39,688 nucleotides of DNA, from IMG/VR virus record IMGVR_UViG_3300024517_000041, positions 1 through 39,688 of that record. The stretch is one strand, 5' to 3'. Under the pieces are notes generated by a model, which was not told the DNA's origin, ran no database searches, and was given only the letters and a program-made list of their open reading frames with translations. Position numbers and translations under genes: made by a program. Positions 1-39,688 of this stretch are shown here, in pieces. Source of the stretch: a virus. The stretch's first letter is position 1. Each line of letters opens with the position of its first letter.

Positions 1-406
1 GGTTTCCATCCATTTCGAATTTTCCGGAGACAAGATCTCCCGCGTACAGGTAGCGCCCGATGCCGTAATGGACAGCCGCCCTCTTGTATGCATCGGAGTA
101 CATCCCTTTGATGCCTTCGATGTTGGATGGGATACCCACATCAACCTTGGTCACCCACCCATCGTTGAACCGTACACTGAGAGCGCATGAGCATCGGTCA
201 CCGCTATCGTTGAACTTGACTTCCCAGTTGTCGGGTCCGATGACATCGTCGAGTCGATCATCCACATTCCTGGCATCGATGTAGACCAGAGGTGAAGATT
301 TTTTCCCACTGAAATCTGCGGGTCGCCATTTTATTTCCTGGGGAGGGAAGGGGGCTCTGAGAGCTTCCATCTTGAGACAGGTGTCTGCTTCTTTATCTTC
401 CATCAT
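1..406 (-). CDS. Rad52/Rad22-family single-strand annealing protein, 3' end cut by window edge
   Basis: The reverse strand from 406 to the window edge encodes about 135 residues with no stop. It shows the Rad52/Rad22 (DdrA/Sak-type) signatures: LRAPFPPQEIKWRP near the N terminus, VYIDARNVDDRLDDVIGP followed by NWEVKF, and SDAYKRAAVHYGIGRYLY. The family binds single-stranded DNA as rings and anneals homologous strands in phage recombination. The start is the first of two adjacent ATGs (406 or 403); it overlaps the end of the upstream nuclease gene by 14 bases, so the two are probably translationally coupled. The C-terminal end lies beyond base 1. The family call is firm from these motifs; the role in this phage is inferred. 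Confidence 0.88.
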   Translation of the reverse strand, partial: MMEDKEADTCLKMEALRAPFPPQEIKWRPADFSGKKSSPLVYIDARNVDDRLDDVIGPDNWEVKFNDSGDRCSCALSVRFNDGWVTKVDVGIPSNIEGIKGMYSDAYKRAAVHYGIGRYLYAGDLVSGKFEMDGN

Positions 407-1301
407 TGGTTTGTTTCCAATCTTGCCATTGATCACAGATAGATTCGAAGTGGCAATAGCTCTTGCACCTTCGATAGGTTTTGAAGGATGAGGTGATGAC
501 TGCATCTAGCTGCACACCTTGAGGCAAGCTGGCTAGAGCTTTGGCTGCATCCATTTTCCTGGGGAAGGTTTCATCCCCTCTGAATATAATGGGATCCGTT
601 TCAGAGATGGATTCGATTTTCCAAACCTTACCTGTCGGCCATCGTCCTTCATGCGAACAGAATGGAAGATTCTTCTGTGCTTCTCTGTGGAGTTCGATCT
701 TCTCTCTCACAAAGTCTTCAGTTTTCTGATGATCCCATAGTGGGAGATCGATGGTGAGTCCAGGGGTTTGAGGATAGGTACTCACCTCTTCGGCTCTACC
801 TATGCGCCAGTCTCGAAGGAAGGCATATATTTCAAGGCCATCTACGGTTAGTCCAGGCTTCTCTCTTTCGATCAGCCATGCATAGATATTCAGTTGCTGT
901 TCCCACTTCAGCGTATCTCTGATTCCGTAAAGAGTGGTGAATTTATAATCACCGATCCGCACACGTTTCGAGAAGTCTTTATCGATCTCTACGATCTGAA
1001 GGTCCATCGCACCGCTGATGGTTACACCTTCGAACTCTGTAAAGATTCTTTCTTCTGCAATCTCATCATTGCCTGCATGAGTTGACATCAGGTGATGAAA
1101 GATATTGGAGAGAAACTTCCAAGGATTTTCGTATGGATCATCCTTGATGAGATCGTTTCGCGTAGCCTCAAGAGCTACGATTCTTGGTTCTTCCAGTAGT
1201 CCTGTCGCAGAAAAATCTGCACGCCCTTTGGAATACTGATCGTCTTCCGCGTATCGTATCAACGCACGCGGAGCGCGATGTTGGTTAAGGATATCCCCCA
1301 T
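393..1301 (-). CDS. PD-(D/E)XK nuclease with Fe-S type cysteines (Cas4/AddB-like)
   Basis: A 302-residue protein of the RecB/Cas4-like nuclease superfamily. The active-site pattern is visible: H70, D100 in SGAMD, D118-x-K120 in IGDYKF, and Q135-Q136 with Y140 in WEQQLNIY. Cysteines at 215 (FCSHEGRWP) and at 279, 283 and 289 (CKSYCHFESIC) match the one-plus-three arrangement of AddB/Cas4-type 4Fe-4S clusters. Such phage enzymes resect DNA ends and here precede the Rad52-like annealing gene, making a two-gene exonuclease/annealase pair like lambda exo/bet in logic. Transcribed leftward from a promoter at 1322-1349; the Shine-Dalgarno sequence is TTAGGAGG. It is not linked to any CRISPR array in the window. 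Confidence 0.85.
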   Translation of the reverse strand: MGDILNQHRAPRALIRYAEDDQYSKGRADFSATGLLEEPRIVALEATRNDLIKDDPYENPWKFLSNIFHHLMSTHAGNDEIAEERIFTEFEGVTISGAMDLQIVEIDKDFSKRVRIGDYKFTTLYGIRDTLKWEQQLNIYAWLIEREKPGLTVDGLEIYAFLRDWRIGRAEEVSTYPQTPGLTIDLPLWDHQKTEDFVREKIELHREAQKNLPFCSHEGRWPTGKVWKIESISETDPIIFRGDETFPRKMDAAKALASLPQGVQLDAVITSSFKTYRRCKSYCHFESICDQWQDWKQTNDGR

Positions 1302-1321
1302 TTACCACCTCCTAACTTCGA

Positions 1322-1349
1322 ACTATAGCGAACTGACGTATGGCGTCAA
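1322..1349 (-). promoter_or_regulatory. Leftward sigma-70-like promoter with inverted repeat over the -35
   Basis: Read on the minus strand: TTGACG (1349-1344), 16 bases, TATAGT (1327-1322), then TTAGGAGG and the nuclease ATG at 1301. The inverted repeat TGACG-N5-CGTCA (1334-1348) covers the -35 box and could be an operator. Functional role inferred from sequence only. Confidence 0.65.
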
Positions 1350-1397
1350 TACGATTTAACGCTACAGTGGGGAGTAACCTGTGGGGGGTGAGAGTGA

Positions 1398-1835
1398 GTG
1401 GAATGGGAATGGGTTCAAGAGATTTCCGGAGAGCCAGCTTCGAAGGCAAATTCGAGGAGGTTGGTTCAGATCGGTGGCAAGCCCCGTTTCATCAAGAGCC
1501 AGAAGGCTCTCGCATACTCTCGGAGCTTCGCGGCTCAAGTGACTCCCCCTGCGGTTCCGTTGGAAGGCGACCTAGAGGTGGGGGTGGTGATATGGTACGC
1601 GAGTCGAAGGCCGGATCTGGATCCGAGCCTGATCTTCGATCTCCTTCAGGCGACCGGAGTCATAGTCAACGACAGGCAGATCAAGAAGATTTCTGCTTGG
1701 CATTCCTTGAACAAAGAAAATCCTCATACGATGATAGCTCTACGGTATCTGTCAGAAGACTCTGGGCTGCCGTTCTTTCGATGGCGTTCAGAGACTTCTC
1801 AAGAGGAAACCAGAAAGAGCGTCAGGGAGTCATGA
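1398..1835 (+). CDS. rusA: RusA-like Holliday junction resolvase
   Basis: A 145-residue protein matching the RusA endodeoxyribonuclease pattern: an N-terminal SKANSRRLV...KPRFIKS segment, then the aspartate-rich core RRPDLDPSLIFDLLQATGVIVNDRQI. The aspartates in this core are the metal ligands of the family. RusA cuts four-way junctions and branched DNA made by recombination or replication, in keeping with the neighbouring annealase and nuclease. The first start in this frame is GTG at 1398, just after an in-frame TGA; a purine-rich GGGGGGTGAGAG lies upstream. The C-terminal 30 residues extend past the usual core and are not recognised. It overlaps the next gene by ATGA. Confidence 0.8.
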   Translation: MEWEWVQEISGEPASKANSRRLVQIGGKPRFIKSQKALAYSRSFAAQVTPPAVPLEGDLEVGVVIWYASRRPDLDPSLIFDLLQATGVIVNDRQIKKISAWHSLNKENPHTMIALRYLSEDSGLPFFRWRSETSQEETRKSVRES

Positions 1836-1996
1836 GGTGGCTGGAGACAGAGCATTTCTCTGATGTGTGTGGCTGGGCAGGGGTTGAGGAACCGCTCGTT
1901 AGAGAGCGTTTCAAGTGGCTTTCTGAGGTACCGATAGATATGCGCCCGAAGGTCTTTCGAGAGATCTCTCTTCTCAGGCCAAGGGCTAGAAAATAA
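1832..1996 (+). CDS. Small conserved-type phage protein, function unknown
   Basis: A 54-residue ORF whose ATG overlaps the rusA stop codon (ATGA at 1832-1835), a common sign of translational coupling. The protein is mostly helical in prediction by eye and carries the pattern DVCGWAG...VRERFKWL, which resembles small phage proteins with a CxxAG-x-VR helix seen near recombination genes. I cannot assign a function. It lies inside a longer open frame that starts at 1340, but the upstream part of that frame is a shadow of rusA. A strong hairpin starts two bases after its stop codon. Confidence 0.6.
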   Translation: MRWLETEHFSDVCGWAGVEEPLVRERFKWLSEVPIDMRPKVFREISLLRPRARK

Positions 1997-1997
1997 A

Positions 1998-2029
1998 GAG
2001 CCGATCCCCCGTCGCAAGGGGACCGGCTC
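1998..2029. terminator. Strong hairpin, terminator-like on the minus strand
   Basis: GAGCCGATCCCC (1998-2009) pairs with GGGGACCGGCTC (2018-2029) with a single A-C mismatch and an 8-base loop. On the minus strand the stem is followed by TTTATTTTC, typical of an intrinsic terminator. On the plus strand there is no T run; instead AAGGAGG follows directly, so in rightward mRNA it may act as a stabilising hairpin. Confidence 0.55.
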
Positions 2030-2037
2030 AAGGAGGC

Positions 2038-2071
2038 GATCTCGGTGAGAGATCTATGCATGGCGATGCAT
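2038..2071 (+). other. Two adjacent small hairpins after an AAGGAGG sequence
   Basis: GATCTC-GGTGA-GAGATC (2038-2054) and ATGCAT-GGCG-ATGCAT (2056-2071) are perfect 6-base inverted repeats lying directly after AAGGAGG (2030-2036). The first loop contains a GTG codon spaced 8 bases from the Shine-Dalgarno sequence. Together with the hairpin at 1998-2029 this makes a three-hairpin array. Confidence 0.45.
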
Positions 2072-2119
2072 GTCATCATTGTAGGATTAAGTCGCTATCT
2101 GTCAATGACTGTCCTGTAG
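2045..2119 (+). CDS. Possible 24-residue leader peptide
   Basis: GTG at 2045 opens a 24-codon frame ending at TAG 2117-2119, with AAGGAGG eight bases upstream. The Shine-Dalgarno sequence is one of the best in the window, and the start sits in the loop of a small hairpin. The product has no recognisable motif. It could be a leader peptide, or the Shine-Dalgarno sequence could simply be part of a structured RNA. There is no coding support beyond the start signal. Confidence 0.25.
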   Translation: MRDLCMAMHVIIVGLSRYLSMTVL

Positions 2120-2155
2120 GTAAATCCACACTGGATAAAAAAGAGGGAGTCGAAG

Positions 2156-2246
2156 CCTATAGAGCATATAGGACATAAGTTCTTATCAGAATAGGTACCC
2201 AATGATAGGTACCTAACTGTAGGTACCTACCTATAGGTACCTATAG
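2156..2246. repeat. Cluster of TAGGTACCTA palindromes (operator or origin-like array)
   Basis: The array contains CCTATA-N5-TATAGG (2156-2172), an incomplete TAGGTACC (2192-2199), and full TAGGTACCTA palindromes at 2206-2215, 2220-2229 and 2234-2243. The last extends to a perfect 16-base palindrome CTATAGGTACCTATAG (2231-2246). They lie directly upstream of the primase-helicase Shine-Dalgarno sequence. The same palindrome recurs at 14378-14397 and 14487-14500. A repressor operator is the simplest reading; replication iterons are an alternative because the array abuts a primase-helicase gene. Confidence 0.7.
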
Positions 2247-2264
2247 ATAGAGAAGGAGATGTAG

Positions 2265-4007
2265 GTGAGATCTATTGAAGCCATGGCGAAGTCAGAATTT
2301 GCAGGGGTCGGAACCAAGAATTTTATCTGTCCGGAATGTTCTGAGGATAGAAGTTTCAAGAATCAGGGGAAGAAATGTCTGACCATCACCTACAAGGATA
2401 AGGAGGCTGTCTGGTTTTGCCATAATTGCGAGACCAAAGGACATGTTTGGATGGATGAGAAGACAGAACTTCGCGTAGTCCCTCAGTTTTTCAATGCGAG
2501 TCCGGATTCTCTGAAGGTCATCGGCAAGGATCGTGGGATCAATTTCGATGAGATCGATGAGGAAACGAAGAGCCTGCTCTATGTGTCTGAGGATGTTTAC
2601 TTCAGCCAGATTGGCCAGAAGACTAGGGCCGTAGGCTTCGGGTATCCCCATGACGATGGGATCAAATGGAGAGGGCTGGAGGAGAAATGCTACACCCAGT
2701 CTGGATCATGCCGTGGTCTTTTCCCACCATTCAAATTCGATAGAGATGAGATCGTGTTCATTGTCGAAGGAGAATACGATGCCCTTGCCATGAGGTCTTG
2801 TGGCTATTTGGCATTTTCTGTTCCGCTCGGAGCGAATCTCTCAGCTAAGGGAGAAGCCCCACACTATTTGAAGCCGGTGATCAATGCCCTCTTGAGAGAT
2901 GAGATCGATGTGGTAGTGGCTGTTGATTCGGATGAGAAGGGCCAGAGATTCAGGGATGCATTGCTCAGTTTCCTGGGTCGTAATCGAATCGGGGTTATCG
3001 ATTGGTCTCAGTATGGTGTGAAGGATGCTAACGAGTGTCTTCAGGTCCATGGTCCGGAAGGCTTGAGGAAAGCGTTCTCTGAAATCCAGGGGATTCTCTA
3101 TGAGGGAATCGTTCGGGCTAGGAGTGTGGCAACCCGCATCGATGACATCAGGACAGGAGGTTTCAAAGGAGGAGCCAAGATCGGGATTCCCAGTGTGGAC
3201 AGGTTGATCACAGTTTGTAGTGATCAGGTCACAGTGGTGACGGGGATCCCTGGCTCTGGCAAATCTGAGTTGATTGATTTCTTTATCGTGTCTCTGGCTA
3301 TCAACGAGGGATGGAAGTTCGGGATCTTCTCAGCAGAGAACCCAATTGATATCCATTGCGGGAAGCTGATCGAAAAGAAAGCTGGCCTACCTCTCTTCGA
3401 AGGTAACAATCGAATGAACGAGGAACAGTTGCGAGAAACTTCGGCATGGGTTGATGAGCATTTCTTTTTCCTGGACCCGGCATCGTCCAACAAACTGGAT
3501 TCAATTCTGGATAGGGCTGCGATACTCGTTGAGCATGAAAAGATTAACGGCATCGTGATCGATCCATTTAACTACACCGATGTACCTCTCGAAACCGATG
3601 CAATAAATTCGATGCTTACAAAACTCCATGCCTTCGCGGGCAAGCATCATATCCATGTCTGGATCGTCGCTCATCCTGCCAAGCTTTACCGAGGTGAAGG
3701 TGGGAAGATGCCTGTCCCTGGCGGAATGGATATCAGTGGGTCAGCAGCTTGGTTCGCGAAGTCTGACTTCGGAATTACTGTGTCGAGGGACGGTGATGGG
3801 ACCATCATGAATTGCTGGAAGTGTCGATTCAAATGGCTCGGCGACACAGGTACAGCGCATCTTCGTTACCACAGTGACTGCGGACGCTACTCCGAGGGAG
3901 TCTCAACTGAAGAGATAGCAAAGTCTCTGGGAGAGATATTCAAAGACGAACCGGTAGCTGCTGATGAGTCGAAGGAAGATTTCCAAGATGAACTCTGGGT
4001 CGTCTGA
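2265..4007 (+). CDS. Primase-helicase (T7 gp4 / Twinkle-like)
   Basis: A 580-residue replicative primase-helicase. The N-terminal zinc finger has C22-x2-C25 and C52-x2-C55. The TOPRIM domain shows E168 in FIVEGEYDA and D221-x-D223 in VAVDSDEKG. The C-terminal RecA/DnaB-type helicase has Walker A GIPGSGKS (327-334), the glutamate motif GIFSAENP (E358) and Walker B GIVIDPFN (D433). All key residues are present, so both activities are expected: unwinding at the phage fork and primer synthesis. The GTG start at 2265 is chosen because GAAGGAG sits about 6 bases before it; an ATG at 2283 lacks such a site. It lies just after the palindrome array that probably controls it. No phage DNA polymerase is seen in the window. 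Confidence 0.93.
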   Translation: MRSIEAMAKSEFAGVGTKNFICPECSEDRSFKNQGKKCLTITYKDKEAVWFCHNCETKGHVWMDEKTELRVVPQFFNASPDSLKVIGKDRGINFDEIDEETKSLLYVSEDVYFSQIGQKTRAVGFGYPHDDGIKWRGLEEKCYTQSGSCRGLFPPFKFDRDEIVFIVEGEYDALAMRSCGYLAFSVPLGANLSAKGEAPHYLKPVINALLRDEIDVVVAVDSDEKGQRFRDALLSFLGRNRIGVIDWSQYGVKDANECLQVHGPEGLRKAFSEIQGILYEGIVRARSVATRIDDIRTGGFKGGAKIGIPSVDRLITVCSDQVTVVTGIPGSGKSELIDFFIVSLAINEGWKFGIFSAENPIDIHCGKLIEKKAGLPLFEGNNRMNEEQLRETSAWVDEHFFFLDPASSNKLDSILDRAAILVEHEKINGIVIDPFNYTDVPLETDAINSMLTKLHAFAGKHHIHVWIVAHPAKLYRGEGGKMPVPGGMDISGSAAWFAKSDFGITVSRDGDGTIMNCWKCRFKWLGDTGTAHLRYHSDCGRYSEGVSTEEIAKSLGEIFKDEPVAADESKEDFQDELWVV

Positions 4008-4476
4008 TAATTCTCGGGGGATAGAATCCGGGACCGATGAACTGAAGAAAAAATTCAAGGTCGAGGTGGAGAAGCTAGACAGTCGGGGAATATTCCGGAG
4101 GTCCAGAGTTGTCAACCAGACCCGAATCGATTCGTTGTTTCTTGACAGAGCAATAGACATTGCACAGTTCTCAGCAGCAGAACTTTACCTGGAACTCTTA
4201 TGGAAGGCCGGTATCTTTTTGCGGAGCCCATCGATGGAGAGATCTTTCGAGGTGACAGGCAAGGAAGTTGAGAAGTCCATCTCGTCTAGGATCTTGGCGA
4301 TATCAGGAGCGAGGAGCAAGCTAAGGAAACTGGATCCGAAGGTGGCCTTGGCTGTTGATCTCTGCATTGGTTCGAATGCTCCAGTGGATATAGGGCTACT
4401 GCGTGAAGGGCTCGATGTTCTTGTGGATCACTTCGGAATTTCACGTATGGCTGACCCCAGAAAGAAAACCCGCTAG
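3988..4476 (+). CDS. Unknown protein downstream of primase-helicase
   Basis: A 162-residue protein overlapping the end of the primase-helicase gene by 20 bases. ATG 3988 is preferred because GAAGGAAG lies about 9 bases upstream; ATG 3964 would add 8 residues. The N terminus is polar and charged, the middle (FLDRAIDIAQFSAAELYLELLWKAGIF) is likely helical, and the C terminus is basic (RKKTR). No known domain was recognised. Position suggests a replication or packaging accessory role, but this is only inference. The leftward-block terminator overlaps its last codons. Confidence 0.65.
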   Translation: MNSGSSDNSRGIESGTDELKKKFKVEVEKLDSRGIFRRSRVVNQTRIDSLFLDRAIDIAQFSAAELYLELLWKAGIFLRSPSMERSFEVTGKEVEKSISSRILAISGARSKLRKLDPKVALAVDLCIGSNAPVDIGLLREGLDVLVDHFGISRMADPRKKTR

Positions 4477-4498
4477 CCACATCAGTGACTAACGGGTT
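4467..4498 (-). terminator. Terminator at the end of the leftward gene block
   Basis: AACCCGTTAG (4498-4489 on the minus strand) pairs with CTAGCGGGTT (4476-4467) with one mismatch and a 12-base loop, followed on the minus strand by TTTTCTTTCT. It ends leftward transcription and lies between two converging gene sets. In the rightward direction no T run follows. Confidence 0.75.
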
Positions 4499-4610
4499 GT
4501 ACCGCCTGGGATACTGCCATCACGATGACTGTCACCATGATGGCTCGTCCGAGTGGGGTTAGTATCTTCCTCTTGCACCTTGCTTTGACAAGGAAAACTT
4601 GAGGATGCAT
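4482..4610 (-). CDS. Possible 42-residue membrane microprotein
   Basis: ATG at 4610 opens a 42-codon frame ending at 4482, inside the loop of the terminator. The product has a basic N-terminal part (KARCKRK) followed by an uninterrupted hydrophobic stretch (AIMVTVIVMAVSQAV) that could form one membrane helix, N-terminus in. It starts three bases after the upstream ribbon-helix-helix gene stops. The Shine-Dalgarno sequence is weak (GTAGGGT). The position and the membrane-like segment make it plausible; it could also be a chance frame. Confidence 0.35.
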   Translation of the reverse strand: MHPQVFLVKARCKRKILTPLGRAIMVTVIVMAVSQAVQPVSH

Positions 4611-4613
4611 ACC

Positions 4614-4778
4614 CTACAGAGCTTTCTTCAGGATGATTCTCAACTCAGCAGCAGCCGCTCTGTCATTTTCCTTAGAAAGTTTCTTGATTTTGTTCCAGTG
4701 CTTCTTCGGGATCTTGACCTTGATCTCTATCATCTCATCCCTGAAGAACGGCTCTCGCTTTCCTGATTGTGCAGCCAT
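4614..4778 (-). CDS. Small ribbon-helix-helix (Arc-like) DNA-binding protein
   Basis: A 54-residue product whose core reads IEIKVKIPKKHWNKIKKLS, then ENDRAAAAELRIILKKAL. This is the Arc/MetJ pattern: a short beta strand of alternating residues followed by two helices. Such proteins bind palindromic operators as dimers and often repress phage genes. The start ATG overlaps the previous gene's stop by one base (TAATG), so it is translationally coupled. The ten residues before the strand are charged and probably flexible. Candidate targets in this window are the TAGGTACCTA palindromes and the GGGG-N8-CCCC repeats in the leftward promoters, but no direct link is visible. Confidence 0.68.
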   Translation of the reverse strand: MAAQSGKREPFFRDEMIEIKVKIPKKHWNKIKKLSKENDRAAAAELRIILKKAL

Positions 4779-5020
4779 TACTCTTCCTCCATGTTTAGAT
4801 TATTCCATTCTTCCGGGGTGATTCCTGTCAGAATGAATTCCCGTTGCTCACTGCTCAGGTCTGGGAATACGTCCTGAACAAGCCCTCTGCTTTGCCTGTT
4901 TTCGATCCAGTCCTTGACCATCTTCCAGTCTGCGGGAAGTACCATCGCAAATCCCTTGCCGCTCAGTTCAGAAAATCGAGTCAAGCGACAGGTCTTTTCG
5001 TTCAGCCTCTCGATATACAT
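4778..5020 (-). CDS. Conserved-type phage protein, function unknown
   Basis: An 80-residue acidic protein. The start at 5020 is chosen because GGGGGAGA precedes it by 4 bases; an upstream in-frame ATG at 5068 lies deep in the preceding gene. This gives a 53-base overlap with the upstream gene, large but usual in this tight block. The C-terminal part FPDLSSEQREFILTGITPEEW resembles small phage and plasmid proteins, where a LSxxxREFxxTGITPxEW motif recurs. No catalytic motif or membrane segment was seen. Confidence 0.68.
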   Translation of the reverse strand: MYIERLNEKTCRLTRFSELSGKGFAMVLPADWKMVKDWIENRQSRGLVQDVFPDLSSEQREFILTGITPEEWNNLNMEEE

Positions 5021-5378
5021 CGTTCTCCCCCATTGTGGCCTCGTAGACCAGATAGAGTTGACTCTCACCGTAGTTGTCCATGACTGATGCTTCGTTCTTG
5101 AAGTTTGTGTAGTCGATGTCTCTTGCCAAGTCAGCCGAGAGATCTACCCAATCTTCCCTGGTCATCCTGATTCTGAATGGATAGTCGGTACCTGTTCCCT
5201 CTTCTATTGGGAACAACTCTTCATTTTTAATGAATTGATTGCGAAGATTCTTCAGGTGCTGAAGGCTTCTGCTACGGACAACCAGATTCCTTTCGGGATA
5301 GGTTCCCTTTTCTGTCTGCCCCCAGTCGATAGGCTCTGCAACCACACTAAAAAATCCATGTGTCGTATAGATCCACAT
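4968..5378 (-). CDS. Unknown protein with MWIYTTHGFFSVV N terminus
   Basis: A 136-residue soluble protein. The N terminus MWIYTTHGFFSVV is characteristic of a widespread uncharacterised phage and actinobacterial family in which MWI-x-T-x-x-GFFS is followed by a region rich in basic residues (here LVVRSRSLQHLKNLRNQF). The family's biochemical role is unknown to me. The Shine-Dalgarno sequence GAAGGAG lies inside the end of the upstream gene. It belongs to the unit starting at the promoter at 6205-6233. Confidence 0.72.
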   Translation of the reverse strand: MWIYTTHGFFSVVAEPIDWGQTEKGTYPERNLVVRSRSLQHLKNLRNQFIKNEELFPIEEGTGTDYPFRIRMTREDWVDLSADLARDIDYTNFKNEASVMDNYGESQLYLVYEATMGENDVYREAERKDLSLDSIF

Positions 5379-5382
5379 TAGT

Positions 5383-5640
5383 CTACGCTCCTTCCCTCTT
5401 TGAGATCTCTCTCATACAGTCCAGAAATTCTCCCCACTCCATCGGCCCCATTATCGTCAGCGCCACCTTGTTGAGGTCAAATTTATAGGCTTCCCCGTTG
5501 TGAGTGAAGGCGACCGTCATCTCCTGCTCAGATTGCAGAACCAATTCAAATTTGTCGGAGTTGTTTCCGCTGTTGCTGCCATTATGACTATCATCAACTC
5601 TGACAGTCATGAAGCAACCCGGATCGTATGTGGTTCTCAT
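5383..5640 (-). CDS. Unknown small protein
   Basis: An 85-residue protein with a short N-terminal region (MRTTYDPGCFMTVRV), a Ser/Asn-rich stretch (SHNGSNSGNNSD) and a predicted alternating beta pattern afterwards, followed by a helix at the C terminus. Its ATG is preceded by AAGGAGAC at a suitable distance. It ends four bases before the next gene starts. No family recognised. Confidence 0.65.
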   Translation of the reverse strand: MRTTYDPGCFMTVRVDDSHNGSNSGNNSDKFELVLQSEQEMTVAFTHNGEAYKFDLNKVALTIMGPMEWGEFLDCMREISKREGA

Positions 5641-5708
5641 TCTCTTGTCTCCTTGTTTTTATCGTCCATTTGAAGTTTCCAGTTACGCTCTATCTTCGAC
5701 TCTCTCAT
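5637..5708 (-). CDS. Possible 23-residue ORF, coupled to the next gene
   Basis: ATG at 5708 opens a 23-codon, highly charged frame (MRESKIERNWKL...) whose TGA overlaps the ATG of the 5640 gene (ATGA). The frame stays open back to the TAA of the upstream papain-like gene, and the 15 codons in between (KERLRAIYDALTKA) also look protein-like but have no start codon. It may be a remnant or a short coupled reading frame. Confidence 0.3.
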   Translation of the reverse strand: MRESKIERNWKLQMDDKNKETRE

Positions 5709-5753
5709 GGCTTTGGTTAAAGCGTCGTAGATTGCGCGTAGACGTTCCTTTGC

Positions 5754-6182
5754 TTACTGATTCCAGTACCCATAGACACATCGGGTACCGTCGCGACTGC
5801 AATCATGGGTATCGTGGAGAACCCCATCGATGACTGCTGCAAAATGTTTTGAGACATTGCAGATGATGCGTCCACTCGGAAGTTCATCTTCCCTCAAGTG
5901 AACCCTGCATCCTGATCCGATAAACATCGTTGGTGTCCATTGCCAGCCCAGATGTTTGAAGACCTTGTGCGCTGTCACTGTATGGTACCCGGTGCGAGCG
6001 TTTGACTTTCCTCTTCTCTGCTTGCTGGGCTTTTCTTCCTTTGCAAATCTGTTCGCCAGATCGTAGGCGTCCTGGTACGGAAGCTCGGCGGCTATCGCCA
6101 AGGCTCGGACAAAGCAATCTCCTGTCTGTCCTTTGTAGCCTGCATCTTCTCTCCCTCCATCATCGACCTCAAATGAAATCAT
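5754..6182 (-). CDS. Papain-like (C39-like) conserved phage protein
   Basis: A 142-residue protein of a family often seen in phages and proteobacterial genomes: GDCFVRALAIAAELPYQDAY near the N terminus, a basic QRRGKSNARTG linker, GWQWTPTMFIGSGC, then SKHFAAVIDGVLHDTHDC and RCVYGYW at the end. The order Cys in GDC, His in SKHF and an Asp/Asn in the following strands fits a papain-like cysteine peptidase or transglutaminase-like fold, though activity is not proven. ATG 6182 is chosen because AGGAGG lies 7 bases before it; the longer frame to 6233 reads through the promoter. Confidence 0.72.
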   Translation of the reverse strand: MISFEVDDGGREDAGYKGQTGDCFVRALAIAAELPYQDAYDLANRFAKEEKPSKQRRGKSNARTGYHTVTAHKVFKHLGWQWTPTMFIGSGCRVHLREDELPSGRIICNVSKHFAAVIDGVLHDTHDCSRDGTRCVYGYWNQ

Positions 6183-6204
6183 GGGCTTACCTCCTATGAA
6201 ATAG

Positions 6205-6233
6205 AGCATAGCACAGGCCCGCACCCATGTCAA
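6205..6233 (-). promoter_or_regulatory. Leftward promoter P1
   Basis: Minus strand: GGGGTTGACA with the -35 box at 6233-6228, 17 bases, TATGCT at 6210-6205, then AGGAGG and the ATG at 6182. One of a set of six promoters of similar design in the leftward block. Confidence 0.75.
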
Positions 6234-6242
6234 CCCCCTGTA

Positions 6243-6449
6243 TCACCCATCCTTGGCCGCTGCTACTATTTTGCGTCCGTTGACCTTCAGGATCTGATCG
6301 TTGTAGCCCCAGATTCTCTGCCCTCCGCTCATCTCACCATCGAACCCTGGCCTACCGTTCTTAACTTCCTCGTAGACTCCGGTGATAGTGACCTCGCGGA
6401 TCGGTCCTCCCCACGTAGCGTATTCGACTGTGTCTCCTTCTTTCACCAT
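6243..6449 (-). CDS. Small SH3-like protein, function unknown
   Basis: A 68-residue protein with a strand-rich pattern (GDTVEYATWGG, ITGVYEEVKNGRPGFDG, IWGYNDQILKV) like small SH3-type or translation-factor-like barrels that occur in phage accessory regions. GAAGGAG lies upstream of the ATG, and the ATG overlaps the preceding gene's stop by one base (TAATG). It is the last gene of the unit that starts at promoter P2. Fold is inferred from pattern only. Confidence 0.62.
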   Translation of the reverse strand: MVKEGDTVEYATWGGPIREVTITGVYEEVKNGRPGFDGEMSGGQRIWGYNDQILKVNGRKIVAAAKDG

Positions 6450-6862
6450 TACTTCTCCTTCTCTTTACGGATTTTGCGGAGGGCTTTGACAATGAAATTC
6501 CTGCATGAAAAGATGATTGTTTCTATCTGCTCTCGGATTTTATCATCGACTCGGGGTTGTATTTCCTCCCACATACGCTCTATCTCTGAGAGAGATTCTT
6601 CCATGGTCTTGATGGCAAGTCTTGTGTCGGTAAATAGAGCGGATGATCCTTGCTTTTCTTTCTTGAGGGTCTCAATTAGATTTCTTTTTGATTGGATCCT
6701 TGAGTTTATACCTTGAACTGCATCGTCCCATTGTTCCAGCGAGAAATCCGATCCGGCCCACATCATCTTGTAGGTTTCCTGCAACAATGTCTTGTCCAAT
6801 AGCATGCGAAGCATATCCCTCTCTTCTTGTTCTTTATCTAGACAGAATGTAATCTTTGCCAT
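6449..6862 (-). CDS. Coiled-coil protein, function unknown
   Basis: A 137-residue protein made almost wholly of charged helical sequence; the central part (INSRIQSKRNLIETLKKEKQ and TMEESLSEIERMWEEIQPRV) fits coiled-coil heptads. The C terminus is very basic (LRKIRKEKEK). ATG 6862 is used because AGGAG is ten bases before it; TTG at 6868 is too close to that site. It follows the metallopeptidase/VWA gene by 13 bases and shares its transcript, so it could be an accessory to that module, but no homology was recognised. Confidence 0.65.
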   Translation of the reverse strand: MAKITFCLDKEQEERDMLRMLLDKTLLQETYKMMWAGSDFSLEQWDDAVQGINSRIQSKRNLIETLKKEKQGSSALFTDTRLAIKTMEESLSEIERMWEEIQPRVDDKIREQIETIIFSCRNFIVKALRKIRKEKEK

Positions 6863-6875
6863 ATTCAATAATCTC

Positions 6876-8162
6876 CTATGTTCTTACCAAGATTGTTCTT
6901 CCGTAGGTCGGGGTTCTTCCCTGGCCTTTAACATCAACCCAGAGAACTGGGATACCCGGATCTTCGGGGAATGACATTTCCATGTCGGTGATGACGATGA
7001 TGCCAGTCACATCGGGTGCGTTCTCCGCAATCCAATCGAACGCGGGCCTGACATTGGTTCCTCCATAGCCCCGTCGAGTGGCATCCTCTTCTGTGAACTC
7101 AACGCCATGTTCGAACTCTGCGACCTCTCCCAGCAGATGGCTGTCAAAGTGCATCACATAAGTTTTACTAGGCTCATAGAAGTTGATTAGAGAGCCTGTC
7201 TCGTTGAGTGCCAAGTTGACTCGATCCTCATCCATGGAGTAGGATTCGTCGAGTGCTACTGCCAGAGAGCCGATCCCTTCCTGCTCGGTGCTTGGCATGA
7301 AGATTCCAGCGGATGCGAATCTCCGATTCGGTCGCTTCCAGTTCTGGATCGAGGATTCCCCAAGATTCGAGGAGACGAAATCTGTCAACTCTTCTCGCCA
7401 GTCTATCTTCCCTGCCTGGATGGTTTTCCGGATCGTCTCTTCGAGTTCGACCGAGATCTTTCCGACTGCTTTTGCAGCAGCCATGTCGATCTCGAATTCA
7501 ATACTTTCGCTGGTTTCCGCTTCTTCCAATTCAGTTTTAGAAAGAGTCGCTCCCGCAGGGCCAGGGAGTGGTTCGAAATCTCCCCACTCAGAGACCGGCG
7601 GAAGGGAGTATCCCTCCATGTCTATAACTTGATCGTCCTGCATTTCGGTCGGCTCGCTGGGGCTTTGCTCTCCCTCTCCCTCTCCCTCTCCCTCTCCCTC
7701 TCCCTTTTCAGGGCTCTGCCCTCTGGCTTTCTCAGCCATCCGGATTCGATAGATATCTTCGAAGGCCATCCCCTCAAATCTTGGGGAGTAAATTGCACCG
7801 GGAAGGAGATCGAACCCGGCTTTCGCCAGCATGTGATTGACCTCTTCATCAGCAGACTCGGCTTCCACCTCGGGATCCAACCCAGGTCCGATTCTAATGT
7901 GGTGCCTGAGCAACGGGTGACCTAGCTCATGGGCTTGGAGGAAATGTGCTTCCGATAGGCTCAGCGCTGCCAAAAACTGAGGGTTGTACCGAATCACCAA
8001 TCCATTGGTGCAAGCGGTCTCGATGGTCGGATCGAGGTGCTGCTCCATTCGGAGGACATTTCTCCCGAAGAGGGGGTGATCCAACATCATCCATCGATTC
8101 ATGACTTCGAGCTTGTCCTTCAGATCCTTGACCGTGATGTTTTCTGTGGACAGGAGAGTCAT
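6876..8162 (-). CDS. Putative metallopeptidase plus VWA-domain protein (DUF2201/CobT-like)
   Basis: A 428-residue two-domain protein. The N-terminal half has a zincin motif H78-E79-L-G-H82 (QAHELGHPLL) followed by an acidic ADEEVNHML segment, as in the putative metallopeptidase domain found beside DUF2201. A linker with a Gly-Glu repeat (about residues 154-165) leads to a VWA-like domain with a full MIDAS: D305-x-S307-x-S309 in ALDESYSMD, T369 in YGGTN and D393 in VITDMEM. Proteins of this type act as metal-dependent adaptor partners of MoxR/CobS-like AAA+ ATPases. Here it is in the same block as such an ATPase, with one unknown gene between. TAATG overlap couples it to that gene. Peptidase activity is inferred, not shown. 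Confidence 0.85.
   Translation of the reverse strand: MTLLSTENITVKDLKDKLEVMNRWMMLDHPLFGRNVLRMEQHLDPTIETACTNGLVIRYNPQFLAALSLSEAHFLQAHELGHPLLRHHIRIGPGLDPEVEAESADEEVNHMLAKAGFDLLPGAIYSPRFEGMAFEDIYRIRMAEKARGQSPEKGEGEGEGEGEGEQSPSEPTEMQDDQVIDMEGYSLPPVSEWGDFEPLPGPAGATLSKTELEEAETSESIEFEIDMAAAKAVGKISVELEETIRKTIQAGKIDWREELTDFVSSNLGESSIQNWKRPNRRFASAGIFMPSTEQEGIGSLAVALDESYSMDEDRVNLALNETGSLINFYEPSKTYVMHFDSHLLGEVAEFEHGVEFTEEDATRRGYGGTNVRPAFDWIAENAPDVTGIIVITDMEMSFPEDPGIPVLWVDVKGQGRTPTYGRTILVRT
7668..7703. repeat. Hexanucleotide repeat CTCTCC x6 inside the VWA gene
   Basis: Six exact copies of CTCTCC, encoding alternating Gly-Glu on the minus strand. The unit is a multiple of three, so copy number change alters linker length without breaking the frame. 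Confidence 0.9.
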
Positions 8163-9040
8163 TAGTTATACCCTCCAAGCGTTTCTTGAAGACTTTCGAG
8201 CAGGGAGTCGGCATCCTTCTTCACCTTCTCTCGGGTCGAATCGTTTGCCTTGAGATCTGGTGCCGATACCGCAGTCAACTTGCTTTTTATTTTGGCTGCC
8301 ATTTCATCCAGCTTCGCGTCGTTGGTGAGATTTAGAGTCGGAAGAAGATCACAAAGTTCTTCCAGGTGATCGACCGCAGTCGCGTGGAAGCCGTGATGCG
8401 TCTTCCCCTCCTCATCGACATAGTATTGGTGAAGCGATTTCGAGAGTCGCTTGACTCCTTCGTAAAGTCTTTCCCAAGTGGAAGCGACCGCTCGATCCAG
8501 AGCCTTGAGGAGGTTCTCCTCCACTACCTTGATTTCATCCTCGCTTAGGACCACCCGCAGGTCATCGGTATTTTCAATACTCTGGGGATCAATCGGATCC
8601 AGAGAGAATGAAGCGATGAAGGCTTCGACCGGGGGAATGTCCTCCCTTTCGAAGAGATCTCCGTTCGCAATTCTTTGCCCTGCGATCATGGCGTCGTAGC
8701 CCTTGGCCACTGCTTTAACTACCTCGGTGTGTCGAGCTTTGCAGTCTCTGAATTTTGCTTGGTATGCAGGGACGAAATCGATTCCGATCAGGCCAGTGCC
8801 ATCCGGGCCTCGATCCCAGGGGACCGTGTTCTCCCTGTGGTATTTGTACATTTCCCTGGTCACCTTCCCGATGGGGTTGATGAATGCCAGGGGAATTACT
8901 CGGCGATAGAAATCGCCAGCCTTTCGAGCATCGAAGATTCCATTGACGGCATCGGTCGCCCGCTGATCTTTCACCTTGGTCTTGATGCTGGAGGTCTTAA
9001 TGCCTATGAGCATCGCCCGTTCTCGAAGTTCCATCGCCAT
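8162..9040 (-). CDS. Unknown protein between MoxR-like ATPase and VWA gene
   Basis: A 292-residue soluble, mostly helical protein with no recognised domain. It begins MAMELRERAM, has a central GRVAL-free mixed region around FVPAYQAKFRDCKARHTEVVKAVA, and a long helical C terminus rich in Lys and Glu. AGGAG sits 9 bases upstream of ATG 9040. Its placement between a MoxR-like AAA+ gene and a metallopeptidase/VWA gene, with one-base TAATG overlap to the latter, suggests it is a third component or a substrate of that pair. It starts its own transcript from promoter P2, which lies in the end of the ATPase gene. Confidence 0.72.
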   Translation of the reverse strand: MAMELRERAMLIGIKTSSIKTKVKDQRATDAVNGIFDARKAGDFYRRVIPLAFINPIGKVTREMYKYHRENTVPWDRGPDGTGLIGIDFVPAYQAKFRDCKARHTEVVKAVAKGYDAMIAGQRIANGDLFEREDIPPVEAFIASFSLDPIDPQSIENTDDLRVVLSEDEIKVVEENLLKALDRAVASTWERLYEGVKRLSKSLHQYYVDEEGKTHHGFHATAVDHLEELCDLLPTLNLTNDAKLDEMAAKIKSKLTAVSAPDLKANDSTREKVKKDADSLLESLQETLGGYN

Positions 9041-9061
9041 GTTGTTTTCTCCTATGACCCT

Positions 9062-9090
9062 ATCTTACCCCATCCCGGGGGTGTTGTCAA
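9062..9090 (-). promoter_or_regulatory. Leftward promoter P2, within the end of the ATPase gene
   Basis: Minus strand: GGGTTGACA with the -35 box at 9090-9085, 17 bases, TAAGAT at 9067-9062, then AGGAG and ATG 9040. The -35 region overlaps the last codons of the MoxR-like gene, which ends at 9065. The flanking GGGTTGACAACACCC forms a short inverted repeat. Confidence 0.72.
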
Positions 9091-10177
9091 CCCTGAACAG
9101 ATTTGAGTTTTTCTCAATCCACTCGATGAACGGCATCGTCTTGTGTGCGGAGTTGGGATTGATCGTTCCGAAGTCGGTTCCAAATATTGCTCGGAAGCAA
9201 TCGTCTTTGAACCTATCCACGTAGATCAGGGCGTTTTTTATATCGTCCCTCCCCACGTTTTTCTGCAAGGCAGCAATCGTCGCAAACTTAACATCGACCC
9301 TGTCAGGAACCGGAACCCCCTCTGGATTCGCAAGGATCTCCGGAATCGCGGGGATCAGATCGAAGAGGGCCAGAAATCCAATCAACTGGGCTGCGTCGAT
9401 TTCTCCGATGGTTCCCTTCGCGGCTCTGAAGGCCCGTTGAGAATCCGAATCGTATCGGGGAGTCTGGTAGCTATCTTTCCCTCCAACATCTGCGGTTGCA
9501 GTGACTCGGTATTTATTTGCGACAAGGATATCGGAGAAGGCTGCAAGGGATCGAGGCGAGGATTGCGGGCCGTCGATCATACCATCCCATTCGGTGAGCA
9601 ATTCGGGAAGGTAGTTGGTTGCCGCTATGATTCTGTAGTCTACCCCGTGAGCGCGAGCCCATTCCTGCCAGTCCTTGGGATCGGTTTCGAAATCGACCTG
9701 CGTAAACCGATTGCCGAATGAGGAGGGCATTCTCTTGACCCCGCAGCCATCAGTTTTGCGATTGCCAGTCGCGACGATGTAAACATCGTGAGGCAATATG
9801 TAGTCTCCAAGCCTCCGCTCCTGGCAAAGTTGGAACAAAGCGTAATGGTGAGCCTGGGGAGCGTTTGGGATCTCTTCGATCAGCAAGATTCCCGGTCCAG
9901 TCTTAGGCAGGAACTCCGGCATCAGCCAAGTAGTAGTTTTGTTGGCCACATCGGGAAATGGATATCCCCTGTAGTCGATGGGGTCCATGTAACAGGGGCG
10001 CAGATCGGTGAGGGATAATTCTGAGACAGGTACTCTCAGGAATTCTGCCAATCCCTCCATGACCGGGCCAGCTACGGTTTCGCTCTTCCCGCCTCCGGGT
10101 GGCCCGATCACGAGCGCGTTATGACCACCTCGCAATGTGTCGAGGATCGTAGTGATGCTGTCCTTTGTTCTTCCCAT
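9065..10177 (-). CDS. MoxR/CobS-like AAA+ ATPase
   Basis: A 370-residue AAA+ ATPase. Walker A is GPPGGGKSE (25-33), Walker B is GILLIEEIPNA, and sensor 1 is VYIVATGNR followed by MPSSFGNRF with the arginine-finger position. The gapless start of the domain and helix arrangement match MoxR-type ATPases, a group that includes RavA and the cobaltochelatase subunit CobS. These enzymes remodel partner proteins together with VWA-domain adaptors. ATG 10177 is chosen since GGGAGG lies 8 bases upstream; the in-frame GTG at 10186 overlaps that site. It has its own promoter (P3). The CobS reading is less likely since no large chelatase subunit was seen. Confidence 0.88.
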   Translation of the reverse strand: MGRTKDSITTILDTLRGGHNALVIGPPGGGKSETVAGPVMEGLAEFLRVPVSELSLTDLRPCYMDPIDYRGYPFPDVANKTTTWLMPEFLPKTGPGILLIEEIPNAPQAHHYALFQLCQERRLGDYILPHDVYIVATGNRKTDGCGVKRMPSSFGNRFTQVDFETDPKDWQEWARAHGVDYRIIAATNYLPELLTEWDGMIDGPQSSPRSLAAFSDILVANKYRVTATADVGGKDSYQTPRYDSDSQRAFRAAKGTIGEIDAAQLIGFLALFDLIPAIPEILANPEGVPVPDRVDVKFATIAALQKNVGRDDIKNALIYVDRFKDDCFRAIFGTDFGTINPNSAHKTMPFIEWIEKNSNLFRVDNTPGMG

Positions 10178-10209
10178 CGAAATCACCTCCCAATGATTTG
10201 TTCAAATTG

Positions 10210-10238
10210 ATTGTAGCATCTGGTCAGGGGTACGTCAA
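10210..10238 (-). promoter_or_regulatory. Leftward promoter P3 for the MoxR-like gene
   Basis: Minus strand: TTGACG at 10238-10233, 17 bases, TACAAT at 10215-10210. The -35 is nested in the inverted repeat AGGGG-N8-CCCCT (10226-10243). Good match to sigma-70. Confidence 0.78.
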
Positions 10239-10247
10239 CCCCTGGCC

Positions 10248-10658
10248 TTACCCTCCATTACGGAGTTGGTCTGAACTTCTCCAAACCTCGGAGAATCGAG
10301 TCATATAGACCCATCGCGAGGGTGGTGCTGGCGCTCCCCCCCTCATCTGGACGAAGTTCTCATACTTATAGGGATTGTAGATAACCTCCTCCCAGTTGAA
10401 GGGCTTCTCTTGAGCAGTTCTGCGAACCTTCCCCAGTCCCGCGGTCCCATCGAAGCTCACATCGTCGAGGCTGGCTGCGGTAACGAATGCGTGGACGTTC
10501 TTTCTGCCCTCCGCGAGAACTCGCTTCCTACCCGCCTCGGACACTTGGAACTTGGCATTGCGGACAAGCACCTCCTCGGGGTGAGCAATCACCTTCCCTC
10601 TATGCTTGACACTCCAGGTGCGCGTTCTGAGATTTCTGTAGACATAGACTCGTGCCAT
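10248..10658 (-). CDS. Conserved-type phage protein, function unknown
   Basis: A 136-residue protein. The N-terminal pattern VYVYRNLRTRTWSVKHRGKVIAHPEEV and the middle VSEAGRKRVLAEGRKNVHAFV match an uncharacterised family that I have seen in phages and proteobacterial mobile elements. It has several Arg/Lys-rich strands, suggesting nucleic-acid contact, but this is speculative. It starts five bases after the DUF2958 gene ends and shares its promoter P4. Confidence 0.7.
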   Translation of the reverse strand: MARVYVYRNLRTRTWSVKHRGKVIAHPEEVLVRNAKFQVSEAGRKRVLAEGRKNVHAFVTAASLDDVSFDGTAGLGKVRRTAQEKPFNWEEVIYNPYKYENFVQMRGGAPAPPSRWVYMTRFSEVWRSSDQLRNGG

Positions 10659-10663
10659 GATTT

Positions 10664-10978
10664 CTATGCCTCCCCTTTTCTCAACGCTTCTAGCGGAGTT
10701 GGTCTGAAGTATCGATCTCTTTCGATAGGCAATCCGAGAGATCCTCTGACCTTCTGGATTTCTTTGAGACTGAAGTATCCCAGTTCAGTTTCGGACCCCC
10801 AACTCGTCGCTTTTACCAACCCGAAAAATGTATCTTCTCCGTCGAACTCGGTTGCATACCATGTCCAGTTACCGTCCGGCGTGAAGAACTTCACTACCGC
10901 AACTGCCTTTTCCCCCTCACCGTCAGTGGTGTAAAGGGCAGGCAATGCTTTTCTGTTGGCCTTCGTTAGTAGCATCAT
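10664..10978 (-). CDS. DUF2958 family protein
   Basis: A 104-residue protein that fits DUF2958 closely: LLTKANRKALPALYTT at the start, VKFFTPDGNWTWYATEFDGED and FGLV in the middle, ELGYFSL then RGSLGLPIERDRYFRPTPL at the end. The family is common on plasmids, integrative elements and phages; its function is unknown. ATG 10978 follows CGGAGGAAAAAAT, giving a good Shine-Dalgarno sequence; the upstream ATG at 11011 would overlap the promoter. First gene of the P4 unit. Confidence 0.88.
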   Translation of the reverse strand: MMLLTKANRKALPALYTTDGEGEKAVAVVKFFTPDGNWTWYATEFDGEDTFFGLVKATSWGSETELGYFSLKEIQKVRGSLGLPIERDRYFRPTPLEALRKGEA

Positions 10979-10999
10979 ATTTTTTCCTCCGATGCAATC

Positions 11000-11027
11000 A
11001 GTATAGCACATGGTTGGGGCATGTCAA
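11000..11027 (-). promoter_or_regulatory. Leftward promoter P4
   Basis: Minus strand: GGGGTTGACA with -35 at 11027-11022, 16 bases, TATACT at 11005-11000. The -35 box is flanked as GGGG-TTGACATG-CCCC, an inverted repeat. Confidence 0.75.
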
Positions 11028-11050
11028 CCCCTGTCCTGGGGTGGTATGTC

Positions 11051-11093
11051 TATGCTTCCTCCTGCCACTTTATGCCTCCAGTGGCATGGATTA
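11051..11093. repeat. Imperfect repeat of 11461-11497
   Basis: TTCCTCCTG, a short spacer, TATGCCTCCAGTGGCATGGATTATT. On the minus strand it reads as the codons for NNPMPLEA-stop if one C is added, the same C-terminal peptide encoded at 11472-11500. It looks like a decayed or frameshifted copy of that gene end. Confidence 0.6.
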
Positions 11094-11122
11094 TTGATTT
11101 CACTTCTCCCATATCTGAAGAT

Positions 11123-11455
11123 CTATTCCTCCCTTTCCCACCGAACTAGGTGGCTACCTTCTCGGATAGATTCCTGTGTCTCGCATTGGAATTCGTATTC
11201 GAGGTCGGGGTCATGATCATCCTCGATTGTTGGGGCGAGGATCGCCTTGCGTTCGCGGTCGCTCATTGCCTCGATTTGTTCTCGCAACTGTCTGGCTGCG
11301 AGATGCAGCCGGTAAGCCTCACCAGTGGATTTCGATTGTTGGTTCAGTTTGAAGAAAGCCGTGTCTGCTTCTTTCGCAGATTCACAGGCTCGTTCCAATG
11401 CTCGAAGCCTTCGGATAGCTTTAGTTTCTGCGTAGTTCCTCGCGTTCATATTCAT
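11123..11455 (-). CDS. Helical acidic protein, function unknown
   Basis: A 110-residue protein, mostly helical and rich in Ala, Arg and Glu; ETKAIRRLRALERACESAKEAD and LRLAARQLREQIE-like stretches suggest a coiled coil or helical hairpin. The C terminus is very acidic (TIEDDHDPDLEYEF). ATG 11455 is used because AGGAGGAAG is close upstream; the longer frame to 11524 runs into the preceding ORF. No domain recognised. Confidence 0.65.
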   Translation of the reverse strand: MNMNARNYAETKAIRRLRALERACESAKEADTAFFKLNQQSKSTGEAYRLHLAARQLREQIEAMSDRERKAILAPTIEDDHDPDLEYEFQCETQESIREGSHLVRWEREE

Positions 11456-11460
11456 GACTC

Positions 11461-11497
11461 TTCCTCCTGTTCTATGCCTCCAGGGGCATGGGATTAT
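11461..11497. repeat. Repeat partner of 11051-11093
   Basis: TTCCTCCTG, TCTATGCCTCCAG and GGGCATGGGATTATT match the segment at 11051-11093 with few differences. The core ATGCC-N6-GGCAT is an inverted repeat. Confidence 0.6.
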
Positions 11498-11549
11498 TCC
11501 AAGGTGAGATATACGCCCGGTCATAACCCTTCAGGGCAAGTCGCCCCAT
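11472..11549 (-). CDS. Possible 25-residue ORF ending in NNPMPLEA
   Basis: ATG at 11549 opens a 25-codon frame (MGRLALKGYDRAYISPW, then NNPMPLEA) which starts 11 bases after the DUF6011 gene ends. Its Shine-Dalgarno sequence is weak. A frameshifted match to its last residues occurs near 11070, which suggests that this peptide end was once duplicated with its gene. The frame is also open upstream inside the DUF6011 gene. Confidence 0.35.
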   Translation of the reverse strand: MGRLALKGYDRAYISPWNNPMPLEA

Positions 11550-11559
11550 TAGGGTATTA

Positions 11560-12210
11560 TCAACTCCAAGGAAGCCCGTATTTCGAAGCGCAGACCGGGC
11601 CATATCCCAACTCGATGGATCTTCGGTCATCTCCCTCACCCACTGGGGTCCGACAGAAAACGCATCGTCCGCTCGACTTCCCTTCGCTTGTCGCGAAGGC
11701 GACCGGGTCGGCATTGAACGCCTCCACCGCTGCGATCACCTCCGGAGTGGCGATTCTGGTGGGCGAGAATTTCCCATCGAGATCGATGCGCCCGTACCAT
11801 TTGTTGTCGGGGTAGTGGCCGAGGTCGGTGACGTTGATGCTTCCGGGGATCTTTGCCCGCTCCCCTGCCCTCTGGAATTTCAGACTGGCAGTGGTGACCT
11901 TCGGAAACTTGACCTTCTCGGCAGCCCGGGTGAAGAATGCCAGAATCTCAGCGGCATCGACCACCATAGCGACCGGCTCCGAGAATTCCCTCGTATCCCC
12001 GAAGCTATCGGCCAGATTCTGAGGGGTAGAGTCTTCAAGTTTCTTGTTGAGCATCCACTCGGGGACGTAGGCATTCTCCCCCACGTACTGGATCATCGAC
12101 TTCGGGAAAAAACAGCGGGTCGGCTTGCGCTTGCCGCTGACCTTTACGTCCACGCCGACGGCCTTCTCGCTCTCCCAGTCATAACTGAGAACTTCGATCA
12201 TCATCGCCAT
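11560..12210 (-). CDS. Protein with C-terminal DUF6011-like zinc motif
   Basis: A 216-residue protein. The C terminus SGRCVFCRTPVGEGDDRRSIELGYGPVCASKYGL matches DUF6011, a short domain with C-x2-C...GxGPxC that probably binds zinc. The N-terminal two thirds (about residues 1-165) have no recognised fold; they contain alternating strands and a basic segment. ATG 12210 overlaps the previous stop by one base (TAATG), with GAGGAGGGC upstream. DUF6011 proteins are frequent in phage and mobile-element accessory regions; the function is unknown. Confidence 0.75.
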   Translation of the reverse strand: MAMMIEVLSYDWESEKAVGVDVKVSGKRKPTRCFFPKSMIQYVGENAYVPEWMLNKKLEDSTPQNLADSFGDTREFSEPVAMVVDAAEILAFFTRAAEKVKFPKVTTASLKFQRAGERAKIPGSINVTDLGHYPDNKWYGRIDLDGKFSPTRIATPEVIAAVEAFNADPVAFATSEGKSSGRCVFCRTPVGEGDDRRSIELGYGPVCASKYGLPWS

Positions 12211-12362
12211 TACTTGCCCTCCTCTGCCTTTGAGATTTTGTCCTCCAGCATTGCGATGAACCCGCAGCAATACTCGGGATCAGACGCAGTGCCGTACTTC
12301 AGAGCCTCTCGTAGCTCTTCGATCATTTTCTGCATGAATTCGACCGACGCTTCTTTCGCCAT
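12210..12362 (-). CDS. Small helical protein, function unknown
   Basis: A 50-residue helical protein: MAKEASVEFMQKMIEELREALK, then a CC pair in EYCCGFIAMLEDK and an acidic end. ATG 12362 is preceded by AGGAGG seven bases upstream, directly after promoter P5, so it begins a transcript. The longer frame (to 12509) runs through the promoter and the end of the upstream gene. No family recognised. Confidence 0.68.
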   Translation of the reverse strand: MAKEASVEFMQKMIEELREALKYGTASDPEYCCGFIAMLEDKISKAEEGK

Positions 12363-12383
12363 TGCATTTCCTCCTATGTAGAG

Positions 12384-12412
12384 ATAGTAGCACGTACCGG
12401 GGGGCATGTCAA
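12384..12412 (-). promoter_or_regulatory. Leftward promoter P5
   Basis: Minus strand: GGGGGTTGACATG with -35 at 12412-12407, 17 bases, TACTAT at 12389-12384. The box sits in GGGGG-TTGACATG-CCCCCC, the longest form of the inverted repeat. Confidence 0.75.
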
Positions 12413-12426
12413 CCCCCGGCTTGGGG

Positions 12427-13224
12427 TTATGCTGCTTTCTTTTTTCTCCCTTCACCACCGGGACCATGGTCGAGAATGACCCGGCCAGTGATCTTCCCCG
12501 CCTCGCCATTGCATTTGATTGGGCACGTGAGGCAGGTCAGCGTGGGGCCAGCGGGGCAGATTGCCTCGCCTTTCTCCCTCTCGGATATCTCCCCGGAGGT
12601 CCGTACCACTCTGAAGGTGGCGAACCCGGCCTCGTCAGCGGCGTGCTTCTGATCGACGGAATCGACCGATGCCATGCAGAGCCCGGTGAGGTCGGATCCG
12701 GTGTCGGACCATCGATGGGTGTAGCCGGTCCACTCCTCCGCAGTGTCGGCGAGTGACGCCCAGATATGGCGCGGAACGGCCCCAGGATCCCCGTAGGCTC
12801 CGAAACGGACCATATCGCCAGCGACTACAGCAGCAGCATCGGCCAGCCCTAGGCGGGGATATGAGCCCCGCTTGTAAGCTTTCCAAATGCCTAGCGGGGC
12901 CTGCCCTACATTGACATAGCAGGTAGCTTCGGGCTCCTCGCCGGTCAGCTTGGCTATCTTTCTGAGATAGGGTCTGTGCGGACAGTCTCCGCAAATAGAA
13001 TCGTCCATGCCCTCGCGTACTGCTTCCACCGGGTCAATATCAGCCCGGAGGATCCAAGTCTGATGGATATCGTCCGTCTTATCGTTGTCGGACCCGTAGG
13101 TCATAATGACCACTATCGGAGCGCCATCGATGAGACTGGCACCTTCCCACAGGATCGATCCCGAAGAGACCGGGATTCCTAGCTTGCGGTGGACCCGTTT
13201 CGCCCTAGTGATTCCCTTTACCAT
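12427..13224 (-). CDS. Conserved Cys-rich phage/mobile-element protein, function unknown
   Basis: A 265-residue protein of a common but uncharacterised family: LGIPVSSGSILWEGASLIDG near the start, QTWILRADIDPVEAVREG, SICGDCPHR, CYVNVGQAPLGIWKAY, VRFGAYGDPGAVP and WTGYTHRW. The paired cysteines CGDCPHR with a later C, and CPAGPTLTCLTCPIKC near the C terminus, suggest metal or Fe-S binding. I do not know the function; the family occurs on plasmids, integrative elements and phages. It starts at ATG 13224, seven bases inside the end of the small upstream ORF. The C terminus is strongly basic (GRKKKAA). Confidence 0.8.
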   Translation of the reverse strand: MVKGITRAKRVHRKLGIPVSSGSILWEGASLIDGAPIVVIMTYGSDNDKTDDIHQTWILRADIDPVEAVREGMDDSICGDCPHRPYLRKIAKLTGEEPEATCYVNVGQAPLGIWKAYKRGSYPRLGLADAAAVVAGDMVRFGAYGDPGAVPRHIWASLADTAEEWTGYTHRWSDTGSDLTGLCMASVDSVDQKHAADEAGFATFRVVRTSGEISEREKGEAICPAGPTLTCLTCPIKCNGEAGKITGRVILDHGPGGEGRKKKAA

Positions 13225-13319
13225 TGCTCACTCCCTTCTGGCCATTGCTGCCAAATTGCGTGGAATAACGTGTAGATATCGTCGATGGTTCGGGCGATTG
13301 ATCCGGAGTATCTCAGCAT
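13218..13319 (-). CDS. Small coupled ORF, 33 residues
   Basis: ATG 13319 lies inside the end of the upstream gene and TAA 13220-13218 lies inside the start of the next gene, so all three are tightly coupled. GAGGTGA sits just upstream of the start. The peptide is MLRYSGSIARTIDDIY followed by a Trp-rich end (IWQQWPEGSEQW). No homology recognised; coupling and Shine-Dalgarno support it. Confidence 0.5.
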   Translation of the reverse strand: MLRYSGSIARTIDDIYTLFHAIWQQWPEGSEQW

Positions 13320-13528
13320 GCGCTCACCTCTTCTATCGTGATTCCGGCCCTGTTAGCCCATGCTTTCAACTCTTTGACGGCTCCGGTCCAGGTGGTGATT
13401 TCGTAGTCTCCGGTCCACACCTCTTCGAATTCCATCCCCCCTTTAAAGTACCCGCAGACCAGCACATTCGAATCCTCTTCGAACGTGCCCCAACAGTCTA
13501 TTCCCTGGATTGTGACCCTTCCGCTCAT
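13313..13528 (-). CDS. Small unknown protein, first gene of the leftward block
   Basis: A 71-residue protein with likely beta structure at the N terminus (VTIQGIDCWGTF, NVLVCGYF) and a helix at the C terminus (AVKELKAWANRAG). ATG 13528 is chosen as TTGGAGG sits about 8 bases upstream. It is the first gene after the divergent intergenic region shared with the small terminase gene. No family recognised. Confidence 0.65.
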   Translation of the reverse strand: MSGRVTIQGIDCWGTFEEDSNVLVCGYFKGGMEFEEVWTGDYEITTWTGAVKELKAWANRAGITIEEVSAC

Positions 13529-13570
13529 TACTGTATCCTCCAATTGGGGTTGCTTGCTTGCTTTGGGGAT

Positions 13571-13600
13571 AGCTTACCCCGTTCATACCCCCATTGTCAA
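13571..13600 (-). promoter_or_regulatory. Leftward promoter P6
   Basis: Minus strand: TTGACA at 13600-13595, 18 bases, TAAGCT at 13576-13571. It lacks the GGGG directly before the -35 but has runs of G in the spacer. Weaker than the other five. Confidence 0.5.
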
Positions 13601-13641
13601 TAGGTTACTGTTAGAAATCTTATAGAAGGGACATTTTAAGA

Positions 13642-14112
13642 ATGCCAGAGAAGCCTAAGCCTACGAAAAAACAAAGGGATTTCGCCTCGAAGGTAATCGA
13701 AGGAGCTTCGCAGGCCGACGCCTACCGGGAGGCCTACGACGCCGAAGGCTCGAAGCCCACCACAATTAGAAGGGAAGCGCACCGGGTGGCGTCGAACCCC
13801 ACTGTCGCCACAATGGTAACCGAGGGAATCGAACGTGAGGGGAGGCTAGCGGCCCGTGACCTGGGGAACCGAAGACGCTGGATTCTCGGCCGATTAGTCG
13901 AAGAAGCCGAAGGAGCCGAGTCAGACTCCGCCCGGGTTAGGGCACTCGAATTGCTAGCGAAGCAATCCGGACTATTCGAGAATGAAGCGGATAGAGCCGA
14001 GAAGAGAGCTAGCGCGAGTGAGGATGCGCTCACCGCTGAACTAGAGGCCCGTCTAGCTATCCTTCTGCCTGGGGTGGGAGCCTTGGATATCGAGCCAGAA
14101 CCGGAGGAATAG
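13642..14112 (+). CDS. terS: Terminase small subunit (putative)
   Basis: A 156-residue protein. The N-terminal KPTKKQRDFASKVIEGASQADAYREAYDAEG, then IRREAHRVASNPTVATMV, is the helix-turn-helix pattern of phage small terminases (LTPKQxxF...G...AYRxAY...A..LLxxPxV). The rest is a long helical region with an acidic C terminus (DIEPEPEE). Small terminases bind the packaging site and hand DNA to the large subunit. It is separated from the large-subunit gene by the lysozyme and the GNAT-like gene, which is uncommon. The Shine-Dalgarno sequence is GAAGGGA, about 12 bases before the ATG. Codon and base composition is more GC-rich than the structural genes downstream. Confidence 0.82.
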   Translation: MPEKPKPTKKQRDFASKVIEGASQADAYREAYDAEGSKPTTIRREAHRVASNPTVATMVTEGIEREGRLAARDLGNRRRWILGRLVEEAEGAESDSARVRALELLAKQSGLFENEADRAEKRASASEDALTAELEARLAILLPGVGALDIEPEPEE

Positions 14113-14236
14113 AAGGCCCCCCCACCCCCCTGTGAGCGATGGCCTGCGTCGCGCTGCACTTTACACTGTGATCTCCTCAAACTATCACACCCTTTTCGTA
14201 CCTATTAAACCCCCCCAGGGATATCTATTATCCAGA

Positions 14237-14252
14237 TGTTCCACATGGAACA
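14237..14252. promoter_or_regulatory. parS-like palindrome TGTTCCACATGGAACA
   Basis: Seven-base arms TGTTCCA and TGGAACA flank CA. The bacterial chromosomal parS consensus is TGTTTCACGTGAAACA, with TGTTCCACGTGGAACA among known variants, so this differs by one base from such a variant. Functional binding by host ParB is inferred, not shown. Confidence 0.5.
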
Positions 14253-14279
14253 CCCCCCTATATTTTATGAGAAATTACA

Positions 14280-14301
14280 TCTACAAATTTTCTACAAATT
14301 T
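14280..14301 (+). repeat. Tandem duplication of TCTACAAATTT
   Basis: Two exact adjacent copies (14280-14290 and 14291-14301) of TCTACAAATTT in AT-rich non-coding DNA. It may be part of an origin or a protein-binding site. Confidence 0.9.
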
Positions 14302-14359
14302 TTTGGCAACCTAACCCTTGGCTTTTATAAGTATTTTCCATATGCGGAAATTTAGTTAC

Positions 14360-14397
14360 TTGACAGCCATCTAAATCCCCTATAGGTACCTATAGGG
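14360..14397 (+). promoter_or_regulatory. Rightward promoter-like TTGACA with 20-base palindromic operator
   Basis: TTGACA (14360-14365), 15 bases, TATAGG (14381-14386). The spacing is short. A perfect 20-base palindrome CCCTATAGGTACCTATAGGG (14378-14397) covers the -10. The palindrome extends the TAGGTACCTA motif at 2156-2246, so one regulator may control both. Confidence 0.6.
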
Positions 14398-14435
14398 ATA
14401 TGCGCTTATGTCTTATAAGAATTCTATAAGCATCT

Positions 14436-14460
14436 ACCGCCTCCCTTTGGGGTCGGCGGT
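14436..14460 (+). terminator. Hairpin ACCGCC...GGCGGT, terminator-like
   Basis: ACCGCC (14436-14441) and CCC pair with GGG and GGCGGT (14455-14460), followed by TTTATAT. The T run is weak. It lies between the palindromic promoter and the lysozyme, so it could attenuate that transcript. Confidence 0.5.
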
Positions 14461-14472
14461 TTATATAGGCAG

Positions 14473-14500
14473 TAGGTAGCTATAGTTATAGGTACCTATA
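14473..14500. promoter_or_regulatory. TAGGTACCTA operator upstream of lysozyme
   Basis: TATAGGTACCTATA (14487-14500) is a perfect 14-base palindrome; TAGGTAGCTA (14473-14482) is a variant with one change. They end just upstream of the lysozyme Shine-Dalgarno sequence AGGGGA. Confidence 0.65.
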
Positions 14501-14509
14501 GGGGAACTA

Positions 14510-15100
14510 ATGGCTGTCGAGAAGAAGAAAGATGAGAACGACCTTATTGCGATGAGAGAGATCCGTAATCATGAGGGTGGTACATGGGTTGCCTTTACTG
14601 ATGATGGCCAATGGGATGTTACCTCCAGATCCTATGATCCTCGTGGAGGTACTCATCTCATGAAATATCCAGACACTAGAGGCTTTATGACTGTCGGATA
14701 TGGTCATCGTGTTCTTCCTGGTGAGGAATTTCCAGATCGCATGACGCCTGATGAGGCCGAGGAGCTTTTCCAGAAGGACTACTGGAAACACAAGGAGAAG
14801 GCATCCAAAACCCCTGGTTGGGACAAGGCATCTCCTCGTCAAAGACGAGCCATGATCAACCTCACATTCAACATGGGGGGTGATTGGCACAAGAAATGGC
14901 CCGCATTTACAGAGGCTGCAAATAAGGGTGATTTCGAAAAAGCTGCCGCAGAACTGGTAGATAGCGATTGGTACGATCAGGTTAAAACCAGGGCAGATGA
15001 CGTAGTGAGTCTCATGCGGCCAGAGGAAACCGAAGAACTGGCTATAGGATATCTAGGTGGCGGGATAATCCGAGATAACTACGGAAGAAAGCTGATATAG
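14510..15100 (+). CDS. Endolysin, T4-type lysozyme (GH24)
   Basis: A 196-residue glycoside hydrolase 24 lysozyme, which cleaves the N-acetylmuramic acid to N-acetylglucosamine bond of peptidoglycan. The catalytic set is visible: E22 in IRNHEGG, then D55 and T61 in YPDTRGFMTVGYGH, with the same six-residue D-to-T spacing as T4 lysozyme D20/T26. About 25 additional residues separate E22 from D55 compared with T4. The C-terminal lobe motif INLTFNMG is present. No signal peptide or anchor is seen, so export would need a holin. AGGGGA precedes the ATG. Its location between small and large terminase genes is unusual. Confidence 0.9.
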   Translation: MAVEKKKDENDLIAMREIRNHEGGTWVAFTDDGQWDVTSRSYDPRGGTHLMKYPDTRGFMTVGYGHRVLPGEEFPDRMTPDEAEELFQKDYWKHKEKASKTPGWDKASPRQRRAMINLTFNMGGDWHKKWPAFTEAANKGDFEKAAAELVDSDWYDQVKTRADDVVSLMRPEETEELAIGYLGGGIIRDNYGRKLI

Positions 15101-15124
15101 CTTCCGGATATATCCAGAACAATC

Positions 15125-15161
15125 AAAAGCCCCTAGACCTCACTGGATCTAGGGACTTTTT
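15125..15161. terminator. Bidirectional terminator after lysozyme
   Basis: CCCTAGA (15131-15137) pairs with TCTAGGG (15148-15154), extended by AAAAG on the left and CTTTTT on the right. The T run follows on the plus strand and CTTTTG on the minus strand, so it can end both the lysozyme transcript and the converging GNAT transcript. Confidence 0.8.
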
Positions 15162-15229
15162 CATGCCCTGTGAGGAGGGGGTCTTCTAGAATGACCTCCT
15201 CCCCAACTCGTTGGAATGGAAGGAGATTC

Positions 15230-15682
15230 CTATGCAGGAACCTCTTCCGGGGCGTCTTCGGGGAGTGGCATCACCGGAAGATCGATATCCTTTCGGACCT
15301 CGTACATAACCTTGCTGTACCCGAACTGAGAGGCGTACTGAACCAGTCTCTCTGAGTGCGTCACAAACTCAACAGCGTTGCACCCATTGTTAATAGCCAG
15401 AGTCTCTATGGCTTCCTGGGCCAATGTCGCACCCTCTTCTTTCGGGGACCAAGCAATCCAGATAAAGAGGATCTTGTCCTTACCACTCTGGGAGATCTTG
15501 GCAATGAAGAAGGATTCACCTGGGGGGACACCCTCTTCACAGAAGATTGCCGATTCCCCCTTTGAGCATGAACTGTAGATATCTTCAGGTCTCCAGTCCG
15601 TCCATGGCATCTTGGATCGAATATCTTCAATGGCTGGACGGATATCGTCCCATACGTCCTGTATGGAGACATTGGTCAACAT
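15230..15682 (-). CDS. GNAT-like acetyltransferase-fold protein, leftward
   Basis: A 150-residue protein with the GNAT-like layout seen in small phage proteins near packaging and virion genes: an N-terminal helical part (VWDDIRPAIEDIRSKMPWTDW), a strand pair (SAIFCEEGV, SFFIAKIS), ILFIWIAWSPKEEGATLAQEAIETLA as the putative acetyl-CoA-binding region, and YASQFGYSKVMYEVRKDI at the end. The usual RxxGxG/A loop is not clear, so catalysis is uncertain. It is transcribed against the surrounding rightward genes and converges with the lysozyme. The Shine-Dalgarno sequence GAAGGGA is close to ATG 15682. Confidence 0.65.
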   Translation of the reverse strand: MLTNVSIQDVWDDIRPAIEDIRSKMPWTDWRPEDIYSSCSKGESAIFCEEGVPPGESFFIAKISQSGKDKILFIWIAWSPKEEGATLAQEAIETLAINNGCNAVEFVTHSERLVQYASQFGYSKVMYEVRKDIDLPVMPLPEDAPEEVPA

Positions 15683-15741
15683 ATCTGTATTCCCTTCGTC
15701 TGTGGGCCATAAGGCCCGTTATGTTTTATAAAAAACTCCCC

Positions 15742-15771
15742 TTGACAAAAAAGTCAAGTACCCCCTATCAT
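15742..15771 (+). promoter_or_regulatory. Rightward promoter for packaging/head genes, with inverted repeat
   Basis: TTGACA (15742-15747), 18 bases, TATCAT (15766-15771). The inverted repeat TTGAC-AAAAAA-GTCAA (15742-15757) overlaps the -35, suggesting an operator. It is the only clear promoter before the large terminase. Confidence 0.65.
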
Positions 15772-15827
15772 GATGATGGGTTTTTACATCGAAGGCGCGG
15801 AGCGTCTCTCTAAGTATAGACCCTAAT

Positions 15828-15862
15828 GGCGCTCCTTGGTTTGATCAGCCGGGTTGAGCGCC
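15828..15862 (+). other. Hairpin in the leader of the large terminase gene
   Basis: GGCGCTC (15828-15834) pairs with GAGCGCC (15856-15862) around a 21-base loop, ending 20 bases before the TTG start. It may modulate translation of the terminase. Confidence 0.5.
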
Positions 15863-15881
15863 AAATCTTTGGGGGGAGAGA

Positions 15882-17372
15882 TTGGCAGCACCGAACATAT
15901 CGGGAATGTCAAACGAAGAGAAGCGGGATCTTCTGGACATCATGGATAGGATTGAGGAAATCCGACTCCACAAAGGTGCCAGAGATAGCTTCATCAACTT
16001 CGTAAAACTGGTCTGGCCTTCTTTTATAGAAGGCGCACACCACAAGATAATGGGTGAAGCCTTCGAAAAGGTCGTATCCGGCGAAATCAATCGCCTCATT
16101 ATCAATATGGCTCCTCGCCACACGAAGTCAGAGTTCGCGTCCTTCTTATTACCAGCATGGTTCTTAGGGAACTACCCGGATAAGAAGGTGATTCAGACAG
16201 CCCATACAGCAGAACTGGCAGTGGGCTTTGGACGTAAGGTTAGAAATCTATTCGAATCCGATGAATTCAGGAAGGTATTCCCAGGAGTTTCCCTGAGATC
16301 GGATTCAAAAGCTGCGGGTCGGTGGAATACAAACCATGGGGGGGAGTATTTCGCGATTGGGGTTGGAGGTGCTGTAACGGGGAAGGGTGCGGACATCCTC
16401 ATTATCGATGATCCGCACTCCGAACAGGAAGCACAATTGGGGGATGCGACCGTCTTCGACAGAGTATACGAATGGTATACCTCTGGTCCTCGTCAGCGCC
16501 TCCAACCGGGCGGAAAGATCATTCAAGTCGCCACTCGATGGTCTCAACGAGACCTGACCGGTCAACTGCTCAAAGCAGTGGCCGAAAGAGATGGCATGGA
16601 TGAATGGGAAGTCATTGAGTTCCCGGCCATCCTTCCTTCAGGAAATCCAGTTTGGCCAGAGTTCTGGTCTCTCGAAGAACTCACCAAGGTTAAGAACGAA
16701 TTACCAGCGGCTAAATGGTCCGCTCAGTACCAACAGGATCCAAGCGCAGATGAGTCAGCCATCATCAAAAGAGAATGGTGGCGTAAGTGGGAAGAAACAG
16801 AACCACCCCCCTGTGACTTCATTATCCAGTCATGGGATACGGCATTTCTGAAAACACAACGAGCAGATTACTCAGCCTGTACTACATGGGGGGTTTTCTA
16901 TTCAGATCAGACCCATGATGGGCAACTCAGGCCAAGCCTCATATTGCTCAATGCTTTTCAGGAACGGTTGGAGTTTCCAGATCTAAAAAGAAGAGCCTTC
17001 GAGGAATACCATAAATGGCAACCCGATGCGTGCATCGTTGAAGCCAAGGCTGCGGGAACTCCCCTGATCTTTGAAATGAGAGAAATAGGTATCCCGGTCT
17101 CTGAATATGTTCCCTCTAAAGGTAACGATAAAGTAGCCAGAGTAAACGCAGTTGCAGATCTGTTCTCATCGGGTGTGATCTGGGCTCCGAATAAAAGGTT
17201 TTCCGAAGAAGTGATCGAACAGTTCGCTGGTTTTCCAGGGGCAGCAGCCCATGATGATCTAGTGGACTCATCCACACAGGCAATCATTCGCTTTAGGCAG
17301 GGTGGTTTTATCCCAATCCATAGCGATGAGGCTAGAGATTATGTTCCTAAAATGGCGTATTCGCCTTATTAG
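15882..17372 (+). CDS. terL: Terminase large subunit
   Basis: A 496-residue packaging motor. The ATPase domain has Walker A-like MAPRHTKSE (76-84) and Walker B ILIIDDPH (172-179); the motif QVATRWSQRDLTG and a coupling region follow. The C-terminal RNase H-like nuclease has D319 in IIQSWDTAF, the acidic IVEAKAAGTPL region and the final AAHDDLVDSS motif. It cuts concatemeric DNA and pumps it into the prohead through the portal. TTG 15882 is chosen because GGGGGGAGAG lies directly upstream; ATG 15906 is an alternative 8 residues shorter. The type resembles TerL of marine podoviruses. Confidence 0.95.
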   Translation: MAAPNISGMSNEEKRDLLDIMDRIEEIRLHKGARDSFINFVKLVWPSFIEGAHHKIMGEAFEKVVSGEINRLIINMAPRHTKSEFASFLLPAWFLGNYPDKKVIQTAHTAELAVGFGRKVRNLFESDEFRKVFPGVSLRSDSKAAGRWNTNHGGEYFAIGVGGAVTGKGADILIIDDPHSEQEAQLGDATVFDRVYEWYTSGPRQRLQPGGKIIQVATRWSQRDLTGQLLKAVAERDGMDEWEVIEFPAILPSGNPVWPEFWSLEELTKVKNELPAAKWSAQYQQDPSADESAIIKREWWRKWEETEPPPCDFIIQSWDTAFLKTQRADYSACTTWGVFYSDQTHDGQLRPSLILLNAFQERLEFPDLKRRAFEEYHKWQPDACIVEAKAAGTPLIFEMREIGIPVSEYVPSKGNDKVARVNAVADLFSSGVIWAPNKRFSEEVIEQFAGFPGAAAHDDLVDSSTQAIIRFRQGGFIPIHSDEARDYVPKMAYSPY

Positions 17373-17380
17373 AGAAGCCA

Positions 17381-19858
17381 ATGTCATTTGATTCTTCCTT
17401 AGATCCCAATAGACCCGATATCAACTCTGCTTCCAAGATGGAAGAAGCTGTTGAGATTGAGATCATTCCCGAAGAGAACGAGGAAGGAGTCCTCATCCAA
17501 TTCGGAGAAGATCAAAAGGAAGAGATTCCTTTCGGTGCCAATCTGGCAGAACATTGCGATGAGGGATGCCTACAGGAAATATCCAGTGAATTGCAGGGTC
17601 TTTGTAAAGCTGACAAGAATTCCAGGAAAGACTGGGAAGACACCTATGTAAAAGGTCTCGGTCAACTAGGAATGAAGATCGAAGACAGAACTACTCCCTG
17701 GCCCGGAGCTTGTGGTGTATCCCATCCCGTATTGACCGAATCGGTTGTTCGTTTCCAAGCACAGACCATATCCGAGATCTTTCCGAATTCCGGTCCAGTC
17801 AAAGCAAAGATTGTTGGGAAATCTACCACTGAGAAGGAAAAGCAAGCCATACGTGTTCAGGAGTATATGAATTACCTGATCACCGAGGACATGCCTGAGT
17901 ACCGATCAGAGACCGAGAAGATGCTCTTCAACCTAGCCCTAGCTGGGAGTGCCTTCAAGAAGGTCTATTGGCATGAAGCAATGGGCAGACCCTGCGCCAT
18001 GTTTGTCCCCGCTGAAGATCTTATCGTTTCCTATGGGTCTCCTTCGCTCGAAATGGCAGAGCGTGTAACCCATGTCATGAAGAAGACCCCTAACGAGATT
18101 AGGAAACTTCAAGTGGCTGAGTTCTACCGAGATGTAGACCTCTCCGAGAGTGCAGACAACTATAGTGATATCCAGGAGAAGTACGATGAACTCACTGGGG
18201 ATTCACCGTCTTATGATGCAGACAATCGCTATACGCTTTATGAGATCAGTGCAGATCTAGATATCACTGGTTTTGAAGACACCAAAGATGGAGAGCCTAC
18301 TGGGATCGCTCTTCCGTATATCATCACGATAGATACTGGAAGTAGCCATGTTCTCTCTATTCGAAGGAACTGGTTAGAGGACGATCAGTTCAAGAACAAG
18401 AGGGACCATTTCGTTCATTACGAATATCTCCCAGGCATGGGGTTCTATGGCTTTGGATTGGTTCACCTGATAGGGGGTATCGCGAAATCAGCGACTTCAC
18501 TACTCAGGCAGTTGGTCGATGCGGGAACCCTTGCAAACCTACCCGGTGGTCTCAAGGCACGTGGGCTCAGGATGAAAGGTGATGACTCACCGATTATGCC
18601 TGGAGAGTTTAGAGATGTGGATGTGCCCGGTGGTGCGATACGAGACAACATCACGTTCCTTCCTTACAAGGAACCGTCCAACGTATTGCATCAACTTCTT
18701 CAGAACATAGTCGAAGAAGGCAGGCGATTCGCCTCCATTACTGACATGAAGATATCTGACATGAACCAACAGGCTCCTGTCGGAACCACGCTCGCCATCA
18801 TAGAGCGGTCCATGAAGGTAATGAATGCCATTCAAGCACGTATTCATTATGCGATGAAGAAAGAGTTCAGGATTCTTTCTACCATCGTAAAAGATTACAT
18901 GCCAGAAGACTATGAGTGGGAAGTCGATGGAGTCGAGGATTCCCTAAAGGTATCTGATTTTGATGCCAAGGTGGATGTGATCCCGGTATCCGATCCCAAC
19001 TCATCAACCATGGCCCAGAGAATCATGCAGTATCAGGCCGCATTGCAGTTGGCTTCTACTGCTCCACAGCTTTACAACTTGTCTGAACTCCACAGGCAGA
19101 TGCTTGAAGTTCTAGGCATTCCGGATGCAGATGAAATCGTTCCTACGGATGATGATGTAAAGGCATTGGATCCTGTATCCGAAAACATGAACATCATGAA
19201 GACAGATCCAGTGATGGCATTCATCTGGCAGGATCATGAAGCTCATATCCAATGTCATGTAGATGCGGCACAAGATCCGAAGATGCTTGAGATTATCCAG
19301 AAGTCTCCGAAGGCCAAGCAGATAGAAGCCGCAATGGCCGCACATATCCTTGAACATCTTGGCTTCAAGTACCGGAGAGAGATCGAGAAGGAAATGGGCG
19401 TGGAGCTTCCGCCCCCGGATGTTCCGTTGCCTGAAGATGTAGAGGCTCGGTTGTCTGCTCTTGTGGCTGAGGCTGGGAGTCGATTGCTTGGACGGGACAT
19501 TGCTGAAGAACGTCTCAAAGAGCAGATAGAACAGCAAGAGGATCCGATCTTGCAACAGCAGAAGCGTGAGTTGGACATCAAGGAAGCTGAGTCCGAGTCC
19601 AGGATCAAGACCGATGCGGCCAGGATTGCTGCCGATCTTGAAAAGGTCAGGATCAGAGATGAGACTGAGCGCAGGAAGATTGCTTCACAAGAATTTATTT
19701 CCGGAGTTCAAGCGGGTACCGAGTACAAGAAAGAAGAATCGGACTCTGCCCGTAAGGACAAGGAAAGGGCAGACAAAGAGCTTATAGATGGCTTGAAATT
19801 CGGGGCCAAGATGGTTGAGACTTCCCGCAAGGCTTCTGAGCAGTCAAAGAAGGAATAG
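17381..19858 (+). CDS. Portal protein
   Basis: An 825-residue portal. The order and content match the large portals of podovirus-like marine phages: N-terminal acidic region, then WPGACGVSHPVLTESVVRFQAQTISEIFP, a stem/wing region, GGIAKSATSLLRQLVDAG and the APVGTTLAII loop. The last 150 residues are a long charged helical segment (barrel-like) rich in Lys and Glu. Twelve copies form the ring through which DNA enters. It starts nine bases after terL ends. Length is at the upper end of portals, mainly because of the C-terminal helix. Confidence 0.9.
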   Translation: MSFDSSLDPNRPDINSASKMEEAVEIEIIPEENEEGVLIQFGEDQKEEIPFGANLAEHCDEGCLQEISSELQGLCKADKNSRKDWEDTYVKGLGQLGMKIEDRTTPWPGACGVSHPVLTESVVRFQAQTISEIFPNSGPVKAKIVGKSTTEKEKQAIRVQEYMNYLITEDMPEYRSETEKMLFNLALAGSAFKKVYWHEAMGRPCAMFVPAEDLIVSYGSPSLEMAERVTHVMKKTPNEIRKLQVAEFYRDVDLSESADNYSDIQEKYDELTGDSPSYDADNRYTLYEISADLDITGFEDTKDGEPTGIALPYIITIDTGSSHVLSIRRNWLEDDQFKNKRDHFVHYEYLPGMGFYGFGLVHLIGGIAKSATSLLRQLVDAGTLANLPGGLKARGLRMKGDDSPIMPGEFRDVDVPGGAIRDNITFLPYKEPSNVLHQLLQNIVEEGRRFASITDMKISDMNQQAPVGTTLAIIERSMKVMNAIQARIHYAMKKEFRILSTIVKDYMPEDYEWEVDGVEDSLKVSDFDAKVDVIPVSDPNSSTMAQRIMQYQAALQLASTAPQLYNLSELHRQMLEVLGIPDADEIVPTDDDVKALDPVSENMNIMKTDPVMAFIWQDHEAHIQCHVDAAQDPKMLEIIQKSPKAKQIEAAMAAHILEHLGFKYRREIEKEMGVELPPPDVPLPEDVEARLSALVAEAGSRLLGRDIAEERLKEQIEQQEDPILQQQKRELDIKEAESESRIKTDAARIAADLEKVRIRDETERRKIASQEFISGVQAGTEYKKEESDSARKDKERADKELIDGLKFGAKMVETSRKASEQSKKE

Positions 19859-19861
19859 CCA

Positions 19862-20053
19862 GTGGGAATGAGCATCTCCGCATTGTTTATATCCAAGGTC
19901 GAAGAGGAGATAAGCAATCGTTTAGAAGATCTTGGTTCAGGTTCAGCTAGTGATTTTCCGGATTACAAATACCGGGTTGGATATATGGAAGGTTTGACAT
20001 TCTCCAAGACTGAGTTCTTGGACATTCTCAGTAAGATAGAAAGAGACGGGTGA
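19862..20053 (+). CDS. Small protein after portal, function unknown
   Basis: A 63-residue protein with an amphipathic helix (FISKVEEEISNRLEDLG) and YKYRVGYMEGLTF in the middle. GTG 19862 or ATG 19868 may be the start; AAGGA in the end of the portal gene favours the GTG region. Short genes of this type, with a YKxRVGYxxGL motif, are common next to portal genes, but no role is known to me. Confidence 0.65.
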   Translation: MGMSISALFISKVEEEISNRLEDLGSGSASDFPDYKYRVGYMEGLTFSKTEFLDILSKIERDG

Positions 20054-20054
20054 T

Positions 20055-20089
20055 CGTCCGTAAGGACGCAGGGGTAACGGTCACACCCC
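20055..20089 (+). other. Structured intergenic RNA segment
   Basis: CGTCC-GTAA-GGACG (20055-20068) is a tight tetraloop hairpin; GGGGT (20071-20075) pairs with ACCCC (20085-20089). No T run follows, so it is not a typical terminator. It could adjust mRNA stability between the portal and the GroES-like gene. Confidence 0.45.
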
Positions 20090-20131
20090 TTCAAGTGACT
20101 GTAATCAGTGGAAACACTGCAAGGGATGTTA

Positions 20132-20536
20132 ATGAGCGCAACTGCTGAAAGTGAATCATCAGAGGAGATTGAGGAGTATCACACGATCTTGAAGAATGCT
20201 GGTGACAGGCTTCCCAAGCCACAAGGCTGGAAGCTTCTCATTGCTCTTCCAAAAGCAGATTCAAAGACTGAAGGTGGAATATACAAACCACAGGACGTAC
20301 TCAATTATGAGGAAGTGGGTTCCATCGTTGGACTTGTTTTGAAGATGGGAGATTTGGCATTCAAGGATCAAAAGAAGTTTCCGTCTGGAAAATGGTGTCA
20401 TCCCGGTGATTACATCATCATGAGATCCTATTCCGGAACCAGGATTCAAGTGGGCAGTCAGGAATTTCGATTGATCAATGATGATACCGTGGAAGCTATT
20501 GTTGATGATCCTAGAGGGGTCATGAAGATACTATGA
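20132..20536 (+). CDS. GroES-like (Cpn10) co-chaperonin fold protein
   Basis: A 134-residue protein with a Cpn10-like barrel: PQGWKLLIALPKADSKTEGGIYKPQ (strand, mobile-loop-like segment), VGSIVGLVLKMGDLAF, CHPGDYIIMRSYSGTRI and FRLINDDTVEAIVDDP. The mobile-loop-like segment lies between residues KADS and IYKP and is short, as in phage versions. T4 gp31 uses this fold to fold the capsid with host GroEL; a similar role is inferred from its place beside the scaffold gene. ATG 20132 is used since AAGGGA lies upstream; GTG 20108 adds 8 residues. Confidence 0.78.
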   Translation: MSATAESESSEEIEEYHTILKNAGDRLPKPQGWKLLIALPKADSKTEGGIYKPQDVLNYEEVGSIVGLVLKMGDLAFKDQKKFPSGKWCHPGDYIIMRSYSGTRIQVGSQEFRLINDDTVEAIVDDPRGVMKIL

Positions 20537-21483
20537 GTGAAATACATGAGAATGAAGATTCTTCTGGAATTGAGGTAAATGTTGTAGAAGATGAGCATGT
20601 TTATGATTCTGATGAGCAAGTCTCATCTGCAAAACCCGGTTCGAACGAAGAAGAACTGCGAAACATTAGCAAGTCAGTTCAAAAGCGTATTAACAAGCTC
20701 AAGTATGATTTTCATGAAGAGAGGAGAAGGAAGGAGTCTGCTACCAAGATGCAAGAAGAGGCTGTTCGGTATGCAAAGAATGTTTCCGATGAAAACAGAC
20801 AGCTTCGCGAATTGGTAAATAGAGGTGAGCAGGTTCTTATAGACGAGGTAAAGAGTAGGACTGAGACGGATTTGATGGCTGCTAAGAAAGCAGTCGAACA
20901 AGCCCATGAAGATGGGGATTCGTCCACCATCGCAGATGCTCAAGAGCTTCTTTCGAAAGCTTCTTATGATGCCAAGAAGGCACTTGAGTATTCTCCAGTT
21001 ACACAATCACAGACATCTATTCCTGATCCATCTGTGACCGATAGTCCTGCTCAAATACCCGCAGAAAGACCTCCTGCCGATCCAAAGGCATTGGAGTGGT
21101 CAAATCGTAATGGTTGGTTTGGCAAGGATCGAGAGATGACTGCTTTTGCCTACGCAGTTCATGAGTCAATCGTAGGTGAAGAGAACATCGATCCCCGGTC
21201 AAGTCAATACTACGCAAGGATAGACAGCAAGATGCGGGAAAGGTTTCCCGAAAAGTTCGGAGAGGTTCCTTCGGTTCAGGAGGAATCGGAGGAAGTAGTA
21301 CTTCGTCCAGATGGGGCTCTCCGAAAACCTTCGACGGTGGTGGCACCAGCGACTAGGAATAATGGTGCCAATCCGCGCAAAGTCCAATTGACGAAGACTC
21401 AGGTTGCTCTCGCAAAGCGGCTGGGTGTAACTCCTGAACAGTATGCCATACAGGTTTTGGCCTTGGAGCAAGCTAATGGTTGA
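20533..21483 (+). CDS. Scaffolding-type protein (putative)
   Basis: A 316-residue charged protein, starting at ATGA overlap with the GroES-like gene. N-terminal 50 residues are acidic; residues about 45-150 are a strongly charged coiled coil (SVQKRINKLKYDFHEERRRKES...), then a Pro-rich linker and a C-terminal compact basic region (RKVQLTKTQVALAKRLGVTPEQYAIQVLAL). This architecture and its position between portal and major capsid match scaffolding proteins, which guide prohead assembly and leave. Assignment rests on layout, not on sequence homology. Confidence 0.72.
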   Translation: MSEIHENEDSSGIEVNVVEDEHVYDSDEQVSSAKPGSNEEELRNISKSVQKRINKLKYDFHEERRRKESATKMQEEAVRYAKNVSDENRQLRELVNRGEQVLIDEVKSRTETDLMAAKKAVEQAHEDGDSSTIADAQELLSKASYDAKKALEYSPVTQSQTSIPDPSVTDSPAQIPAERPPADPKALEWSNRNGWFGKDREMTAFAYAVHESIVGEENIDPRSSQYYARIDSKMRERFPEKFGEVPSVQEESEEVVLRPDGALRKPSTVVAPATRNNGANPRKVQLTKTQVALAKRLGVTPEQYAIQVLALEQANG

Positions 21484-21952
21484 TGAAATCAACGAAGAGG
21501 AACAGGATCCTCGCGTAAAAAGGGATCATTCGACGAGAGAGTTGGATACCCGTGAAGAAACATGGAAGCCGCCGAGTGTTTTGCCGGTTCCAGATCCTCA
21601 AGATGGATGGATGTTCCGATGGGTCCGTGTCTCCATGCGTGGAGATTCTGACAATACGAACGTGTCCAAAAGATTTAGAGAGGGTTGGGTAGCGGTCAAG
21701 CTTGAAGATCATCCGGAATTGAAGCTCTTGTCTGATATCGATAATCGATTTGACGGGGCTGCTGTTGTGGGTGGTTTGATGCTTTGCAAGATTCCTGTTG
21801 AAAGACACAGGGCGAAAGCTAAGTACGTTTCGGGTGAAGCAAAAGAGCAGATGCTTGCGGTGGACAACAATTATATGCGAGAAGAAGATGCGAGGATGCC
21901 GATGCTCCCTACGGAGCGAAGTTCTCGCGTGACCTTTGGCGACGGCTCTTAG
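21476..21952 (+). CDS. Conserved-type head-region protein, function unknown
   Basis: A 158-residue protein starting at ATG 21476 inside the end of the scaffold gene; the longer frame from 21443 lacks a Shine-Dalgarno sequence, whereas GGAG precedes 21476. It has a mixed strand pattern with GWMFRWVRVSMRGDSDNTNVSKRFREGW and a polar C terminus with MLPTERSSRVTFG. Proteins with the WxFRWVR...NVxKRFREGW pattern are common before the capsid gene in podovirus-like phages; the role is unknown to me, possibly head assembly. Confidence 0.65.
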   Translation: MVDEINEEEQDPRVKRDHSTRELDTREETWKPPSVLPVPDPQDGWMFRWVRVSMRGDSDNTNVSKRFREGWVAVKLEDHPELKLLSDIDNRFDGAAVVGGLMLCKIPVERHRAKAKYVSGEAKEQMLAVDNNYMREEDARMPMLPTERSSRVTFGDGS

Positions 21953-22002
21953 GAGAAATTCTCCTATTCGGGCCATAGCCTGAAGAAATTTGGAGAAAAG
22001 AT

Positions 22003-22605
22003 ATGGCTGCTTATGGAATGGTTCCTATGCAGATGGCAGGGTCATCTTACATGACCGGTGGCTTCGACCAGTTTGCTATCACGCTACTCACAGCGGTTGA
22101 TATTTTCTACGGTGATCTGGTTAGGTTCGATGCTGCTACCGGTACTGTAATTAGGGGCGTAGCACCCGTTGCTGCGACACCGGCCTTGGGCGTTTTTGTT
22201 GGCTGTCGGTATGTCAATGAAAGTAATGAGCAAAAGTATGCACAGCACTATGTAGGTAGTAGTGTCGCGGGCAATAGGAAAGAAGCCTATGCGTATGTGG
22301 TTACGGATCCTGATGTTGTTTTCAAGATTCAGGGTCAGTACAGTACGGCTGCGGCATTTGCTCAGGCAGAAATTGGTCAAATTGTCAATCCGACAGTTGC
22401 TGCTGGTTCTACAACGACCGGACTTTCCGGAAATTATGTAGATCTAGATGATGCTGGTGCGGATTCAAAAGCTCTTCGTGTCATCGGTCTTGTTGAGAAC
22501 GGTTCGAACGAGGCTCCTGCTGGAGGTACCAGCACCACTTACGATATTCTCGTCAAGTGGAATCCGGTTGTTACTGTTTATGGTAGCAATTCAACTGCTG
22601 CTTGA
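22003..22605 (+). CDS. Capsid decoration-type protein (putative)
   Basis: A 200-residue protein, Ala/Gly/Val/Thr-rich with regular beta strands (FYGDLVRFDAATGTVI, ALGVFVGCRYV, YAYVVTDPDVVFKIQG, LRVIGLVENG, YDILVKWNPV). It sits directly before the major capsid gene and has the composition of cement/decoration proteins or fold-modified head proteins in marine podoviruses. GGAGAAAA precedes the ATG. No firm homology recognised. Confidence 0.65.
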   Translation: MAAYGMVPMQMAGSSYMTGGFDQFAITLLTAVDIFYGDLVRFDAATGTVIRGVAPVAATPALGVFVGCRYVNESNEQKYAQHYVGSSVAGNRKEAYAYVVTDPDVVFKIQGQYSTAAAFAQAEIGQIVNPTVAAGSTTTGLSGNYVDLDDAGADSKALRVIGLVENGSNEAPAGGTSTTYDILVKWNPVVTVYGSNSTAA

Positions 22606-22620
22606 AGGGGAGTAATTGTA

Positions 22621-23535
22621 ATGGCTATTTCAAGAGCGCAAATGCTCAAAGAGTTGCTCCCTGGTCTCAATGCGTTGTTTGGCTTGACCTACAAGTCCTA
22701 CGATGATGAGAGCAAGGAGATCTACGAAACTGAATCCTCAGATCGAGCCTTTGAAGAAGAGGTTCTTTTGTCTGGATTCGGACAGGCTCCTGTGAAGCCG
22801 GAAGGTTCGGCAATCACATACGATACCGCCCAGGAAGCCTGGACGGCGCGATATACGCATGAGACGGTAGCGATGGGTTTCGCTATCACCGAAGAAGCAA
22901 TCGAAGATAATCTCTACGATTCGCTTTCTGCCAGATACACTAAGGCTCTGGCACGTGCTATGTCGTACACGAAGCAAATCAAGTCAGCTTACCCGCTCAA
23001 TCAGGGTTTGCCGACAGTTGATAACTTCGACAGTGGGGATGCGGTTTCTTTGTTCAACACATCGCATCCACGTATTGATGGAGGAGTTAATGCCAATACT
23101 CCTGCAACCCAGACCGATCTCAATGAGACCGCTCTGGAGCAGGCAGTGATTGACATTGCGGACTTCCGAGACCAGCGCGGTCTGAAGATCGCCGCTCGTC
23201 CCCGGAAGCTCATCATTGCTCCGGACAATACGTTCGTCGCGACACGCATCCTTGACTCGGAACTACGAGCAGGAACTGCGGATAACGATGTCAACGCACT
23301 GAGGACGAATGGGTCCATTCCTGAAGGGTGGCGCGTTAACCACTTCATCACGGATGTAGACGCATGGTATATCGTTACGGATGTTCCTAACGGTATGAAA
23401 CACTTCACCCGTGCGCCGCTTACGACTTCGATGGATTCTGATTTTGATACTTCGAATAGTCGTTTCAAGGCGAGGGAGAGATTCTCCTTTGGGGTGAGCG
23501 ATCCTTTGGGTATGTATGCTTCGGAAGGAATCTAG
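22621..23535 (+). CDS. Major capsid protein
   Basis: A 304-residue protein with HK97-fold type features: N-terminal helices (RAQMLKELLPGLNALFG), an extended loop (SGFGQAPVKPEGSAITYD), a spine-like helix (IEDNLYDSLSARYTKALARAMSYTKQ), the P-domain strands PRKLIIAPDNTFVATRIL and a typical end (RARERFSFGVSDPLGMYASEG). RxxERFxFGxxDP is a good mark of the Mu gpT-type/podovirus capsid proteins. No N-terminal protease-cleaved delta region is obvious. GGGGAG precedes the start. A strong terminator follows 39 bases after the stop, in keeping with high expression. Confidence 0.9.
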   Translation: MAISRAQMLKELLPGLNALFGLTYKSYDDESKEIYETESSDRAFEEEVLLSGFGQAPVKPEGSAITYDTAQEAWTARYTHETVAMGFAITEEAIEDNLYDSLSARYTKALARAMSYTKQIKSAYPLNQGLPTVDNFDSGDAVSLFNTSHPRIDGGVNANTPATQTDLNETALEQAVIDIADFRDQRGLKIAARPRKLIIAPDNTFVATRILDSELRAGTADNDVNALRTNGSIPEGWRVNHFITDVDAWYIVTDVPNGMKHFTRAPLTTSMDSDFDTSNSRFKARERFSFGVSDPLGMYASEGI

Positions 23536-23574
23536 ATCTTTACCGAAACAATCATATTGATTGGACACAATGAG

Positions 23575-23605
23575 GGGGAGAGGACAATGGGTTCTCTCCC
23601 CTTTT
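23575..23605 (+). terminator. Terminator after the major capsid gene
   Basis: GGGGAGAG (23575-23582), an 11-base loop, CTCTCCCC (23594-23601), then TTTTCATTT. Strong GC stem with U tract. Confidence 0.88.
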
Positions 23606-23683
23606 CATTTAACCAAACTCGTCAGACTTAATCAGACAGTACGCGGACTGGCGAGGTAGATGCGTACATCGAGGTGATACAAA

Positions 23684-24211
23684 ATGGGACAAACAACCTT
23701 TAGTGGGCCGGTACGGTCTTTAGCTGGGTTTAACCCCAGTGGTTTCAATAGCGTTGTGAATGTAGCCAGTGGTGACAACACGCTAGCCCTGACGGCAGCG
23801 GATCACGGTGGGCGTCTTATTACAGTAGAAGATACTACTATGATATTCACGGTTCCTGAGATTGTCGCGACGGAGCCTTCTGACAAGACCAATCCTGACC
23901 AACTTTGCAATCTCGGACTAACATTCAGGTTCCTGTGGCTTGCCACGGGTGCGGCTGGTACTGAGATTAATTTGAGTGGTTCCGACGAGTTTATTGGGCC
24001 GATCACCATTGCGCTTGAAAGCGCACTTCAAACCCAATTTCTCGCGGAGGCTGCTGATAACTTCGCGAGCATTAATATGAATGCTACGACTACTGGTGGG
24101 ATTATCGGTAGTTATGTGGAGATTACAGCAGTTGCATCCGCTCGGTGGATAGCGGCAAAGTCGCTTCTGATGGGCAGTGGTATTGCCGCTACTCCGTTCG
24201 CGATTGCGTAA
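23684..24211 (+). CDS. Virion structural protein (putative)
   Basis: A 175-residue Ala/Thr/Gly-rich beta protein beginning MGQTTFSGPVRSLAGF, a start I associate with virion structural proteins of cyanophages and pelagiphages. Strands alternate through the protein (RLITVEDTTMIFTVP, LTFRFLWLATG, EITAVASARWIAAKSL). Likely a capsid decoration or fibre component. It stands alone between two strong terminators, so it is probably expressed from its own promoter in the gap 23606-23683, where I see no clear sigma-70 site. Confidence 0.7.
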   Translation: MGQTTFSGPVRSLAGFNPSGFNSVVNVASGDNTLALTAADHGGRLITVEDTTMIFTVPEIVATEPSDKTNPDQLCNLGLTFRFLWLATGAAGTEINLSGSDEFIGPITIALESALQTQFLAEAADNFASINMNATTTGGIIGSYVEITAVASARWIAAKSLLMGSGIAATPFAIA

Positions 24212-24218
24212 TCCACTA

Positions 24219-24242
24219 GGGGCACCTTCGGGTGCCCCTTTT
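24219..24242 (+). terminator. Strong terminator with TTCG tetraloop
   Basis: GGGGCACC (24219-24226), TTCG, GGTGCCCC (24231-24238), TTTT. A textbook intrinsic terminator. Confidence 0.93.
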
Positions 24243-24257
24243 CCTTATGGGTGCTTA

Positions 24258-24446
24258 ATGGCTAATGAAAACTGGATCAAGGGTGCGATCAAGAAGCCTG
24301 GGGCTTTTAAAGCCAAGGCCAAGAAAGCTGGTATGAGTACCGGCGCGTATGCCAAGAAGGTGACTAAGCCTGGATCCAAGGCCACAACTTCCACTAAGCG
24401 TCAAGCCAACCTAGCTAAGACATTGGGTAGGATGAGGAAGAAGTAG
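24258..24446 (+). CDS. Small basic protein with WIKGAIKKPG motif
   Basis: A 62-residue protein, very rich in Lys and Ala (WIKGAIKKPGAFKAKAKKAGMSTGAYAKKV). The WIKGAIKKPGA start is common in small proteins of marine phages. Its strong positive charge suggests DNA or capsid binding. ATG 24258 is the start after the terminator; the longer frame from 24177 overlaps the terminator. Function unknown. Confidence 0.7.
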   Translation: MANENWIKGAIKKPGAFKAKAKKAGMSTGAYAKKVTKPGSKATTSTKRQANLAKTLGRMRKK

Positions 24447-24521
24447 ATGAAGTCTACCGGCGTACAGAGTATGTTTTTTACTCTATATGATTTTGACCAA
24501 TTTATTTCGGTTATCAAATGA
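24447..24521 (+). CDS. Possible 24-residue coupled ORF
   Basis: ATG 24447 immediately follows the previous stop (TAGATG) and its TGA overlaps the next ATG (AAATGA). The peptide MKSTGVQSMFFTLYDFDQFISVIK is hydrophobic in the middle. AGGAAG lies upstream. It may serve only to couple translation. Confidence 0.35.
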   Translation: MKSTGVQSMFFTLYDFDQFISVIK

Positions 24522-24868
24522 TCAGAAACCCTATACAGTCAAAAGCATATAGTGCCCCATCGTCTGGGACGGATACGAATATTATAAATAGCGGAGTGAA
24601 TACCGCATTGCTTGGTGTCCGTATTTCTCCGTCAAGTGCGGGTGCTTATGATGCTGCCAGGGTTGTATCGTTCAAGGATAATTCCAGTGGGAATACATTG
24701 TTTGAGGCTTTCATTCTCGATGCGGCAGACAATACTGGTTTTCCAGATACCGCAATATATCTAAAGATTCCTGGCCGCGGAATAAGGTTCCCAGGAGGAT
24801 TGAAATTCGACTTACTTCCAACCAGCGGTGATTATTGGGTAGACGAAATTACGGTATTTTATAGATGA
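24518..24868 (+). CDS. Tandem paralog 1, small beta protein
   Basis: A 116-residue protein, first of five tandem paralogs. Shared pattern: LLGVRISPS..., then a DNSSGNTLFEAFI segment, LKIPGRGIRFPGGLKF and a C-terminal VDEITVFYR strand. Likely a compact beta barrel or sandwich like small virion or receptor-binding parts. Starts at ATGA overlap with the tiny ORF and ends at ATGA overlap with paralog 2. Confidence 0.72.
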   Translation: MIRNPIQSKAYSAPSSGTDTNIINSGVNTALLGVRISPSSAGAYDAARVVSFKDNSSGNTLFEAFILDAADNTGFPDTAIYLKIPGRGIRFPGGLKFDLLPTSGDYWVDEITVFYR

Positions 24869-25200
24869 GCGATATCAAGTGTTACAACAACTATGCTCTT
24901 ACAACTACAGATTCGTTGCTATTGCCGGGAAGAGTTCTTCTATTGGGGATGTCGTTAACACTGGGCAATGAGACACTTGGTTCCAAAGGAGAAGTTATTT
25001 TCAGGGACGGTAGTGCCACCGGCACCGACCTGTTAAATGTTAAATATGATTACTCAAGCTGGTGTCCATATGACTCTGCGTTCATGTTGCCAGATGGAGG
25101 TATTCTTTTCCCGAATGGTGTGTTTCCTGTTTTTGGAAATACTGGTTCTGGGAAAACGATAAATGTAAGGGCAGTTACATTGCTGTACCAGGGTGGATAG
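24865..25200 (+). CDS. Tandem paralog 2, small beta protein
   Basis: A 111-residue protein. It shares LLPGRVLLLGMSLTLG, a GEVIFRDG strand, FMLPDGGILFPNGVF and a final VRAVTLLYQGG with its neighbours. Start overlaps paralog 1 stop (ATGA); its TAG overlaps the GTG start of paralog 3. The longest match between neighbours is the block of IPGRGIRFPGG/LPDGGILFPNG/FSNGMYID type. Confidence 0.72.
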   Translation: MSDIKCYNNYALTTTDSLLLPGRVLLLGMSLTLGNETLGSKGEVIFRDGSATGTDLLNVKYDYSSWCPYDSAFMLPDGGILFPNGVFPVFGNTGSGKTINVRAVTLLYQGG

Positions 25201-25577
25201 TGGCTACCGTTCAATCTAAATTGTTTTACAACATAACCGAAGCATCCGCTGATGCAGATAGGCGTATAGTGGGTCGTTCGAATTTTCTTGGAATTGAGTT
25301 GATGCCAAAATATGCGCCAGGGGTGTCCGGGGTTTTAGCAATAGGCACCATACAATTGAAGGATAGTACCGATGATAATGGAACTGTCCTTTTTGAAATA
25401 CCTACAGTTGCTTGCAATAAGTATATAGCGACTACTAATATTTCATTTGAAGAAGATTCTGGGTACATAGAATTCAGCAATGGTATGTACATAGATTCAA
25501 CAGCAGAGACTGGCGGGATACTAATAGATCCCATGTCAGCATTCTCCATAATACTGTATTACGGAGGTCTGTCCTGA
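25200..25577 (+). CDS. Tandem paralog 3, small beta protein
   Basis: A 125-residue protein with VGRSNFLGIELMPKYA, IGTIQLKDSTDDNGTVLFEIP, EEDSGYIEFSNGMYID and SIILYYGGLS, aligning to the other paralogs. GTG start at 25200 shares one base with the previous stop. Ends in TGATG overlap with paralog 4. Confidence 0.72.
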   Translation: MATVQSKLFYNITEASADADRRIVGRSNFLGIELMPKYAPGVSGVLAIGTIQLKDSTDDNGTVLFEIPTVACNKYIATTNISFEEDSGYIEFSNGMYIDSTAETGGILIDPMSAFSIILYYGGLS

Positions 25578-25939
25578 TGTTGAAACTGTCTTGCGTTTAT
25601 TGGGAAAATCCAGGTTCTGGAAGTTCATACTCGTCACAGGCTGTGAATGGAAGGTGCAGATTACACTCAATTGTAAGTGCGGGTGATTCGTCGAATCACA
25701 CATCTATCATAGCGACATCTTCACCTATCATAGTTTTATATGACGGCAGTTCGATTTCGGGCGATTCCAAAATTAAATTTTGCGACACATTGAACTCGAA
25801 TAGCAATCAGCCATATGGAGGTAATGTCGTTCTAGATATACCGGGTGGTTCCATCCTGTTTACAGAAGGTATATTCATAGATTCGTATGACGGGAATAAG
25901 GGTGTAAGCCTCATAATATCAGGTGGTTTAAGTGCGTGA
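25577..25939 (+). CDS. Tandem paralog 4, small beta protein
   Basis: A 120-residue protein with NGRCRLHSIV, SGDSKIKFCDTL, VVLDIPGGSILFTEGIFID and SLIISGGL. The IPGGSILFTEGIFID block is closest to paralog 5 (HSILFDEGIFIN). Starts at TGATG overlap with paralog 3. Confidence 0.7.
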   Translation: MLKLSCVYWENPGSGSSYSSQAVNGRCRLHSIVSAGDSSNHTSIIATSSPIIVLYDGSSISGDSKIKFCDTLNSNSNQPYGGNVVLDIPGGSILFTEGIFIDSYDGNKGVSLIISGGLSA

Positions 25940-26312
25940 AGTGACAACAGTTACAAATATTATGTCTGGAGACCTGTCGATACCTGGGAGGTGCAGGTTG
26001 CTCGGTATACAATTGGCCTGCATAGACGATGGTGGTCATGTGTGTGCAATAAATACTGACGATCTTGGTAAATGTACGATAGATCTTACGAATGGGTTAG
26101 TAGCTGGTGGGGAATCTCTATTCAAGTTTACCATACCGCTAGGAAGAAATTCTTCATTTGGTATCGGAGTAATGCCAATACCATTTATGTTTGGGTCACA
26201 CTCGATACTTTTCGATGAAGGTATATTTATAAATAAATTGACAGGAACATTAGTAAACGATGAAATCGTTCCAGAAACATGCCAACTTCTAGTGTTCTAC
26301 GAGGGCGCATGA
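25932..26312 (+). CDS. Tandem paralog 5, small beta protein
   Basis: A 126-residue protein with IPGRCRLLGIQLACID, KCTIDLTNG, GGESLFKFTIPLG, GSHSILFDEGIFIN and CQLLVFYEGA. GTG 25932 overlaps the previous stop by 8 bases, and its TGA overlaps the ATG of the next gene. Last member of the array. Confidence 0.7.
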   Translation: MREVTTVTNIMSGDLSIPGRCRLLGIQLACIDDGGHVCAINTDDLGKCTIDLTNGLVAGGESLFKFTIPLGRNSSFGIGVMPIPFMFGSHSILFDEGIFINKLTGTLVNDEIVPETCQLLVFYEGA

Positions 26313-26605
26313 TGGAGGCCATCAGTCAAAACACTTTCTGGTCAGCGGTGACGTTAATCGCGACCGTATTGGGTGGTGCTTTCATATTCATCTCTTCTCA
26401 TACATCTCAGCCCAAGCACGCAGAGGCTGCACATGTATCACAAGTGTCTGCCTTGGAGGTTAAAACTGAGCGTGTCGCAACGAATGTTGCGAATAACGCC
26501 AGGACTCTTGATGAAGTTAAAGTGGACATTAAAGAGCTTAGGCTTGAGCAGAGGGCAGCTTCTGTGGAAATCCTAGAAGCCATCAGGAATGGTGGAAACA
26601 GATAG
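26309..26605 (+). CDS. Small membrane protein with coiled coil (holin/spanin-like candidate)
   Basis: A 98-residue protein starting at ATGATG (26309), overlapping the stop of paralog 5. One hydrophobic segment (FWSAVTLIATVLGGAFIFISS) near the N terminus is followed by a long charged helix (ALEVKTERVATNVANNARTLDEVKVDIKEL) with coiled-coil character. This layout fits phage small membrane proteins near lysis or tail genes. No motif proves holin or spanin function. The longer frame from 26279 reads through the paralog gene. Confidence 0.6.
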   Translation: MMEAISQNTFWSAVTLIATVLGGAFIFISSHTSQPKHAEAAHVSQVSALEVKTERVATNVANNARTLDEVKVDIKELRLEQRAASVEILEAIRNGGNR

Positions 26606-26610
26606 CGTGA

Positions 26611-26916
26611 ATGTATACAGAACTCATTTCGGAACTCGGATTCCCGATAGTTGCTGCAATTGCTGTAGCGGGAGCGTTCTGGTTTGTTCTGAGATTCTTG
26701 ATGAATCAACTCAGTCGGGAGTTGAGAGAATCCCGCGCTGAATTTCAATCATCCCAAACAGAACAGTTATCCATACTGGTCAAGCTCATAGACCGGATAA
26801 GAGCGTTGGATGATTCCATTGCTCGTACAGAGACCATTGTTCGGATGATTCATGGACTAGAGCAAAACTGGGGTCGAGTTGGAAAATCCCAGGATGATAT
26901 TGATAAGCGGAAATAA
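26611..26916 (+). CDS. Second small membrane protein with coiled coil
   Basis: A 101-residue protein: short N terminus, one membrane segment (FPIVAAIAVAGAFWFVLRFLM), then LSRELRESRAEF and a coiled coil ending in IHGLEQNWGRVG. It resembles small phage proteins with one N-terminal membrane helix and a cytoplasmic coiled coil, sometimes annotated as holin-like. Together with the previous gene it forms a pair of membrane proteins; the lysozyme is elsewhere. Confidence 0.6.
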   Translation: MYTELISELGFPIVAAIAVAGAFWFVLRFLMNQLSRELRESRAEFQSSQTEQLSILVKLIDRIRALDDSIARTETIVRMIHGLEQNWGRVGKSQDDIDKRK

Positions 26917-26919
26917 TGA

Positions 26920-27618
26920 ATGGCTATAAGCGGAACAAACTTATTTAGTCCTGATATTGCAGAGCTTACGGAAGAGGCTTTTGAGCGTGCAGGCCTGAAG
27001 TTATCCAATGGTTATGATTTAAGGACTGCTCGTCGCAGTATCGATTTCATGCTTCTCGAATGGCAGAACCGTGGGATTAATTTGTGGACTGTCGATGAAG
27101 TTGTCAGTGCGACATTGGTGAAGGGCACTGCATCCTATACGTTGGAAGACAACACGATTGCTGTAATTGAAATACTTCTAAGAGAGAACGACGGCAGTGT
27201 AAGCACCCAGACAGATTTCGATATGGGTAGGATCTCAAGAGATGTCTACTCTGGAATTCCCAATAAGCTTGTGGAAGGAAGGCCGATACAGGTATACATC
27301 GACAGGCAGGTTGAGTCAGTTGTGGCGACGGTATGGCCTGTTCCTGACGAAAGCTCCAAGTACAAGCTTGTCTACTACCGAATGCGGGCTATGTACGATG
27401 CTGGAGCGGGAGGGGCGTACAACCCAGATGTACCGAATAGATTTTGGCCAGCATTGGTTTCCGGCCTTGCGTACAGCATTGCGCTGAAGAGACCAGAGGC
27501 TGCTTCTAGGATTCAAGTTCTAAAGCAGGATTACGAGTTTCAATTCAAGATGGCTGCTGATGAGGATAGGGAGAAGGCTGCTATCAGGTTCTATCCCGGT
27601 GGTTATAATGTTCGGTAA
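26920..27618 (+). CDS. Tail adaptor / head-tail connector (P22 gp4-like, putative)
   Basis: A 232-residue protein with DIAELTEEAFERAGLKLSNGYDLRTARRSIDFMLLEWQNRGINLWTVDEV, a beta part, YKLVYYRMRAMYDAGAG and VPNRFWPALVSGLAYSIALKRPE. The helical start followed by FWPALVxGLAYxIAxKRPE is typical of head-to-tail adaptors of podoviruses (P22 gp4 class), which join the portal and the tail. It starts three bases after the previous gene. Confidence 0.72.
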   Translation: MAISGTNLFSPDIAELTEEAFERAGLKLSNGYDLRTARRSIDFMLLEWQNRGINLWTVDEVVSATLVKGTASYTLEDNTIAVIEILLRENDGSVSTQTDFDMGRISRDVYSGIPNKLVEGRPIQVYIDRQVESVVATVWPVPDESSKYKLVYYRMRAMYDAGAGGAYNPDVPNRFWPALVSGLAYSIALKRPEAASRIQVLKQDYEFQFKMAADEDREKAAIRFYPGGYNVR

Positions 27619-27632
27619 TTCGGGGAGATTCG

Positions 27633-28442
27633 GTGGACTTCCCTTCAGATAGTCATGCCTTTGGGTTTTGTGATCGATGTTATTTTAGATACCAACTTGA
27701 GAGTCTGAGGGAAGAGGTAGTTAACGGTAGGCGGACAGGTCTTAGGGTTTGCAGGGTTTGTTTCGATCAGGAGACACTTCAGAATGTTAAGAAGGTTATT
27801 TCCTTTGATCACAACTCAGCACTTGTGGGTGCAGTGCCAGACCAAGCTCTTGAAAGCAGCAGAGAGTTAGAGACTGACATTGTGGCGTTTTCTGCTGGAG
27901 ATGTTAATCGGATAAGTTCAGAGTCTAGCGGTTCTGGTCATTATTCAGATCTATTCAAAACACTGAGATTTTCATTTATTGGTCCTGAGATCTATACGAA
28001 GACACTCGTATATACCAGTACCAAAGAAATTAACGAAGTGTGCGATTCAGTTATTCCAGGATCAGAATTTCCATTGGAGTTTACTTCTGCGAAATTAAGT
28101 GTCGGTGCTTTCGGATTTGGAAATACATATACGAATATTGGATCGTCATCGAATAATGTCCATTCAGTTTTGGTTGATTATGATGTTTCTTCAGTTACGT
28201 GGAATTCTTTTGGGTACGGTGGAGATCCAGGGGTGGATTACGATGCCTCTCCGATATCGAGCGGGACAGTAGGTAGTTATTACATAGAGTGGGATTTGAC
28301 AGATCTGGTGGACTCTTGGGTCAATGAGGGCGCTAGCAATAAGGGGTTGTTTTTCCCGGATATGGGGACTTCTGTTTTAGGGACTTCTACAGCAACTGCC
28401 AATGTCAGATGGAATATCGTTGCGAGAAGGGTTATCCGATAA
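27633..28442 (+). CDS. Zinc-ribbon plus beta-domain virion protein A
   Basis: A 269-residue protein. N-terminal zinc ribbon FGFCDRCYFRYQLESLR with a second pair RVCRVCFDQET (residues about 10-45). The rest has jelly-roll or carbohydrate-binding style strands, ending in SYYIEWDLTDLVDSWVNEGASNKGLFF, similar to DNRLRE-type domains that bind surfaces. GTG 27633 is chosen with GGGGAG upstream. It is paralogous to the next gene at the zinc ribbon. Likely a virion component that joins a core by the ribbon and exposes a binding domain; inferred. Confidence 0.68.
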   Translation: MDFPSDSHAFGFCDRCYFRYQLESLREEVVNGRRTGLRVCRVCFDQETLQNVKKVISFDHNSALVGAVPDQALESSRELETDIVAFSAGDVNRISSESSGSGHYSDLFKTLRFSFIGPEIYTKTLVYTSTKEINEVCDSVIPGSEFPLEFTSAKLSVGAFGFGNTYTNIGSSSNNVHSVLVDYDVSSVTWNSFGYGGDPGVDYDASPISSGTVGSYYIEWDLTDLVDSWVNEGASNKGLFFPDMGTSVLGTSTATANVRWNIVARRVIR

Positions 28443-28444
28443 TT

Positions 28445-29185
28445 ATGGGTCAGCCGGTCAAGAGGCCATTTGGGTTTTGCAATAGGTGTGGCTTTAGATA
28501 TCCGTTGACGCAATTGCGACATTCGTTTGTTGATCTGAAGGAGGTTGGGTTTCGGTATTGCCCTACTTGTTGGGATCCTGATCAACCGCAGAATCAACTG
28601 GGTAGGTGGCCGATTCAAGATAATCAGTCATTGAAGAATGCAAGACCTGATATGTCTTTAGAGGAGAGTAGGTTCGGTGATTCCATTAGATGGGATTTTC
28701 TGGAGAGTGCAGATTACTGGATAGGAGAAGAGTTTGGTACAGGTTCTAATCCGGTGGTTACATGGAAATCATCTTCGGAGACAATCACGTTCGAGACGAA
28801 TGGTACAAACCCATCATTAGTCAGGAGCATAAGTAGCGAGGTTGTCAGTGTTGACACATCTGTATATAAGAATATTAGATCTCGCATGAAGATGAATACA
28901 AAGCCAACACCGTCAGAATCTTTGTTCGTTGATATGACATTGTTCTGGAACAGATCGACAGATATACAGGGAACATTTAGTACTGATAGGTCTTTGGCAG
29001 TTCGTCCTCCTCATTGGTTGAGCATGGGTGCTGAATGGCACACAGTTACATGGGCATTGAGGGATCATGTTGAGTGGTCAGGGATTGTTAGTGAAATGCG
29101 TTTCGAGTTTTTCAATTTCAGTTCGTTCTCTGAGTTTACCGATGCAGAGATTGAATTGGATTTCATAAGAGCAGAATCTTTTTAG
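28445..29185 (+). CDS. Zinc-ribbon plus beta-domain virion protein B
   Basis: A 246-residue protein. The zinc ribbon FGFCNRCGFRYPLTQLRHSF with FRYCPTCWDPDQPQNQ matches the preceding protein and the C-x2-C...C-x2-C-W type of phage zinc ribbons. The C-terminal region (WDFLESADYWIGEEFGTGSN, MTLFWNRSTDI, AIELDFIRAE) looks like a lectin-like beta sandwich. ATG 28445 is two bases after the previous stop; the longer frame to 28409 reads back into it. Different C-terminal domains on the same ribbon suggest modular virion proteins. Confidence 0.68.
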   Translation: MGQPVKRPFGFCNRCGFRYPLTQLRHSFVDLKEVGFRYCPTCWDPDQPQNQLGRWPIQDNQSLKNARPDMSLEESRFGDSIRWDFLESADYWIGEEFGTGSNPVVTWKSSSETITFETNGTNPSLVRSISSEVVSVDTSVYKNIRSRMKMNTKPTPSESLFVDMTLFWNRSTDIQGTFSTDRSLAVRPPHWLSMGAEWHTVTWALRDHVEWSGIVSEMRFEFFNFSSFSEFTDAEIELDFIRAESF

Positions 29186-29194
29186 GAGTATATT

Positions 29195-29410
29195 ATGCCG
29201 AAGGTAGGTAAAAAACATTATCCCTATACGAAAAAGGGAATCCAGGATGCGAAGGTAGATGCCAGCAAGTCCGGTGAGTCTCTTGTTGGATATAAGCATG
29301 GGGGTCCGGTTCAGCCCAGTGGATTGCCAGCCCGCGTTCAGAAGCGTGTCAGAGGGGGCGGTGCGGCAACCAAGGGTTTGGGTTTCTGGGCTCCAGAGGA
29401 TGAGAGTTAG
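29195..29410 (+). CDS. Small basic conserved-type protein MPKVGKKHYPYTKKG
   Basis: A 71-residue basic protein. The start MPKVGKKHYPYTKKGIQDAK is very common in small phage proteins next to tail genes. The rest is basic and Gly-rich and ends FWAPEDES. Function unknown; likely flexible. Confidence 0.7.
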   Translation: MPKVGKKHYPYTKKGIQDAKVDASKSGESLVGYKHGGPVQPSGLPARVQKRVRGGGAATKGLGFWAPEDES

Positions 29411-29418
29411 GGATAGCT

Positions 29419-30534
29419 GTGGCTTTCACATTGGCAACACTGAAAGAAGCCGTTAACGAATATACCCAGAACACATACTGGGGAACTAGCACCACTGACC
29501 AGATGGATACTTTCATCAGGCTGGCGGAAGAGCGGATCAATTATGCCGTTCAGATCCAGAACTTCAATACCAGAGAAAAGACTGGGACAATTTTCTCTGT
29601 CAGGAAGACCTCTTCTTTGACTGGTCCGTTTGCGATCACCTCTGGCACCAAGACTCTTACAGTAACTGACGTTGCTCACGGTGCAGAAGCAGGTGATCCA
29701 ATCAGACTCTCTGGGTTTACGGATCTTTTGGATACTGCTGCGGATACTGTACTTTCGTCAAATTACATCAACGGTGATCACAAAATAGTGTCCATTGCGG
29801 ATGCGGACAGTTATACCGTTACAGTGTCTTCTGCTTCTACAGGTGATGTCGGATCATCGAGTGCGGACAAGGGTGGCACAGGGGATGTTGAGTATTCTTT
29901 TAATTCAACCATTACTCCGGCTGCGTCTGATTCTGGGTTTAGCTTTCTGGGTATCGCTCCAGAGATAACACCGGTCGATAGTTCTGAAATGCCTTTGGAT
30001 GTTTTATGGATAGCTATGGCTCCATATACCTATGACACTCCAACTGTCACGTATACGGCAACTAATAAGTATGTGTTTCTTCTTGAGAAGGAGTACAACT
30101 TCCTTCTTGAGTATATGGAAGATGACACCACTACAGGTATTCCAAAGTACTACTCGTTCTACAATGTGACTGGTCCGAATAATTACGATCCTTCAGTTGC
30201 GACTACGCCTTCGAATGCTCCGGTTGTAGAATTTAGACCAAAGACGGCTGCGGATTCTAGTAATTCGAGGTTCGACTACAGGCTATTGTACTACTTCAAT
30301 CCACCGTCACTGGTCTCTAATACCAGTGGTACGTGGTTAAGTGTGCATGGAGATGTGGCTCTTTTGTACGGGACTCTCTTCGAGGCTTATACATACTTGA
30401 AGGGTGATCATGATTTGCTTCAACTATACGAATCAAGATTCAGGGAAGCGATTCAAGGATTGGTGGTTACAGAGGGTGGTGTCTATAGGAATGAAACGTA
30501 TAGAACTCCTCTACCCAGGGTCGCTGTTCAGTGA
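29419..30534 (+). CDS. Tail adaptor-like protein with inserted beta domain (putative)
   Basis: A 371-residue protein. N terminus TLKEAVNEYTQNTYWGTSTTDQMDTFIRLAEERINYAVQI and C terminus LLYGTLFEAYTYLKGDHDLLQLYESRFREAI are typical of podovirus head-tail/tail adaptor proteins. Between them is an inserted beta-rich domain (VTDVAHGAEAGDPIRLSGF, NGDHKIVSIADADSYTVTVSSAS) like one also seen in the gene at 36901. GTG start at 29419 with AGGGAT upstream. Probably part of the tail tube or connector. Confidence 0.7.
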   Translation: MAFTLATLKEAVNEYTQNTYWGTSTTDQMDTFIRLAEERINYAVQIQNFNTREKTGTIFSVRKTSSLTGPFAITSGTKTLTVTDVAHGAEAGDPIRLSGFTDLLDTAADTVLSSNYINGDHKIVSIADADSYTVTVSSASTGDVGSSSADKGGTGDVEYSFNSTITPAASDSGFSFLGIAPEITPVDSSEMPLDVLWIAMAPYTYDTPTVTYTATNKYVFLLEKEYNFLLEYMEDDTTTGIPKYYSFYNVTGPNNYDPSVATTPSNAPVVEFRPKTAADSSNSRFDYRLLYYFNPPSLVSNTSGTWLSVHGDVALLYGTLFEAYTYLKGDHDLLQLYESRFREAIQGLVVTEGGVYRNETYRTPLPRVAVQ

Positions 30535-30562
30535 CATTTATGAAACGGATTAGGATTTAACT

Positions 30563-33500
30563 ATGGCTTCAACTTATACCAACAACCTTGCAGTGGAGTT
30601 GATTACCACTGGGGAACAGGCCGGTGCGTGGGGCACAACTACGAATGACAATTGGAAGCGGATAGAAGAATCTGTCAGTGCTTATGCGTCTATTCCGATT
30701 ATAGACGAGACGGTCACGTATAACTGGACACTTGCTGACGATGTGTCTGCCTATACTGCTGCGACTACATCGACTCCCGGTTCATCAGGGAGGGCTGCAT
30801 TTGTTGAGTTCACGACGGATAGTGGGACCGTGTCTACTGATCTAACGGTTACTGTACTAGGAGAGACTGCTGGGGTTTATCCGAATCGTGTGTTCTTTGT
30901 AAGGAATAGTCTATATGGAACTGCAACACTTACTCTGACTGTAGGTGGTGATGCGTCTTCCAAAGATGTTGAGATTCAGAATGGTGCTACAGCCATTGTC
31001 TATGTGAAGAAGGGTGCGACTTCTGTTGATAACATCATCAACAATGTGTTTGCCAATCTTCAGGTAGATAACTTGAACATGGTTACTGGTTCGTCAGAAA
31101 TTGTTGTAAAGGATGCCGATGCAACAGCCCTTGCTATCAAGTCTTCTGGTGAGACTTTTGTTACTTTCGATTCTACCACTCCAGAGACCGATTTCGGATC
31201 AGTGGATGTTGATATAAATGGTGGCGCTATTGACGGAACCATCATCGGCGGTGCAGTCAAGGCTGCCGGTTCATTCACAACGGCTGTTACCACATCAACG
31301 ATTACCGCTGGTGGGAACATCATCCTTGAGAATGGTGAAACGATAAGTAATGCATCCAATGATATAGTGGCGATTAATGCCGATACATTTGTGGTTGGTG
31401 CAGGTGATGCCGCTGCGATAATAACAAGTAGTGGAGATTTTGATCTTACTCTCCAGACTGGTAATTCCAGCACTGGAACGATTGCCATCACGGATGGTGC
31501 AGATCAGGATATAACCATTACGCCCAATGGAACAGGTGATGTTTTACTTGTTGCCGATAAAGTAACAGTTGGAGATTCAGGGGCTGCTGCGACCATAGCC
31601 AGTAACGGTGCCGGTGATCTTTGGTTGCGTACCGGTAGTGGTACGACAGGTGCTATCACCTTAGAGGATGGTACTAATGGTAATATAATATTAACCCCGC
31701 ATGGTACAGGCGAGGTTGACATTACAAAGGTAGATATTGACGGTGGGACGATAGACGGAACAGTTATCGGTTCCAGTGTTGCTGCGGCTGCGACATTCAG
31801 CACAGCCACTATCACTACAGCCACTATTAACACAGCTATCGTTCCTGATTCATCAGGTAGTGCGGATCTTGGAAGTACAACTGCTGAGTGGGGTGATATC
31901 TATATAGCGGCAGATAAAACCATTTACCTTGGTGATGATCAGAGATATCTAATACAGAATAGTGGACACGATATTGTGTTCTCTAGAGATACAACAGCTA
32001 CCGACTTCAGCATGGTAATGAAGGCGAATAAGGGGACAGCGGTTAAAGAACAGTGGCAACTACTGATAAATGATGCCACTGGATTGCTTAGTTTTAGGAA
32101 CGATCCCGTAACACCGGGTACATTCGTAGATCACCTCACAATTGCACCCAACGCAACTCCTCTCGAATCTCTAATAACAACAGCGGGTAGCTTGACGGTG
32201 GGTAAAGGGGCTCTTGTCCATGGAAAACTAACTGCATCTTCAGGTATAGACATAGATGGTCCCTGGAGTGCGGCAGGTGTTGTCTGCGGAGATCTCGGAA
32301 CCGTATCAACGGTTGTTATCAATGCTGGGACGATCACTGGAATTACAGATCTTGCGGTTGCCGATGGAGGGACGGGGCGAAGCACTCTCGGTGACACGAT
32401 GGTTCTACTTGGCAATGGTACGGGTGGTATTGATCAAGTGGATTTGGGGAATCGTCAAGTTCTAATTGGTCAATCTGCTGCGGGCACAAATCCAGCGGCT
32501 TATTCTCTTAGTGGTGATGCCACTATGACCAATGCGGGTGTGGTTACAGTTGTTGCTGCACCCGCTGATGCTTTGACCGGGACAGAATTGAAGTCCACTG
32601 TAGTGACCAGCAGCCTTACTGCCGTAGGCACAATCGTCACAGGGGTGTGGACTGGCACTGCTGTTGCTGACGCTTATGTTGCGAATGATCTGACCATTTC
32701 TGGAGGCACAGTAAATAGTAGTATCATAGGTGGTAGCACTCCTGCGGCAGGTACTTTTACAACTTTAAATGCCAATACTTCGATCACAAGTCCTGCTGCC
32801 ACTATCACTACAGCCACTATCGACACAGCCACTATCAACACAGCTATACTTGCAGATGCTGACGGTGGAGCAACTCTTGGAGAGGCATTGAATGGTTGGG
32901 GTCATGTATATATAGATGATGGGTCTAGGGTATATCTAGGTGTTAATGACTCAGGTAGTGAAATTTCTGTTCAAGGTAGTACGGGATCAGGTGATCTTGG
33001 GTTTATAAGATTTAATAGACATAGGTCTTCTGCTCCGTTTAACCTGATACTTACAGCAGATGCCAATGGAATAGAGGCCGGAGATAATTGGAGAATACAG
33101 ACAGAGGACAGTGCTACTGGTAGTCGCCTACGTTTCCAGAATGATACAAGTGTAAGTGATACCTATATTACTTTTCTGACTATTACACCCAATGCCACTG
33201 TTGCTAATTCAACTGTAGCAGTAGCAGGCAATCTAACAGTAGCTACTGATATTACTGTGACAGGCGATATCCTTCCTAATGCAGCCGGTGCTTCTGATAT
33301 TGGCGCTGTTGGAACAGAATGGGGTGATATCTATCTTGCAAACAACAAGCATGTCTATCTAGACGGAGGTGGGGCAGATCCTTCCGTAGATTATAAGCTT
33401 GGAACTGCTAGTGGTTTGTTTGAGCTAACAAGAACTGGAACGGTTGGAAATCAATGTCATTTCGTCCTGAGAGCGGACAATGGTGCCGATGCTGGTGATT

Positions 33501-36500
33501 CCTGGAAAATTCTAATCCAGGATAGTTCCGTTGGTCAGATGGAATTTCAAAGCGATCTGGCTTCTAAGGGTTCCTTTGTAAAGTTTTTCGCAATAAATGC
33601 CCATGCAACTCCTGCCAGTTCTACTGTTGAAGTGGTAGGCAATCTGACTACTGGCGGAACGATCAATTCTACTGGAGCGATCACTGGCGATCTTACCGGT
33701 AACGCCGACACGGCGACTGCCTTGGAGACTGGCAGAACGATTGCGATGACTGGGGATGTTGCATGGACATCTCCTACGTTTGATGGAAGTGGGAATGTAA
33801 CTGCGGCTTCCACAATCAATGCAGCGTCTGTAGAAAAGGGAATGATAGACACAACCAATTCCCTCGATAATTTGTATCTAAAGGGAAATGGGTCCGGTGG
33901 TCTTATATGGGCGGAAGCAGCTTCTTCCGGTGATGTGACTACTACTGGAGGCACTATCAATCAGATCTGTTATTTCGAAGGTACAGATTCTATCATAGGT
34001 GACACTGGGCTAACGTATGTTCCTTCCACAGACACCCTTACTACTGGCTCTTTGGTTGTTGGTGACAATCTCATCGTTAACGCAGGAATGCAGATGTACG
34101 GTGATACCGCTTCGGAGGTAACTCTTTACGTGAGAGGTGCTTCTGGGCAGAGTGCAAATATCGTCCATGTTGTAAATTCTGCTGGGGATCCGTTCTTTGA
34201 GGTGGAGTCGGATGGAACCGCCCAAAGCAGGAGATTGGTAGTACAGGGTACGACCGATAGTGTTACTTCTTATGTAAAGGGATTCCTTGACCAGACTGAA
34301 GATGTTGTCCAGTGGAAAATAGATACTACAGCAGGTGGTACTCAGACCAAGCTTTGGATGGATAGCACCGGGAAGATAGTGATCGAGGATGTCGATATAA
34401 ATTCCGGGGTAATAGATGGTACAGCTATCGGATCAAGCTCCACCTCTACAGGTGCATTTACAAACGTAACTGTCTCTGGGGATATCCTCTCAACATCAGC
34501 CGGTGCTTCAGATCTAGGGAGTACAACTGCTGAGTGGGGTGATATCTATATAGCGGATAACAAAGAAATCATATTTGGAAACGATCACGATTTCACTATC
34601 GGGCATAATACGGGTCAGGGTGATGCGCTGCACATATACAGAGACACACTGTCTCCCGGTGTCAATATGGATATATTCTTTGGTGTTGACAGCACTGCCC
34701 CCGAGAACGGTGATACTTGGCTGTTTAAGTTCTTAAATACGGGAGGTGGTTCAGCGGGGTTCCAGATATATAACAATATCTCAAGCACTGATACGAGTGA
34801 TCCGGAAGAAGGACAACTGAAGTATTTCGATATTATACCGGCTACTGCAACGATAGATTCCACGGTTACTGTATACGGTAAACTTGTAACCGGCAGTACG
34901 ATCAATGCTGGTGGCCAGATCACTGGCAATCTAACCGGGGAAGTGACTGGTAACGCCTCCACTGCGACCGAGTTGGAAACTTCTAGAACGATTGGTGGTG
35001 TGTCGTTTGATGGCACATCAAACATTGTTCCGGATACGATTACAGTAGCAGCGAGTGGTGTGGATACCGTTGCAAGTATTGCCATGTTCAATAGTGCTAC
35101 GGGTGATCAACAGCCGAAAACAGATACTGGAATTGTATACAACACAAGCACGAACGCTTTGACCGCTACAACATTTATAGGGGCTCTTACGGGCACCGCA
35201 TCTATTGCCACTAATGCAACTACCGCCTCAGTAGCAACCCAAAGTACTGTAACCTTAAGTAGTGGTGACTCAAATGCGTATATTGGATTGTGGACAAATA
35301 CTACAGGAGATCAGGGCGCTAAGACAGATGGTGGCTTCTTCTACAACCAAAGTACAAATTCTCTTAAAATTGGATCAGGTGGTTCTTTTATAGGAGATTT
35401 GACAGGCAATGCCGATACTGCGACCACCGCAACGACTGTCGCAGGTATCACTGTTGCTAATGGTTTAATCGATACGTCTGCGTATTTGGTTATTGCAGAT
35501 GGGAACGGTAGCGGGAAGTCTCTGTATGTAAATAATCCAGGTGATTCGACAGATGTAAAGGTGAATACTAATACGGGGGCTCTTACTGCCTATTCATTTA
35601 CAGGTCGAGTTATTTCCACCTCTGCGACTATAACTGGTGGGACTATTAATTCTAGTTCTATTGGACTGGTCACTCCTTCACCTGGAGTTTTTACGTCACT
35701 GCTCGCAGAAACCTCTCTACAGGTAGATGGTGACATATTAGGAACAGGGAATGTAACGGGAAGCAGGACATGGCAAGGTGTTGTTATCGGAACTACCTAT
35801 GGAGGGACTGGCAGATCAGATGGCCTTTCGGTGGGAATTGTTGGTCTTACTGCCACAGCTTCTGATTTGAATGTTCTGAATGGAATTACTTCCAGTACAG
35901 CAGAACTGAATATTCTAACTGGTGTTACCGCTACTACGACGGAATTGAACCTGCTAGACAATGCGAAGCCTGTGTCTACTAGTGTGTTTTTCCCAGGTTC
36001 TGATGGTACTCCTACTGGAGTCAATAATACGGCAGTGGGGGTTGACGCATTAAATAGTCTGGCTGCTGGTGATAATAATACAGCTTTCGGAACCTATGCT
36101 GGTATGGATATGACGGGCGGTTCTTATAATTTATGCATGGGTTCGTCGGCGGGTCAAGGTATATTTTTAGGCAGTTACAACGTATGTGTTGGTCACAGTT
36201 CTGGTATTGGGTTGGTCACTCACAATGGTAACACTTGCATTGGTGCGTGGGCTGGTAAGGCTTTTGTTCCGAATACACTCAACTCCTATAACACGGCTGT
36301 CGGAATCTATGCCTCTGGGGGAAGTAGTTCGCAAGTCGGTAAAGAGTCTACTTTTATTGGAGCCCAAGCAGGGTCTCTCGGACTAGACAATTCGAATGTT
36401 GTTTGCCTGGGATATGCGGCTCAGTCGAGTGCTACTGATGTTTCAAACGAAATTACCCTAGGCAATAGCAGTATTACTACTTTAAGATGTGAGGTTGAAC

Positions 36501-36901
36501 TGACTACGTTCACATCGGATGAGCGAGACAAGAAGGATATTAGCTCTCTTGATGTTGGGCTGGATTTTGTAAATTCGTTGAATCCAGTGAAATTCAAGTA
36601 TGATCAACGATCCAGGTATGCTCCATTAGATGAAAACGGGATAATAGAAGGTGAGATTCCTGTTCTTCCCCAAGATGGTAGTCTGAAGGATGCTGATTAT
36701 ACAGCAGGGTTTATTGCCCAAGAGGTAGCTAGTCTTGAAGATTCTATTGGTGGCGAATGGTTGAATATAGCGCATCGTGGAAATGGAGATTTTTTATCCA
36801 TAACTTCTGCAAGGTTCATTCCACCATTGGTCAAGGCAGTTCAGGAGTTGTCTTCCCAGGTCACTGCGCTTGAGGCCAGACTGGCTGCTCTGGAGTCTTA
36901 A
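30563..36901 (+). CDS. Giant tail fibre/tailspike with C-terminal S74 chaperone
   Basis: A 2112-residue protein. It begins TNNLAVELITTGEQAGAWGTTTNDNWKRIEES, the virion-attachment start used by many marine podovirus fibres. The middle is highly repetitive: four copies of a 130-150-residue module containing DLGSTTAEWGDIYI-type segments, several DGTxIGxxxxxxGxFT elements, and triple STAELNxLxG elements near 35850-35990. The last about 128 residues form an S74 intramolecular chaperone, with S1985 and K1990 in TFTSDERDKKDIS as the catalytic dyad; autocleavage before the Ser would release the chaperone from the mature trimer. It is expected to bind the host surface. Its TAA shares one base with the next ATG. 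Confidence 0.93.
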   Translation: MASTYTNNLAVELITTGEQAGAWGTTTNDNWKRIEESVSAYASIPIIDETVTYNWTLADDVSAYTAATTSTPGSSGRAAFVEFTTDSGTVSTDLTVTVLGETAGVYPNRVFFVRNSLYGTATLTLTVGGDASSKDVEIQNGATAIVYVKKGATSVDNIINNVFANLQVDNLNMVTGSSEIVVKDADATALAIKSSGETFVTFDSTTPETDFGSVDVDINGGAIDGTIIGGAVKAAGSFTTAVTTSTITAGGNIILENGETISNASNDIVAINADTFVVGAGDAAAIITSSGDFDLTLQTGNSSTGTIAITDGADQDITITPNGTGDVLLVADKVTVGDSGAAATIASNGAGDLWLRTGSGTTGAITLEDGTNGNIILTPHGTGEVDITKVDIDGGTIDGTVIGSSVAAAATFSTATITTATINTAIVPDSSGSADLGSTTAEWGDIYIAADKTIYLGDDQRYLIQNSGHDIVFSRDTTATDFSMVMKANKGTAVKEQWQLLINDATGLLSFRNDPVTPGTFVDHLTIAPNATPLESLITTAGSLTVGKGALVHGKLTASSGIDIDGPWSAAGVVCGDLGTVSTVVINAGTITGITDLAVADGGTGRSTLGDTMVLLGNGTGGIDQVDLGNRQVLIGQSAAGTNPAAYSLSGDATMTNAGVVTVVAAPADALTGTELKSTVVTSSLTAVGTIVTGVWTGTAVADAYVANDLTISGGTVNSSIIGGSTPAAGTFTTLNANTSITSPAATITTATIDTATINTAILADADGGATLGEALNGWGHVYIDDGSRVYLGVNDSGSEISVQGSTGSGDLGFIRFNRHRSSAPFNLILTADANGIEAGDNWRIQTEDSATGSRLRFQNDTSVSDTYITFLTITPNATVANSTVAVAGNLTVATDITVTGDILPNAAGASDIGAVGTEWGDIYLANNKHVYLDGGGADPSVDYKLGTASGLFELTRTGTVGNQCHFVLRADNGADAGDSWKILIQDSSVGQMEFQSDLASKGSFVKFFAINAHATPASSTVEVVGNLTTGGTINSTGAITGDLTGNADTATALETGRTIAMTGDVAWTSPTFDGSGNVTAASTINAASVEKGMIDTTNSLDNLYLKGNGSGGLIWAEAASSGDVTTTGGTINQICYFEGTDSIIGDTGLTYVPSTDTLTTGSLVVGDNLIVNAGMQMYGDTASEVTLYVRGASGQSANIVHVVNSAGDPFFEVESDGTAQSRRLVVQGTTDSVTSYVKGFLDQTEDVVQWKIDTTAGGTQTKLWMDSTGKIVIEDVDINSGVIDGTAIGSSSTSTGAFTNVTVSGDILSTSAGASDLGSTTAEWGDIYIADNKEIIFGNDHDFTIGHNTGQGDALHIYRDTLSPGVNMDIFFGVDSTAPENGDTWLFKFLNTGGGSAGFQIYNNISSTDTSDPEEGQLKYFDIIPATATIDSTVTVYGKLVTGSTINAGGQITGNLTGEVTGNASTATELETSRTIGGVSFDGTSNIVPDTITVAASGVDTVASIAMFNSATGDQQPKTDTGIVYNTSTNALTATTFIGALTGTASIATNATTASVATQSTVTLSSGDSNAYIGLWTNTTGDQGAKTDGGFFYNQSTNSLKIGSGGSFIGDLTGNADTATTATTVAGITVANGLIDTSAYLVIADGNGSGKSLYVNNPGDSTDVKVNTNTGALTAYSFTGRVISTSATITGGTINSSSIGLVTPSPGVFTSLLAETSLQVDGDILGTGNVTGSRTWQGVVIGTTYGGTGRSDGLSVGIVGLTATASDLNVLNGITSSTAELNILTGVTATTTELNLLDNAKPVSTSVFFPGSDGTPTGVNNTAVGVDALNSLAAGDNNTAFGTYAGMDMTGGSYNLCMGSSAGQGIFLGSYNVCVGHSSGIGLVTHNGNTCIGAWAGKAFVPNTLNSYNTAVGIYASGGSSSQVGKESTFIGAQAGSLGLDNSNVVCLGYAAQSSATDVSNEITLGNSSITTLRCEVELTTFTSDERDKKDISSLDVGLDFVNSLNPVKFKYDQRSRYAPLDENGIIEGEIPVLPQDGSLKDADYTAGFIAQEVASLEDSIGGEWLNIAHRGNGDFLSITSARFIPPLVKAVQELSSQVTALEARLAALES
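31801..31850 (+). repeat. Short repeat ACAGCCACTATC in tail fibre
   Basis: Near-repeats of ACAGCCACTATCAC encode a run of Thr-Ala-Thr-Ile. A second cluster with more copies lies at 32797-32850. Both clusters are adjacent to the start of a 130-150-residue module. Confidence 0.75.
31838..32210 (+). repeat. Tail fibre module copy 1
   Basis: First of four protein-level repeats: DLGSTTAEWGDIYIAADKTIYLG, then a beta region and ending near NATPLESLITTAGSLTVGK. Other copies: 32845-33255, 33265-33660 and 34480-34890. Confidence 0.75.
31874..31910 (+). repeat. 37-base exact repeat, copy 1 (in module 1)
   Basis: Identical over 37 bases to 34520-34556. Both code for the STTAEWGDIYIA segment of the module. 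Exact DNA identity contrasts with the weaker match in the other copies. Confidence 0.88.
32797..32850 (+). repeat. Short repeat ACAGCCACTATC cluster 2 in tail fibre
   Basis: Tandem units of 12-18 bases around CCACTATC encode ATITTATIDTATINTAI. They are similar to the cluster at 31801-31850 and could expand or contract by slippage in frame. Confidence 0.75.
32845..33255 (+). repeat. Tail fibre module copy 2
   Basis: Second copy: ATLGEALNGWGHVYIDDGSRVYLG and NATVANSTVAVAGNLTVAT. The most diverged of the four at the protein level. Confidence 0.68.
33265..33660 (+). repeat. Tail fibre module copy 3
   Basis: Third copy: GASDIGAVGTEWGDIYLANNKHVYLD and HATPASSTVEVVGNLTTGG. Confidence 0.72.
34480..34890 (+). 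repeat. Tail fibre module copy 4
   Basis: Fourth copy: GASDLGSTTAEWGDIYIADNKEIIFG and TATIDSTVTVYGKLVTGS. It contains the second copy of the 37-base exact repeat. Confidence 0.75.
34520..34556 (+). repeat. 37-base exact repeat, copy 2 (in module 4)
   Basis: Exact match to 31874-31910, about 2.6 kb away in the same gene. Confidence 0.88.
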
Positions 36902-39612
36902 TGATTAAGAAGTACGTCTTCAAGCCAGGAATCAATAGAGAGGGGACAAGCTATTCGGCTGAAGGTGGGTGGTATGATGGAAATAAGGTTCGCTTTAGAA
37001 AGGGCAGGCCGGAAAGAATCGGGGGATGGAAGAACCTTTCGACCAGTGGCGGGTCCGCTGTAACCTATTTGGGTGTATGCCGGAATATGCTCAATTGGTC
37101 ATCGTTCAATATTGATGATTATATGGGTATGGGCACAAGCTTGAAGATGTATGTAGAGCTTGGTGGAACCTATTATGACATTACTCCTCAGAGGTATAGT
37201 GCCGAGGTCCGCATACAGTCTGATATCAATACTGGCTCTTCAACTGCCGTCAATGTTCCGACTGGGACCATTACAAATGGAAGCTATCTCAAGCTCATTA
37301 ATGAGTACGTCAAGGTTACTGGCATAGTATCTGGTACTCCAGATGATACATTGACGATTTCTAGAGATGTGATAGGTGCGGGTGTAAGCCCGAATGTATA
37401 TGACAAATACATACCAGCATTTGAAATTGATAAGGCTATAGATGATCCGATTGGAGTATTGAACGGTTCTTCATGTGTTGTTATTAGGCAGACCGATCAC
37501 GGTGCCACAGTTGGCGACTACATGACGTTCTTGACGATACAGGAAGATTCTGCCGGGGCTGGAATTACCAGAACCACTCTTCTGAGTGGTTATGATACTG
37601 ATGTGTCTACTCAAGGGTTTGAGGTTGAGAGGGTATTGAATAAAGACACTTTCGAGATAACGGTGACTGGGTCTGTTGGTATATCAACAGCTACCACGTT
37701 GTCTTCCGAGATAGATAGTGAAGCAGTTTCTATTACCCTTGCGAGTGTAACTGGCATATCCAATGGTAATTATATAAAGATAGATAATGAATATATCAAG
37801 GTTGATGGGTTGTCTGGTTCTACATTTGCAACGTGTAGTCGAGGGCAACTTGGTTCGGATCATAGTAACCACTCGGCAGGAGTCTTAACCAGGAAGCTTC
37901 TTTTATATGGAGGAGATGTTTACATTCAATATGATGTGACATCTGAGATTGGCAGTGCTGCGTCTGGTTCTGGGTTTGGGTCTGGTACTTGGAATGGTAG
38001 ACCCGTGGCAGCGGGATGGACTCCCGGGAATGAGTTTATTTCCAGTCTTCTTTCGGCGGATATGACCGATTCTGCAACTATTATGGAGTTGAGCAGTTCC
38101 GATCTATTTGGATCTACTGGAACTGCAATGGTAGAAGGTGAGTTGATGACCTATGCGGCTAATAATACTGGGACGGATAAGTTAAGTACGATTGTCCGTG
38201 GAGTTCAGAGTACCAATGCTGTTGCTCATAGTGAGGCTGCAACTGTCTATAACATTAATAGTCTTTGGACTGCTTGGGGAGAGGCTGCACAGACTGAAGA
38301 TACGATGGCCATACGAATATGGTCTTTGGATAATTTTAGAGAAGATCTAGTTATGGCCCCGAGAGATGGAACTCCGTATTTCTGGGACAAGACATTCAGG
38401 ACAAGTGGATCTGTTCCAAACTCAATTGGAGAAGGTGGAAATACTGTAAATAGTGGGGCTATGAATGGTCAGGCAGTTCCATTGTCTTCACTCGGTACGC
38501 CTTCGGATATAGGTCATGGTGCTGTTCCTACTCAGGTCAGGCAGCTTATGATCTATCCGTATGTTGAGACCGTTGTTGCGTTTGGTTGTTCGGAGCTTTT
38601 CGAAAGGGACAGTTTCGATAATCCAACGGATACGATTGGCGGATCCTTCAATCCCATGCTTGTCCGATGGTCTAATAAATCCAGACCAGGATCTTGGTTC
38701 CCGCAACTGAGTAATACAGCGGGTGGTGCAATACTTAATACGGGTTCTTATATTATTGGTGCGGCTAGATCTAAAAGAGAGGTAATGGTTTGGACAGACG
38801 AGGCAACGTACTTGATGAAGTGGGTTGCGACTGAGAGCAGTGGATTTTTTACGTTTACAGAAATTGCTACTGGAGTGTCTATCGTAGGTCCGAATGCTTA
38901 TGGAGTTATCGGCGATAGAATCTTTTGGATGGGTGATAGGAATTTCTTCGTTTACGATGGTTCGGTAAAAGTTTTAAGATCTACTGTGGCTGATTTTGTC
39001 TATACGAATATTTCATTCCTTCAGAGACAGAAGGTTTTCTGTGCGAGGAATTCAGAGTTCAGCGAGGTGATCTGGTTTTATCCTTCAGATAGTGATACGG
39101 ATAACAATCGTTACGTTGCTTATAACTATGAGGATGACAACTGGTCGATTGGAACATTACCAAGAACAGCTTGGAGTGATTCCGGGATAAGACAGCAGCC
39201 GATTGCTTCATATATTATTCCTGATACCGATGGAAAGGTGTCAAAGAATTATATTCAAGAGTTTGGTTCTACTGGTGATGGAGAAGCAGTCAATGCTTAC
39301 ATAGAAACTGCCATGTTCGATATAGATGATGGAAACAATATTTCTTATGTTTCCAGGATCATTCCAGATGTTCATTGGGTAACAGGAGGAAGTACTACGT
39401 CGCCTATGAATATCAGCATATTTTCTCAACCATACCCACAAGGTGCAAAAGAGGATCCAGCACAATCAGTGAGTGTGACCGGTGTAGATGACTATGCTTC
39501 TGTGCGCGTTAGGGGCAGGCAGTTGACACTGAGATTCGAGACTAATACGAATGATGCGTTTTGGCGTTTAGGAGATGTGTCTATGGATATCAGGCCAGAT
39601 GGTAGGAGATAA
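36901..39612 (+). CDS. Tail stabilisation protein (P22 gp10-like)
   Basis: A 903-residue protein. The start KPGINREGTSYSAEGGWYDGNKVRFRKGRPERIGGW is a hallmark of the P22 gp10-type phage stabilisation family, which closes the head and holds the tail. The middle has inserted beta domains with HGATVGDYMTF-like segments, and the later part has the propeller-like repeats VWTDEATYLMKWV, FWMGDRNFFVYDGSV and AYNYEDDNWSIGTLP typical of the family. It starts in TAATG overlap with the tail fibre gene. The length is larger than P22 gp10, mainly because of the inserted domains. Confidence 0.88.
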   Translation: MIKKYVFKPGINREGTSYSAEGGWYDGNKVRFRKGRPERIGGWKNLSTSGGSAVTYLGVCRNMLNWSSFNIDDYMGMGTSLKMYVELGGTYYDITPQRYSAEVRIQSDINTGSSTAVNVPTGTITNGSYLKLINEYVKVTGIVSGTPDDTLTISRDVIGAGVSPNVYDKYIPAFEIDKAIDDPIGVLNGSSCVVIRQTDHGATVGDYMTFLTIQEDSAGAGITRTTLLSGYDTDVSTQGFEVERVLNKDTFEITVTGSVGISTATTLSSEIDSEAVSITLASVTGISNGNYIKIDNEYIKVDGLSGSTFATCSRGQLGSDHSNHSAGVLTRKLLLYGGDVYIQYDVTSEIGSAASGSGFGSGTWNGRPVAAGWTPGNEFISSLLSADMTDSATIMELSSSDLFGSTGTAMVEGELMTYAANNTGTDKLSTIVRGVQSTNAVAHSEAATVYNINSLWTAWGEAAQTEDTMAIRIWSLDNFREDLVMAPRDGTPYFWDKTFRTSGSVPNSIGEGGNTVNSGAMNGQAVPLSSLGTPSDIGHGAVPTQVRQLMIYPYVETVVAFGCSELFERDSFDNPTDTIGGSFNPMLVRWSNKSRPGSWFPQLSNTAGGAILNTGSYIIGAARSKREVMVWTDEATYLMKWVATESSGFFTFTEIATGVSIVGPNAYGVIGDRIFWMGDRNFFVYDGSVKVLRSTVADFVYTNISFLQRQKVFCARNSEFSEVIWFYPSDSDTDNNRYVAYNYEDDNWSIGTLPRTAWSDSGIRQQPIASYIIPDTDGKVSKNYIQEFGSTGDGEAVNAYIETAMFDIDDGNNISYVSRIIPDVHWVTGGSTTSPMNISIFSQPYPQGAKEDPAQSVSVTGVDDYASVRVRGRQLTLRFETNTNDAFWRLGDVSMDIRPDGRR

Positions 39613-39614
39613 GT

Positions 39615-39688
39615 ATGTCTGAGGATTCTGGATATTCAGGTAGTCAATTTGAGCCTGGGGTTTCAAAGGTTTCATTTTCCGAATTTGA
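39615..39688 (+). CDS. Start of a further gene, cut by window edge
   Basis: ATG 39615 lies two bases after the previous stop, with GTAGGAGAT upstream as Shine-Dalgarno sequence. The 24 visible codons are polar (MSEDSGYSGSQFEPG...) and stay open to the edge. Too short to identify; its place suggests another virion or tail protein. Confidence 0.6.
   Translation, partial: MSEDSGYSGSQFEPGVSKVSFSEF

Follow-up and report, generated by a model that had tools for sequence, protein, structure and literature searches.

Three hairpins stand in a row between a small open reading frame and the primase-helicase gene of an uncultured phage, raising the question of which strand they belong to and what they encode. 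The window, meaning the whole stretch of 39,688 bases analysed here, is a virus record of the IMG/VR type. Its plus strand carries genes for terminase, portal and head, and the replication and recombination genes are grouped at its left end. Its terminase is less than 60% identical to that of every matching annotated phage record. A sequence-only reading had proposed that the array, taken on the plus strand with a GTG codon exposed in one loop, might be a leader peptide or a regulatory RNA ahead of the primase-helicase operon.

Locus setting and coding strand

The genes around the hairpins are as follows.

393..1301, minus strand: PD-(D/E)XK exonuclease gene (phrog_2139 exonuclease, E 7.2e-29; PF12705 PDDEXK_1, E 4.5e-8)
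1301-1299, minus strand: exonuclease start codon
1349-1322, minus strand: exonuclease promoter match from a promoter scan, TTGACG-16-TATAGT
1398-1835, plus strand: RusA gene
stop at 1996, plus strand: small orf2, then an untranslated stretch up to the helicase
2265-4007, plus strand: primase-helicase gene, start at 2265

The three hairpins occupy the first part of the untranslated stretch, which follows the orf2 stop (1996) and ends at the helicase start (2265). This locus is common to 18 other contigs of one uncultured phage clade (19 with the window), all with a primase-helicase at least 49% identical, and the exonuclease/RusA/helicase order is kept wherever a contig reaches. The relatives were grouped as L140; L136; clade B (L135, L137, L138, L139 and L168); clade C (L130 together with L131-L134); and clade A (L141-L146). 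Some of these contigs nearly duplicate one another: in a comparison of 580 bases, L138 matches L137 throughout, and the number of differences from L131 is one in L132 and two each in L133 and L134. The GC skew of the window tracks gene direction with no clear origin signal. Just 5' of the helicase start, at 2191-2246, are four 14-bp tandem copies of approximately ATAGGTACCTANNN with a GGTACC core, which look like an operator or iteron array; copies of AGGTACCT are found at the equivalent position in L086, which is the same contig as L140. Further on, a hairpin at 4467-4498, AACCCGTTAG...CTAGCGGGTT, separates two converging genes; it has a T-rich tail on its minus-strand side and is probably a terminator. 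The window contains no tRNA genes; one or two minus-strand tRNA genes lie about 3 kb past the helicase start in four of the five relatives searched (L130, L135, L136 and L141; none in L140).

The array itself is as the sequence-only reading described it, with a long stem at 1998-2029, a GATCTC/GAGATC stem at 2038-2054 and an ATGCAT/ATGCAT stem at 2056-2071 on the plus strand; AAGGAGG (2030-2036) is placed 8 nt 5' of the GTG, the second loop holds GGTGA, and the GTG opens a 24-aa frame that runs from 2045 to 2119. The structure also exceeds chance, on both strands: 1998-2119 folded as plus-strand RNA gives z = -3.25, with 2 of 200 shuffles equally good, and 1989-2071 folded as minus-strand RNA gives z = -5.27, with none of 200 equally good. 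The long stem is uninterrupted on the minus strand only, where it has 13 pairs, versus 11 pairs, one mismatch and a wider loop on the plus strand. When stems were extended equally through G-U and A-C in 12 representatives, the minus strand showed 22 G-U pairs versus 0 A-C; this total leaves out L137, L139 and L168 because they repeat L135, and every lineage except L130 contributed at least one wobble pair. A G-U pair on one strand corresponds to an A-C mismatch on the other, so the wobbles fix the strand as minus. Folding energy is likewise lower on the minus strand in 14 of 15 segments, the exception being L130, and with a difference of only 0.1 kcal/mol in L146. Plus-strand terminator-like hairpins were flagged in L002, L070, L088, L090 and L092, and because some clade B and C hairpins resemble plus-strand terminators, the plus strand may use the hairpins too.

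The idea of a plus-strand leader for the primase-helicase operon, be it peptide or RNA, would draw on the AAGGAGG and GTG 8 nt apart, on a plus-strand fold that beats shuffles and on these terminator-like hairpins. The polarity of the wobbles, the position of both promoter and U-tailed terminator on the minus strand and the lack of any plus-strand promoter match of at least 9/12 in window positions 1800-2290 argue against it, and make it extremely improbable. A start codon 3-12 nt past the equivalent GGAGG is found at just 3 of the 15 contig sites (GTG in the window, TTG in L144 and L146; an ATG abutting GGAGG directly in L136 and L146 was excluded from the count), and the resulting peptides of 24, 31 and 12 aa are unrelated, so that the leader peptide was rejected. 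The other half of the original proposal, a regulatory RNA, gains support from the minus-strand promoter and U-tailed terminator.

A predicted small RNA gene and its conservation

The signals on the minus strand are listed below.

1988..2071, minus strand: predicted small RNA gene of about 75-84 nt (promoter, hairpins and terminator combined; ends predicted)
2078..2105, minus strand: predicted sigma70-type promoter (-35 TTGACA at 2105-2100, 16 nt, -10 TACAAT at 2083-2078; 11/12 consensus)
2056..2071, minus strand: hairpin 1, AUGCAU-CGCC-AUGCAU (minus-strand fold; MFE and centroid agree)
2038..2054, minus strand: hairpin 2, GAUCUC-UCACC-GAGAUC (fold)
2030..2037, minus strand: linker GCCUCCUU, anti-Shine-Dalgarno element, unpaired in the fold
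2031-2040, minus strand: predicted seed for the exonuclease mRNA, AUCGCCUCCU (linker and last three bases of hairpin 2)
1998..2029, minus strand: hairpin 3, Rho-independent terminator stem GAGCCGGUCCCCU...GGGGGAUCGGCUC (terminator scan and fold)
1997-1988, minus strand: U tract UUUAUUUUCU 3' of hairpin 3

The RNA start near 2071 is predicted from promoter spacing, and the terminator ends 73 nt past it. A scan of both strands of the whole window under stricter rules found 6 terminator places and 8 promoters that match the consensus at 10 or more of 12 positions; of these 8, only the small RNA promoter has a terminator no more than 300 nt away. As is usual for bacterial-type small RNA genes, a sigma70-like promoter is found 5' of the hairpins both in the window (11/12) and in all six clade A members (TTGACT-17-GATAAT, 6/6), and a GC-rich hairpin followed by a U tract ends the segment in the window and L140. 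Based on these signals, the segment is very likely a minus-strand small RNA gene. Its linker GCCUCCUU is the complement of the AAGGAGG that had been taken for a ribosome-binding site. The tail of 16S rRNA reads GAUCACCUCCUU; the window's GAUCGCCUCCUU resembles it, and as this likeness is not common to the relatives, no claim of rRNA mimicry is made.

Hairpins between orf2 and the helicase were found in the 16 of 19 contigs that were folded (omitting L132, L134 and L138) and in a 15-segment fold set (omitting L132, L133, L134 and L138). In 15 of 19 contigs, the hairpin preceding the last stem has a CCUCC beside or within it. This motif is absent from the near-identical L131-L134; it is located in the linker in the window and L140, and in one loop in clades A and B and in L136. 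In L140 the layout is that of the window but the stems differ in sequence; it comprises an extended -10 TGTGATAAT, hairpins, TTCCTCCT and a terminator with six T. In clade A, hairpin 1 is variable, hairpin 2 carries CCUCC in or at its loop, and hairpin 3 has 14 pairs and the loop UUAUCCCUUUC. Besides CCUCC, clades A and B have a second exposed C/U-rich loop, UAUCCCUUU. No U tract follows the full hairpin 3 in clades A, B and C; a weaker inner terminator-like hairpin with TTTCGTT was flagged in four of the six clade A loci.

The sequence-only reading had named a lack of covariation, together with the lack of a transcript starting or ending in the segment, as what would refute it; covariation is present in clade A, where 98.9% of 186 pair cells are standard. 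Double changes affect 9 cells in four pairs, a number reached by 0 of 500 shuffles, and the covariation score is 0.200 versus 0.131 +/- 0.018 in shuffles (0/500 as high), the changes falling in hairpins 1 and 3. The count of pairs changed on both sides is weaker, being matched by 29 of 500 shuffles, and further pair types fall below the shuffles (450/500 at least as high). With six related sequences, this constitutes moderate evidence. Covariation is claimed for clade A alone and no covariance model was built, because the window and L140 fell out of register when 13 core segments were aligned together, and clade B was, by eye, off by one base in an alignment of nine; L095 was excluded from alignment A2 owing to a stop codon in frame.

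Other features were observed near the small RNA gene of the relatives. In all six clade A members (L141-L146), GGGATAA of the -10 region is complementary to UUAUCCC of the hairpin-3 loop. A second leftward TTGACA lies on the minus strand, no more than 110 nt from the helicase start, in 16 of the 18 relatives (L130-L139, L141, L143-L146 and L168; absent from L140, L142 and the window), often 18 nt before TATAGA/TATATA, and in some clade A members the interval from it to the small RNA promoter contains a long GAGCATATG...CATATGCTC stem; the two together are possibly a second RNA.

Searches beyond the clade returned little. No Rfam family reached its gathering threshold in the window; weak minus-strand small RNA matches (anti-hemB, E 1.8; BcKCsr2, E 2.3) were far below cut-off, and a mir-1277 match (E 0.0026) on the palindromic repeats at 2178-2254 was not believable. 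An exact-pattern scan of viral contigs for GAGATCGCCTCCTTGAGCC gave one chance match, coding-like and on a contig without neighbouring genes, and a nucleotide search of annotated phages with window positions 1300-4500 gave no match. Among 62 distant phage loci scanned over the 500 nt upstream of the helicase, L207 alone has CCTCC just before a stem on the minus strand, and none has it on the plus strand; the descriptor used missed two of seven positive controls (L141 and L144). Only 2 distant relatives were found among genome contigs. Searches of the open-licence literature turned up no report of this small RNA, nor of a phage small RNA acting on an exonuclease start; the available text of two pelagiphage papers has nothing on such an RNA (PMC11066056, PMC12753301), and that of the latter lacks the words 'noncoding', 'sRNA' and 'antisense'.

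The exonuclease ribosome-binding site as a candidate target

The predicted target in the window is the following.

1304..1313, minus strand: AGGAGGUGGU, in the exonuclease Shine-Dalgarno region (pairs with the linker region over 10 uninterrupted bases, two of these pairs being G-U)

Here the exonuclease AGGAGGUGGU matches the small RNA AUCGCCUCCU. The corresponding pairings are exonuclease GAGGAAGGCA with small RNA UGCCUUCCUC in L140, exonuclease GAAAGGGAUAA with the hairpin-3 loop UUAUCCCUUUU in clade B, and exonuclease GGAAAGGGA with UCCCUUUCC in L130; in four of six clade A members, exonuclease CGAAAGGGG or AACGAAAGGGG pairs with the loop, and in L136 the match spans 6 bases only. The exposed bases are complementary to the exonuclease ribosome-binding site and change with it, with a weak match in L136, L141 and L143. 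Against a null of 2000 44-mers drawn at random from the same locus, p for the exonuclease start is 0.0045 in the window, 0.0065 in L140, 0.013 in clade B, 0.016 and 0.0125 in clade C, 0.041 in clade A (geometric mean of 6) and 0.28 in L136, or 6.9e-7 combined if the lineages are taken as independent. Combined values for the other genes are 0.47 for rusA, 0.58 for orf2 (3 lineages only), 0.014 for the helicase, 0.70 for p170 and 0.0099 for the rad52-like gene.

Because any Shine-Dalgarno sequence gains under the 44-mer null, a permutation across matched lineages is the better test, and the only one of the two in which Shine-Dalgarno content is controlled. Each RNA was scored against the exonuclease starts of all lineages, using 7 representatives and each of six clade A choices. 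The true assignment scores 157.8 versus a permuted mean of 124.1, with 3 of 5040 permutations equally good; over all six clade A representatives the number ranges from 3 to 27 of 5040, with any one lineage omitted it is 1 to 3 of 720, and without the window and L140 it is 3 of 120. The same test gives 843/5040 for rusA, 141/5040 for the helicase, 709/720 for p170 and 270/720 for the rad52-like gene, orf2 having too few lineages; among these four other testable genes, the helicase alone comes near the exonuclease result. The clade A helicase (L141-L146) has no evident Shine-Dalgarno (e.g. GGTAAGAATTGCAAAATGG), unlike that of the window. Scored with its own exonuclease start, the window RNA reaches 22.6, and it does not exceed 13.8 with any of the six others; the L140 RNA reaches 26.0 with its own and no more than 16.8 with the others; several loop-type RNAs (L130, L131 and clade A) score better with the clade B exonuclease start than with their own. 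As the match was noticed while gene starts were being compared and the tests were made afterwards, the permutation result is good support, not proof. The exposed segments were picked by the analyst from the folds; under an automatic unpaired-base mask, the best site in L140 is another 8-base match, since in the shorter segment the linker is part-paired with the 5' end.

Ranking within each locus gives a mixed picture. Of 12 loci ranked by helix score, 9 have the exonuclease first or second among their gene starts (window 2/48) and 3 have it fifth to seventh (including L141, 6/19, and L143, 7/24); by duplex energy it is first to third in 7 of 12 (L141 17/19, L143 15/24, L136 13/14). The window duplex energies are -23.5 kcal/mol for the start of an ATPase-like gene (phrog_1297, 9065-10186), which pairs best with the linker of all 48 gene starts, -19.5 for a start in the lysozyme frame and -18.6 for the exonuclease (3/48). 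Co-folding with the exonuclease target gives a ddG of -12.5 in the window (13 of 200 shuffled targets equally good) and -14.2 in L140 (4/200); seven loop-type RNAs co-fold at 0 to -3.5 only, because loop-loop pairing lies outside that model. Together, these data suggest that the small RNA probably acts by anti-Shine-Dalgarno pairing, with the chances evenly balanced that the exonuclease is its main conserved target.

Competing explanations, known systems and biological meaning

The explanation to which we give a modest preference is a phage-encoded anti-Shine-Dalgarno small RNA that acts in trans to repress translation of the exonuclease. Its computed basis consists of the promoter and terminator signals, the structure and its minus-strand polarity, the conservation of the locus, the covariation seen in clade A alone, and a complementarity to the exonuclease start that follows the lineages; transcription, the RNA ends, mRNA binding, the repressive direction and its timing we infer. 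Host RNA polymerase would start near 2071 on the minus strand and stop at the terminator at 2029-1998, yielding an RNA of about 80 nt (with its own terminator in the window and L140) that may fold into two 5' hairpins and a terminator hairpin, with GCCUCCUU left exposed between them. This exposed stretch would pair in trans with the ribosome-binding site of the exonuclease mRNA, and this pairing would block ribosome initiation and lower exonuclease levels. As an mRNA from the exonuclease promoter match at 1349-1322 would start at about 1315, such pairing would cover nearly the whole short leader. Other genes with a strong Shine-Dalgarno may be targets too, above all the ATPase-like gene.

The same pairing chemistry could serve a general anti-Shine-Dalgarno RNA with many phage or host targets, the exonuclease fit being a by-product of its strong Shine-Dalgarno. 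The retention of CCUCC in 15/19 contigs, the additional UAUCCCUUU loop exposed in clades A and B and the better pairing of the window's ATPase-like start than of its exonuclease start all point that way, as does the ability of alpha-r14 RNAs, according to the available text, to hit several mRNAs through redundant motifs (PMC10746234). We nevertheless consider it unlikely, as the true exonuclease start beats both the permuted starts (3-27/5040) and the four other testable shared genes. That lineage-matched fit is also left unexplained, as are the conserved unpaired CCUCC and UAUCCCUUU, by a device working at the level of transcription with no target in trans, through interference with the plus-strand rusA-helicase transcript or in an OOP-like role beside a replication gene. 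Such a device would suit the position of the RNA within a run of plus-strand genes, where it faces the untranslated stretch that precedes the primase-helicase, and has a precedent in lambda OOP RNA, whose promoter affects replication control in the account available to us (PMC12197685); on balance it is improbable. Finally, the hairpin at 2029-1998 with its U tract makes a good terminator and might do nothing else than close minus- or plus-strand transcription, its neighbours being there by chance. A promoter just upstream, a multi-hairpin layout and exposed motif kept in relatives, and covariation in hairpins 1 and 3 of clade A render this quite improbable.

The favoured trans-acting RNA shares features with several described systems. 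Lambda OOP RNA is short and located next to replication genes, as is the predicted RNA. OOP is a phage RNA with its own promoter that regulates a phage gene (PMC12197685), and the predicted RNA would do likewise. OOP is antisense to cII, whereas the predicted partner of the RNA described here is a gene 0.7 kb distant, paired over about 10 bases, and no cis-antisense arrangement was found, 1998-2071 lying between orf2 and the helicase. PreS and VpdS are likewise phage-encoded, trans-acting and short; in the available text, PreS targets the host dnaN, and VpdS, working via Hfq, affects small RNAs of the host as well as mRNA levels of both phage and host, unlike the RNA proposed here, whose best-supported target is the phage's own gene, through a direct fit to the ribosome-binding site (PMC12197685). 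The alpha-r14/NfeR1/'cuckoo' RNAs of Rhizobiales have, in the sections available, three hairpins, unpaired C/U-rich anti-Shine-Dalgarno motifs and diverging stems, and silence mRNAs by covering the ribosome-binding site (PMC10746234, PMC3927594). The predicted RNA resembles them in its three hairpins, exposed C/U-rich anti-Shine-Dalgarno bases and predicted cover of a ribosome-binding site; as described there, alpha-r14 RNAs come from bacterial genomes and carry CCUCCUCCC in each hairpin, whereas here there is one CCUCC and the gene belongs to a phage. No CCUCCUCCC was found in the unpaired part of several hairpins, the window having one GCCUCCUU linker and clades A and B one CCUCC per RNA, and because this repeated motif is missing, the small RNA is not filed under the alpha-r14/NfeR1 type.

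Many phage-derived small RNAs lack a described function according to the available part of a recent review, with 38 in its supplementary table (PMC12197685). The locus described here illustrates how a gene can be missed when the hairpins of only the opposite strand are considered. In L002, the exonuclease adjoins a Rad52-type annealing protein (PF04098), so that the RNA would turn down a phage recombination module. Tentatively, and with somewhat less confidence than in repression itself, the RNA may be a fast-evolving self-directed riboregulator, in which the stems drift while the exposed bases coevolve with the exonuclease start and the pairing survives. If so, it would constitute a dedicated RNA brake on phage recombination, with a seed that switches between an anti-Shine-Dalgarno linker (window and L140) and a hairpin loop (clades A, B and C). 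A seed that tracks the ribosome-binding site of the phage's own nuclease would mean RNA-level tuning of recombination by a phage clade, and such a clade would offer a natural set of coevolving RNA-target pairs.

Follow-up and report, generated by a model that had tools for sequence, protein, structure and literature searches.

GafA homologues of Rhodobacterales carry the DUF6456 annotation. The C-terminal part of GafA forms dimers; it binds the gafA promoter as well as that of the gene transfer agent (GTA), covering the -35 box, the -10 box and the start site (PMC9638019). Binding of promoter DNA by this domain leads to activation or antitermination of GTA late genes. The Caulobacter crescentus protein GafZ corresponds to this C-terminal part, requires a near-perfect palindrome (ZBE) between -35 and -10, and functions as an antiterminator with which RNA polymerase passes the terminator behind the first gene (PMC11150451).

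Here, we focus on a stretch of 39,688 bases (the window), a fragment of a phage genome that encodes an exonuclease, a primase-helicase, an HNH protein, a small terminase, a lysozyme, a large terminase, a portal and a capsid protein. In outline it resembles the GafZ system: it encodes a GafA-C type protein, its late promoter bears a palindrome, the first gene is followed by a terminator-like hairpin, and a long virion operon is the presumed object of control. In contrast to the single ZBE between -35 and -10, however, the window has arrays at two loci, and its late palindrome P1 overlaps the -10 region. GafZ furthermore acts with a partner, GafY, whereas no GafY-like partner was identified here, and the regulator candidate of the window is encoded in the replication operon, unlike GafZ of C. 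crescentus. GafA of the Rhodobacter capsulatus GTA is a dimeric regulator of its own and of the late (terS) promoter, as is proposed for the phage protein, whose C-terminal homology to GafA is seen at the profile level. Unlike GafA, the phage protein has 170 aa, no N-terminal DnaA-like part is recognised in it, and the promoter from which it is expressed serves the primase-helicase gene as well. DUF6456 regulators act at their own and at the late promoter; both corresponding leaders of the window share palindromes, at which the action of a reader is predicted. The function proposed here, in which the protein loads where late transcription starts and hairpins follow, is also reminiscent of phage Q-type antiterminators, whose binding elements are embedded in promoters, with no sequence relation claimed; the sites of the window differ from theirs in being palindromic and in lying at two operons.

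Palindromes in the primase and late leaders

The 10-mer TAGGTACCTA occurs exactly five times in the whole window (at 2206, 2220, 2234, 14383 and 14489), while 0.01 copies are expected in the shuffled window. An earlier note on this DNA had proposed this count and had placed the palindrome outside coding DNA, which agrees with our finding that all copies are intergenic. Two copies with one mismatch, at 2192 (TAGGTACCCA) and 14473 (TAGGTAGCTA), each fall within one of the two clusters. With two mismatches allowed, 21 matches compare with 10.2 +/- 3.1 expected, hence everything beyond the best seven copies is near background. A literature text match for the letters of the 10-mer gave chance matches in unrelated work only, as judged from titles.

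The array in the primase leader (2192-2243) consists of four palindromes in exact 14-bp steps, TAGGTACCCA at 2192-2201 and TAGGTACCTA at 2206-2215, 2220-2229 and 2234-2243. It ends 21 bp before the start codon of the DNA primase-helicase gene (2265-4007, plus strand), the first gene of the operon behind it. Three exact copies had been described here before and are joined by the near copy at 2192; what had been taken for partial copies, at 2114 and 2156, proved to be short half-sites without statistical support. In the late leader, site P1 (14378-14397) is a perfect 20-bp palindrome, CCCTATAGGTACCTATAGGG, and site P2 (14487-14500) a perfect 14-bp palindrome that adjoins the ribosome-binding site and start of the lysozyme (endolysin) gene (14510-15100, plus strand). 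Both had been reported at these lengths, and a third, degenerate copy with one mismatch (TAGGTAGCTA, 14473-14482) lies between them.

Twelve bases upstream of P1 we read a candidate -35 box, TTGACA (14360-14365, plus strand), whose -10 region falls inside P1. The spacing of TTGACA, 12 bases and P1 is the same in the window and in the relatives G001, L085 and L087, in which the palindrome core is changed, and in all four P1 begins within the spacer that follows TTGACA and extends over the -10 region. In other lineages, the late-site palindrome lies behind an extended -10 box. By reading and comparison with the leaders of relatives, an alternative late promoter can be placed at 14280-14331 (plus strand), where an A/T tract is followed by TTGGCA-N17-TATAAG; relatives likewise have A/T tracts upstream of their late sites. 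A second good promoter-like sequence precedes terL at 15742 and has no palindromes. Thus, P1 need not be the sole late promoter.

Two hairpins accompany the late leader. The stem-loop ACCGCC...GGCGGT between P1 and P2 (14436-14460, plus strand) has no clear U-run. A terminator-like hairpin (15125-15160) lies between the lysozyme gene and a minus-strand gene at 15230-15682; it was scored on the minus strand, and its plus-strand reading has two stem mismatches. Alternatively, the palindromes might work in the leader RNA, where they would pair with each other into a long hairpin and so conceal the ribosome-binding site. The late leader RNA of the window has a folding energy of -77.4 kcal/mol (z -7.6), pairing continues across the lysozyme start through a 9-base flank match, and many leaders have stem-loops between the copies. 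Any two palindrome copies will pair as a matter of course, however, and the segment between them reaches only z -1.2 to -2.9. Moreover, RNA pairing needs neither palindromic copies nor a match to an operon 12 kb away, and Rfam gave no match. Most of the z -7.6 fold comes from the palindromes themselves. Leader-RNA structure as the primary explanation is weak once these are discounted and was rejected, and we regard an RNA-level element as very improbable.

Further upstream, a C-rich stretch (CCCCCACCCCCCTGTG...) downstream of the small terminase gene is common to the window (14112-14310) and its relatives. In the relatives it is followed by an AGGARTCCYA box and a double A/T tract and then by the late promoter (late leaders compared: the window, G001, G005, G006, G007, L221, L224, L237 and L241). 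These elements are far more constant across lineages than the palindromes, and the C-rich part could be a packaging (cos/pac) site. Elsewhere in the window, a perfect CTCTCC hexamer repeat of 6.3 copies (7668-7705) lies inside the HNH-family gene (6876-8162).

Matched divergence of the two leaders among relatives

Among named phages, the terminase relatives include the pelagiphages HTVC027P and HTVC023P, at 50-53% identity, a hint but no proof of an alphaproteobacterial host. Cultured HTVC023P-type pelagiphages have the related terminase and virion module but different replication genes, and no repeated palindrome module was found in the stretches examined of HTVC027P and HTVC023P. A near-identical record, G002, runs 12.5 kb past the right end of the window.

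In G003 and G004 (terminase DNA 72-76% identical), 14-bp-spaced TAGGTACCTA stands at the corresponding position ahead of the terminase, and no lysozyme gene is present. A lysozyme-specific role of the late site is thus not supported, and its restriction to lysis control was rejected; the constant neighbour in relatives is the operon of the terminase large subunit (15882-17372, plus strand). In the window and G002, the lysozyme gene sits between the small and large terminase genes (13642-15882) as the first gene after the late sites; since it is absent there in G003, G004 and G001, it looks like an insertion behind these sites. The circular genome G005 (78-bp end repeat) has one site 22 bp before the primase start and three copies before the late operon. 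Its five best sites (four exact and a near copy at 7609) all lie at these two loci; the matches at 43883 and 55002 are isolated and weaker, with scores that do not exceed the lowest among these five.

The earlier note had taken absence of the palindrome from a relative of the same gene order as telling against one shared regulator. Such absence is found in G001, which has the gene order of the window and lacks TAGGTACCTA, but another palindrome occupies both G001 sites. CTATAG-NNNN-CTATAG palindromes stand at both loci with changed cores (AATT, GATT), together with TAGGATCCTA, and the outer arms are those of the window. This strengthens the reading of the sites as a regulon. Similarly, G007 has AGAACGTTCT at both loci, and other lineages carry AGGAATATTCCT, TTAGGAATATGCCTAA, TAGTAATATACTA, TAGTTTAATACTA, AAGTAGACTACTTAGTC and others in both leaders, with palindrome spacing that differs among lineages (about 14-18 bp).

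Within-genome sharing between primase and late leaders amounts to 186 ten-mers over 27 genomes, compared with a maximum of 103 in 20,000 permutations (p <= 5e-5). This set is an unselected test, in which the zero-sharing genomes L225, L229, L216 and L240 were kept despite truncated or coding late windows. In 11 genomes, 148 nine-mers are shared, a number reached in 0 of 50,000 permutations (maximum 121); these genomes were picked after the 27-genome result, so that the figure describes their lineages and is no independent test. They represent one genome per operator lineage where possible; the window and G005 share one lineage, and the result holds without G005. Matched divergence at two loci about 12 kb apart points to a trans-acting reader, and the calculation is silent on which reader this is. 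Judged from sequence, the palindromes are very probably specific sites of one trans-acting phage factor at two operons. The idea of a single regulator that couples replication to late timing is well supported by a lineage-specific palindrome common to both loci across many divergent genomes.

A trans-acting factor could also be a replication initiator. The palindromes would then be iterons of two origins, at which a phage initiator, possibly the protein of the open reading frame (ORF) starting at 3964, recruits the primase-helicase. It is common for initiators to bind iterons within the operon that encodes them, and the direct 14-bp array adjoining the primase gene, the A/T-rich tract adjoining the late sites and a GC-skew minimum near the late region in the window and G005 are consistent with this. 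The skew tracks gene direction, however, and its minimum coincides with neither site in G001 or G007; because of this tie to gene direction, GC skew cannot decide the origin question. Furthermore, the spacing of the putative iterons varies among lineages as described above, and the sites overlap promoter boxes and ribosome-binding sites. The late sites of relatives combine a varying period with an A/T tract, while the primase array of the window has its 14-bp period and no A/T tract. Two origins are an improbable reading of the sites.

The primase leaders of relatives have further features. In L194, L195 and L196, the stem-loop between the palindromes occurs as GAGTCCC/GGGACTC, as GAGCCCC/GGGGCTC and as an A/T version. 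Pairing is kept while the sequence changes, suggesting that the structure itself matters. A promoter-like sequence, TTGACA-N18-TATA, lies on the minus strand of the L184-L197 and G001 primase leaders and points away from the primase. In most of this clade it overlaps the start-proximal palindrome (e.g., L188 9810-10003), and its counterpart in G005 points toward the primase.

Candidate readers of the sites

Behind the primase gene, and co-transcribed with it, lies an ORF (3964-4476, plus strand) whose product we consider as the regulator. A profile built from its homologues finds 86 ORFs, and the gene is primase-adjacent in nearly all of about 80 relatives. As a single case, G008 has no homologue of this ORF and no shared palindromes, and it carries a ribbon-helix-helix (RHH) gene. 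Against a DUF6456 profile built from collected alphaproteobacterial DUF6456 proteins, the ORF 3964 family reaches an HHalign probability of 94.4% (E 9.3e-8, 136 columns), while reversed and column-shuffled controls reach at most 0.2%. With eight canonical bacterial DUF6456 members only, the value drops to 77.8%, and for the window's own group against the bacterial members it drops to 5.3%. Hence, the link to DUF6456 depends on the family taken as a whole and on divergent members of DUF6456. Only one family member matches DUF6456 (PF20057) in Pfam at 1.6e-5 and 23.2 bits, below the cut-off of 26.3, and the window's protein alone has no Pfam match. A fold search with its predicted structure (pLDDT 76) gave no match, a sequence search of the PDB gave nothing significant, and a PHROGs search gave weak matches only. 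Trees of the primase and of ORF 3964 gave no distinction between descent driven by the sites and ordinary descent. At the profile level, the ORF 3964 family is a remote relative of DUF6456, that is, of the GafA C-terminal domain and GafZ. From its sequence and its place in the operon, we lean towards its product as the reader of both palindrome loci.

The earlier note had instead put forward a small RHH-like protein (4614-4778, minus strand) as binding partner. As a repressor, this protein (in G005, the product of 3729-3917 or 11654-11914) would keep both the replication and the late promoter repressed up to the late phase of infection. RHH proteins of the Arc/MetJ type bind even palindromes, often in tandem arrays. 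Homologues of 4614-4778 lie convergent to the primase operon in the window, G001, L184, L194, L196, G008 and the L209 group, and G001 and L184, which share operators, have identical strand residues (E-V-R-M-K). Across lineages, however, the RHH gene of these phages does not track the sites, in which it differs from Arc/MetJ-type repressors. No homologue was found in G006, G007, L189, L191, L221, L224 and L241, all of which bear sites, although several of these records are partial. G008 has the RHH gene without shared palindromes, G005 has the operator of the window without an RHH protein of the window's type, and L194 and L196 have near-identical leaders and different strand residues. As a general partner of the sites, the protein is therefore disfavoured, and an RHH repressor is unlikely. 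A second RHH family (G005 3729, G001 27025) was rejected, as its strand residues differ between G001 and L184, which share operators. A Pfam Arc search of 12 records found nothing.

In the AT-rich group of L209, L217, L235, L238 and L243, we recognised by eye a LexA-like winged-helix reading frame (...SSKSTVHAMLKRLEDNGWVTMQ...) that ends just upstream of the late palindromes. Its product is a possible other reader in this group.

A putative late-gene switch encoded with the primase

With moderate confidence, and arguing from sequence comparison, we propose a two-site regulon read by a dimeric DNA-binding regulator of the phage, putatively the GafA-C/GafZ-like ORF 3964 protein. This stand-alone relative of the GafA C-terminal part and GafZ (DUF6456) would be produced from the primase operon. 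Its two targets would be the leader of this operon and that of the late operon, which comprises the terminase and virion genes and here also the lysozyme gene. Made along with the primase, the protein would feed back on its own operon. At the late promoter, whose -10 region or early transcribed DNA is overlapped by P1, it would load onto the RNA polymerase of the host; the examined parts of this phage group yielded no recognisable RNA polymerase gene. Loading would then lead to activation or antitermination of the late operon after replication begins.

By analogy with GafA and GafZ, we favour activation or antitermination over other signs of control. Some features count against the proposal. 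P1 coincides with the -10 box or lies behind it, whereas the GafZ element sits cleanly between -35 and -10, and each leader holds more than one copy, an arrangement compatible with a repressor as well; the palindrome-free promoter before terL and the promoter-like sequences that point away from the primase in several relatives likewise count against it. Beyond the window, it is a tentative idea that these phages carry the free-living form of a regulator that alphaproteobacterial GTAs have domesticated. A stand-alone DUF6456 protein encoded with the primase would switch on or antiterminate both operons through fast-diversifying palindromes, which would keep co-infecting relatives from cross-control. 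The proposed regulon would provide a concrete mechanism of late-gene timing for many uncultured phages of marine and fresh waters, and it would connect GafA and GafZ, GTA regulators that are still poorly understood, with a phage system at work. The natural series of matched site and protein variants in about ten lineages offers ready-made material for reading a DNA-recognition code of DUF6456.
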